Shown: in pieces, positions 1 through 43,696 of the stretch | Layout: the number at the start of each line of letters is the position of its first letter | How positions within the stretch are numbered: position 1 is the stretch's first letter | Assembly: GCA_021813325.1 (NCBI GenBank) | Contig: JAKALA010000031.1 | Coordinates: 1 to 43,696 of the forward strand | Direction of reading: 5' to 3' | DNA from: a bacterium | Lineage (GTDB): Bacteria; Verrucomicrobiota; Verrucomicrobiia; Limisphaerales; UBA11358 | Length of the DNA stretch: 43,696 nt | Made by a program: the position numbers and the translations under genes | The notes under the pieces: generated by a model | The model's database searches: none | What the model was told of the DNA's origin: nothing | The model's input: the letters and a program-made list of their open reading frames with translations, nothing else

Positions 1-456
1 AAGATTTTGGTCCAACGCGAATTCAAGAACGCCGAAACCAACAAGCTCGGCATCGCTTTGCCGGCCGGCAAATTGCGTTTTTATCGTCGCGATGACGACG
101 GCCAGTTGCAATTCGTCGGCGAAAACACCATTGACCACACGCCGCGCAACGAAACCGTGCGCGTGACCACCGGCAACGCCTTTGATCTCGTGGGCGAACG
201 CAAGCAGACTGATTTTCGAGTCGATACAGGTGATAAATGGATCAACGAATCATTTGAAATCAAGCTTCGCAATCGCAAGAAGGACGTTCCGGTGGAAATC
301 CGCGTGGTCGAGCACCTTTATCGCTGGAACAACTGGGAAATCACCGCCAAGTCGGATGATTACGTGAAGAAAGATTCCCAGACCATTGAATTCCGTGTCC
401 AGGTGAAACCCGACGAAGAAAAAACCATTTCCTACACCGTGCATTATTCGTGGTGA
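1..456 (+). CDS. C-terminal part of a DUF4139-like protein (5' end outside window)
   Basis: The reading frame is open from the first base, so the gene starts upstream and only about 151 C-terminal residues are visible. The visible part reads as a beta-rich domain: a segment about a sugar-like '[13 protein letters not shown]' turn, then 'GENTIDHTP', '[11 protein letters not shown]' and '[12 protein letters not shown]', ending in 'TVHYSW'. From memory this pattern matches the C-terminal half of DUF4139 domain proteins, which are common in Verrucomicrobiota and delta-proteobacteria and whose function is not established. No catalytic residues can be named. The gene converges on smc and ends just before a strong hairpin that can serve both. 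The family assignment is fairly confident; the function is unknown. Confidence 0.7.
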
Positions 457-473
457 AACGGAATCAAACAAAA

Positions 474-510
474 ACCGGCCGGTCCTCTATGGAACGGCCG
501 GTCATTTTTT
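474..510. terminator. Bidirectional intrinsic terminator between DUF4139-like gene and smc
   Basis: A 12-bp stem with one mismatch (474-485 with 491-502) encloses a 5-base loop and is followed by a run of T on the plus strand (505-510). It sits between two converging genes, 18 bases after the first stop codon and 12 bases before the end of smc, so it probably ends transcription from both sides. The U-tract is better for the plus-strand gene. Confidence 0.8.
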
Positions 511-521
511 AGTTTGATGAT

Positions 522-3500
522 TTATGTCGCCACCGGTTCAGCGACGCCTGGCAAGGCCGGTTGCTCATCCGCTTTGTGGAACTTCACACTCACGATCTTG
601 CTGACGCCATGTTCCTGCATGGTCACCCCATAAAGCACGTCTGCCATGCCAATCGTCCGCTTGTTGTGGGTGATGATGACGAACTGGGAATGCGCCAGGA
701 ACCGTTGCAAAATTTTCACAAAACGCACCACGTTGGATTCGTCCAACGGCGCATCCAACTCGTCCAGCACACAGAACGGACTGGGTTTCACCTGGTAAAT
801 GGAAAACAACAGCGATACCGCCGTCATCGTCTGCTCACCGCCGGACAATAGGGATATGCTCTGCAACTGTTTGCCGGGCGGACGGGCAACGATATCAATG
901 CCGGATTCAAGCACATCGTTTTCATCCGACAACACGAGGTCCGCCTTGCCACCGCCAAATACTTCCACAAACATCGCGCGGAAATTGTCGCGAATTTTGG
1001 TAAAGGTCTCGGCAAACATCGCCTGGGTCTGCGTGTTGATGCGATTGATGATCTCAATCAGCTCCGTCTTGGCGTTTACCAGGTCTTCATACTGCTGCGA
1101 GAGAAATTGATGTCGCTGCTCGGTTTCCTCGTATTCCTCGATGGCCACCAAATTGACCGGTCCCATTTCGTCGATTTTGGTCTGAAGCGCCTCCACCTGC
1201 TGGCCGACGGCAGTCCAATCTGTTGCCGCACCGGATGCCGCCATTTCCTCGGGCGTCAGCGTTTCCACCTTGGCCGGCCCTTCGTCCGCGTAGGTGATGG
1301 TGATGCATTCGCTGCGAATGTCGTCCAAGTTGAGGTGGTATTTCTGCTGCACTTTTTCGCGCAAGTTCTGAACGCTCATGTTCTTTTGCGCCAGTTCCAC
1401 GTCCAGTCCGCTCCGTTGATTTTGAAATTCGGTCAGACGGTTGCGCTGGGTGCGCAGGGTTTCGTCGCGCTCGGCAATTTCCGCCTCCTGTGAATTCTTG
1501 TGGCCGACCAGTTCTGCCGTCTGCTGGTTGACCTGCTCACGCTCATACTTCAAACGCTCAATCTTGGATTGCGAATCTTGAATTTCCAATTCCGCCTGCT
1601 CCTTGCGCGAGACAAAAGAGGAACATTCGTTGCGCCGCGCCTCCACCAGCTGGCTCAATTCGTTGAGGCGATGGCCCAGGGAAGTTTGTTGCTGGCGGAA
1701 TGAAGTTGCCAACTGCTCGTCCGAGGCCAGCGCCACCTTGCTTTCGGACAGCGCCGCCATTGCCGCGTCACGGGCAACGCGCAACTCTTCCAGCTCCGCC
1801 GTTACTGCCGCGACATTTTCCTGGGCGCCGCGTTCGCGGGTTTCCAGTTCATTGAGCCGGACCATCAGCGCCTCCCGTTTTTGCCGCCCTTCCTGCTCCT
1901 GCGCCGCGAGACTCTCGATCTCAAATATCACGGTTTCAATCTTCTGATTGAGCAGCCGGCTGGAGTTGTTCAGGGCATTGGCTTCACCTTCACGCGTGGC
2001 GATGGCGACCTCCTGCTGACGCAATTCCGTTTGCGCCTGCTGCAAGCTGGCCTGCAATTCCGTCTGTTCGCCCAACAACGCGCCGCGTTTGCGGCTGGCT
2101 TCCTCAACCAACTGCTGCAAGTCCGCGAGTTCGTTTTGCAGCTCGGTGATTTGGTTTTTGCGACCGAGAATTGAGGACGGCGCCCTGCCATTGCCCTTGC
2201 CGTTGAGATAACCGCCGGTGTAAATGCCGTGACGATTTAACAGCTCGCCACCGAGCGTGACAAAATCGCAACCCGCGTGACCGTTTTGAATTTGGGCGGT
2301 GGCTGTGCCGAGATCCGAGGCAATAAATGTGCGGCCAAGTAAGGATTTCAACAACGGCTCCACGGTGCTCTCAGCCTGAATCACGCTCATGGCATGCACA
2401 ATTTGTCCGCCCGGCAATTCGTTCACCGGACCGGAAGCGGGGGCCATGTCGCCTTCAAAAGCGAGCTGCTTTTCATCCACCGGCTTGTTGATGGCGAGCG
2501 CGGCAATGCTGGCGCGGCCCGCCTTGCTGGAGTTCAGCTCCGTCAAAATTTCCTGGGCGCTCGCCGGTTGTTCGGTCAACACGAGTTGCAAATTATGCCC
2601 CAGCGCATTTTCCACGGCGGTGACGAAATTATCCGGCACGCGGATGCGATCGGACAATGAACCGATCACCGAACGCGACTGACGCAGGGCGGCCACCGCA
2701 CCGGCATCAAAACCTTCGTGCGAACCTTCGAGCTGTTCCAACACGTGCAGGCGGGAACGTTTCTCGGCTTGCTGCTGCAAATATTTGTCCTGTTCCTGCG
2801 AGGATATGTGTAATTCACTCTGCAAATCGCGCAGGCGGGCCTGGCGTTGCTCCACCGAACCGCGCGTGGTGGCGACGTTCAACTTCTCGGCCTCAACGCT
2901 GGCGGTGAATTCCTGCAAACGCACTTCCAGCCGGACGCGTTCCTCTTCCAGTTGCACCTTCTCCGACGAAATTTTTTCCAGGCGAACCGAATTGCTTTGT
3001 TTTTGCAATTCCAGTGCGGTCAGTTCATTGCGAACCCGCGACAAATCCTGGGCCGCGCTGAAAGCCGTCGCCTGCGCCTGACGCAAGCTCTCCTGACGTT
3101 GACGGAGGTTTTCTTCGACTTCACGCAAAACATTTTGCCTGGCTTGCAACGTTTCCTTGTGTTGCACCAAGGCCGCTTCGGCCACGGACAAACGGTCGGT
3201 AATGTTGGCCAATTCTTCCTGGGCGATGCGGTGTCGTTCTTCAGCCTGGGCAATTTCCTCCAACGCCTTCATGTTCTGAGCCTCGATCTCATGAATGCGC
3301 TCCTGGTTGAATTGAATCCGGCTTTCGTGACGCTCAACTTCTCCCTTCAATTCCAACCCGCGTTGCTGGTGTGTGCCCACTTCGTGTTCCAGTTCCGAAA
3401 GCCGCTCGCGCAACTTGGCGATTTCATCCTCGAAGCGGAGGACGTCGCTTGATCCCTGCTCAATTTGATTTCTCAAATCATCAACCGCCACCTGGCGTTC

Positions 3501-4244
3501 GCTGATTTCATTTTGCAACACGTCGTATTGATGCCGGACAAATTGGGTTTCCAGGTGCTGTAGCTCCGTTTGAATTTGCTTGAAACGACGCGCCTTGCCC
3601 GCCTGACGTTGCAGTGAACCGATCTGGCGTTTCACTTCCTTGATCGTGTCGGCAATGCGCAGCAAATTCTGCTCGGTGTATTCCAGCTTGCGAAGCGATT
3701 CCTTTTTCTGCGACTTGAACTTGGTGATGCCCGCCGCCTCTTCAAAAATCATCCGGCGGTCTTCCGGTTTGCTGGAAAGGATTTGGGTAATATGGCCCTG
3801 CGCAAGAATGCTGTAGCTCGTCCGGCCCACCCCCGTGCCCATGAAAAGTTGCTGGATGTCTTTAAGCCGGCACGGCGTGCGATTCAGAAAATACTCGCTG
3901 CCGCCGTCCCGAAAAATCCGCCGGGTAAGCGTGACTTCATCGTAGGTAACTTCAACCCCAGCCGCTTTGAGGCTTTCCTCGCCAACGCCACCGAGCGTCA
4001 ACGAGACTTCCGCCATGCCCACGGGTTTGCGGCCGTCAGTGCCATTGAAAATGACGTCGGCCATTTCACCGCCGCGCAAGGCTTTGGCGGATTGCTCACC
4101 CAAAACCCAGCGAATGGCGTCGGAAACGTTCGACTTGCCGCAACCGTTCGGCCCGACAATGGCCGTAACCCCGGGCTGGAAGTTCAACGCCGTCTTGTCT
4201 GCGAACGATTTAAAGCCAAAAACCGTGAGATTTTTGAGATACAT
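522..4244 (-). CDS. smc: Chromosome segregation protein SMC
   Basis: This is the bacterial condensin ATPase, which dimerises at its hinge and compacts and segregates the chromosome with ScpA and ScpB. At 1240 residues it has normal family length. The N-terminal head carries the Walker A motif GPNGCGKS at residues 31-38. Two very long Gln/Glu/Arg-rich coiled coils surround a glycine-rich hinge at about residues 520-670. The C-terminal head carries the signature LSGGEQ at about 1133-1138 and Walker B ending in DE ('FCVLDELDAP') about 25 residues later. The start is the ATG at 4244, which gives the typical SMC opening 'MYLKNLTVFGFKSF'. scpA and scpB are not in the window. It is a single gene with a 268-base upstream gap that must contain its promoter; I could not pick one out with confidence. 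Confidence 0.97.
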   Translation of the reverse strand: MYLKNLTVFGFKSFADKTALNFQPGVTAIVGPNGCGKSNVSDAIRWVLGEQSAKALRGGEMADVIFNGTDGRKPVGMAEVSLTLGGVGEESLKAAGVEVTYDEVTLTRRIFRDGGSEYFLNRTPCRLKDIQQLFMGTGVGRTSYSILAQGHITQILSSKPEDRRMIFEEAAGITKFKSQKKESLRKLEYTEQNLLRIADTIKEVKRQIGSLQRQAGKARRFKQIQTELQHLETQFVRHQYDVLQNEISERQVAVDDLRNQIEQGSSDVLRFEDEIAKLRERLSELEHEVGTHQQRGLELKGEVERHESRIQFNQERIHEIEAQNMKALEEIAQAEERHRIAQEELANITDRLSVAEAALVQHKETLQARQNVLREVEENLRQRQESLRQAQATAFSAAQDLSRVRNELTALELQKQSNSVRLEKISSEKVQLEEERVRLEVRLQEFTASVEAEKLNVATTRGSVEQRQARLRDLQSELHISSQEQDKYLQQQAEKRSRLHVLEQLEGSHEGFDAGAVAALRQSRSVIGSLSDRIRVPDNFVTAVENALGHNLQLVLTEQPASAQEILTELNSSKAGRASIAALAINKPVDEKQLAFEGDMAPASGPVNELPGGQIVHAMSVIQAESTVEPLLKSLLGRTFIASDLGTATAQIQNGHAGCDFVTLGGELLNRHGIYTGGYLNGKGNGRAPSSILGRKNQITELQNELADLQQLVEEASRKRGALLGEQTELQASLQQAQTELRQQEVAIATREGEANALNNSSRLLNQKIETVIFEIESLAAQEQEGRQKREALMVRLNELETRERGAQENVAAVTAELEELRVARDAAMAALSESKVALASDEQLATSFRQQQTSLGHRLNELSQLVEARRNECSSFVSRKEQAELEIQDSQSKIERLKYEREQVNQQTAELVGHKNSQEAEIAERDETLRTQRNRLTEFQNQRSGLDVELAQKNMSVQNLREKVQQKYHLNLDDIRSECITITYADEGPAKVETLTPEEMAASGAATDWTAVGQQVEALQTKIDEMGPVNLVAIEEYEETEQRHQFLSQQYEDLVNAKTELIEIINRINTQTQAMFAETFTKIRDNFRAMFVEVFGGGKADLVLSDENDVLESGIDIVARPPGKQLQSISLLSGGEQTMTAVSLLFSIYQVKPSPFCVLDELDAPLDESNVVRFVKILQRFLAHSQFVIITHNKRTIGMADVLYGVTMQEHGVSKIVSVKFHKADEQPALPGVAEPVAT

Positions 4245-4512
4245 AGCGAATTTGTGTTAGGCAACCAAAGCTGCCGGTTGATGTAAAGAGAAAACCACAA
4301 TATGTTGTGCATACCCACAGTCACAGCGCAACTAATTGGTGAGGAACCGAGGTTTGATTTGCGCTAAAACTGCCGAATTTTACCGTTAAAACTAGTAATC
4401 ACTACGCCCGAAACTCGACGCCGTCAAATGATTTCTGCAAGCCTCAAATTTTGACTGAAAGTTGATTGGATCGACGCCTATCCGCAACCCAAAGCGCCCG
4501 GCAACTCGACCT
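4245..4512. other. Intergenic region upstream of smc, no gene seen
   Basis: These 268 bases lie between the end of the FAH-family gene and the start of smc, both on the minus strand. No open frame, tRNA or clear terminator is visible. The stretch is more AT-rich than the flanking genes, as expected for a promoter region of smc, but I see no -35/-10 pair that I would defend. Confidence 0.4.
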
Positions 4513-5268
4513 CTATTTAACGGTATTTATCAGAGGTGCCAACCCTTGGATGCGCACTTCCAGCTTGTCGCCGCTCTGGATGGGACCAACGCCACTGGGA
4601 GTTCCCGTAAGAATCACATCGCCAGGCAGAAGCGTCATGCATGTGGAAACAAAACTGACCAATTGTGCCGGCTTGAAAATGAGCTGGTTGGTATTGGAAT
4701 TTTGGCGAAGTTGACCATTTTGGAACTGCTGAATGTTAAGGTCGTTGGGGTCAATTTGGGTTTCAATGTAAGGTCCGAGCGGCGTGAACGTATCGAAAGA
4801 TTTGCAGCGCGCCCATTGGCCGTCGGATTTTTGAATGTGCCGGTCGCTGATGTCCTGAGCGGCAGTGTAGCCCAAAATGTAACGAGCCGCCGTGGTCGGC
4901 GTGACATTATGGATCTTTCGCCCAATGACGATGGCCAGTTCAGCCTCAAAATCCGTGCGATGTTCGGGAAAAGAAATTTCAATTTTACCGCCATCCGGCA
5001 AAAGTGACGTCGGCGCCTTGAGCCAAATGAGCGGTTCCTTGGGTAATTCACGTCCCATTTCCCGGGCATGATCCAGATAGTTGACGCCAACAGCGATTAT
5101 TTTACTGGGAACCACCGGCACCAGGGTTTTGACACCCTTTCTGGGAGTCGGCTTGCGCTCAAAGGACGGCGAGCCAAAAACATCGCCCTGAAGTCGAAAA
5201 ATTTCGCCATCCACGACTTTGGCATAAAATATCTCGTTGCTTTTTGAAAATCTGCCGATAGCAGCCAT
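4513..5268 (-). CDS. Fumarylacetoacetate hydrolase (FAH) family protein
   Basis: The protein has 251 residues and shows the FAH fold hallmarks: 'IIAVGVNYLDHA' near residue 57, then the metal-binding set 'DFEAELAIVIG' with E108 and E110, and D139 in 'AAQDISDR'. The C-terminal 'GDVILTGTPSGVG' motif is also present. The family includes acylpyruvases, 2-hydroxyhepta-2,4-diene-1,7-dioate isomerases and oxaloacetate decarboxylases, all Mg2+ or Mn2+ enzymes acting on 2-oxo acids; the exact substrate cannot be read from the sequence. The closest general match is a FAHD1-like acylpyruvase or oxaloacetate decarboxylase, but no aromatic-degradation genes lie nearby. The start is the ATG at 5268. It is divergent from the small membrane-protein gene at 5360, so the 91 bases between them hold both promoters. 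Confidence 0.9.
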   Translation of the reverse strand: MAAIGRFSKSNEIFYAKVVDGEIFRLQGDVFGSPSFERKPTPRKGVKTLVPVVPSKIIAVGVNYLDHAREMGRELPKEPLIWLKAPTSLLPDGGKIEISFPEHRTDFEAELAIVIGRKIHNVTPTTAARYILGYTAAQDISDRHIQKSDGQWARCKSFDTFTPLGPYIETQIDPNDLNIQQFQNGQLRQNSNTNQLIFKPAQLVSFVSTCMTLLPGDVILTGTPSGVGPIQSGDKLEVRIQGLAPLINTVK

Positions 5269-5325
5269 AGCGGTTTCAAGCTAGCAAAGCCGGACGGTCA
5301 GCGGCAAGGACTTAAACTCGGCCGC

Positions 5326-5353
5326 TTGCCGAATCCGGATTTTTCGCTATCTT
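5326..5353 (+). promoter_or_regulatory. Candidate promoter giving a near-leaderless transcript
   Basis: TTGCCG at 5326-5331 and TATCTT at 5348-5353 are 16 bases apart, a fair sigma-70 pair. The -10 hexamer ends only six bases before the ATG at 5360, so transcription would start at or next to the start codon. No Shine-Dalgarno sequence is present, which fits a leaderless message. This is pattern matching only. Confidence 0.35.
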
Positions 5354-5359
5354 GTTGGC

Positions 5360-5491
5360 ATGAAATGGCTGACGCGGCAGGAACAATTGGTTCTTTGTGT
5401 GATCATTGGCCTGCTGCTGGCCGGACTGCTGGTGAAATATTATCGGGCAGCCCATCCGGCCCCGGTCGCCAGTCAGTCGGAAAAACTTTGA
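5360..5491 (+). CDS. 43-residue single-span membrane protein of unknown function
   Basis: A short open frame starts at the ATG at 5360 and ends with a TGA one base before the next gene's ATG. It encodes a charged N-terminus ('MKWLTRQEQ'), one hydrophobic helix at about residues 10-26 ('LVLCVIIGLLLAGLLVK'), and a Pro/Ala-rich hydrophilic tail. The positively charged residue after the helix suggests a single-pass inner-membrane protein. One-base spacing to the Minf_1886-type gene implies co-transcription and probable translational coupling. I do not recognise a named family. Support comes from the clean frame, the convincing membrane helix and the spacing; a chance frame remains possible because it is so short. 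Confidence 0.6.
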   Translation: MKWLTRQEQLVLCVIIGLLLAGLLVKYYRAAHPAPVASQSEKL

Positions 5492-5492
5492 T

Positions 5493-5912
5493 ATGCAAGA
5501 AGTCAACTTTGATGAAGTTGTCGATCTCATCCTCGCGCGGGACAATCGCTTCCATCGCGATGCTTACGGCTTTCTCCGAGAGGCCTTGGATTTCACGCAA
5601 AAACTGATTTGCAAAGAAAATCAGGGCAAAGTCCGGCACGTCACCGGGCAGGAACTGCTCGACGGACTGCGCCAATACACGCTGCACCAGTTTGGTCCCA
5701 TGTCCGTCACCGTGCTGGAAGAATGGGGCATTCACCAGAGCAAGGACTTTGGGGAAATCGTTTTCAACATGGTTGAAATCGGATTGCTCGCCAAGACTGA
5801 CCGGGATAGCCGGGATGACTTTCGCGACGGCTTTGACTTCAACGACGCTTTTCGGAAGCCCTTTTGGCCGGCGAGCCGGCTGAAACGCGAAGCCAAACCT
5901 GCGACCAAATAG
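5493..5912 (+). CDS. Minf_1886 family protein (Planctomycetes/Verrucomicrobia-restricted)
   Basis: This 139-residue protein matches what I know of TIGR04138, a family limited to the Planctomycetes-Verrucomicrobia group and without known function. The characteristic stretches are 'RDAYGFLREALDFTQK', 'VRHVTGQELLDGLRQY', 'FGPMSVTVLEEWG' and 'GEIVFNMVEIGLLAKT' followed by 'DSRDDF'. It is soluble, acidic in the middle, with a basic Lys/Arg-rich tail and no signal peptide. The start is the ATG at 5493, one base after the stop of the 43-residue membrane protein, so the two form a probable two-gene operon. It is the strongest taxonomic marker in the window. I can describe the family but not the function. 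Confidence 0.88.
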   Translation: MQEVNFDEVVDLILARDNRFHRDAYGFLREALDFTQKLICKENQGKVRHVTGQELLDGLRQYTLHQFGPMSVTVLEEWGIHQSKDFGEIVFNMVEIGLLAKTDRDSRDDFRDGFDFNDAFRKPFWPASRLKREAKPATK

Positions 5913-5944
5913 CCCTTGCACTCGGGCGAAGCCGATTTCCCTGC

Positions 5945-5972
5945 TTGCCCTGCCGCGATTTAAACCTAATCT
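5945..5972 (+). promoter_or_regulatory. Candidate sigma-70 promoter for aspC
   Basis: TTGCCC at 5945-5950 and TAATCT at 5967-5972 are separated by 16 bases, with 18 bases from the -10 element to the ATG at 5991. This is the only good pair in the 78-base gap ahead of the aminotransferase gene. Confidence 0.45.
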
Positions 5973-5990
5973 TTTTGCCGCTTAACGCTT

Positions 5991-7166
5991 ATGAACTACA
6001 AAATCTCCCAACGCGCCGCGTCACTCGCTCCGTCGCTTACGCTGGCGATTGATTCCAAAGCCAAGGCCATGAAAGCCGCCGGCGAAGATGTCGTCGGTTT
6101 CGGTGCCGGCGAACCCGACTTTGACACGCCGCAGCACATCAAAGACGCCTGCGCCAAAGCTCTGGCCGCCGGTTTTACCAAATACACCCCCAGCAGCGGC
6201 ATTCCCGAACTGCGCCAGGCCATTGCCGACAAGTTCAAAAACGACAACGGGCTGACCTACAAGCCGTCCCAGGTCATTGTTAATTGCGGCGGAAAACATT
6301 CGTGTTTCAATGTGATCATCGCCACCTGCGAAGCGGGCGATGAAGTCATCATTCCCGCGCCGTATTGGTTGAGCTATCCCGAAATGGTCAAGCTCGCCGG
6401 CGCCAAACCGGTCATTCTTGAAACCAGCGACAAAACCGAATTCAAAGTCACGCAGGAACAACTCCGCGCCGCCATCACGCCCAACACCCGTCTGTTCGTT
6501 TTGAATTCGCCCAGCAACCCGACCGGCTCGGTTTACACGCCGGAAGAGGTAAAAGCGCTCGGCGATATTTGCGTGGAAAAAGGCGTGCTCATCATGAGCG
6601 ACGAGATTTACGAACACCTGCTCTATGATGGCGCCAAGGTCAAGAGCGTCGCGAGCTTCTCGCCAGCGCATTACGATCACACGATCATCGTTCACGGACT
6701 GGCCAAAGCTTGGAGCATGACCGGCTGGCGGCTGGGGTTCCTCGCCGCGCCCGAACCCATCGCCAAAGCCATTGATGCCGTGCAAAGCCACAGCACCAGC
6801 AATCCGACGTCGTTCGCCCAAAAAGGCGGCGTGGCGGCCTTGACCGGCCCGCAAGATCATTTGCCGGTTTGGCTCGCTGAGTTCGACAAACGCCGTCGCT
6901 ACGCGCACACAAAATTGAATTCCATTCCGGGAATTTCCTGCGTGAACGCCAAGGGCGCGTTTTACCTGTTTCCCAATATTTCCAAGACCGGCCTCAAGTC
7001 CTCGGAGTTCTGCGCCAAACTTTTGGAGGCCGAAAAAGTGGCCGCCGTGCCGGGCATCGCCTTTGGCGCCGACGACTACATTCGCCTCAGCTATGCCACC
7101 AGCATGGCGAATATTGAAAAAGGTCTCGATCGCATCGAGAAATTTTGCAAATCACTGGTGAAATAA
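5991..7166 (+). CDS. aspC: Pyridoxal-phosphate aspartate aminotransferase (class I)
   Basis: This 391-residue fold-type I aminotransferase interconverts aspartate and 2-oxoglutarate with oxaloacetate and glutamate. The opening 'ISQRAASLAPSLTLAIDSKAKAM' with 'GEPDF' at residues 40-44 is typical of the subgroup Ib aspartate aminotransferases (Thermus/Bacillus type). The Asn-Pro-Thr-Gly loop 'SPSNPTG' lies at 173-179 and 'SDEIYE' at 203-208 carries the cofactor-binding Asp and Tyr. The Schiff-base lysine is K239 in 'GLAKAWSMTGWRLG', and the carboxylate-binding Arg is in 'IRLSYA' near the C-terminus. Some members also act on prephenate or aromatic acids, which the sequence cannot exclude. It has its own candidate promoter and a strong terminator, so it appears to be monocistronic. 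Confidence 0.93.
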   Translation: MNYKISQRAASLAPSLTLAIDSKAKAMKAAGEDVVGFGAGEPDFDTPQHIKDACAKALAAGFTKYTPSSGIPELRQAIADKFKNDNGLTYKPSQVIVNCGGKHSCFNVIIATCEAGDEVIIPAPYWLSYPEMVKLAGAKPVILETSDKTEFKVTQEQLRAAITPNTRLFVLNSPSNPTGSVYTPEEVKALGDICVEKGVLIMSDEIYEHLLYDGAKVKSVASFSPAHYDHTIIVHGLAKAWSMTGWRLGFLAAPEPIAKAIDAVQSHSTSNPTSFAQKGGVAALTGPQDHLPVWLAEFDKRRRYAHTKLNSIPGISCVNAKGAFYLFPNISKTGLKSSEFCAKLLEAEKVAAVPGIAFGADDYIRLSYATSMANIEKGLDRIEKFCKSLVK

Positions 7167-7183
7167 TTTTCACCCGCCACTTC

Positions 7184-7211
7184 AAGGCCGTGAGCAATCA
7201 CGGCTTTTTTC
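7184..7211 (+). terminator. Intrinsic terminator after aspC
   Basis: A perfect 7-bp stem (7187-7193 with 7198-7204) closes a GCAA tetraloop, extends by A-T and G-T pairs at its base, and runs straight into six T. It starts 18 bases after the aspC stop codon. Confidence 0.88.
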
Positions 7212-7351
7212 TTTTGGTGTTGGCAGCCGCCAATCTGTTGCGCCGGCCAAGAGCGACGGCTGATTTATTTGCTGAAAAGTCGGACCCAAAATATCTTCAG
7301 ACATCCAAAAAATGGATGGCAAGAATATTCCCTTTGGATAAAGATAGAACC

Positions 7352-9094
7352 ATGTCATCAAATGAAAACGGCAGCCGGCCGGCCGCTCCCGTTGAAGAAA
7401 TCCAGCGCGACTGGAGTGAACTGACTTTGCGCGTGCGGCAGTTGGAAACTGAACAGGGCGCCTTGGAGCAGGAAAACAAAATGTTGCGATCCCTGGTCGA
7501 ACGCGTGGTTGAGCATCGCCAGAAATCCCACGGCGAACTGGTCAACCTTTTGGCAACCCTCGTCAGCCGCTTGCCGATGAATGACATCGGCGTGATCGTC
7601 GCCCGCCTGGTGGAGCACAACCAGCACGTGAACGAAGTTTGCGCCAGCCTCGTCAAAGGCAAAATCGAGGATAACTTGATGCAGCCGGCCGTGCTCAAAC
7701 AACTTGACAAGGCCAAGCGCGACCTGGCCGAAGCCTTCAAGCCGCAGGTCGAGCAATTGATCAAACTGGAAGCGCCGTTCGAAATGGAAATGCTCCAGTC
7801 GCTGCTCGCCAAGCCGGACAACTTCTTCACCCCAGCTTTCAGCCGCGCCAATCGCGGTTTCGTCAAAGGCCAAGTGCCCCGCGAACGCATTGTGCGGGAA
7901 TTCGGCGAAGAAGCCCTCATTTTCTTCAAGGACGTCACCACCGATGTGAAATTTAATCCGCGGCCGAAGCCGGAAGAAATCATGCTGACGTTCCTGCCCA
8001 ACCTCGCGGAACTTTTGCAGCAAAATCCCAGTGCCGTATCGGCTAAACGCGCCGAGCTCCAAGCTTTGCACCAACGCGTTGTTCAGAGCCGTGAAAACGC
8101 CGCCGTGGCCCGCGAACAAAAGAATGCGTTCCTGCGGCTCTCGTTTTTCCTGGAGCTGTTGCACTACTACGAAAATCAAAGCACAGAATCACCGGATGTC
8201 GTGTTCGCCCAGCGCCTGCCGCCTTTGATCGAACAACTCGTCATTACCGGCGAACGCGATACGCTTGATGAAAAACTCATCGCCGCCGCCGAAGCCATGC
8301 TGACGCATGTCATTTCGCCGGATCACCGCAACGCGATCATCAACAACATTGGCAAACCCGGCGGCTTGGGACGCACCTTGCGTTACTCCCTGGCGTTCCG
8401 CACTGAAAAGCTGTCCGACATCGATCCGCTCACCATTGAATGCGTGAAACATTTGATACCGCCAGGCCAGACGCCTTCCGTGCCATCGCTGGTGACCGTG
8501 TTGCGTCTGTTCAACGAGCACATGCAGAAGTCCTGCATTCGCGTGATTGCCACCTGCGACCGTTTGCGCAAGGAGGATGCCGACAAGCTGGCAAAAGATG
8601 TCGCCAAAGAACTGGGGCTGAAGGAAGTCCTTGAACACCTTAGCGTGCAATCCACCATTTCGCCCGACAAGGAACGCGAGCTGGCGTGGGGACACATCAA
8701 GGATTTGATTGGCAGTCGCGCCGCGCCCAACGATATTGTCCTCGCCATCCGCAAGCGAATGCACGGGCGCTACGAAGTCGATGAAGTGAAACAAAGCTGG
8801 ATCGTGCTGACCGAAACCGACCCGATGATATTCGTGCGCGTTTTTTGCCTGCTGCCCTACCTGCCAGACGGCCAGACCGATCCGCTCGCCCGCCACATCA
8901 TGGAATCTTACGCCAACCGGCTGACACACGAAAAATACGCGGAAACTTACGCCAAGGTCATTCAGGCCTTGAAAAATCTGTTCAAGGTGAAAGCCGACAG
9001 CCCGGCGCTGGTTAATTTCATCACCTTGATGAAATGGGCGGCCCCGGAATCCGCCAGCAAAATCGCGCACGACATCGGCATGAGCGCGGTTTAG
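7352..9094 (+). CDS. Conserved-looking helical protein of unknown function, 580 aa
   Basis: I do not recognise this protein. The frame is open back to 7145, but the terminator at 7184-7211 lies inside that extension, so the ATG at 7352, giving a 580-residue product, is the sensible start. The first 15 residues are polar. Residues about 16-58 form a heptad-like coiled coil rich in Leu, Gln and Glu. The rest is almost entirely amphipathic helix with few glycines, resembling a helical repeat or scaffold protein; runs such as 'LNVEQLIKLEAPF'-like segments recur without a clear repeat unit. There is no signal peptide, membrane helix, nucleotide-binding loop or metal motif. It converges on the ykgJ-like gene and is otherwise unlinked. 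Real gene status is supported by its length and by normal codon usage. Confidence 0.75.
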   Translation: MSSNENGSRPAAPVEEIQRDWSELTLRVRQLETEQGALEQENKMLRSLVERVVEHRQKSHGELVNLLATLVSRLPMNDIGVIVARLVEHNQHVNEVCASLVKGKIEDNLMQPAVLKQLDKAKRDLAEAFKPQVEQLIKLEAPFEMEMLQSLLAKPDNFFTPAFSRANRGFVKGQVPRERIVREFGEEALIFFKDVTTDVKFNPRPKPEEIMLTFLPNLAELLQQNPSAVSAKRAELQALHQRVVQSRENAAVAREQKNAFLRLSFFLELLHYYENQSTESPDVVFAQRLPPLIEQLVITGERDTLDEKLIAAAEAMLTHVISPDHRNAIINNIGKPGGLGRTLRYSLAFRTEKLSDIDPLTIECVKHLIPPGQTPSVPSLVTVLRLFNEHMQKSCIRVIATCDRLRKEDADKLAKDVAKELGLKEVLEHLSVQSTISPDKERELAWGHIKDLIGSRAAPNDIVLAIRKRMHGRYEVDEVKQSWIVLTETDPMIFVRVFCLLPYLPDGQTDPLARHIMESYANRLTHEKYAETYAKVIQALKNLFKVKADSPALVNFITLMKWAAPESASKIAHDIGMSAV

Positions 9095-9106
9095 CCCGGC
9101 AGATTT

Positions 9107-9610
9107 TTAACGGAGAAAATCGCGTTCCAACCGCGTCATTAATTCATTTACCGTCAGCATCAACTGGCCGTGCCGCTCGGCATTTTGGTCATCCGACAAA
9201 TCCACCGGCGCCGCCATGGCTTCCGCATAACGACGGGTCAACGGCGCGGCCTCGTCCGGCTGCCCCAGCAAGCGCAATAATTCACGCACCTGATTCGCCC
9301 GATTCTTGGCCCCGGCAATTTTTTTCAAAGCGGCATTCGCGGTCATTGTTCCCGCTTGCACCCGTTTCAACAAACCGCATTCAAACAAGGCGCAGCGCTT
9401 GGGGCGGCTGGCATAAACCCGGCACAAATTCCCATCAAAACAAGGGCATGGCTGATAAAAGGCGAGTTTGGTCTTCGTCTTCTGGTGAAACGAGATTCCC
9501 ATTTGCCGCAAACGTTTTGCATCGTCGCCCGCGCGCAATTCCACATCGGCGAACAGCGTGCTATCGCAACACAAACCACAGTTCGGACACAGTTTTTCTA
9601 TGCTGTTCAT
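9107..9610 (-). CDS. YkgJ-type cysteine cluster protein
   Basis: This protein of about 167 residues has the CxxCxxCC cluster at its N-terminus ('CPNCGLCC'), followed by 'CPCFDGNLCRVYASRPKRCALFEC'-type cysteines that complete the metal site of the YkgJ/Fliw-like zinc- or iron-chelating family (wording 'CxxCxxCC family' is the safer label). The C-terminal half is helical and lacks cysteines. A GTG six bases upstream is also in frame, but the ATG at 9610 overlaps the hrpB stop codon as ATGA, which is the usual arrangement for translational coupling, so I chose it. The role of the family is unsettled; coupling to an RNA-helicase-like gene is the only functional hint here. Confidence 0.85.
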   Translation of the reverse strand: MNSIEKLCPNCGLCCDSTLFADVELRAGDDAKRLRQMGISFHQKTKTKLAFYQPCPCFDGNLCRVYASRPKRCALFECGLLKRVQAGTMTANAALKKIAGAKNRANQVRELLRLLGQPDEAAPLTRRYAEAMAAPVDLSDDQNAERHGQLMLTVNELMTRLERDFLR

Positions 9611-12150
9611 CGCCACAAATGCTTCGGATATTTCCGCGCCAGCTCGGATTTAATTTTGGGATAGTGTTCGCGCCAAAAGTTGGCCAAATCCTGCGTCACC
9701 TGAATCGGCTTCATGCCCGGCGTCAAAATATGCACGGTCACGGGCACCCGCCCGAGCGCGATCTTCGGCGTCTGATTGATGTCGTAAAGCTCCTGGATGC
9801 GCACGGAAATGAACGGTGACTTGCCCGGCTCATAATTGACTTTGGGCGTGCGCCCGTTGGACAACGTCAGCCGCTCCGGCGCATGCTTATCCAGCAATTC
9901 CCGCTGCGCCTGCGACAGCCAGGACATCACAATCGGCTTCACTTCCCGCTCCTTGATGTCTTTGTAACTGACGGCATCGTGACACAACTGCTCGATAATC
10001 GCCTTTTTGTCTTCTTCAGTAATGGCCGGTAATTGCAAATCCGCACAATGCTGACACAACAAGTCCAGTCGGGCGAGCCATTGATCAACCGCGTGATCCC
10101 AATTCGGCAAGTGCAGTCGGCCAGCCAAAACTTCGTCAGCCAATAAACGCGCCGCTGCATCTGCCGGCGGCGGATCAATACGCTTCGCGGACAGTGCCAA
10201 ATCGCGGAAACGTAGCAGCTCGGCGGCGAGAACCCGTTTCTCCCGCGGATCAAACTGCACATGCACATCGCCCTTGATATCGTCCAGGAAAAGTTCCTTC
10301 AGCCAGTCCACTTCAATACTAGTGGCCAACGAAAGAATGGTATTAACCTCGCGATCGCGTCCTTCGATTTCGCGAATTTCCGCAGCGACAAACAACGGAC
10401 TATGTTGCACTTTGCTTTCCCGCGCCAGCACGCCGCGACGACCATGAACCAATTCGCACCGCAGAGTGCCTTGATCCAGGCGGCGCGCCACGCGATCGCT
10501 AAACCCGATCAAAATGCATTTCTGCAGATTTTCATCCTTCACTTCGTTTGGACGAACATCGAGTCCCTCGTCTTTGGCGATGCGGAGAAATTGCTCGAAC
10601 AACGGACCAACCTGCCTAGCCGTTACTGCGTGAATGCCCAGTTTCCGGCAGGCATCCAAACGAAATTGGTTGTTCACCGCATAACTCCACGCGCGCATGA
10701 CAATCCAGAAATCGGACGACGCCTTTTCGCCCAGCAAATCTTCGCGTAGATTTTCCACGTCCTTGCCCGGATTCCGAATCAGCAGGTCGCGTCCCTGAGT
10801 TAAGGCTGCCACCAGGCAGGCCTGATGAACACATTGATATTCCTGAGCCGCCAACAGCATCCGCGCGTAACGCGGGTGCAACGGAAACGCCAGCATTTTG
10901 CGGCCGATCTTAGTAATTTTCTTGTCATGGCCAATACCGCCAAGATCCTCCAACAATTCCTCCGCGTGCGTCAGCGAAATTTCATCCGGCTTTTCCAGCC
11001 AGCGAAACTGCCGCAAATCGTCCACGCCAGCGGCCTTCAATGTGAGCACTACTTCCGACAAATCCAACCGGCGTATTTCCGGCATTTCATGCGGCGCCCG
11101 CTCGTCATGTTCCGGGCGCGACCATAATCGAATACAGGTTCCGGGGGCAGTTCTGCCGGCACGTCCGGTGCGTTGATCGGCATTTGCCTGTGAGATTTTC
11201 TCGATCAAAAGCGTATTGATGCCACGGTTGGCATCATAACGAGCCACCCGCGCCAACCCGGAATCAACCACCAATCGAACACCATCAATGGTTATACTGG
11301 TTTCTGCCACGTTGGTCGCCACGACGACTTTGGGCTGCGAATAGCGGGCCACCGCCGCGTCCTGATCCTTCGGCTGCAGTTCGCCATGCAACGGCAGAAT
11401 GATGTAACCCCTGCCCCTGGCCTCGCTCGTGTGACGGATGGCTTCGATGGTTTGTGAAATCTCAAATCCGCCCGGCATGAAGACAAGCACATCCCCTACT
11501 CCGCCGTTCCGCACAAAGCGCGAAAACTCCTCAGCCGCGAGTTCCCAAACCGGCGGAGCGTTCAAACCCAATCGGCGCGGCAAATACTCAATCTCCACTG
11601 GAAAGGTCCGACCTTCGGAGGACAGTGTGGCGCACGGAGCGAGATATTTCTCCAGTTCGCCGACATTCAACGTGGCCGACATGACCGCGATTTTAAGATC
11701 AGGACGGTGTTTTTCCTGCAAGTCCAACGCCTGTGCCAGCGTTATGTCGCCGTAGAGATGGCGCTCGTGAAATTCGTCGAAAATCAGCGCAGAAATGCCC
11801 TTGAGCTGCCCGTCTTCAATCATTTGGCGCAGCAAAACACCTTCGGTCACAAACCGAATTTGGGTCTTGGATGAAGTGCAATTCTCAAATCGGATTTGAT
11901 AGCCGACTTCCTCGCCCAACTTGACGCCAAGTTCCGTCGCCACCCGCGCCGCCAACAGCCGCGCCGCCAACCGGCGTGGCTGAAGAATCACCACTTGTCC
12001 GCCGCCCAGCAAGCCGTGTTTGAGCAACATCTGCGGCACCTGCGTGGATTTGCCGGAACCGGTGGGCGCCGATAAAATCAACCGCCGGTCAGCTTGCAAA
12101 CGGTCCACAATTTTGCGTTCGATTTCATAAATGGGCAGACGATCGTTCAT
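9607..12150 (-). CDS. hrpB: ATP-dependent DEAH-type helicase HrpB
   Basis: This 847-residue protein has the order of the HrpB family: RecA-like domain 1 with Walker A 'APTGSGKST' at residues 28-36, the family's DEFHER version of the DEAH box, and 'SATL'. RecA-like domain 2 follows with 'VATNVAETSITI' and 'QRTGRAGR'. Then come the winged-helix/ratchet region and the long HrpB-specific C-terminal domain ending in 'PVTVHILTPGMKPIQVTQDLANFW'. HrpB is an RNA-helicase-like ATPase whose cellular substrate is poorly defined. A TTG at 12177 is also in frame, but the ATG at 12150 gives the normal length and start 'MNDRLPIYEIE'. Its stop overlaps the downstream cysteine-cluster gene by four bases. Confidence 0.93.
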   Translation of the reverse strand: MNDRLPIYEIERKIVDRLQADRRLILSAPTGSGKSTQVPQMLLKHGLLGGGQVVILQPRRLAARLLAARVATELGVKLGEEVGYQIRFENCTSSKTQIRFVTEGVLLRQMIEDGQLKGISALIFDEFHERHLYGDITLAQALDLQEKHRPDLKIAVMSATLNVGELEKYLAPCATLSSEGRTFPVEIEYLPRRLGLNAPPVWELAAEEFSRFVRNGGVGDVLVFMPGGFEISQTIEAIRHTSEARGRGYIILPLHGELQPKDQDAAVARYSQPKVVVATNVAETSITIDGVRLVVDSGLARVARYDANRGINTLLIEKISQANADQRTGRAGRTAPGTCIRLWSRPEHDERAPHEMPEIRRLDLSEVVLTLKAAGVDDLRQFRWLEKPDEISLTHAEELLEDLGGIGHDKKITKIGRKMLAFPLHPRYARMLLAAQEYQCVHQACLVAALTQGRDLLIRNPGKDVENLREDLLGEKASSDFWIVMRAWSYAVNNQFRLDACRKLGIHAVTARQVGPLFEQFLRIAKDEGLDVRPNEVKDENLQKCILIGFSDRVARRLDQGTLRCELVHGRRGVLARESKVQHSPLFVAAEIREIEGRDREVNTILSLATSIEVDWLKELFLDDIKGDVHVQFDPREKRVLAAELLRFRDLALSAKRIDPPPADAAARLLADEVLAGRLHLPNWDHAVDQWLARLDLLCQHCADLQLPAITEEDKKAIIEQLCHDAVSYKDIKEREVKPIVMSWLSQAQRELLDKHAPERLTLSNGRTPKVNYEPGKSPFISVRIQELYDINQTPKIALGRVPVTVHILTPGMKPIQVTQDLANFWREHYPKIKSELARKYPKHLWR

Positions 12151-12194
12151 GAACGCGCGTAGAATAGCAGTTCGCAACCAACGGGAAAATCAAT

Positions 12195-13133
12195 TCAACT
12201 TTCCGGGGCGGAAAGTTCCTCCAATTTCACGCCTTCCCGTTGAAGAATGACGGCTTCGACCCGTGGCACATACATCTGGGTTTCCGCCGGCAAATGCGTG
12301 GCGATCTCGTCAAAGCTTTGCGCGTGGTAGCGGTCCAGCAACCTTTGCACTCTGCCTTCCCCGGCGTTGTAGGCTGCCAGCGCCAGCCGCCAGCTTCCAA
12401 ACCGGTCATGCAATATTTTGAGATATTTGGCTGAAGCGCTGGCGCTCGGAACCGGCTGAAATCGCTGATCAAACGGCCAGGTAGAAAGGCCGAATCGTTT
12501 GGCCGTGGCCGGCATGAGTTGGAACAACCCCGCCGCGCCGACCGGGCTTTGCGCCCGCCGATCAAACGAGGATTCCACTTCGGCCAGCCATACCAGTTGG
12601 GGGGGAACTTTTTGCGCGGCAAAAACCGGCTTAAGTTCGGGCACATATTTTTTGGCGCCGTCTGGCCATGGTTCGGTAGCAACTTTCTTCACCCACAACT
12701 CCCGTTCACGTTGCGGTGGCGGATTGGTCCTGATAACCGGGGCTTGATTCGTGCTCGCCGCCGGTGGCGGAATGGAAATTTTAATTTCATCCGCCATTTC
12801 GAGGTAAGGCAACCGCGCTTTCAACCAAGCGGCGTATGGCTGGGTTTCCTCGCTGTTTTCCAGCAAGGGAAGCACGCTCTGCGCGGTCTGTCGCAAGGCG
12901 GCGAGATCGACCACATAATCACCCTGGCATTCGGCCTGAAGCCTGCGAAAGAAATCCTGCACCGCTTGATCATCCACCGCTGGCACCGCATTTAGAATGT
13001 TCGTGTCCAGATTTGCCTGCGCCCAGTCCTGAGCGCCTTGCACCAAGTCGGAGAGCGAAATCGAGTCATCTTCCGCCCGCCCCAAAGAGGCCGTGAGGAA
13101 CAGCAATAAAATAACCAACCAAAACGGTTTCAT
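12195..13133 (-). CDS. Secreted lytic transglycosylase (SLT domain)
   Basis: The product of 312 residues starts with a clear signal peptide ('MKPFWLVILLLFLTASLGRA'), so it acts in the periplasm. A helical, proline-rich region of about 150 residues leads to a C-terminal SLT domain. The catalytic glutamate is E187 in 'LAEVESSFD', followed by the fold motifs 'SPVGAAGLFQLMPATAKRFGL' (only its key residues matter: Gly-Leu-Phe-Gln-Leu-Met-Pro) and 'AYNAGEGRV'. These enzymes cut the MurNAc-GlcNAc bond of peptidoglycan to give 1,6-anhydro ends. No LysM domain is seen, so it is MltD-like only in its catalytic domain. An in-frame TTG lies 21 bases upstream, but the ATG at 13133 begins the signal peptide properly. 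Confidence 0.9.
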   Translation of the reverse strand: MKPFWLVILLLFLTASLGRAEDDSISLSDLVQGAQDWAQANLDTNILNAVPAVDDQAVQDFFRRLQAECQGDYVVDLAALRQTAQSVLPLLENSEETQPYAAWLKARLPYLEMADEIKISIPPPAASTNQAPVIRTNPPPQRERELWVKKVATEPWPDGAKKYVPELKPVFAAQKVPPQLVWLAEVESSFDRRAQSPVGAAGLFQLMPATAKRFGLSTWPFDQRFQPVPSASASAKYLKILHDRFGSWRLALAAYNAGEGRVQRLLDRYHAQSFDEIATHLPAETQMYVPRVEAVILQREGVKLEELSAPES

Positions 13134-13209
13134 GGCAAGTGAACCAGGAGCCAAGCCCGGTCACAGCCAAAATTTGAACCGGTGATTAAGATTCGGCAAA
13201 TTATTTTGT

Positions 13210-14241
13210 TCAGGCCAACGTCCAGCCCGGCATGATTTCCCCATCAAATAAAGTCACCGGGACGTTTGCCCGCAGCTTCCGCTCGGCCAAAATGCCGATC
13301 ATGGCCGCGTTGTCCGTGCATAGACTCTTTTCAGCAAGTCTCAGAGTTATCCGGTGCTTTTGACATGCAGTTTGCAGCGCCTGGCGTAAACCGCGATTAC
13401 ACGTCACGCCGCCGGAAGCGGTAATACAGCGGACGCCTTCGCGCTTCGCCGCGCGCAGCGTTTTCTTCACCAGCACTTCCACAATGGCCGATTGGACGCT
13501 GGCGCACAGATCGCGAATTTTTTGCGGGTCATCCAGCAACGTGGGATTGTCGCGAATGAAATAGCGCACGGAAGTTTTCAGGCCGCTGAAACTGAAATCA
13601 TCATTCGCCTCGTGCAACAATGGCCGGGGAAAATCGTATGCCGCCGGATTCCCCTGCTCCGCCAGGCGATCAATGATCGGACCAGCCGGATACGCCAAGC
13701 CCATTAATTTGCCGGTTTTATCAAAGCATTCGCCCGCCGCGTCATCAATCGTCCCGCCCAGCACACGGTGTTTCAGTTCTGATTCCACCAGCACCAGCAT
13801 GGTGTGTCCGCCACTGACAATGAGCGAAATATTCGGCTGAAAATTTTCAAAATCGGCCAACACCGCTTCACCCCTTGATGCAATCCAGGGCGAATAGAGA
13901 TGGGCTTCATGGTGATGAATGCCGATGAACGGCTTTTCCAAAGCAAACGCCAAGGCCTGGGCGGCTTTGAATCCCATGAGCAGCGCGATGCCCAATCCCG
14001 GCCCTTGCGTGGCGGCGACCGCGTCAAGGTGCGAGGGCAAAATTCCCGCTTCGGCCATGGCTTTGCGCGCCACCGGCAAAAGGTTTTTCAGATGCTCACG
14101 CGCGGCCAGCTCCGGCACGACTCCGCCATACTCGGCATGCAACTTGATTTGCGAGGAAACGACGTTGGACAACACCCGGCCATGGCTCACGATCGCGGCA
14201 CTGGTTTCATCACAGGAAGTCTCGAAGGCGAGGAGCATCAT
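13210..14241 (-). CDS. tsaD: tRNA threonylcarbamoyladenosine synthase subunit TsaD
   Basis: TsaD transfers the threonylcarbamoyl group from threonylcarbamoyl-AMP to A37 of tRNAs that read ANN codons, working with TsaB and TsaE. The 343-residue length is standard. The N-terminal ASKHA motif 'LAFETSCDETSAA', the metal-binding 'HHHEAH' near residue 110, the phosphate-loop 'SGGHT', and 'DDAAGECFDKTGKLMGL' are all intact, as is the C-terminal 'DNAAMIG'. Two adjacent ATGs stand at the start; I took the first. The gene directly follows the ctp protease on the same strand with no spacer, so both are almost certainly co-transcribed. tsaB and tsaE are not in the window. Confidence 0.96.
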   Translation of the reverse strand: MMLLAFETSCDETSAAIVSHGRVLSNVVSSQIKLHAEYGGVVPELAAREHLKNLLPVARKAMAEAGILPSHLDAVAATQGPGLGIALLMGFKAAQALAFALEKPFIGIHHHEAHLYSPWIASRGEAVLADFENFQPNISLIVSGGHTMLVLVESELKHRVLGGTIDDAAGECFDKTGKLMGLAYPAGPIIDRLAEQGNPAAYDFPRPLLHEANDDFSFSGLKTSVRYFIRDNPTLLDDPQKIRDLCASVQSAIVEVLVKKTLRAAKREGVRCITASGGVTCNRGLRQALQTACQKHRITLRLAEKSLCTDNAAMIGILAERKLRANVPVTLFDGEIMPGWTLA

Positions 14242-15555
14242 CTATTTGGCCGCCATTTTTTCTGGCTTCGCCTTGTCGGTGAGCTGCTGGTAAAGGATCA
14301 GTCCCTTGAGCAGGTCTTCGGCGCGGTCCAGTTGTTCGTCATGAATCGCCTCGACTTCGGCGCGGTCACGGCGGGGCAGACTTTCCACGCCGCCCGGCGA
14401 ACGTTTCAAGAGCAAGGCGGCCTCCTCGGTGTCGGTCACCGGCACCAGAATGTCGGGAGTGATGCCGTGTTGATGAATCACTTTGTGGCTGGGCGTGTAA
14501 TATTTGGCCACGGTCAATTTGAGCGCCGAGCCGTCTTCCAGCCGGAAAATGGTTTGGACCGAACCTTTGCCAAAGGTTTTTTCGCCGAGCACAACCGCGC
14601 GTTTCAAGTCCTGCAAACAGCCGGTGACAATTTCCGCCGCGCTGGCGCTGCCCAGATTGGCCAGCACAACAATGGGAACACCTTTCAGCTCATCGCCGTG
14701 GCCGCGGGCGAAGTATTTTTCCAGGGTGTGACGACCTTCGGTCGAAACAACCAACTGCCCGCGGGGAAGAAATTTTTGACAGACTTCGACGGCTTGATCC
14801 AGCAGCCCCCCCGGATTCCAGCGCAAATCCAGGATCAAGCCGCGCACGCCCTGTTCTTTCAGTTTGCTCAAGGCGGCTTCCAGTTCCTTTCCGGTGTTAT
14901 CGCCGAATTGCGTAATGTGGACGTAGCCGATTTTATTCGCATCCACCGGAAATTCGCTGCCGCCGTTGATGTCTTTCACCATTTTCATCTGAATGATGGC
15001 GCGGGTGAGTGTAAAGTCTTTCATCATTCCCGTGGAGGGACGTTCGATGGTGATCGTGATGGGTGAACCGGGGTCGCCGCGCAATTGCTTTACGACATCG
15101 GTCAGCGACTGGTTTTCGACGCTTTTACCGGCGACTTTGATGATCCGATCTCCCGATAAGATTCCGGCGCGAAATCCGGGCGTGTCTTCCATGGGGGTTA
15201 CCACCGTAATGAAACCGCCTTTGAGCTGGACCACCAGCCCCAGCCCGCCGAACTGACCTTCGGTTTCATCCTGAAGCTGCTGAAATGAATCGGCATCCAA
15301 AAACTCACTGTGCGGGTCGAGCTTGTTGACGGCGCCCTTGATCGCCGAGTAAACGAGTTGCTGATACGTCAAATCCTTGCCATCGACATATTCGGTGCGA
15401 ATTTTTTCAATCGCATCATTGAACAGTTCGAGATTGGCGGAGGCATTGTCGTCCTTCTCAAAGGACGAAGCGGACTTCAGATAGATTTTGGCCCCCACTG
15501 CCAGATTGATCAGCAGCGCGGTCAAAACCAGCCCGAAAACGATGCGACGTTTCAT
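14242..15555 (-). CDS. C-terminal processing protease, S41 family
   Basis: This 437-residue serine protease cleaves near the C-terminus of exported proteins and acts in the periplasm. An uncleaved or cleaved N-terminal signal helix ('RRIVFGLVLTALLINLAVG') comes first, then a PDZ domain at about residues 95-180 ('GLGLVVQLKGGFITVV' onward) that recognises substrate tails. The S41 core holds 'LDLRWNPGGLL', the catalytic serine S305 in 'GSASAAEI' and the general-base lysine K330 in 'TFGKGSVQ', with the usual 25-residue spacing. The ATG at 15555 is preferred over an in-frame TTG that touches the ispD stop codon. Substrates are unknown. The gene is in a run with ispD and tsaD. Confidence 0.93.
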   Translation of the reverse strand: MKRRIVFGLVLTALLINLAVGAKIYLKSASSFEKDDNASANLELFNDAIEKIRTEYVDGKDLTYQQLVYSAIKGAVNKLDPHSEFLDADSFQQLQDETEGQFGGLGLVVQLKGGFITVVTPMEDTPGFRAGILSGDRIIKVAGKSVENQSLTDVVKQLRGDPGSPITITIERPSTGMMKDFTLTRAIIQMKMVKDINGGSEFPVDANKIGYVHITQFGDNTGKELEAALSKLKEQGVRGLILDLRWNPGGLLDQAVEVCQKFLPRGQLVVSTEGRHTLEKYFARGHGDELKGVPIVVLANLGSASAAEIVTGCLQDLKRAVVLGEKTFGKGSVQTIFRLEDGSALKLTVAKYYTPSHKVIHQHGITPDILVPVTDTEEAALLLKRSPGGVESLPRRDRAEVEAIHDEQLDRAEDLLKGLILYQQLTDKAKPEKMAAK

Positions 15556-15573
15556 GCCGTCATTGTGGGGCAA

Positions 15574-16257
15574 TCACACGGCCTGCCGCAACAGCGATTC
15601 GATAAAAGGCAGATCGGCGGGCACGGTCACCTTGGGATTGGGTGTGGCACTCTTCACCAGACGCACCGGCTGGCCAATGAGTTCACAGGCCGCAGTGTCA
15701 TCGGTCAAAACCAGTTGCTTTTGCCGCGCGGTGGCAATGGCCCGGCGAATGATTTCCACCCGAAAAGTTTGCGGCGTCTGCACGGCCCACAACCTGGATC
15801 GATCCACCGTCCGGGAAATGGTCCGCCCGTCCGCAGTTTCCTTGAGCGTGTCCGCCACGGGTTGCGCGGCAACGGCCGCCCCCGTTTCACGCGCCGCAGC
15901 GATGGTCGCCGCAATCAAATCCTGGCTGGTGCAGGGCCGGGCGGCATCCTGAATCGCCACAATTTCGGTCGTTGGCGACAAGGCTTCCAAGCCGTTCCAA
16001 ACCGAATCCTGCCGTTCTTTTCCTCCCGCTACAAGGCGATGTGGCTTTTTGAAGTGAAATTTAGCTGCCAGTTCGCTGAAATGCGATTGCATGCCGTCCC
16101 GCACCACCAAGATGATTTCATCGATGCCGGGAGCAGCATTGAACTGTTGCCACGTGTGGGCCACCACCGGACAATTGGCCACTTCCAGCCAGAGTTTATC
16201 AACATTTGCCCCCATGCGCGTGCCCTTGCCGGCGGCAACAATAATGGCAGAAGTCAT
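15574..16257 (-). CDS. ispD: 2-C-methyl-D-erythritol 4-phosphate cytidylyltransferase
   Basis: IspD makes CDP-methylerythritol from MEP and CTP, the third step of the non-mevalonate isoprenoid pathway. The 227-residue protein has the nucleotidyltransferase loop 'AAGKGTRMG' at residues 8-16, 'VRDGMQ', 'AGGKERQDSV' and 'IQDAARP' with the metal-binding Asp, and the C-terminal 'TDDTAACE' and 'NPKVT'-type substrate loop. Length and motif order are normal. The usual partner ispF is not beside it. It lies between infA and the ctp protease, 18 bases from the latter, and the isoprenoid link may relate to the polyprenol-phosphate sugar transferase further along the window, although that is only a pathway connection. 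Confidence 0.95.
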   Translation of the reverse strand: MTSAIIVAAGKGTRMGANVDKLWLEVANCPVVAHTWQQFNAAPGIDEIILVVRDGMQSHFSELAAKFHFKKPHRLVAGGKERQDSVWNGLEALSPTTEIVAIQDAARPCTSQDLIAATIAAARETGAAVAAQPVADTLKETADGRTISRTVDRSRLWAVQTPQTFRVEIIRRAIATARQKQLVLTDDTAACELIGQPVRLVKSATPNPKVTVPADLPFIESLLRQAV

Positions 16258-16326
16258 GTGGCCGGAGGAAAGAGTTATTGGACCGCAACCAAGATATGCG
16301 AGAAGTCCCGTTTCACAGCCCGTTTT

Positions 16327-16539
16327 TCAACCGATCCGCCAGACGATCCGCGCCTTGTTCAGATCGTAGGGAGACATTTCCATTTTGACGCGGTCCCCCG
16401 ACGTAAGACGCACAAAACGTTTGCGCATCTTGCCGGAAATGGTGGCCAGCACCTGATGCTTGTTGTCCAATTCGACACGGAACATGGTTCCGGCCAGGAC
16501 CGTCAAAATACGACCTTCTACTTCGATATGTTCTTCCAT
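16327..16539 (-). CDS. infA: Translation initiation factor IF-1
   Basis: This 70-residue single S1/OB-fold protein binds the A site of the 30S subunit during initiation. It has the expected IF-1 length and core: '[18 protein letters not shown]', '[20 protein letters not shown]' (key residues Gly-Lys-Met-Arg and Gly-Asp-Arg-Val) and '[12 protein letters not shown]'. The start is the ATG at 16539. It is not in the secY-infA-rpmJ context common elsewhere, but sits between an RNA-binding protein gene and ispD, a placement seen in several phyla. A hairpin lies in the gap between it and the upstream RRM gene. Confidence 0.96.
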
Positions 16540-16566
16540 GCAGGTTTTCCAACAGAAAAGGAGCGA

Positions 16567-16590
16567 GGCGACGCCCGTTGAGACGCCGCC
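16567..16590 (-). terminator. Possible terminator or attenuator between RRM gene and infA
   Basis: The minus strand can form a 9-bp stem with two G-U pairs (16582-16590 with 16567-16575) around a 6-base loop. A short pyrimidine stretch with four T follows about nine bases later. The U-tract is too weak and too distant for a strong terminator, so it may reduce rather than stop read-through into infA. Confidence 0.35.
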
Positions 16591-16612
16591 CCGACCAGTG
16601 ATTTTTCAAATA

Positions 16613-16969
16613 TTAATAGCGTTCGCGACGACCCCCGCCGCCCCCGCCGCCATAACCGCCCCCGCCGCCGTATTCACGACGCGGCCCCCGGTCACGGCCA
16701 CCACCGCCAGCAGGACGTTCTTCTTTCGGACGGGCGATGTTGACCGTCAAGGCGCGACCATCAAGCTGTGCGCCATTCATGGCGGCAATGGCTTTTTGGG
16801 CTTCTTCAGGCGTGGAATAGGTGACAAAAGCAAAGCCGCGGGAACGACCAGTCATCCGATCCATCATGAGGTTGGCTTCGACAATCGAACCATGGGGGGC
16901 AAACGCCTCTTGCAGGTCGTTTTCAGTGGTGTTGAAGGAAAGATTTCCAACAAACAATTTTGTGCTCAT
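16613..16969 (-). CDS. Glycine-rich RRM RNA-binding protein
   Basis: This 118-residue protein has one RNA recognition motif in its first 80 residues, with RNP2 'LFVGNL' at 5-10 and RNP1 'RGFAFVTY' near 45, the aromatic residues of both being intact. The rest is a Gly/Arg-rich tail with GGGGG and RRE repeats. Proteins of this build bind single-stranded RNA and in cyanobacteria are cold-induced; in this phylum their targets are unknown. The start is the ATG at 16969. The gene has its own promoter candidates and a leader of about 120 bases with two small hairpins, described separately. Confidence 0.93.
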   Translation of the reverse strand: MSTKLFVGNLSFNTTENDLQEAFAPHGSIVEANLMMDRMTGRSRGFAFVTYSTPEEAQKAIAAMNGAQLDGRALTVNIARPKEERPAGGGGRDRGPRREYGGGGGYGGGGGGGRRERY

Positions 16970-17128
16970 TCAATGATTGCTGTGTTTTTTAACCGTTTTC
17001 GTCTGTTCCCGACTATCGGGTTTCAAATCATCACTGAACGAAGTTCACTTGAAGATTCACCATGGTCGAAAGGTCAATTTTTTACAGACTGGGCAATGAT
17101 AACTAACGTAACAACTTTTGCAAGTCAA
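16970..17128 (-). promoter_or_regulatory. Promoter and long structured leader of the RRM gene
   Basis: On the minus strand, TTGACT (17123-17128) and TAGTTA (17100-17105) are 17 bases apart, and an overlapping pair TTGCAA (17118-17123) and TATCAT (17096-17101) is 16 apart. Both lie at the very end of recJ or just past its stop. Transcription from them would give a leader of about 120 bases. The leader holds two short hairpins, at 17035-17047 (5-bp stem, 3-base loop) and 17008-17020 (5-bp CCCGA/TCGGG stem, 3-base loop). Long structured leaders are typical of cold-regulated RNA-binding genes, so thermal or autogenous control is possible but unproven. Confidence 0.45.
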
Positions 17129-18864
17129 TTTTTGGCAGTCCTCCAGTCTAACACCTTTAGCTGCACCACCGTTCGCCCATTAAAGGTGTTGGCCAAGGGC
17201 GCGAAAGCCAAATCAAAACTGCCCACTGGTAGCAAACCAGCCCCGGCATTCCACCAAACCGCTTCATGGGTGGCCGAGCCGTCAGTCACCCACATTTTCA
17301 CATGTTGTTTCTGATTGCCGATGCGTTGGAGCGGACGGGCATGAGTTAAACCGTTGGCAGCAAATTGAATCGGCGGATTCCCCTGTCCAAATGGTTTTAG
17401 CCGCTCCAGTTCGGTCAACGCCGCCAAAGTTATTTCCGCCAGACGCACCTCGGCATCCAAGCGCAACGGCGGCTGCAAATCTTCGGAGTTCAAACTCCGC
17501 CTGGCCAGTGCGTTTAACCGGTCGCGCAACAAATCAACCTTGCCGGGTAAAATGCTCAACCCGGCCGCCATGGCATGACCGCCATGTTTGACCAGCAAGT
17601 CGCTGCATTCCCGCAACGCCGCCGCCAAATCAAATCCCGCAATCGAACGGCCTGAACCGCGCCAGCAATCGACATCGCCACCCAAGATCAGCGTCGGGCG
17701 GTAAAATTCCTGTAGCACTCGGGAGGCAACAATTCCCACCACACCGATGTGCCACAACAGTTGGCCTTCCACGATAACAAAGTCGGTTTGCGGGTTGAAC
17801 TTTGAGCGGACAACACCCGCGACCTGTTCGGTCATGCTGCGTTCGATTTTCTGACGTTCCCGGTTGCAGGCATCCAGATTTTGGGCCAACGGCAGCGCTT
17901 CCTCCATCGATTCAGCCAACAGCAAACGCAGCGCCTCCTCGGCGGTTTCCAGTCGCCCCGCGGCATTCAAGCGCGGACCGAGTTGAAATCCGACATCTTG
18001 GGCACCCAGCTTTTCCGGTGATTGGGCCACCGTCTTCAGCGCCACCAAGCCCGGGCGTTGCGTGTCATTGAGTCTTTCCAAACCAGCCGTCGCAAGAATT
18101 CGATTTTCCTCCAGCAACGGCACCAAATCCGCGATGGTTCCCAGCGCCACCAAATCGAGCAGCGGACGCAAATCGAATTCCACCGCGCCCGGCAACCCCA
18201 ATTCCCGGCCCCGCTTGAGCAGCGCATGCGCCAGCTTGAAGGCGAGTCCCACCGAACAAAGTTCCTGAAAATTTCCGGTCGGGACGCTGCCCGCGTCATC
18301 CGCTTGAGCAAGCTGGGGATTGACCAAGGCCACCGCCGCGGGTGCCGGGCTGGCCACTTGATGATGATCGAGAACAATGACATCGACATTCTTTTCTCGC
18401 AGCCAGGCAATGGTTTCAACGGCTGTTGAGCCGCAGTCCACCGCCAGCAGCAACTTGACCGGATAACGCTTCAAACAATTCTCAACGCCATCGCGGCTTA
18501 GTCCGTAACCTTCGTCCATGCGTTTGGGCAAATAGGCATCCACCTGCCAGCCCAGCGTGCGCAAGAATTCCAACAACAACGCGGTCGAAGTCACGCCATC
18601 CACATCGTAGTCGCCAAAAATGACCAAAGATTCGCCCTGGGCGTGTGCCGCCAACAACCGTTCGACGGCCGTCGCCATGTTCGGCAATAGGAATGGGTCG
18701 GCCAGATTCTTGAGTCTCGGCGCGAGGAACCGTTCGATTGGGTCCGCTTCGCTGAGGCCGCGATTCAGCAGACATTGGGCAAGCAGCGGAGAAATCGGCC
18801 ATTGCGCCGCCAGCGACTCGGCGAGAAGCGGCTGCGGCGGCGCCAGTGTCCAGCGGTATTTCAT
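17125..18864 (-). CDS. recJ: Single-stranded-DNA-specific exonuclease RecJ
   Basis: RecJ degrades single-stranded DNA 5' to 3' in recombination and mismatch repair. The 579-residue protein has DHH motif I 'DYDVDG' at 85-90, motif II 'VDCGS' near 142-146 and motif III 'LDHHQ' at 165-169. A later aspartate motif lies in 'ALGTIADLVPL', and the DHHA1 motif 'GGHAMAAG' is near residue 440. The C-terminal OB-like domain binds DNA. All catalytic Asp and His residues are present and length is normal. The start is the ATG at 18864. It lies 49 bases downstream of terC on the same strand. Confidence 0.95.
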   Translation of the reverse strand: MKYRWTLAPPQPLLAESLAAQWPISPLLAQCLLNRGLSEADPIERFLAPRLKNLADPFLLPNMATAVERLLAAHAQGESLVIFGDYDVDGVTSTALLLEFLRTLGWQVDAYLPKRMDEGYGLSRDGVENCLKRYPVKLLLAVDCGSTAVETIAWLREKNVDVIVLDHHQVASPAPAAVALVNPQLAQADDAGSVPTGNFQELCSVGLAFKLAHALLKRGRELGLPGAVEFDLRPLLDLVALGTIADLVPLLEENRILATAGLERLNDTQRPGLVALKTVAQSPEKLGAQDVGFQLGPRLNAAGRLETAEEALRLLLAESMEEALPLAQNLDACNRERQKIERSMTEQVAGVVRSKFNPQTDFVIVEGQLLWHIGVVGIVASRVLQEFYRPTLILGGDVDCWRGSGRSIAGFDLAAALRECSDLLVKHGGHAMAAGLSILPGKVDLLRDRLNALARRSLNSEDLQPPLRLDAEVRLAEITLAALTELERLKPFGQGNPPIQFAANGLTHARPLQRIGNQKQHVKMWVTDGSATHEAVWWNAGAGLLPVGSFDLAFAPLANTFNGRTVVQLKVLDWRTAKN

Positions 18865-18913
18865 CGCATCTTGGAAATTATCACGAACGCCGCCCGATGA
18901 AAAATCGTTTCGC

Positions 18914-19894
18914 TCATGATTTCAAACGGTTTGAATTTGCCCGCCGTTCGCGATGGGAAGCCATGACCGAAAGGCTGATGGCGACCGACAGAATGAAAGC
19001 CACCACCAGCAGCGAAATGCCGGTGGGAATTTTGGCCTGAAACCACTGGGGCGCGTGGTTATGCGGATCCAAAAGCATTTTAATCCCCACAAAAACCAGC
19101 ACCACGGACAAGCCCGCCTTCAGATAACGAAACATGCCAATGGCTCCCGCCAGCAGAAAATACAGGGACCTCAAACCCAGAATTGCAAACACATTCGAGG
19201 TGAAAACAATAAAGGCCTTTTGCGTCACCGCGAACACGGCGGGCACCGAATCCACGGCAAAAATCAAATCCGTCGTCTCCACGAGCAAGAGCACCAGCGC
19301 CAGGGGAGTCAATGCTTGGCGACCGTTAAAGCGGGTGAAGAATTTCTGCCCATCCAACCCGGGAGAAACCGGGAACAATTTCCGCGCGCAACGAATGACC
19401 GGATTGTTCTCCGGATTGATCTTTTCCGGCTTGGCCAAAAGCATTTTTACGCCGGTAAACAGCAGGAAAAAGCCAAAGACATAAAGCACCCAACTGAAGT
19501 GTTCGATGAGCACCGCGCCCAGCCCGATCATCAAACCGCGCATGGTCAGCGCCCCGAGAATGCCCCAAACCAACACCCGCCGCTGGTATTTGGGCGGCAC
19601 CTGAAACGCGGTAAAAATGAGGGCGATGACCAGAATGTTGTCCAGCGAGAGCGAGAGTTCGATGAGATAGCCGGTCACGAATTCAGTCGCTTCCTCGGTG
19701 CCGCGTAGGGCCAACATCAAGCCGGCAAAAAGCATTGCCAGCGCAAACCAAATCGTGCTCCAGATCAGCGCTTCCTTGAAAGTTACCGCCCGGGCGGTTC
19801 GATTGAACGCGCCCATATCCAGCGTAATACAGACCAGCACAAACACGATGAAACCCGCCCAATGCCATGGCGTGATTTCAACGATGCCCAGCAT
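18914..19894 (-). CDS. TerC/Alx family integral membrane protein
   Basis: This 326-residue inner-membrane protein has about nine hydrophobic helices. The family motifs are present: 'LIELSLSLDNILV' in an early helix and 'ETTDLIFAVDSVPAVFAV' in a later one (acidic residues inside the membrane). TerC/Alx proteins include manganese exporters, and TerC-type proteins have been reported to help metalation of exoenzymes during secretion. The gene is seven bases from the secDF stop, so it is expressed with yajC and secDF. That context fits a link to export, which I offer as inference. The start is the ATG at 19894. Confidence 0.92.
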   Translation of the reverse strand: MLGIVEITPWHWAGFIVFVLVCITLDMGAFNRTARAVTFKEALIWSTIWFALAMLFAGLMLALRGTEEATEFVTGYLIELSLSLDNILVIALIFTAFQVPPKYQRRVLVWGILGALTMRGLMIGLGAVLIEHFSWVLYVFGFFLLFTGVKMLLAKPEKINPENNPVIRCARKLFPVSPGLDGQKFFTRFNGRQALTPLALVLLLVETTDLIFAVDSVPAVFAVTQKAFIVFTSNVFAILGLRSLYFLLAGAIGMFRYLKAGLSVVLVFVGIKMLLDPHNHAPQWFQAKIPTGISLLVVAFILSVAISLSVMASHRERRANSNRLKS

Positions 19895-19901
19895 GGCCGG
19901 T

Positions 19902-22412
19902 TCAGGATTTTACGGCTTTGGCTGCGGCCGTATTTTGCACGGAAACTTGGGACGCCCCAATCTGCGGACGTTCGCCTTTGTGCCACCACAACACGATCAC
20001 GCTGGCGATGTAGATCGACGAGTAGGTGCCGGTGATGATGCCGATCAGGAAGGTGAAGGCAAAGTCATTGATCGCGCCGCCGCCGAAGATGAACAGCGAC
20101 ATCGTCGCCAGGAAAACCGTGCCGCTGGTAATGATGGTTCGGCTCAGGGTTTGGTTCAATGCCTGGTTGATGATTTCGCGGAATGTGCCGCGCACGCCCA
20201 GTTTCAAATCTTCGCGAATCCGGTCGAAGATGACGATTTTATCGTTGATCGAGAAACCGATGATCGTCAACACCGCCGCCACCACCGTGGCGTTGAATTG
20301 GCGCCCGGAAGTATAGTGGGAGATGCAATACGCCCCGACCGTGAACAAAACGTCGTGGAACACGGCGATCACCGCCGCGACGGCAAAGGAAAATTCATAA
20401 CGGAAAGCCACATAGACCAGGATGCCGAACATGGCCAACAATGAAGCCACAATGGCCGACAACAGGATTTCCTCGCCCAAGGTGGCGCCGACCTGCTGGG
20501 TGCCAATGGACTTGAATTGAGCCTCCGGCAGAGCCTTGTCCAGCGCCGTCTCCACCTTCTGCATGGAGCCGGGGCTGGAGGTAATCCGCAATGTTTCGGT
20601 GCCACCGCCGGCATCGCGTTGATATTGGATTTGCGAATCCTTTTCGCCCGCTGTGTCCAGCACCGCGCGAATTTTATCGACGCTGGGCTTCTGCGCAAAC
20701 GTGTAAGTCGCACTGTCGCCGCCGCGAAAGTCCACACCGAACATTTGCTTGCCTTGGGTGATGCCAAACACCAGCGATCCCGCCACAAACAACCACGACA
20801 CGATGAACAGCGGTTTGGCGGCGCTCATGAAATTGACCTTGGTGCTGCGGATCAAATGCAGCATGGGAAGCGATTTCATGATGTTGCGATCGACCATGAA
20901 GTTGAAGATCAACCGGGTGACCACCAGAGCCGTGAACAAGCTGGCCGCCACGCCGATGGTCAGCGTCATGCCGAAGCCCTGAATTTCACCGGTGCCCTTC
21001 CAGATCAGGATGATCGACGAAATAATCGTGGTGATGTGAGAGTCAAAAATGGTGCCGAACGCGCGGGCATAACCGGCATCGATGGCGCCGCGCAGCGACT
21101 TGCCTTTCTCCAGTTCTTCCCGAATACGCTCATAAATCAGCACGTTCGCATCGACCGCCATACCGACGGTCAACACGGCGCCCGCGATGCCCGGCAACGT
21201 GAAGGTGGTGCCAATGGCACACATGACGCCCAACAAAATGATGATGTTGGTGATCAAGGCGATGTTCGCCGCCAGACCCGCGAACAAGTAGTAGATCAAC
21301 ATGAAGCCGGACACAAAAGCCACGCCGTAAATGGAAGCCTTGATGCCGCTTTCAATGGAGTCTTTGCCGAGCGTCGGGTCCACGTCGCTGGAATAAACAA
21401 TCTTCAACGGCGCCTTGAGCGGATTTTGCAAGACGTTGGCCAGTTCCCGGGCGGAAGCTTCCGTGTAGCTGCCGCTGATCATGCCGCTGCCGGTTTCAAT
21501 CGGGCTTTGAATGTTGGGGGCCGAACACAAATCACCGTCGAGCACAATGGCCATTCGATGGCCCACATTGTTGCGGGTCACTTCGGCGAATTTTTTGGCG
21601 CCATCATCGGTCAAACGGAAATCAATTTGCAATTGGCCCAAATTACCACGCGAAACGCCGGCGTCCCGGATAATGTCGCCCACCAGACCGTTCTCCGGCG
21701 TTTTCTTGACCACGGCCTCTTCCAGCCGGGTTTGGTTGTTCGGCAACTGCTCCACATGCTTGAGCAGGACATAGCCGGCGGGAATTGGCTCGCCGTTTTT
21801 GATGATTTCATCGCTGTTATCATGCACCATGCGGAATTCCAGATACGCGGACTTCTGCAAGGTGGCCTTGGCACTTTCCTTGTCCGCCTGCGACAAACCG
21901 GGCAACTGCACCAAAATGCGGTTCCCGCCCGCAGATTGAATGATCGGTTCGGCCACGCCGAAGCGGTCCACGCGTTTTCGCAAAACCTCAATGGCCTGCG
22001 TCAGGGCGGCGCTCGTTTCGTTTGTATTGGACAACTTGCTCGTGTCCATTTCCATCAGGAACGAGGTGCCGCCTTGCAAGTCGAGGCCCAGCTTGATTTT
22101 GCCGGCGGCCTCGCGCTGCAAACGGTTCAGGATGTAAAGATCGGGATGAACCTGGTTTTCCGCGTTGAAGGCAAAGTATTTGACGAGTGAATTGGTGCCC
22201 GTCGCGAGCCGCAACGCGGCAAACTCATTGGTGCCGGCCTTGCGCATGGCTTGCGCCTGATTGACGATGTTGGTGAAGAGCGCATCCTTGTTGACGGCGC
22301 GGCTGACAAATTCCTGAACCAAGTCTCGCGAGGTCGGCGGATAAACCTCATACAAGGCCCAAAGGATGATCGCGATGACGAGGAGAAAACGGCCGAGATT
22401 GTTCTGCTTCAT
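19902..22412 (-). CDS. secDF: SecD-SecF fused protein-export membrane protein
   Basis: SecDF uses the proton-motive force to pull proteins through SecYEG from the periplasmic side. The protein of 836 residues is a natural fusion: SecD (about 1-510) with its N-terminal helix, the motif 'LGLDLQGG' at 108-115, the periplasmic P1 domain and five membrane helices including 'GMAVDANVLIYERIREEL' at 417-434; then SecF (about 515-836) with 'FGVDFRGG' at 558-565 and 'GFSINDKIVIFDRIREDL'. The Asp and Arg residues needed for proton movement are present in both halves. Fusion is usual in Bacteroidetes and Verrucomicrobiota. It follows yajC by six bases, and terC comes next. Confidence 0.97.
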   Translation of the reverse strand: MKQNNLGRFLLVIAIILWALYEVYPPTSRDLVQEFVSRAVNKDALFTNIVNQAQAMRKAGTNEFAALRLATGTNSLVKYFAFNAENQVHPDLYILNRLQREAAGKIKLGLDLQGGTSFLMEMDTSKLSNTNETSAALTQAIEVLRKRVDRFGVAEPIIQSAGGNRILVQLPGLSQADKESAKATLQKSAYLEFRMVHDNSDEIIKNGEPIPAGYVLLKHVEQLPNNQTRLEEAVVKKTPENGLVGDIIRDAGVSRGNLGQLQIDFRLTDDGAKKFAEVTRNNVGHRMAIVLDGDLCSAPNIQSPIETGSGMISGSYTEASARELANVLQNPLKAPLKIVYSSDVDPTLGKDSIESGIKASIYGVAFVSGFMLIYYLFAGLAANIALITNIIILLGVMCAIGTTFTLPGIAGAVLTVGMAVDANVLIYERIREELEKGKSLRGAIDAGYARAFGTIFDSHITTIISSIILIWKGTGEIQGFGMTLTIGVAASLFTALVVTRLIFNFMVDRNIMKSLPMLHLIRSTKVNFMSAAKPLFIVSWLFVAGSLVFGITQGKQMFGVDFRGGDSATYTFAQKPSVDKIRAVLDTAGEKDSQIQYQRDAGGGTETLRITSSPGSMQKVETALDKALPEAQFKSIGTQQVGATLGEEILLSAIVASLLAMFGILVYVAFRYEFSFAVAAVIAVFHDVLFTVGAYCISHYTSGRQFNATVVAAVLTIIGFSINDKIVIFDRIREDLKLGVRGTFREIINQALNQTLSRTIITSGTVFLATMSLFIFGGGAINDFAFTFLIGIITGTYSSIYIASVIVLWWHKGERPQIGASQVSVQNTAAAKAVKS

Positions 22413-22418
22413 GACGGT

Positions 22419-22754
22419 TTAGGATTTGGATTCAGTGATGGCTACGACCGAGTCTTTGGTCACTTCGAGTTTCGTGTCGGCAGACCGCAACGAAACCGTG
22501 CGCTCCTTGACCGACACCACTTCGCCAACGATGCCGGCTGAGGTGATGACCTTGTCACCCGACTTCAACGCTTCAATCATTTTCCGCTGTTCCTTTTGTC
22601 GCTTTTGCTGCGGACGGATCAAAATGAAGTAAAAAACCACCACCAGCAAAACCATCGGCAGGAAGGCCATGAGCGGATTCTGTGGCTGGGCACCCTGGCC
22701 GCCGCTGGGGGGAGCCGCAAACGCCAAGAGTTCGGAAAACGAGTTCGGTTGCAT
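22419..22754 (-). CDS. yajC: Sec translocase accessory subunit YajC
   Basis: YajC is a small inner-membrane partner of SecDF. This 111-residue version has a Gly/Gln/Pro-rich N-terminus, one membrane helix ('MAFLPMVLLVVVFYFILI') and the family signature right after it, 'RPQQKRQKEQRKMIEALKSGDKV' (key: Arg-Pro-Gln-Gln-Lys and Gly-Asp-Lys-Val), followed by a beta-rich cytoplasmic domain. A TTG 21 bases upstream is in frame, but the ATG at 22754 gives the normal start. It leads the yajC-secDF-terC group. Confidence 0.95.
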   Translation of the reverse strand: MQPNSFSELLAFAAPPSGGQGAQPQNPLMAFLPMVLLVVVFYFILIRPQQKRQKEQRKMIEALKSGDKVITSAGIVGEVVSVKERTVSLRSADTKLEVTKDSVVAITESKS

Positions 22755-22853
22755 AATTAAAAATCGGTCGGACAATTTAGAAAATCAGTTTCAATTGGCA
22801 AGATATATCAATCTCAACAAGGCTGATCCCAGGCTTTTGAAGCCGCGGAAACT

Positions 22854-22883
22854 AAAAAGCCACGGAAATTTTTCCGTGGCTTT
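22854..22883 (-). terminator. Intrinsic terminator after rplI
   Basis: A perfect 13-bp stem (22856-22868 with 22871-22883) is followed on the minus strand by five T. It starts 16 bases beyond the rplI stop codon and closes the prs-to-rplI operon, separating it from yajC. Confidence 0.88.
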
Positions 22884-22898
22884 GGGTTGAAAACATTT

Positions 22899-23501
22899 TT
22901 ATTCAGCCTTCGCCTTCTTTTCGCCCTTGGCCTTTTTTTCCGGCTTGGGCTTGCCCTCGTCCGGCGCCCCGGCCTCGGCCCGTTTGCCGCGCTTTTCCGT
23001 CTTGGGCTTCTCCTCCATCGGAGCTTCCACCGGGGCGGCGATCGGCGTGGTGCTTTCAATGCGCACTTTCAAGGTGCCCTTGACTTCCGCGTGCAGATTC
23101 AACTCCACCTCATATTCGCCGAGCTGGCGGATGGCGTGTTCAAGATGAATCTTTTTCTTGTCCAAGCCGATGTCAAACTGATGCTTCAGCTCGTCGGCAA
23201 TCGTGCCGCTGGTCACGGAACCAAACAATTTGCCGTCTTCGCCGGTCTTGACCTTGATCACACAGATCAACTTCGAGAGGGCCTTGGACAGTTCGGTCAT
23301 GTGGTTAAATTCATGCGCCTCGCGTTCAGCGCGCTTCTGCTTGAGCACTTCCAGTTGACGCTTGTTCGCCTGGGTCACGGGAATGGCGAGCCGCTGCGGC
23401 AGCAAATAATTGCGCGCGTAGCCGGCGGCGACACGGACCTGATCGGATTCAGCGCCGAGGCCGACGATGTTTTGGGTAAGGATGACTTCAGTTTTTGCCA
23501 T
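22899..23501 (-). CDS. rplI: Ribosomal protein bL9 with long Lys/Ala/Glu tail
   Basis: The N-terminal part is a normal bL9: 'VILTQNIVGLG' and 'VRVAAGYARNYLLPQRLAI' form the rRNA-binding domain, a long helix follows, and the C-terminal domain contains 'GKLFGSVTSGTIADEL'. bL9 is usually about 150 residues; this one has 200, because about 50 low-complexity residues rich in Lys, Glu, Ala and Pro are added after residue 150. That tail is probably disordered and may reach other ribosomal or rRNA surfaces. It is the last gene of the cluster and is followed by a strong terminator. rpsR, which usually stands before it, is missing here. Confidence 0.96.
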   Translation of the reverse strand: MAKTEVILTQNIVGLGAESDQVRVAAGYARNYLLPQRLAIPVTQANKRQLEVLKQKRAEREAHEFNHMTELSKALSKLICVIKVKTGEDGKLFGSVTSGTIADELKHQFDIGLDKKKIHLEHAIRQLGEYEVELNLHAEVKGTLKVRIESTTPIAAPVEAPMEEKPKTEKRGKRAEAGAPDEGKPKPEKKAKGEKKAKAE

Positions 23502-23527
23502 ACGAAAAATAATTGTTCAGTTAAAAA

Positions 23528-23980
23528 TCAAAACGGGACGTCGTCGCTCTCCGGCGGCACATCGCCATCAATCGCCTCCGGCGCGCTGGAAACGGCCGGA
23601 CGTGCCGGGCGCGGAGCCGCCGGCGCACCGCTCTCACCGCCGCCGGTCTGGCTGCCAAGAAATTGCACGGTTTCCGCCACCACGCCCAGGCGGCTGCGCT
23701 TCTGACCGGTCTGCTTGTCATCCCACTGATCAAGCTTCAAACGGCCTTCAATCAAAATCGGGCGCCCCTTGCGCATATATTGACCGACATTTTCGGCCGT
23801 GCGGCCAAAAATATCGACGTCCACGAAGGTCACTTCCTCCTTTTTCTCGCCCGCTTCGTTAGTCCAAACGCGATTGACCGCGAGGCCGATTTTGGCAATC
23901 GCCGTCCCTTTGGGCGTGTAGCGCAACTCGGGGTCACGCGTCAAATTGCCCACCAGGATGACTTTGTTGAAGCTGGCCAT
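23528..23980 (-). CDS. ssb: Single-stranded DNA-binding protein
   Basis: This is an SSB of 150 residues with the OB-fold core opening 'NKVILVGNLTRDPELRYTPKG' (Asn-Lys-Val...Gly-Asn-Leu-Thr-Arg-Asp-Pro-Glu-Leu-Arg), 'FVDVDIFGRTAENV' and 'KGRPILIEGRL', an Ala/Pro/Gly-rich linker, and the acidic tip ending in DDVPF. That tip binds partner proteins; DDIPF is the more usual form. SSB protects single strands in replication and repair. It lies between rpsF and rplI with spacings of 15 and 26 bases. Confidence 0.97.
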   Translation of the reverse strand: MASFNKVILVGNLTRDPELRYTPKGTAIAKIGLAVNRVWTNEAGEKKEEVTFVDVDIFGRTAENVGQYMRKGRPILIEGRLKLDQWDDKQTGQKRSRLGVVAETVQFLGSQTGGGESGAPAAPRPARPAVSSAPEAIDGDVPPESDDVPF

Positions 23981-23995
23981 AAGGATTCCAGTAAA

Positions 23996-24301
23996 TTACT
24001 TGGCGGCTTTCGGCACCGGCATTTCCGTGAACAGCACGCGGAACACATCGGCGTTGAGCTTGAATTTGGTTTGCAACTGCGCCACCGCCGCAGGCGTGGC
24101 ATCAAAAATGATGTTGGCGTAGAAACCGGAGGCATGGCGCTTGTCGGCCACGCGGGAAAAAGCTTTCCGGTCCATTTTTTGGACGGTTTCAACCTTGCCA
24201 CCGACGGCGGTAATATCGTTTGAAATCTTGTCGAGGGCGTCTTTCACGCCTTCTTCACGTCCTGCCAGGTTCAAGATGAACAGACCTTCGTATTTTTTCA
24301 T
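23996..24301 (-). CDS. rpsF: Ribosomal protein bS6
   Basis: bS6 is a 30S platform protein that pairs with bS18. The 101-residue product opens with 'MKKYEGLFILN' and contains the family regions around 'KISNDITAVGGKVETVQ' and 'ASGFYANIIFDATPAAV'. Its ATG overlaps the pth stop as ATGA, so its translation is likely coupled to pth. The usual partner gene rpsR is absent from the cluster although ssb and rplI are present. The start is fixed by the overlap. Confidence 0.94.
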   Translation of the reverse strand: MKKYEGLFILNLAGREEGVKDALDKISNDITAVGGKVETVQKMDRKAFSRVADKRHASGFYANIIFDATPAAVAQLQTKFKLNADVFRVLFTEMPVPKAAK

Positions 24302-24897
24302 TTTTGTTCGTTCTTGGGGTTTACCACCCCGTTAAATTGACTCATTGCCTTTTGCAAGCCGGCATTCAACCAACACTCGGTCTGGTCAGCCGCTCTTGCC
24401 AAAATTTGTTCCAACCACTCCTGCTCGCCGGCGGAAAATTTCCCCAGCACATGGCCGGTGATTTCCCGCGCCGCCTGCTTGCGCCCGATCCCGATCCGCA
24501 ACCGCGCATACGCCCGGGAGCCAAGATGCTGACTCACCGAATCCAGCCCGTGATGCCCCCCGCTGCCACCGCCTGGACGCAACCGGATTTCCCCCAGCGG
24601 CAGATCCGCGTCATCCACCACCACCATCATCTGTTCCAGCGGCAACCGGTAAAACTGAACCACGGCCGCCACGGATTCGCCGCTCAGATTCATGAACGTC
24701 TGCGGCTCGCACAGGACAACTTTCCGGCCACCGGCCACCGCCCTGGCAACGCGGGCGGAAAATTTCCGCTCGCCGGCCCAATCAGCCCGCCATTTCGCCG
24801 CCAGCCTTTCCACCAGCAAAAAACCGGCATTGTGGCGGGTTTTGGCGTATTCCGCGCCGGGATTGCCCAGCCCCACGATAAGGTGCATCGGCTCCAT
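24298..24897 (-). CDS. pth: Peptidyl-tRNA hydrolase
   Basis: Pth frees tRNA from peptides dropped by stalled ribosomes. The 199-residue protein has the conserved sites 'IVGLGNPG' at 7-14, the catalytic histidine in 'TRHNAGF', 'PQTFMNLSGESV' with the substrate-binding Asn, and 'VVDDADLPLGEIRLRPGGGSGGHHGL' with the catalytic Asp and the Gly-rich loop. Two in-frame ATGs are present; the first (24897) has a GGAG nine bases ahead and is preferred. The gene lies 24 bases after rplY and overlaps rpsF. Grouping with rplY is a widely conserved arrangement. Confidence 0.96.
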   Translation of the reverse strand: MEPMHLIVGLGNPGAEYAKTRHNAGFLLVERLAAKWRADWAGERKFSARVARAVAGGRKVVLCEPQTFMNLSGESVAAVVQFYRLPLEQMMVVVDDADLPLGEIRLRPGGGSGGHHGLDSVSQHLGSRAYARLRIGIGRKQAAREITGHVLGKFSAGEQEWLEQILARAADQTECWLNAGLQKAMSQFNGVVNPKNEQK

Positions 24898-24921
24898 GCG
24901 CGGCAGCTCCCGCCGTTAAAT

Positions 24922-25668
24922 TTACTTCTTCTTTTCCGCTTTTGCCTCGGGCTTGGCTTCGGTTTTCGCATCCGCCTTGCCAGCGGGAGCCGCGCCCTTG
25001 GCCGCAGGAGCGGCGCCTTCGGCACCTTCCTCCTTCTTCTCCTTGGTCATTTCGACATCGCCAGCCGTCTTGACATCGCCGGCCGGAGCCACTTCTTCTT
25101 CGGCGCGCGGCGCGGTGACCGAGACAACCGTCAGATGTTTATCACCAATAATCTCAACATCAGCGGGTGGAACAATGTCGCCAATGTGCAAGGACTTTCC
25201 GATTTCGAGCGCGGAAACATCAACAATAATCTGCTCCGGCAAATCTTTCGGCAACGAGCGCACCTTGATCTTAAACAAAACGTGCTCAAGCGTGCCACCA
25301 CCGACCCTAACACCAGCGGCTTCACCGGTGGTTTCCACCGGAACCTGAATGGTCACTTTTTCATTTTCAGCAATTTCATGAAAATCAACATGCACCAGCT
25401 TGGCCGTAAGCGGATGATGCTGAACTTCCTGCACCAACGCCAAACGCCTGGCGCGCGCATCGTTCTCCACCGACAAATCCACCAGCAGGTTTTCGGAAAT
25501 GGAATGGCTCAGAAGCTCCGCGATTTCATCGTAGCCGACTTCCAAATTTTGCGGGGGAGCCTGGCGACCATAAATGGTCGCCGGAACGCGACCGGAAGCA
25601 CGAAGTTTTTTAACACCGCCACGCTGCACGAGCGTGCGCGGAAACGCTTTCAATGGAACTGATTTCAT
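24922..25668 (-). CDS. rplY: Ribosomal protein bL25, CTC form, with Lys/Ala tail
   Basis: bL25 binds 5S rRNA. This 248-residue product is the long CTC form: an N-terminal 5S-binding domain of about 95 residues ('LRASGRVPATIYG'), then the TL5 beta domain ('VHVDFHEI' to 'VEIIGDKHLTVVSV'). A tail of about 55 residues rich in Ala, Lys, Glu and Gly then ends in Lys-Lys-Lys. The open frame reaches 25725, but the ATG at 25668 gives the true family start 'MKSVPLKAFPRT'. The tail resembles that of bL9 at the far end of the same operon, which is unusual enough to flag. It lies 28 bases after prs. Confidence 0.94.
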   Translation of the reverse strand: MKSVPLKAFPRTLVQRGGVKKLRASGRVPATIYGRQAPPQNLEVGYDEIAELLSHSISENLLVDLSVENDARARRLALVQEVQHHPLTAKLVHVDFHEIAENEKVTIQVPVETTGEAAGVRVGGGTLEHVLFKIKVRSLPKDLPEQIIVDVSALEIGKSLHIGDIVPPADVEIIGDKHLTVVSVTAPRAEEEVAPAGDVKTAGDVEMTKEKKEEGAEGAAPAAKGAAPAGKADAKTEAKPEAKAEKKK

Positions 25669-25696
25669 TTTGGTAAATTGTTCTTGCGGACAGCCA

Positions 25697-26641
25697 TCAA
25701 CTCGTTCTCCCGCCTTTAAACTCAAACAGTGAGTTTACCGACGAATTATTGTGGATACGCTTGATCGCCTCGCCCAACAATCCCGCCACTGACAAGGTGG
25801 TTATTTTCACACCGTCAATCGCAGGGCGCTGAACTGTATCAGTTGTTATCAACTCGTCAATAGTAGATTTGCGCAATCTATCGACACCCGTATCGCTCAA
25901 CAACGCGTGGGAAACGCAGGCGATGACGGACTTGGCGCCCTTCTTTTTCAGGGCGGCGGCGGCCATCGTCAGGGTCCCGGCCGTTTCCGTCAAATCGTCC
26001 ACCAGCAAAACATTCTTCCCCTCAATTTCCCCGATGACCGCCACCGATTCCACCTCCGTGGCGCTCTTGCGGCGTTTGGCAACGATGGCCAGTTCGGCTT
26101 CCAGCGTCTGCGCGTAAGCATGCGCCATCTTGATGCCGCCGGCGTCGGGGCTTACCACCACCAAGTCGGTCAACTTTTTCTTTTTCAAATAGTCATACAT
26201 CACGGGCGCGGCATACAGGTGGTCCACGGGAATGTCAAAAAATCCCTGAATTTGTTGCGCGTGCAAATCCATTGTCAGCACGCGGTTCACCCCGGCGGCC
26301 ACCAGCAAATTGGCCACCAGCTTGGCCGTGATGGGCACCCGCGGCTGATCTTTGCGGTCCTGGCGGGCGTAGCCATAAAACGGCATTACCGCCGTGATCC
26401 GCATCGCGCTGGCCCGGCGCAACGCGTCAATCATAATGAACAGTTCCATCAGATTATGATTGGTCGGCGGCGAGGTGGGCTGGATGATAAAAATATCTTC
26501 GCCGCGCACGTTTTCCTCGATCTTCACGAATGTTTCGCCGTCCGGAAACGGGGTGATGGTGCATTTGCCAAGTTCAGTGTTGATGGATTTGCAAATGGCG
26601 CGGGCCAAAGGCTCATTTGCGGTTCCGCTGAATACTTTCAC
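25697..26641 (-). CDS. prs: Ribose-phosphate pyrophosphokinase (PRPP synthase)
   Basis: Prs makes PRPP from ribose-5-phosphate and ATP, feeding nucleotide, His and Trp synthesis. The 314-residue protein has the class I features: 'GTANEPLARAI', 'FPDGE', 'RQDRKDQPRVPITAK' with the catalytic Arg, 'TMDLHAQQIQGFF', 'VVSPDAGG', and the PRPP loop 'LLVDDLTETAGT' (usual form DDxIDTGGT/DDMIDTAGT). It begins with GTG, giving 'MKVFSGTANE'. It heads the prs-rplY-pth-rpsF-ssb-rplI operon. The 200 bases upstream hold a candidate promoter and a terminator-like hairpin. Confidence 0.97.
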   Translation of the reverse strand: MKVFSGTANEPLARAICKSINTELGKCTITPFPDGETFVKIEENVRGEDIFIIQPTSPPTNHNLMELFIMIDALRRASAMRITAVMPFYGYARQDRKDQPRVPITAKLVANLLVAAGVNRVLTMDLHAQQIQGFFDIPVDHLYAAPVMYDYLKKKKLTDLVVVSPDAGGIKMAHAYAQTLEAELAIVAKRRKSATEVESVAVIGEIEGKNVLLVDDLTETAGTLTMAAAALKKKGAKSVIACVSHALLSDTGVDRLRKSTIDELITTDTVQRPAIDGVKITTLSVAGLLGEAIKRIHNNSSVNSLFEFKGGRTS

Positions 26642-26662
26642 AGGATAAAAATGTTGCTGCGG

Positions 26663-26692
26663 TTAAAAAAGAAAACCCGCCGGATCAGGCGG
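26663..26692 (-). terminator. Terminator-like hairpin in the guaD-prs gap
   Basis: On the minus strand a CCGCC/GGCGG stem (26688-26692 with 26677-26681, 6-base loop) is followed by a T-rich tract at 26663-26676. It lies about 150 bases past the guanine deaminase stop and 22 bases before the prs start. It could end the guaD transcript or attenuate prs. Confidence 0.65.
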
Positions 26693-26707
26693 ATGAATCG
26701 TGACCCA

Positions 26708-26735
26708 ATCGTAACAGCCGGGCCGCCCTTCGCAA
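26708..26735 (-). promoter_or_regulatory. Candidate promoter of the prs operon
   Basis: On the minus strand TTGCGA (26730-26735) and TACGAT (26708-26713) are 16 bases apart. Transcription would begin around 26700, upstream of the hairpin at 26663-26692, leaving a leader of about 60 bases ahead of the GTG of prs. Position relative to the hairpin is what makes this element interesting. Confidence 0.35.
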
Positions 26736-26842
26736 GGCGAATTTGGTCCCAGTTCGGCTGATTTCAGCGCGGCGTTGGCTCATGCGGGCTTATCGGAAAT
26801 CGCCCGCAGCCAATGGCCGGCGGCCCGCCACCGACGTTCGAT

Positions 26843-27310
26843 TCAATACGCGATCTTGTCCGCCTTGGCCCGCCATTCCTCGAAAACGGCCAGCGCCTCG
26901 CGCCGCAATAAATGCCGCATGGAAAGGCGGCGGCGGGAAATGGGCCGCGCCAGTTCGCGATAAATCAGATCATCATCAAAGTCCAGCCGGGCGGCATCAC
27001 GTCGCGTGTTGGCATAATAAATTTCCCCCAAGCGCGCCCAATAAATCGCCGCCAAACACATCGGACACGGCTCGCAACTGGTATAAAGCTCGCAATCGGA
27101 GATTTCGAAACGTTTCAGCTTGCGACACGCCTCGCGGATCGCCATGACCTCGGCGTGAGCCGTGGGATCATTGGCCGAGGTCACGCAATTCCACCCGCGC
27201 GCGATGATTTTCCCGGACTTTACCACCACCGCCCCAAACGGCCCGCCGTCACCGCGCCGCATTTTGGATCGTGAAAGCCGGATGGCTTCACGCATGAATT
27301 TTTCCCGCAT
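26843..27310 (-). CDS. guaD: Guanine deaminase (cytidine-deaminase fold)
   Basis: The product of 155 residues closely follows the Bacillus GuaD pattern. It has 'GGPFGAVVV', the zinc-site 'HAE' in 'NDPTAHAEVMAIR' with H52 and the proton shuttle E54, zinc cysteines C82 and C85 in 'YTSCEPCPMCLAAIYWAR', and 'FDDDLIYREL' near the end. It would convert guanine to xanthine. A related tRNA-adenosine deaminase role (TadA) is less likely because of the FDD motif and the C-terminal Trp-to-Tyr end. The frame is open to 27373, but the ATG at 27310 aligns with the family N-terminus. It is next to the glutathione peroxidase on the same strand. Confidence 0.9.
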   Translation of the reverse strand: MREKFMREAIRLSRSKMRRGDGGPFGAVVVKSGKIIARGWNCVTSANDPTAHAEVMAIREACRKLKRFEISDCELYTSCEPCPMCLAAIYWARLGEIYYANTRRDAARLDFDDDLIYRELARPISRRRLSMRHLLRREALAVFEEWRAKADKIAY

Positions 27311-27375
27311 CAGGAAATAGTGACCCAAGCGGCGGGACGAAGCACGAGTTTTCGCGGGCGCCCGCCGCCGCAAAA

Positions 27376-27924
27376 TTATTTTTCCGCAAGGGCGGCCTTG
27401 ATGGCCTTGACGACTTCATTGGACTCAGGTTTCACCTTGGAATCAAAGCGGTTCAAAATCTTGCCGTCCCGCCCGATGATGAATTTGGTGAAGTTCCACC
27501 GGATGTCGCCGGGATACGGCGAATCCTTTCCCGCCAGCAAAACGTAGAGCGGATGGCGGTTCGCCCCGTTCACATCAATTTTTTCGAACATGGGAAAGGT
27601 GACGTCGTATTTGGACGTGCAGAACGCCTTGATCTCTTCGGCGGTGCCCGGCTCCTGGCGGTTGAACTGGTTGCAGGGAAAACCGCAAATCTCCAAACCC
27701 TGGGCATGATATTGCTTGTAGAGCGCTTCCAACCCGGCGTATTGCGGCGTAAAACCGCACTTGGACGCGACATTGACAATGAGTATCACCTTGCCCTGAT
27801 AAGGCTTCAAGCTGGCCGCCTTGCCGTCAATATCTTTGAGCGGAATATCGTAAATGGAATCGGCCGCGTGGATTGGGGCAACCTGCACCAGCAGCGCCGC
27901 CATCAGCAGTAATGTGGTTTTCAT
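27376..27924 (-). CDS. Secreted glutathione peroxidase-like protein (Cys type)
   Basis: This peroxidase of 182 residues starts with a signal peptide ('MKTTLLLMAALLVQVAPIHA'), so it is periplasmic. The peroxidatic cysteine is C56 in 'VASKCGFTPQY'. The other catalytic-tetrad residues are Gln in 'FPCNQF' and Trp and Asn in 'RWNFTKF'. The cysteine in 'FPCNQF' may act as resolving residue. It contains Cys, not selenocysteine. Bacterial members usually use thioredoxin-like donors instead of glutathione. Extra upstream frame to 27996 exists, but the ATG at 27924 gives the signal peptide. Only a weak hairpin separates it from the kinase gene before it. Confidence 0.92.
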   Translation of the reverse strand: MKTTLLLMAALLVQVAPIHAADSIYDIPLKDIDGKAASLKPYQGKVILIVNVASKCGFTPQYAGLEALYKQYHAQGLEICGFPCNQFNRQEPGTAEEIKAFCTSKYDVTFPMFEKIDVNGANRHPLYVLLAGKDSPYPGDIRWNFTKFIIGRDGKILNRFDSKVKPESNEVVKAIKAALAEK

Positions 27925-28007
27925 GGCGGCAACCATGCACCGGGTTGGGCCACCTGTCAAATGCGGCCACGCCAAACCCGCCAACGACGGCGGCAAAATG
28001 GCATTGA

Positions 28008-29975
28008 TTATTTTGGATTATGCGACAGATCAAGCACCTCTCTAAGTTTTTTGGCCACGTCGTTCAAGTTGTAGGGCTTGCTCATGAACCCCAAAGCGCC
28101 ATGCTCCAGCACCCGGTTTTCCATGGTGGGATCGCCATACCCCGTGGCCACGACCACTTTTGCCTGGGAGTCGAACTGGCGCAACTTTTCGAGGCAGACC
28201 CAGCCGGACATGTGCGGCATGCCTAAATCCATAATCACGAGCTGGGGCCGATTCCCCGCCTCGGTGGCTTCGGCGTAACGCCGCAATGCCATTTCCCCAT
28301 CCATGGCCGTGAGAATGTGGTATCCGAGACGGCCCAGATGCCGTTCGAGCAGGCGGCGGATCGGGGCTTCGTCATCCACGATCAACAGGGTTTCCGTCCC
28401 TCCCGGCAGCGCGGCCTTCGGTTCGGCCACCGGCTGGATCGGCAGTTCCAACTGGCTGGCCACTGGCAGGTAAATGCCAAAGGTGGTGCCCACGCCAGGC
28501 GCGCTCTCGCAGGTCAGAAAACCATCATGCTCCTGCACAATGCCAAACACCACGGATAATCCCAGTCCCGTGCCCTGCCCCACCTCTTTGGTGGTAAAGA
28601 ACGGCTCATAAATCCGTTCCATGGTTTGCTTGTCCATGCCATGGCCGGTGTCGGTGACTGTCAATAAAACATAGTCGCCCGGACGGGCATCGGGATGGAC
28701 GCGGCAGAAATCAGCTCCCAGCGTTTCGTTCTTGGTCTCGATCCGCAACGTGCCGCCCGGCGCCATGGCGTGCGCGGCGTTGACCGCCAGGTTCATGATC
28801 ACCTGCTCCAGATGGCCGTTATCCGCGTGGACCTTGGGCAAATTCGCGCCTAGCCGCTTTTGCAGCGTCAGGGTCTTGGGCAGGCCGCGTTCAAGCATTT
28901 TCCAGACGCTCCGCAAGGTTTCGTTCAAATCCACCAACTGCTTCTGGCCCAGCGGAACTTCCTTGCGGCTGAAAACCAGCAACTGCTTGGCCAGCGTGGT
29001 GCCGCGTTTGGCCGCCTCCAGAATGGCCTGCAACTCCTCCGTAGCAGTTTCCTGAACCGCTTGGTTATCAATCAACATTTGGGCGCAACACTGAACCACC
29101 GTCAGCAGATTGTTGAAGTCATGGGCAATGCCCCCGGCCAGCGTGCCGATGGCCTCCATTTTTTGCGCCTGCCGCAATTCCCCTTCCAACAACTTCTGCG
29201 TAGTCAGATCGCGGGCGATTTTCACCAGCCGGGTGACCATCCCCTGCGGGTTGATCACCGGCGAAATGGTCACTTCATAAGACGCCCCGTTTTTCCCGCA
29301 GTGAATTTCACTGACCAGAGATTGAAGCCGGGTCGGCGACCAAACCGACAGGCATTCTTCATCAGCCTGATTCAGGCATTGGAACAAATCGCGGCAATAT
29401 TGTCCCTTCATGGATTCCCACGGTTGACCGGCGAGCTGGATGGCCGCTTCATTGGCGCGCAGCACCCGCATATTCAAATCCAGCACCAGCACCACATCAG
29501 TGATGGAATTGAACGTCAATTCCCAGTCCTCCTTGGCCGCCCGCGTTTCCAGCTCCTTCTGCTGCAGTTCGCGGGCGAGGGCGGCCGATTTCAACAGGTA
29601 ATGCAGACGCTGAATCTCAATGGTCCAGTTAATGGGTTTGGTGGCGAAATTCGTGGCGCCCGCCTGATACGCCCGGTCGATCGAAGCCGTGTCATCCAGC
29701 GAAGTGGTCACCAGAATGGGAATGAGCGCCGCCGCCGGCAACGCGCGCAGATGCCGGCAAAATTCAAACCCATCCATGCCCGGCATGACGACATCCACCA
29801 CCACAATATCCGGCAGCGTCGTCCGGGCGATGGCCAGGGCGCTGGACGCGCTGACAAAGGTCCGCACCTCGAACCCGGCCTGGTTCAAGACTTCCTCGGC
29901 CAGCATCAGGGTCGTTTCGTCGTCGTCAACCACCCAAACAACTCGCGCAGACGGTGATGATTTATCCGGCATCAT
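28008..29975 (-). CDS. Soluble hybrid histidine kinase: REC-PAS-HisKA-HATPase-REC
   Basis: This 655-residue kinase has no membrane helix or signal. Its N-terminal receiver (residues 10-128) has the acidic pair D17-D18, phospho-acceptor D61 in 'VVVDVVMPGMDG' and K113. A PAS domain covers about 152-260. The HisKA box has H285 in 'GGIAHDFNNL', the N-box motif near 395-399 and the G-boxes 'DTGHGM' and 'GTGLGL' at 442-473. The C-terminal receiver has D583 in 'IMDLGMPHMSG' and K633. HDFNN-type kinases often feed a separate regulator, which is not encoded here. It starts 17 bases after the membrane kinase with a good AGGA site eight bases ahead, so both belong to one operon. Confidence 0.93.
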   Translation of the reverse strand: MMPDKSSPSARVVWVVDDDETTLMLAEEVLNQAGFEVRTFVSASSALAIARTTLPDIVVVDVVMPGMDGFEFCRHLRALPAAALIPILVTTSLDDTASIDRAYQAGATNFATKPINWTIEIQRLHYLLKSAALARELQQKELETRAAKEDWELTFNSITDVVLVLDLNMRVLRANEAAIQLAGQPWESMKGQYCRDLFQCLNQADEECLSVWSPTRLQSLVSEIHCGKNGASYEVTISPVINPQGMVTRLVKIARDLTTQKLLEGELRQAQKMEAIGTLAGGIAHDFNNLLTVVQCCAQMLIDNQAVQETATEELQAILEAAKRGTTLAKQLLVFSRKEVPLGQKQLVDLNETLRSVWKMLERGLPKTLTLQKRLGANLPKVHADNGHLEQVIMNLAVNAAHAMAPGGTLRIETKNETLGADFCRVHPDARPGDYVLLTVTDTGHGMDKQTMERIYEPFFTTKEVGQGTGLGLSVVFGIVQEHDGFLTCESAPGVGTTFGIYLPVASQLELPIQPVAEPKAALPGGTETLLIVDDEAPIRRLLERHLGRLGYHILTAMDGEMALRRYAEATEAGNRPQLVIMDLGMPHMSGWVCLEKLRQFDSQAKVVVATGYGDPTMENRVLEHGALGFMSKPYNLNDVAKKLREVLDLSHNPK

Positions 29976-29992
29976 GGCATTTTCCTGGGTTT

Positions 29993-32900
29993 CTAAACCG
30001 CTGCTGCGCCCGGACCAGCCGGCGCGGGCAACTCGCTGGCCGCCTCAAACCGGGCCAGCTCGTTCTTTAATGAGTCCACCAATTCACGGGCGGCGTTCAA
30101 ATTCCCGGCCCGGCCCAGCGCTTCCAAATCCGCCGCCACCTGGCGCAGACACTCCGCCGAGACATTGGCCGCGGCGCCCTTGAGCCGGTGCGCCGAAATG
30201 GCCAGCGCGGGCGCGTCGCCGTTTTGCAGGGCGGTGACCATCGCGGTCACATCGGTATTCGCCTGCTCCCGCAATTTGGCAATCAGCTTTTCCGCCAGTT
30301 CCCGCCGACCCAGGCAACGCTCCAGCAGACTGGCATAATCGATCGGTTCCGGAACAGAAGTCGCCACCGGATCGGGGTCCGCCGGCTGTTCCAGCCATTG
30401 CCTCAGCGCCTGTGTCAATTTCTGCGGGTCCAGCGGCTTGGTCAGATAATCATCCATCCCCGCCGCCAGACAGCGGTCCCGGTCAGCCGGCGTGACGTGC
30501 GCGGTGAGCGCCAGGATGGGGATGCGCTTGGCCGCCGACCGCCGGCTTTCCTCCATCCGGATGATCTGCACCGCCCGATAGCCGTCCATTTCCGGCATCT
30601 GACAGTCCATCAAAATCAAATCAAACATTTCGCTCCGCCAGGCTTCCACCGCCTCGCGACCGTTGGCCACCCAGCGGTATTGGTAGCCCAGTTCACCCAG
30701 CCTTTCCATGGCCACTTCACGGTTGATTTCATTGTCCTCGGCCAGCAAAACCCGTCCCGCCGACGCCGCGGATGGTCCCGCCGCCGAAACGGAACGCGCG
30801 GGGATGCGGGCGGATTCCAGCTTCCCGTTGGCGGCCGTCACGATGGCGTCGTAAAGATCCGAGCGATTGGCCGGCTTGGGAATGGAGGCGGCAAATCCCG
30901 CCGCCACCATTTCCTGTTCCGAGCCGGCCCGGCTGAAGCCGCTCAATAAAACCAAGCTGGTATTGCACAGTTCGCCATCCGCTTTGATGGCGCGCGCCAG
31001 TTCCAAGCCATCCATGCCCGGCATTTTCCAGTCCAGCACCGCCACGTCGAACGGACGGCCAAAGCGCACCGCCTCGCGCAGGTTTTGCAGCGCCGCGCCG
31101 GCGGTTTCCGCGGTTTCCACCCGGCCCTGCCAGCCCCGGATATACGCCTGGCAGATTTCCCGGGCGGTGGCGCAATCATCCACCACCAGCACCCGCAACT
31201 GCCGCAAATCCAAGATCCGGGAAGTTCCCGGCCCCCCGCCCGCCGGCGCCGTTTTCAGCCGCACGGTAAACCAGAAATGGGAACCGTCGCCGGGCGCGCT
31301 TTCCACACCAATCTGCCCGCCCATGAGTTCGCAGAGTTGGCGCGAAATCGTCAGGCCCAGTCCGGTGCCGCCGTATTTCCGGGTCATGGAATTGTCGGCC
31401 TGGGCAAACGGCTCGAAGATCACGCCTTGTTTGTCCGGGGCGATCCCGCAGCCGGTGTCGCGCACTTCCAGGCGCAGCGTGGCGGCTTCCGGCGTGATTT
31501 CGACCGGCTGGCAACTCACCACGACTTCGCCGTGACTGGTGAATTTGATGGCGTTGCCGATCAGGTTGATGAGCACCTGGCGCAGCCGGGTCGCGTCGCC
31601 CAGCAGTTGCGCCGGCAACTGCTCGCTCACCCGGCAGGCGAGTTCGACGCCTTTGCCCTCGGCGCGTTCGGCAAACAGGCGCACGGCGGTGTCCACCACT
31701 TCGCCGGGCGCGAAGGCGTATTCCTCCAATTGCATCTGTCCCGCTTCAATCTTGGAAAAATCCAGCACCCCGCCGATGACCGCGAGGAGCGCTTCGGCGG
31801 CGTTCAGCGCGTTGTCCGCATAGCGCGCTTGGGGGCGGCTCAATTCCGTGCGTTGCAGCAATTGCAACATGCCGATGACGCCGGTGATGGGCGTGCGGAT
31901 TTCATGGCTCATGTTGGCCAGGAACTGCGACTTGGCCTGGCTGGCCAGCTCGGCCGTCTCCTTGGCCTGCACCAGCGCGGCTTGGGTCTGCCGCCGGTGA
32001 ATCGCGGCGCCGAACATGTCCGCCACGGCCTGAAAACTGTCCTGCTCCATCCGGGTCCAGTCGCGGCGCGTAAAACAATCCGCCAGGGAAAGCACGCCCC
32101 AGAGCGACTGTTCCACCATGATGGGCGCCACGAGAAAAGCCTCCACATGCCGGGCCTGCAAAATGTCGCGCGCCGCGTCATCCACCTGGAAATTCTGATT
32201 TGATATGAGCCGTCCCGTTTCCAGTTCCGCCAGCAGGGCGCCCAAATGGGTGCCCAGCAACACGACGGTGTTGTCACGGGCATTTCCCTCGGGAGCCGGA
32301 CAGCCGGCAGACTCCCAGGCGCAAAACTCCTCAAATTTTGTCGCGCCGTCCGCCGTTTGAATTTTTTTTGAAAGCTGGATGCGGTTCACCGCCGACGCTT
32401 CCCCCACCCTGGCCAGGACTTCCCCGGCCACGGATTCCCAGTCGCTGGCGCCGAGGAATTTTTGCGCGGTCAGCCGCAGGCCCTGCAAAAATGAATCGCG
32501 CCGCTGGAGCGATTCGGTCATCGCGTTGATAGAGCCGGCGAGGCTGCCCAGTTCATCGCCCCGGTCCACCGTGGCGCGCGCGGCCAGATTGCCGCCGGCC
32601 ACCGCTTGCACCATCCGGCGCAGCCCGAGGATGGGCTTGACCATGCGCCGGGCATAAAGCACGGACGCCAGCAAACTCAGGCCGATGCACCCCAGCGCAA
32701 TGATGCCGGTGCGTTTGTAGGCCAGCGCCACGCTCTGGTTGTAGCTGCTCAGGGAAAGTCCCACATGAATCCAGCCAGATTGGACGCCGGAGTAAGCAAA
32801 CGGCTGGGAGTAGTTGAACACCCGCCGCGAAAACTCCGGCTCAAAACGGATGCCCGCCACCGTCCGGCGGAGGGACGGCAGCCATTCAGCCGGCGAGTTG

Positions 32901-33256
32901 CTCTCGGTTCTCCAGCCGTTCGGGGCAAACACCAGCGATTCGCCATCGCTCTTGGTGACCACCAGGTAGGTCAGATCGGAATCGCCTGTCAGCAGGTCCA
33001 GGCAGTGCTCGACCACGTCGGAGGGATCGTTGTTAACCGCCGCGGTAGCCGCCACGTTTTGCAGGGAAACCGCCACTCCGTGCGCTTTGGCGGCCAGGTT
33101 TTCCTGAAAAATTTTCTTTTGCAGAGGGATCATGCCCAGGCCGAAAATTATCACCGTGAGAATCGTCACCAGCCACGACAACAAAGCCGTGCGCACGGTG
33201 ATGCCCAGGCTGGTCTTCACCGGCGGCGGGTTGGTGCTGGATTCACGGTTGCCCAT
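29993..33256 (-). CDS. Membrane hybrid kinase: HAMP-GAF-HisKA-HATPase-REC-REC-HPt
   Basis: At 1087 residues this is a BarA/TorS-like multi-step phosphorelay protein. TM1 is about 24-42, a periplasmic sensor of roughly 140 residues follows, TM2 is about 183-201, HAMP 203-255 and a GAF-like domain 265-420. The kinase core has H451 in 'MSHEIRTP', N568 and 'GGTGLGL' at 629-635. Receiver 1 has D742 in '[10 protein letters not shown]', receiver 2 has D884 in '[10 protein letters not shown]', and the C-terminal HPt domain has H1023 in 'AHRLKGAA'. All phosphoryl sites are intact. Its ATG lies 14 bases inside the end of the binding-protein gene, which implies coupled translation and a shared sensing task. 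Confidence 0.94.
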
Positions 33257-34262
33257 CGGCTGGCTTGAGATTAGACCCTCGGCCGGCGGCCGGCTTCGTC
33301 AGCAGGGCCGTGTTGGGATGATCCGTTTTTTGCCGGCTCAACTCGTCATGCTGGCGGATCAGCCTCCGCAGGTTGTCAAACGAGTGGATGTCGATCGGAT
33401 CGAACCGGCGGATGCCGTAGTTGGCAAACACCTGCCGGATTTGAGGATCGTCCTGGGCGGTGGCAAACGCAAGGTGCAAGCGGGACAGCACTTCGGGATC
33501 ACTGCGGCGATGGCCGCACAAGGCGACGGCCAGCATCGGTTGGGAAACGGCACGCACGGCCAGCTTTTCACGCACCTGCGGATTCAATTCGCCCATCACC
33601 TCAAAGGCGTCGCGGTTGATCACACAGGCATCCGCCTGGCCGAAAAAGACCGGCAAAACCACTTTGATGGGCTTGGAATTCACCGTGATGCTGGAGAAGA
33701 AATCGGTCAAGGGCGGCTGATCCTGCTGGAGCAACTGGGTGTCGAGCCAGAGCTTGCCAATTTCGGCCTGTTCGCCGCCATAGACCGTCAGCCGTTTTCC
33801 CCGCAGTTGAGCCAGCGCCGCCGGACCGTCTTTGCGGGTGATCAGCACCTGCTCCTCCCAGTTCGTGCTGCCGCGCCGGTAAGTGAACCAGGGAATCAAG
33901 TCTCCCGACGGTTCCAGTTTGAGATAATCCATGGACAGCAGCACCACCACATCGAACGCATGGTCACGCATGGCTTTTTCCAGTTCGGGAAAACCATCGA
34001 TCAGGAAAACCCGGGGATGTTCGCTGATCGGACCGTTTTTGGTCAACGATTGCAGCCACACCTTGGCCGCCGCCAAACCGTCGGCCGGACTCATTTCGCG
34101 GAAGATTTGCGCGGAAAAAGCCACGCGCAATTCGCGCTCCGCCGGCGCCGCGTTCGTTTCTCCGGGATCGGCCGGCACGGCCTTGGCCAGCAGCACCAGG
34201 CCGAGGCAGACCGCCAACGGCCAGCGCGCAAAACGACGGGTATTGGAACGCACGGGGATCAT
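33243..34262 (-). CDS. PhnD-like periplasmic substrate-binding protein
   Basis: The protein of 339 residues begins with a basic segment and a hydrophobic helix ('[18 protein letters not shown]') that looks like a signal peptide. The remainder fits the PhnD/TauA/SsuA binding-protein fold: '[26 protein letters not shown]' early on, '[12 protein letters not shown]', '[11 protein letters not shown]', '[16 protein letters not shown]' and '[11 protein letters not shown]'. Such proteins bind phosphonates, phosphite or other anions for ABC importers, but no ABC permease or ATPase lies nearby. Its start codon shares one base with the tolC stop (TAATG) and its end overlaps the hybrid kinase by 14 bases. 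I infer a sensory, not transport, role. Confidence 0.82.
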
Positions 34263-35824
34263 TAATTGTTTCTTTCCGAAGCCGCAGTGCCAGCCATTGG
34301 CCGCCCGCCGATTTGTTCCAGCACCGCGGTGCCCACCAGCAGGTCCAGTTGCGATTGCAGGGCCAGGTTGTCGTAGCTGGCCTTGTCATGCTGGGCCTCC
34401 ATGAGCGCCTCCATGAGCTGGGCGCGAATGACTTTTTCGGTTTCCACCAGATCATTCTCGTAAGCGCGCGTATTGAGGTCACGGCTCTCGGTGGCGGCGT
34501 TCATGGCGTCCAGGGTGGCTTGATAGGATTTCTGGGCGGCGATCAATCCGAGAAACGCATCCTTGATCTGCAATCCGATGCCTTCCTGGAGCAGGATTTG
34601 TTCTTCCTTGATCTGGGCGACGCGGGCCTTGGTTTCGGCCACTTTGTTTTTGGTGAGGAAACCGCTGAACAGGGGAATTTCCACGCCGGCACCCACCGTC
34701 CAGCCTTCCTTGTTGGCATCCGTCGCCAGGCCGGCACTGTAATGATTCCACCAACGGTGCAGTTCGCCGGTCAAAGCCACTTTGGGATAATAGCCGCTTC
34801 GGGCGGCGCGCACCGCGCCTTCCGCCGACCGGATGCCCGCCTCGACCTGATTCCAGTCGGGATTAAACTGGTAACTGTCGGCCACGAGCGCGTCCAAATC
34901 TCCCTTGAACGGATGGTAAGGCAGTTCTTTTTCCGCCGGCTGCACGCTGGAATTCCAGGACAATCCCATCGTGTTGGCCAGGGCCGAGCGGGCCATGGCC
35001 TCGTTTTTTTCCAGCAAAGCCACCATGGAACGCAGCGATTCCACCATCACCTTGTTGTCCAGCCAGTCGGTTTTCTTGACCGTGCCGCTGCCTTCTTTAT
35101 ACATCGTTTCGGTCAGGCCCAGCGTGGCCTCCATCCGTTCCAAAGCGTCCTGGCCGATTTTATGCAGCCGCCCGGCCAGCACCGCCCCGTAGTAAAAGCG
35201 TTTGACGCTGTCGGTGATTTCCAAGTCGGTGCGCCGGGATTCCTGTTTCATCATCTCCACCAGGCCGGCGGTTTGCTCGCGCAAGCCCTGGCGCATCCCG
35301 CCATCATACAGCAGCCAGGTGACGTTCACGCTGCCCACAAAACTATCGGGGTCCATCACTTTGACATCCTGGGCGGGAACCGCTGTGGTTTGCGCGGGCG
35401 TGCTGACGGGAAGCGAAACCGCATTAGGCCCCAGCACACCAGCGGGAACCGTGATTACCGCCGTGCCAGCCGGCGTTTGAATCTGGCGGGCGGGAAAGAG
35501 GAAATCCGGCGCTTCATCCAGGCGTTGATAACCCGCCTTGCCGGCGATCTGGGGCCAGTAGCCCGCCAGCGCCTGCCGGTGCTGCGCCTCCGCCATGGCC
35601 ACGGCGAACCGCGAGGCCGGCCGGCGATGATTTTGGCTCAACGCCATGGCCAGACATTTTTCATACGAAAGGCACAAAACCGTTCCGCTGCCCAGCCGGT
35701 CGGCAAACGGCGAATTCGTCGCCGCCGGGGCACCGGCCGCCACGCGCAGGGAAATAATGACCGCCATGATCGCAAATCCCGCAGTGAATTTCTGGATCAT
35801 GTTTACTCGCAAAAAAATGTTCAT
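34262..35824 (-). CDS. TolC-type outer membrane efflux protein
   Basis: This protein of about 520 residues has an N-terminal signal peptide ('MIQKFTAGFAIMAVIISLRVAAGA') and two copies of the TolC/OEP helical hairpin, with 'YLALSQNHRRPASRF'-like and 'QVEAGIRSAEGAVRAARSGYYPKVAL'-like stretches typical of the family (key: Glu-Gly-Ala and Ala-Ala-Arg-Ser-Gly-Tyr-Tyr-Pro). TolC proteins trimerise into outer-membrane channels. The start is uncertain: ATG at 35824 is used, but ATG at 35800, beginning directly at the signal peptide, is almost as likely. The frame is open to 36160, yet that extension lacks signal-peptide character. It lacks neighbouring membrane-fusion and pump genes, which is unusual, and heads the four-gene operon with the binding protein and kinases. 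Confidence 0.88.
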   Translation of the reverse strand: MNIFLRVNMIQKFTAGFAIMAVIISLRVAAGAPAATNSPFADRLGSGTVLCLSYEKCLAMALSQNHRRPASRFAVAMAEAQHRQALAGYWPQIAGKAGYQRLDEAPDFLFPARQIQTPAGTAVITVPAGVLGPNAVSLPVSTPAQTTAVPAQDVKVMDPDSFVGSVNVTWLLYDGGMRQGLREQTAGLVEMMKQESRRTDLEITDSVKRFYYGAVLAGRLHKIGQDALERMEATLGLTETMYKEGSGTVKKTDWLDNKVMVESLRSMVALLEKNEAMARSALANTMGLSWNSSVQPAEKELPYHPFKGDLDALVADSYQFNPDWNQVEAGIRSAEGAVRAARSGYYPKVALTGELHRWWNHYSAGLATDANKEGWTVGAGVEIPLFSGFLTKNKVAETKARVAQIKEEQILLQEGIGLQIKDAFLGLIAAQKSYQATLDAMNAATESRDLNTRAYENDLVETEKVIRAQLMEALMEAQHDKASYDNLALQSQLDLLVGTAVLEQIGGRPMAGTAASERNN

Positions 35825-36134
35825 TAATGGTTTCAGCTTTCTGACGGGCCGGCACAGAACCGCTTCCGGCTTAAAAAAGTGTCGCGCCGGCAGGAACCAG
35901 ATGCGCATCCCCACCGACAAACACTGGCAAACCGTTTCGACAAAAGCGGCGGCCAGCACCGGATCACGGATAACACCCGTTTCGCCTGCAACGGACAACC
36001 TGAAGGCAAACACAGTGTCGCTTTCGCATTCGGCGAAACGGGAAATTTCTTTAGAAATTAAGCGGAAAAAATGAGGAATCCGAATGAGACAAAACACCGA
36101 ATCGTCTAGTTTCCAACTGTTTGCAGAAACATCG
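35825..36134. other. Intergenic region ahead of the tolC-kinase operon
   Basis: This 310-base stretch between mnmA and the tolC-type gene holds no recognisable gene. The minus-strand frame of tolC stays open through it, but the translation is not conserved-looking. A perfect inverted repeat AATTTCT-TT-AGAAATT sits at 36044-36059, a possible operator. A weak -35/-10 pair (TTGTCC, then TGTTAT 17 bases on) lies further downstream on the minus strand. The region is the obvious place for control of the signalling operon. Confidence 0.4.
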
Positions 36135-37220
36135 CTACCGGGCAATCCAACCGCCGCCAACCACCAGATCGGCCTGATAAAACACCGCCGCCTGCCCCGG
36201 TGTAATAGCCCGCGCCGGCGCGTGCAGTTTCACTTGCACGCGATTCCCATCCAACGGCATCACCGTGGCCGGCGCGCCGGGATGATTATATCGAATTTTG
36301 GCGGTGACTTCGATCGCTTCGGTGAGCTGGGGAAACGGATGCCAGTTGCACCGTTCCGCGATGAATTCATCACGGTCAAGGGCGGCATCGTCACCAACCA
36401 CGACACGGTTGTTTTCGGCATCCAGTTCCACCACATAAACCGGCTTGGGCGTGGTGATGCCCAGTCCTTTGCGCTGACCAATGGTGTAAAATTCGATGCC
36501 GTCGTGCTGACCCAACACGCGACCGTGCAGATCCACGATGTCGCCGCGATGCTGCTGCACCAGGTTCGCCTGCTGGAGAAAGCCGCCGTAGTTGTTGTCC
36601 GGCACAAAGCAGATTTCCATGCTCTCCTCCTTGTCGGCCGTTTTCAACTGACAGGCCCGCGCCACCTCACGCGTGTCGCTCTTGGTCTTTTCACCGAGAG
36701 GAAAAAGCGTGCGGGCAAGTTGATCCTGCCGGAGCGAAAACAGAAAATAACTTTGATCCTTGCGCGGGTCGCGTCCGCGTTTGAGCAGGTGACGTGAACC
36801 GTCGGCATTTTTCTCGATGCGCGCGAAATGGCCGGTGGCGATGAACTCCGCGCCGAGCTGATCGGCCCGGTCGATGAGCCGGCCAAATTTCAGGTTTTGA
36901 TTGCACATGACGCACGGATTGGGCGTGCGCCCGGCCTTGTATTCATCCGCAAAATACTGGATGACGTGTTTTTGGAAATCCGCCGATTCGTCGATGAGAT
37001 AATAGGGAATGCCGAGTTTGTGGGAAACGCCGCGCGCATCCGTCACCGCCTGCGGACCGCAGCACTTGTCCTCCGCGCGGTTCACACAATCCTGCGGCCA
37101 GAGTTTCAGGGTGATGCCGATAACCTCGAAGCCTTGTTCGATCAACAACGCCGCCGTGGCGGAGGAATCGACTCCGCCGCTCATGCCACAGACCACGCGT
37201 ATTTTGCTTTGCGTCAACAC
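36135..37220 (-). CDS. mnmA: tRNA-specific 2-thiouridylase MnmA
   Basis: MnmA adds sulfur to U34 of tRNA-Lys, -Glu and -Gln. The 361-residue protein has the ATP PP-loop 'SGGVDSS' at 14-20, the catalytic cysteine C106 in 'NPCVMCNQNLKF' and the second cysteine C204 in 'EICFVPD', with 'ATGHFARI' and 'KDQSYFLF' between. The C-terminal beta domain ends 'PGQAAVFYQADLVVGGGWI'. It starts with GTG at 37220; the next in-frame codon is TTG and no ATG exists before the PP-loop, so GTG is sensible. A near-consensus promoter sits eight bases ahead of the start, suggesting a leaderless message. Confidence 0.95.
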   Translation of the reverse strand: MLTQSKIRVVCGMSGGVDSSATAALLIEQGFEVIGITLKLWPQDCVNRAEDKCCGPQAVTDARGVSHKLGIPYYLIDESADFQKHVIQYFADEYKAGRTPNPCVMCNQNLKFGRLIDRADQLGAEFIATGHFARIEKNADGSRHLLKRGRDPRKDQSYFLFSLRQDQLARTLFPLGEKTKSDTREVARACQLKTADKEESMEICFVPDNNYGGFLQQANLVQQHRGDIVDLHGRVLGQHDGIEFYTIGQRKGLGITTPKPVYVVELDAENNRVVVGDDAALDRDEFIAERCNWHPFPQLTEAIEVTAKIRYNHPGAPATVMPLDGNRVQVKLHAPARAITPGQAAVFYQADLVVGGGWIAR

Positions 37221-37228
37221 GGTCAGCC

Positions 37229-37257
37229 ATTATAGGGCAAACCGGCGTGATCGCAAA
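37229..37257 (-). promoter_or_regulatory. Strong candidate promoter of mnmA, leaderless arrangement
   Basis: On the minus strand TTTGCG (37252-37257) and a perfect TATAAT (37229-37234) are separated by 17 bases. The -10 box ends eight bases before the GTG start of mnmA, so RNA synthesis would start at or within a base or two of the start codon. It lies in the gap right after the mannosyltransferase gene. Confidence 0.65.
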
Positions 37258-37260
37258 CCA

Positions 37261-38001
37261 TCAGTTAGGGGGAGTTTTCCGGCGCGGCCGGCGGCGGCAA
37301 CAGTTCTGCAGCCACAACCGCCAGACCAGCCAGAAGGCTTCATTGATGATGCCGCCCGCCATTTTGGATTGCCCGGCGGTGCGATCGGTAAAGGTGATCG
37401 GCACTTCCGCCACGCGATACCCTTCGCGCCACAAGCGGTTGGTGATTTCGATCTGAAAGCTGTAACCGTTGGAATGCACGGCCTGATCCATGATGGCCTG
37501 CAAGGCGCGGCGGCGAAAACATTTGTAACCGCCGGTCGGATCAGTGAACGGCATGCCGGTCACGAGCCAGACATAAACCCCGGCGCAACGGCTCAACAGC
37601 AGCCGGCTCAACGGCCAGTTGAGCACGCGCACGCCGCCGGTGTATCGAGAACCCAAAACCAGGTCGGCCTGTTCCGCCTTTTTCAAAAAGTTGGGGATTT
37701 CATCCGGGTCGTGGGAAAAATCACAATCCATCTCGAAGACGAATTCATAATTTTTCTCCAACGCCCATTTGAATCCGGCGAGATACGCGCGGCCGAGTCC
37801 TTCCTTGCCGGCACGGTGCAAGACTTGAACCCGCGAATGTTTGGCGGCCAGCATGTCGGCAATTTTGCCGGTGCCATCCGGCGAATTGTCATCCACCACC
37901 AGCACATCCACCGCCACAGGCAGCGAAAGGAGTTTGGCCACCATTCGCTCGAGATTTTCCCGCTCGTTGTAGGTGGGCAAAAGGATGACTGTTTCGTTCA
38001 T
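37261..38001 (-). CDS. Polyprenol monophosphomannose synthase-like glycosyltransferase
   Basis: This family 2 glycosyltransferase has 246 residues and resembles DPM1/Ppm1: 'VILLPTYNERENLERMV' at the start, 'VVDDNSPDGTGKIAD' at about 35-49, 'GKEGLGRAYLAGFKWAL', the DxD-type 'EMDCDFSHDPDEIP', 'GSRYTGG', and 'DPTGGYKCFRRRAL'. The enzyme would load mannose or glucose onto a polyprenyl phosphate in the inner membrane leaflet, for use by membrane glycosyltransferases. No membrane helix is needed at the C-terminus and none is clear, though 'WLVWRLWL' is hydrophobic. The tail is Arg-rich. The start is the ATG at 38001. Next to it on the same side is only a broken gene. Confidence 0.92.
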   Translation of the reverse strand: MNETVILLPTYNERENLERMVAKLLSLPVAVDVLVVDDNSPDGTGKIADMLAAKHSRVQVLHRAGKEGLGRAYLAGFKWALEKNYEFVFEMDCDFSHDPDEIPNFLKKAEQADLVLGSRYTGGVRVLNWPLSRLLLSRCAGVYVWLVTGMPFTDPTGGYKCFRRRALQAIMDQAVHSNGYSFQIEITNRLWREGYRVAEVPITFTDRTAGQSKMAGGIINEAFWLVWRLWLQNCCRRRPRRKTPPN

Positions 38002-38052
38002 GCGGCGCGCAGATGTTTCCGCAAATTTCCCCGCAAAACAAGCGGGAATTCA

Positions 38053-38352
38053 TCAGCGCACCGCCTCCAAGCGAAGGAACAGCGCCGGCTGGTCGCCGAC
38101 TGGAACAGCGAATTTCATTAGGGCATTCGTGCCCGGCACCGGATCGCCAAAAGGCTCCCACTCGATCAAGTTGGTGGAGCTATACGCCTGATACGCCACA
38201 CCCGGAACCCCCGTCCAGATCAGCCAAGTGTTGTCCAGCACGCTCGAAGCGAGCTTGGGCGCCACGGTTGGCACCAGCAAATAATTTTGGCCGGTGATGG
38301 AAGCCGTCACGTTGGAATAGGTCAGCGCAGCGGGCACAAACAGGTTGACCTG
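38053..38352 (-). pseudogene. C-terminal remnant of a secreted multidomain protein
   Basis: About 100 residues remain, reading toward a normal stop codon at 38053. Directly upstream, at 38353-38355, the frame runs into a stop, and the DNA beyond belongs to a transposase on the other strand. The fragment ends with the pattern 'WTGVPGVAYQAYSSTNLIEWEPFG' (key: Gly-Val-x-Tyr-Gln-x-Tyr-Ser-Ser-Thr-Asn-Leu) and 'FLRLEAVR', a C-terminal module I associate with large secreted Verrucomicrobiota proteins. No start codon with a signal peptide exists, so the gene has lost its 5' part and is probably dead. An in-frame GTG at 38337 could be used only as a chance start. Confidence 0.65.
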
Positions 38353-38900
38353 TTAACCAAACTCCCGTCCTCCAAACCGCCTTCCGTTACAGCGCCGCTG
38401 CCAGCGAACTACACCGCCGCCTCGACTTCAAAACCGATCGCGCCAGTGTTCGCCGGTGGGCCTTGGCTAACAAGCTCGCCCCAGACACGCGATACAAAAC
38501 TCCGCGCAAACCCGTTAAACGCTGGCAGGTCCGTGATCTGGGCGCGCCCTGGCAATATGCCGCCACCCCACATCCCTTTCTGTCCAACTCCCACGACCAA
38601 CAAGTCATGCTCGATTTATTGGATGATGCCACCCGCCCCAAAACGTTCCGTGTTGCGCCCGGTCCCAAACTGTCCTTGCTGGCCCTTCGTCTGGAGCCGG
38701 CAAACCAACGTCCGCGTCGGTGACGACGGCAAAGTCCCCGTCGGCTCCCAACGCCAATCCATCGATCCACCACCGCGTTCCAAGGTCATCCGCTGCTTGC
38801 GTCCCGCCAAGCCCCTGCGCCAAACCCATCGTCCCGCCCCATTGTCCAGTCTGTTAGCCTGGCCTCCTTTTGCTCGCACGCAAATGTCTCCTTTTGAAAA
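38349..38900 (+). pseudogene. Degenerate transposase remnant, integrase-core type
   Basis: On the plus strand a frame open from 38349 to 38723 reads like the start of a DDE transposase with integrase core (IS481/ISNCY-like): 'AASELHRRLDFKTDRASVRRWAL', 'KPVKRWQVRDLGAPWQY', then 'LDLLDDATR', where the second Asp of the DD pair would be part of the catalytic region. After about 38690 the similarity continues in another frame with a C-terminal-looking 'NVRVGDDGKVPVGSQRQS'. The middle, with the rest of the catalytic triad, is missing. I therefore read it as an internally deleted and frameshifted relic. It has no ends with visible inverted repeats. Its left edge coincides with the break in the secreted-protein gene. 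The family name is from memory and only moderately secure. Confidence 0.6.
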
Positions 38901-38961
38901 CAACACGACAGACTGGAAAAGATTCATTGCCAGCGGAAATGCACCGGCATAGTTTGGCCCG

Positions 38962-39735
38962 ATGTTTGCATCGTTGATCACCGATTTCGTGAACATCGGC
39001 TATTTGATTCATCATCCCTGGCTGTTGCTGGTGTTTGTGTTTCAATTGTGGATGTTTATCGACGCCCTGCGCCGTCAGGAATGGCTGTGGAGCGTATTCA
39101 TCTTCATCGGCTTCGGGCTGTCGGCCATCCTGTATTATTTTCTGGTTTACCGTGCGGCGGCCCCCGAAGCCACGCAAGGTTTTGAACTGCCCGGCGCTCA
39201 AAGCCGTCGTCGCATCAAGGAACTGCAAACGCAAATTCATCATCTCGACAACGCCTACCATCATTTTCAGCTCGGGGATGTTTACTTTCAACGCGGCAAA
39301 TTTTCCGAAGCCGAGAAATGTTATCGGGCCGCCTTGGAACGGGAACCCAACGACATCGACGCCCGCGCGCACCTCGGCCAATGTCTGCTGCGCCAGAAAC
39401 GCCCGGCGGAGGCGCGTCCGCTGTTGCAAGCCGTCTGCCAGGAAAATTACAAACACGATTACGGGCATTCCCTGATGGCCTATGCGGAAGCGCTCACCGC
39501 GTTAAATGAAACCGAGGCCGCCTTTGAAGTCTGGCAGCATGTGGTGCAAAATCACTCCTACGCCCGCGCGAAGGTGCAGTTTGCCGAGATGTGCCTGGCC
39601 AGAAACCAACCGGAGCCGGCGCGCGAACAGCTCAATGAAGTGATCAAAGACGACGCCCACGCGCCGAGTTTTCAGCGGCGGCGCGACCGCGTCTGGGTGC
39701 TGCGCGCGCGCCTGTTGCTCCGGCAACTGGGTTGA
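38962..39735 (+). CDS. Membrane-anchored tetratricopeptide repeat protein
   Basis: This 257-residue protein has two hydrophobic helices near the N-terminus (about 18-34 and 42-62) and then a soluble part from residue 80 with TPR repeats: 'AYHHFQLGDVYFQRGKFSEAEKCYRAALEREPND' (key: Gly-Asp-Val-Tyr...Gly-Lys-x-x-Glu-Ala-Glu...Pro-Asn-Asp) followed by 'ARAHLGQCLLRQKRPAEARPLL' and two more. A cytoplasmic TPR domain tethered to the membrane would act as a docking platform. The N-terminal part with 'FIDALRRQEWLW' recalls membrane modules that precede phospholipase-like or TPR domains in this phylum. No partner genes are adjacent. The start is the ATG at 38962, directly after the transposase remnant. 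Confidence 0.82.
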   Translation: MFASLITDFVNIGYLIHHPWLLLVFVFQLWMFIDALRRQEWLWSVFIFIGFGLSAILYYFLVYRAAAPEATQGFELPGAQSRRRIKELQTQIHHLDNAYHHFQLGDVYFQRGKFSEAEKCYRAALEREPNDIDARAHLGQCLLRQKRPAEARPLLQAVCQENYKHDYGHSLMAYAEALTALNETEAAFEVWQHVVQNHSYARAKVQFAEMCLARNQPEPAREQLNEVIKDDAHAPSFQRRRDRVWVLRARLLLRQLG

Positions 39736-39738
39736 TGG

Positions 39739-40104
39739 TCAGCGCGAAAAGGCCAGATACGGAAAGCCCAGAACCGGCAGCAGCAAAACCACCAGCATCG
39801 CCAAGATGCCCTTGCCCCGGGCCTGACACAACTTCACGCAAAGCACGATGTAGAGCACCTCCCCGACGAGCGGAATCAACAACACCAGAAACCACCAGCC
39901 GGACATTTGTGCGGCCCGAAACAACGGGATGACATTTAAAATGGGAGCCCAAATGAGCAGCCCCGGCCGCATGCCGCATTTTTCGCAGATGCGTTTATTG
40001 CAGTAACAAAAGAACAAATAAACCATCAGGGAAATGACCAAGACCCCGGCCACCAATCCGCCACCCAAAGCGATGTTAAATATCTGCTGCAAATTATGGT
40101 TCAT
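39739..40104 (-). CDS. Small four-helix membrane protein, DUF5684-like
   Basis: This 121-residue protein has about four membrane helices. The key stretches are 'CEKCGMRPGLLIWAPILNVIPLFRAAQMSGWWFLVLLIPLVGEVLYIVLCV' (key: Pro-Ile-Leu-Asn-x-x-Pro-Leu...Trp-Trp...Ile-Pro-Leu-Val) and the C-terminal 'LPVLGFPYLAFSR'. This resembles the DUF5684 family, which is widespread and uncharacterised. Two cysteines in 'CEKCG' could bind metal but stand alone. It converges with the TPR gene, three bases apart, with no terminator between. The start is the ATG at 40104. Function unknown. Confidence 0.7.
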   Translation of the reverse strand: MNHNLQQIFNIALGGGLVAGVLVISLMVYLFFCYCNKRICEKCGMRPGLLIWAPILNVIPLFRAAQMSGWWFLVLLIPLVGEVLYIVLCVKLCQARGKGILAMLVVLLLPVLGFPYLAFSR

Positions 40105-40264
40105 GTTTTAATCTGATGCCTGGCCTTACGCTGGAATTCCGTTCAGAACAACCCGGACGTTGCCGATGTTATTGTCAAAACCGCCGGTAAATGCAAGGTA
40201 ATTTGCCCGCCGGGTTCCACGCTTTTGCCTTTTGCCTACTGTGCGTTTCTCTTATCCTGCGAGC

Positions 40265-41860
40265 ATGTCAGGAATCATCGCCATCGTTGGTCGTCCGAAT
40301 GTCGGCAAATCCGCGCTGTTTAATCGCATTGCCGGCAAGCGCATTGCCATTGTGCATGACATGCCGGGCGTGACGCGGGACCGCGTTACCGCCGAAGTCG
40401 AATGGCAGGGACATCCATACACTTTGATGGATACCGGCGGCATCGGCCTGATGCGGCGCGAAAAGTCGAACGACCTCATCGTCAAAGCCGCCGTGGATCA
40501 GGTGGAACTGGCAATTGAAGCGGCGCACGCCATTATTTTTGTGGTCAATGTCATGGATGGAATCGTGCCGCTGGATCTGGAAGTGGCCCAACGCTTGCGG
40601 AAAAGCGGCAAGCCGGTTTTTGTGGCGGTCAACAAAGTGGATAACTTCAACTACGAAAGCCAGGTCACGGAATTCGCCCGGCTCGGATTTCCAAAAGTCT
40701 TTCCGGTGACGGCCATTCACGGCAATGGCATTCCGGTCCTGATGCAAGCCGCGCTGGCCATGTTGCCGGCGGCCCCGATTGCCGAAGCGGCTTCGGAAGC
40801 TGAGGCGGACAACCAGGAAAATGTTGATGATGGTGAAAAATCCGGGGAAAAACCGGAACGCCGAGGTCCGCTCAAAATCGCCATCGTTGGCCGGCCCAAC
40901 GTCGGCAAATCATCAATCATCAATGCGCTGACGCATTCCGAGCGGGTCATCGTCACGCCGGTTGCGGGGACCACCCGCGATTCCATTGACGTGCCGTTCG
41001 AGGTGGAAACCGACGGCGTTCGCCAAAAATATATTCTCATCGACACCGCCGGCATGCGCAAAGCCCGACGCGTGGATGACACGGTCGAATTTTTCAGCGT
41101 GCAGCGCTCGGAAGATTCGATTGCGCGCAGCGACATCACGCTCCTGGTGATCGACGCCGAAGCCGGCATCACCGAGCAGGACAAGAAAATCGCCGACGTC
41201 ATTGTGGAGCAACGCCGCGCCTGTATTATCGTCATCAACAAATGGGATCTCTTTGACCAGCCGGTCCGCTCCGCGCGGGAAAAGGAAATACAGAAGCGCA
41301 ATGAAAAGCGCCGCACCGAAGGCCAGGCCAAAGACCTGACCACGCTGGGTGAATTTGGCCAATGGGTCCAGGAAAAACTGTTCTTTCTGGATTACGCGCC
41401 GGTGATTTTCACCTCGGCCAAATCCGGCTTTCATTTGCCCCGGCTGCTGGAAGCCGTTCGTTATCTCGCCGCACAATTGCAACAGAAAATTCCAACGTCG
41501 GTCTTGAATCGCACTTTGCATGACGCCGTGGAGCGTCGCCAGCCAATCAGCAGTCAGGGGCATCGATTGAAGTTTTACTACGCCACGCAAGTGCGGCAGG
41601 CACCGCCGACCTTTTTGCTGTTCGTCAACAACGAAACGCTTCTGAGCGATCAATACAAAAAATATCTGGCGGGCGAAATGCGCGCCGCCTTCGGCTACGA
41701 AGGCTGCCCCATTGTGCTGGCGCCGAAAGCACGGCCCAAAACCGTCGAGTCCAAACGCAAGTTCCGCCCCACCGAAAAGCCGCAAAAATCTTCGGAGCAC
41801 AAGCCCCGTCACCGATCTCGCATCGGCGGCTTGTCCCGGCGGCCAAATCGGAAGCGCTAA
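40265..41860 (+). CDS. der: Ribosome-assembly GTPase Der (EngA)
   Basis: Der is an essential tandem GTPase needed for 50S assembly. The protein of 531 residues has two G domains, each with the loop 'GRPNVGKS' (9-16 and 209-216), followed by 'DTGGIG' and 'DTAGMRKARR' respectively, and 'NKVD' and 'NKWD'. A KH-like C-terminal domain follows ('FYYATQVRQAPPTFLLFVNN', key residues only), and a basic tail rich in Arg and Lys ends the protein. An acidic linker of about 30 residues joins the G domains. The frame is open from 40232, but the ATG at 40265 gives the expected start 'MSGIIAIVGRPN'. A weak TTTGCC/TATCCT pair lies just upstream. Confidence 0.97.
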   Translation: MSGIIAIVGRPNVGKSALFNRIAGKRIAIVHDMPGVTRDRVTAEVEWQGHPYTLMDTGGIGLMRREKSNDLIVKAAVDQVELAIEAAHAIIFVVNVMDGIVPLDLEVAQRLRKSGKPVFVAVNKVDNFNYESQVTEFARLGFPKVFPVTAIHGNGIPVLMQAALAMLPAAPIAEAASEAEADNQENVDDGEKSGEKPERRGPLKIAIVGRPNVGKSSIINALTHSERVIVTPVAGTTRDSIDVPFEVETDGVRQKYILIDTAGMRKARRVDDTVEFFSVQRSEDSIARSDITLLVIDAEAGITEQDKKIADVIVEQRRACIIVINKWDLFDQPVRSAREKEIQKRNEKRRTEGQAKDLTTLGEFGQWVQEKLFFLDYAPVIFTSAKSGFHLPRLLEAVRYLAAQLQQKIPTSVLNRTLHDAVERRQPISSQGHRLKFYYATQVRQAPPTFLLFVNNETLLSDQYKKYLAGEMRAAFGYEGCPIVLAPKARPKTVESKRKFRPTEKPQKSSEHKPRHRSRIGGLSRRPNRKR

Positions 41861-41978
41861 CCGTTTGCCAAAGTCACAATAAGCTGCGACCGGACTGGAG
41901 ATCTCGCCCGATTCGAAAGCAAGATTTTGGGCAATTCATCGCTGGCCTTACGCCGTTAAACAAACTACTTTTTCCGCC

Positions 41979-42911
41979 ATGTTAAACCTGACGAAACCGG
42001 AAGTCATTCTCACCCACGAAAGCGATCTGGACGGTTTTGTCGCCGGGTTGTTGTTGCAACGGCTGGCCAAAAAGCTCCACGGCAACACTGTTCCCATTCA
42101 GGCTTACCACTACAATTATTGGAAACAGCGGGATCTTCGCGAAACCCATGCCTGGGTGACGGATTTTACGTTTGAATCGCGGTTGGACAAGCCGGGCTGG
42201 CTGGTGGTGGATCATCATGTGACCGCCGCGCCCGCGAAAAACGCGCAGTTCATTCATGACGTCAACAAGTCCGCCGGGCTGCTCTGCTATGAACTGTGCC
42301 AGCAACACGGCCTGGGTTCGCCAGCGCTGGATCGGCTGGTGAAACTCAATGACGTGGCGGATTTGTTTTTGGAAAACGATCCCGATTTTGAAATCGCCGG
42401 GGATTACGCCGGACTGGTCAAAATTTATTCCTTTTGGACACTGCACACGCTCATTGGCGGCGAGCTGGAAAACCTTTTAAACCACCCGCTGCTGGAAGTC
42501 ATGGCCGTGAAACGGCGGGTGGAAGATCCGATCGGCTACGAATGGAGCCAGCGGCATGTCCAGGAAGTCTCCCCCGGCGTTGGCTTCGTCGATAATCTTA
42601 TCGGCAACACCAACCAGATCGTGCATCAACTGCTGGAGCGAAAGGCCACAAAATACTCCGTGCTCGTGACGTTGTTTCGCCGTTCCAACTCCATTTTTGC
42701 CAGCTTTCGCAGCCGCCATGGCGAGGCCCTGAAATTCGCGGAAAAGTTTCAAGGCGGCGGACACGTCAACGCGGCGGGAGCCATCTTGCCCAAGTCAGTG
42801 CGAACGATCGAAGATGGCGTGGTGTTCCTCCGGCAAATGTTGAACGTTAAAACGGAGCCGGCTTTGAACAATCTGGAGAGCTTGTTCGCCCAGATTGATC
42901 TGGGAAAATAG
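41979..42911 (+). CDS. DHH-family phosphoesterase, NrnA-like
   Basis: This 310-residue protein has the DHH phosphoesterase layout: 'HESDLDG' at 13-19, Asp62 in 'VTDFT', 'VDHH' at 77-80, an Asp near 'KLNDVADL' around 122-129, and the DHHA1 substrate-binding loop 'GGGHVNAAGA' at 259-268. The family includes NrnA, which degrades nanoRNA and pAp, and cyclic-di-AMP phosphodiesterases. This version opens unlike NrnA and carries an extra 'YHYNYWKQRD' stretch, so the substrate is uncertain; a role in short RNA or phosphorylated sugar turnover is plausible. It is monocistronic on the plus strand behind der. The start is the ATG at 41979. RecJ, another DHH enzyme, is at 17-19 kb. Confidence 0.85.
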   Translation: MLNLTKPEVILTHESDLDGFVAGLLLQRLAKKLHGNTVPIQAYHYNYWKQRDLRETHAWVTDFTFESRLDKPGWLVVDHHVTAAPAKNAQFIHDVNKSAGLLCYELCQQHGLGSPALDRLVKLNDVADLFLENDPDFEIAGDYAGLVKIYSFWTLHTLIGGELENLLNHPLLEVMAVKRRVEDPIGYEWSQRHVQEVSPGVGFVDNLIGNTNQIVHQLLERKATKYSVLVTLFRRSNSIFASFRSRHGEALKFAEKFQGGGHVNAAGAILPKSVRTIEDGVVFLRQMLNVKTEPALNNLESLFAQIDLGK

Positions 42912-43013
42912 CTTGGCGCAGGATGCCGGAGGCCCCCGGCTTGAAACTGAAATTCGCCCAAACTCTTATGTTGTGAGTCCACCGCCAAACACATTTTGGG
43001 AAATAACCCATGC

Positions 43014-43038
43014 TGGCGGAGAACGGTGGATTCAAACC
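43014..43038 (-). other. tRNA-Ser-like 3' fragment (possible attachment site)
   Basis: Read on the minus strand, these 25 bases match the last third of a serine tRNA: GG closing the T-stem, a T-loop of the form TTTGAAT, T-stem 3' strand CCACC, acceptor 3' strand GTTCTCC, discriminator G and CCA. The expected 5' part of a tRNA (GGAGAAC acceptor strand, D and anticodon arms) is not found in the following 90 bases, where an IS630-type gene begins instead. Partial tRNA 3' ends are typical remnants of integration sites. Confidence 0.55.
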
Positions 43039-43084
43039 CTAGTATCCACTTGCAAAGACAAGCGTAATAACAAAAGATGGGGGC

Positions 43085-43696
43085 ATGGCCCGACCCGCGA
43101 CCCCCATCGAACTCACCTCAACCGAACGGACGCAACTGGAAAGCTGGCTGCGTCAACCCAAACCCAAACCCGTTTTGCGGAACGGGCGCGCATTATTCTG
43201 TGGGCGGCCGCGGGCTTGAGCAATCAAGCCATCGCCCAACGTCTGGACACCCGCTGCGCCCGCATCAGCAAATGGCGCGTCCGCTTTGACCAGGAACGGC
43301 TGGCCGGTCTGGCCGATGCTTTCCGACCGGGACGGGCGCCCATTTACAACGCAACGACGCGGGAACGGTTGCTGGCGCAACTGGATGAGGCTCCCCCAAA
43401 AGGGCAGGCCCTGTGGACCGGTTCGCTGCTGGCCCAAGCGCTGGGCGATGTCAGCACGCATCAGGTCTGGCGGGAGCTGCGTGCATTAGGCATCCGTTTG
43501 GCGCGCCGCCGAAGCTGGTGCGTGTCTACCGACCCGGAATTTGCGCGGAAAGCCGCCGACATTGTGGGGCTGTATCTGGCGCCGCCCGACAACGCCCTGG
43601 TCTTTGCCGTGGAGGAAAAACCCTGCCTTCAGGCCTTGGAACGCCAGCAGGGATGGTTGCGCCTGTCCAGCGGCCAGGCCTTGAGCGGTTTTCAAC
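43085..43696 (+). mobile_element. IS630-type transposase gene, frameshifted and cut by the window end
   Basis: The ATG at 43085 opens with 'MARPATPIELTSTERTQLESWLRQ', typical of an IS630-type transposase N-terminus. Around 43157-43171 the sequence is a CCCAAACCCAAACCC repeat; beyond it the expected protein ('RFAERARIIL', 'GLSNQAIAQRLDTR', 'ISKWRVRF', 'VFAVEEKPCLQALER') continues in the frame one base back, up to the last base. The N-terminal frame by itself soon meets a stop. A one-base deletion in the repeat explains this. The helix-turn-helix half and the 'EEKP' region at the start of the catalytic domain are visible; the rest lies outside. The left inverted repeat is not identified. Probable dead copy. 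Confidence 0.7.

Follow-up and report, generated by a model that had tools for sequence, protein, structure and literature searches.

How should a stretch of 25 bases be understood that reads like the 3' end of a tRNA-Ser gene, is unaccompanied by a tRNA body and abuts an incomplete insertion sequence: as the displaced tRNA end left behind by an integrative element, as one half of a tRNA gene split by the insertion sequence, or as an accident of composition? The stretch lies near one end of the window, i.e., the whole stretch of DNA that was analysed, which is 43,696 nt long and constitutes the entire contig C13 of an assembly of 4.28 Mb in 123 contigs (95% complete). The features on which the argument turns are as follows:

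41979..42911, plus strand: phosphoesterase-like gene with a DHHA1 match below the cut-off (23.7 bits against 25.9)
43014..43038, minus strand: tRNA-Ser 3'-end-like fragment without a tRNA body, recognised by its similarity to the genome's own tRNA-Ser genes, with no tRNA called
43039..43041, minus strand: possible extra fragment bases, reading TAG before the GG; the IS copies diverge upstream of CTAG here
43042..43696, plus strand: IS630-family insertion sequence, left part only, recognised by a shared terminal repeat; the contig ends inside the IS
43085..43696, plus strand: transposase gene with its ATG at 43085, frameshifted and running off the contig, recognised by its reading frames, HTH domains and a match to NF033545

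The minus strand of 43014-43038 reads GGTTTGAATCCACCGTTCTCCGCCA, in which the GG of the T-stem, the T-loop, the 3' sides of the T-stem and acceptor stem, a discriminator G and the terminal CCA can be followed in order. Of its 25 positions, 21 agree with the 3' ends of both tRNA-Ser(GCT) and tRNA-Ser(GGA) of this genome and 20 with that of its tRNA-Ser(TGA), and the nearest non-serine tRNA, among the 38 own tRNAs compared of 43 Rfam matches, stands at eight mismatches. Neither ARAGORN nor a search at the Rfam gathering threshold detects a tRNA in the 43,696-nt window. These comparisons confirm a tRNA-Ser-like 3' end without a body; as a covariance search with cmscan does not report RF00005 for the 25 bases alone, the tRNA-Ser identity rests on sequence similarity.

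The adjoining insertion sequence begins at 43042 with the terminal repeat CTAGTATCYACTTGCAAAGAC, and the same end recurs on C33 of the same genome and on C20 and C39 of the genus relative G033; the copy in JAJXXW010000025.1 (L125) has it as its right end. Its left flank in the window is the TA at 43040-43041, which represents the target, the base at 43039 being still compatible with the tRNA-Ser-like stretch; the right flank lies outside the contig. The transposase matches NF033545 (109.9 bits against a cut-off of 100), is one base shorter than three relatives at 43161/43162, with a resulting change of frame, and in its VDEK stretch carries Glu where L125 has an Asp that we take to be catalytic. 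The window copy belongs to the IS630 family. Elsewhere in this genome, a further left end is present on C33, right ends are present on C25 and C30, where 127 bases of the IS precede or follow the break of the contig in each case, and C61 carries a copy that has diverged further. Six of the eight IS ends have CTAG at the junction, the exceptions being CTGG on C30 and CCAG on C61; IS630 reportedly prefers a CTAG target, a preference said to go back to Tenzen and Ohtsubo in 1991. Insertion at TA with its duplication is a known habit of the IS630/Tc1-mariner family, as set out for ISY100 (PMC2170065), and the NF033545 transposase, the short terminal inverted repeat and the TA at the insertion point are all features in which the present element is like ISY100. 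Compared with ISY100 (PMC2170065), the window copy differs in being incomplete and frameshifted and in having Glu for Asp in the VDEK stretch, and two of the eight ends examined here carry CTGG or CCAG instead of CTAG. Two elements of the initial annotation, namely a tRNA-Ser 3' end running from T-loop to CCA with a discriminator G and no body, and an adjoining frameshifted IS630-type gene, are thus borne out; the range that it assigned to the feature, 43014-43084, holds for the tRNA-like part at 43014-43038 but is otherwise too long, the IS end starting at 43042.

The main rival to reading the 25 bases as a displaced tRNA fragment is a chance resemblance, in which the likeness of an intergenic stretch to a tRNA-Ser 3' end is fortuitous and the IS landed at an unrelated CTAG. 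The four mismatches in 25 to the nearest tRNA are in keeping with such an accident, as are the missing RF00005 report and the T at tRNA position 56 in the T-loop, a position that is nearly always C in tRNAs. No partner with the fragment's 3' end is found in the genome at up to three mismatches, and any feature of the window could have been noticed, which makes the effective number of trials large and lessens the weight of every p-value. Against this, none of 3,200 dinucleotide-resampled windows contains a tRNA-Ser end at up to four mismatches, 15 sites appearing when five are allowed. When all 34 distinct tRNA ends are used, 60 resampled windows yield no site at up to four mismatches and five at up to five, compared with one and two, respectively, in the real window. 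Further, in approximately 625 kb of real DNA, comprising 80 named loci (duplicates dropped), 29 genus loci and eight stretches of the own genome, the only matches at up to four mismatches are genuine tRNAs: the three own tRNA-Ser genes and one tRNA-Asp. The similarity also ends beside the IS boundary and near the boundary of the comparable fragments in relatives that are described below. On this evidence we regard a chance resemblance as unlikely.

The tRNA complement of the genome bears on all remaining explanations. Rfam yields 43 tRNA matches, 38 of which were typed by ARAGORN and then one more as tRNA-Pro; the four untyped ones span 72-75 bases by Rfam coordinates and are therefore too short for tRNA-Ser. 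The own tRNA-Ser genes have the anticodons GGA, GCT and TGA, with 3' ends that stand, in this order, 4, 4 and 5 mismatches in 25 away from the fragment, and tRNA-Ser(CGA) is absent among the tRNAs typed in the assembly. At up to three mismatches, the genome contains a single copy of the 25 bases. The full tRNA-Ser with the same 3' end that the initial annotation had proposed to look for elsewhere in the genome did not materialise, none being present in the assembly at up to three mismatches and the nearest tRNA-Ser standing at four. By the refuting condition that the initial annotation had set, namely that the 25 bases be missing from every tRNA-Ser of the genome, an exact pair of attachment sites is refuted for this assembly, whereas a decayed pair is not. 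Across 320 genomes of the order, eight contain a match at up to two mismatches, the own genome at zero and seven others at exactly two, so that the precise 3' end is present in no relative among those searched. Viral contigs do not contain the exact 25-mer, allowing either purine at one place.

Could the IS630 insertion itself have split a tRNA-Ser gene, for instance the missing CGA isoacceptor, with the 5' part now on another contig? This had also been offered by the initial annotation, and it would fit the tRNA-like part ending beside the IS, the lack of tRNA-Ser(CGA) among the typed tRNAs and the position of the right flank beyond the contig end. However, the candidate right ends on C25 and C30 run into other transposase remnants, like IS1 and IS4 by names taken from reading their translations, and no tRNA-Ser is detected in them by ARAGORN. 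If the TA insertion is reversed, the T-stem reads TAGGG/CCACC, in which two of five pairs form and three are mispaired. A loose search of the own genome for the 5' half returned nothing beyond the tRNA-Ser genes already listed and sites of no relation to them, and a CGA-type 5'-half pattern, for which there was no positive control, gave two matches in 49 genus genomes, neither of them a tRNA. Additionally, none of 29 relatives' loci has a tRNA-Ser at this place. The remnant-bearing candidate right flanks, the mispaired T-stem and the lack of tRNA-Ser in the relatives' loci together make a split gene very improbable, and this part of the earlier proposal is not supported.

A survey of tRNA-Ser 3' ends in related genomes provides the context in which the fragment can be placed. 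Altogether 59 genomes (the own genome, 35 of the same genus and 23 of the order) were searched for tRNA-Ser-like 3' ends at up to three mismatches, and those of the genus were typed. Ends of this kind, 59 in number, were found in 27 of the 35 genus relatives, and they resolve into 37 full tRNA-Ser genes, 20 body-less fragments and two that lie too near a contig edge. The fragments come from 10 genomes (G002, G008, G014, G018, G019, G020, G025, G030, G031 and G033). All 20 are identical to tRNA-Ser over at least 27 nt from the CCA, and 10 of them over exactly 27, which places their boundary in the 5' strand of the T-stem. In the window, the similarity ends at base 25-26 from the CCA, close to this 27-nt boundary; over 28 nt the window fragment differs at five positions from the type most common among the relatives' fragments. 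By eye, the sequences inside the relatives' fragments fall into several recurrent types common to different genomes.

Six contigs carry both a full tRNA-Ser and a fragment. On four of them the fragment lies downstream in the same orientation, at 7.8 kb (G031 C100), 10.0 kb (G033 C41), 10.1 kb (G008 C11) and 11.3 kb (G008 C83), and all four intervals enclose tyrosine integrases, the integrase gene running into the tRNA-Ser 3' part in three. A fifth contig, G031 C54, has two fragments 55 and 65 kb downstream of a full tRNA-Ser, and in the sixth, G014 C94, the tRNA-Ser and the fragment are in the wrong order. The 20 body-less fragments and the integrase-enclosing pairs show that integration at tRNA-Ser 3' ends is frequent in this genus.

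The shortest of these intervals (L229, G031:C100, 2923-10732) is a 7.8 kb island between tRNA-Ser(GGA) and the displaced fragment. It encodes a tyrosine integrase, a primase/AAA_25 protein with a BT4734-like N-terminus and a protein with a weak terminase-small-subunit match, and looks like a small phage-satellite-type element. Its primase-like protein has relatives at 33-38% identity in three viral loci, whereas no viral relative was found for its 273-aa protein or its integrase; for the 273-aa protein, structure modelling from the single sequence gave nothing informative (mean pLDDT 29.9). An integrase on G030:C391 is a near relative (95%) of that of the island. Further, L226 (G031:C54) and L225 (G030:C391) each contain two co-oriented tRNA-Ser fragments, separated by 10.1 and 7.9 kb, and the interval is free of tRNAs, an arrangement like that of tandem island arrays.

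Taken against this background, we consider it probable that the 25 bases are a decayed and displaced 3' fragment of a tRNA-Ser gene that marks the far-end attachment site of a lost or unassembled element and was later capped by the IS630. As is known from the literature, when an element integrates into a tRNA gene in this manner, the tRNA is restored at one end of the element and the original 3' piece is displaced to the opposite end. In the present case, the tyrosine integrase of the element would have carried out the crossover inside the T-arm of a tRNA-Ser gene. The fragment adjoins the DHHA1-like gene at 41979..42911 with its 3' end toward that gene; as it thereby faces host DNA on this side, the element would have lain to the right. 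Subsequently, the fragment would have drifted, with the decay of approximately four bases, and an IS630-family element would have inserted at the TA on its inner edge, the other parts of the element having perhaps been lost or come to lie on other contigs. The IS630 occupies the inner side, and hence an end of the element could not be recognised there. The fragment, the IS boundary and the genus-wide habit are all observed here. By analogy with the fragments of the relatives, we infer the same origin for the window copy and the above order of events.

The combination of a tRNA, an island with an integrase and a displaced 3' fragment is a described island signature, as given in the Islander paper (PMC4383910). 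Like the displaced tDNA fragments presented there, the window stretch is a body-less 3' tDNA piece with its boundary in the T-arm (subsite J), and the full series of tRNA, integrase-bearing island and fragment, including fragments in series, is matched in the relatives (PMC4383910). Judged by the definition given there (PMC4383910), the window possesses the body-less end piece and the T-arm crossover boundary and lacks a matching full tRNA. It departs from the pattern described there in that the fragment is not identical to the nearest tRNA, and in that the cognate tRNA, the integrase and the element are absent from the assembly, with the result that the window would fail the integrase filter (PMC4383910). 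The fragment's difference from the nearest tRNA-Ser at 4 of 25 positions, as opposed to the exact fragments of the relatives, likewise counts against an attachment-site scar, as do the T at position 56, the missing RF00005 report and the wrong order on G014 C94. The scar that the initial annotation had suggested therefore finds indirect support in the genus fragments, with their near-identical T-stem boundary, and in the integrase islands, but not in a partner tRNA.

The neighbouring gene adds a further complication. Homologues of the DHHA1-like gene are present in 46 of the 49 genus genomes searched, the own genome included, and none of 29 relatives' loci, with flanks of up to 1.5 kb, has a tRNA-Ser nearby. 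Consequently, the attachment-site reading also needs either a rearrangement or integration at a secondary site. The latter could be taken further, such that a mobile element brought the fragment with it as part of its attP and inserted beside this gene, at a secondary site outside any tRNA, in agreement with the tRNA-free surroundings of its homologues in the 29 relatives. However, a second copy of the 25 bases is not found in the genome at up to three mismatches and the element sequence is no longer present, and we give this version hardly any credence. It appears doubtful as well that the fragment remains from an element whose target was a tRNA-Ser variant with the acceptor GGAGAAC, perhaps the CGA isoacceptor, which this lineage no longer has. 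If true, tRNA-Ser 3' ends in this genus would have served for a long time as docking sites for small integrative elements of several unrelated families, serially stacked, and such elements could outlive or remove their target tRNA.

With respect to the displaced-fragment reading, the integrases of the own genome are informative. A Phage_integrase search gives 15 matches, of which five lie 3' of a tRNA: tRNA-Asp (C57), tRNA-Pro (C30), tRNA-Gly (C33), tRNA-Leu-CAG (C105) and tRNA-Cys (C34). A sixth integrase, detected by means of the C30 protein, is situated 3' of the tRNA-Ala gene of C6, bringing those on the 3' side of a tRNA to at least six, and the C9 integrase is situated on the 5' side of a tRNA-Leu. 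None of the 15 matches is near a tRNA-Ser, the nearest being 12 kb off on the 5' side; the interval between the fragment and a partner tRNA is not assembled. C57 encodes the integrase most similar to the Ser-linked ones, at 36-38% identity, among the own loci retrieved. The genome is thus rich in tRNA-linked integrases, but the one that would explain this scar is missing. Far-end direct repeats of the tRNA-Gly and tRNA-Pro 3' ends were not found inside the C33 and C30 stretches.

A scar of this kind is a well-known and ordinary feature, and its value lies in pointing to the genus-wide pattern. That small elements with integrases have repeatedly used tRNA-Ser 3' ends across the genus is a more useful outcome than the scar itself, and the islands of approximately 8-11 kb, together with the 20 fragments, offer a ready set for the study of small integrative elements of an uncultured lineage.

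Some further loci of the own genome may be recorded. On C33 (L044, 1-2200), the second IS630 left end of the genome adjoins a piece of a group II intron (RF02012, at 103-253), and the same contig has tRNA-Gly(CCC) followed by an integrase that is read with one in-frame TAG. On C30 (L217, 5746-7149), tRNA-Pro(CGG) is directly followed by an intact tyrosine integrase of 422 aa, and the opposite contig end is the above-mentioned IS630 right end with CTGG at its junction. Finally, the Phage_integrase matches at C86 (461-913) and C31 (1214-1666) lie in equal 344-aa frames near their contig starts, away from tRNAs, and possibly represent a repeated integrase gene.
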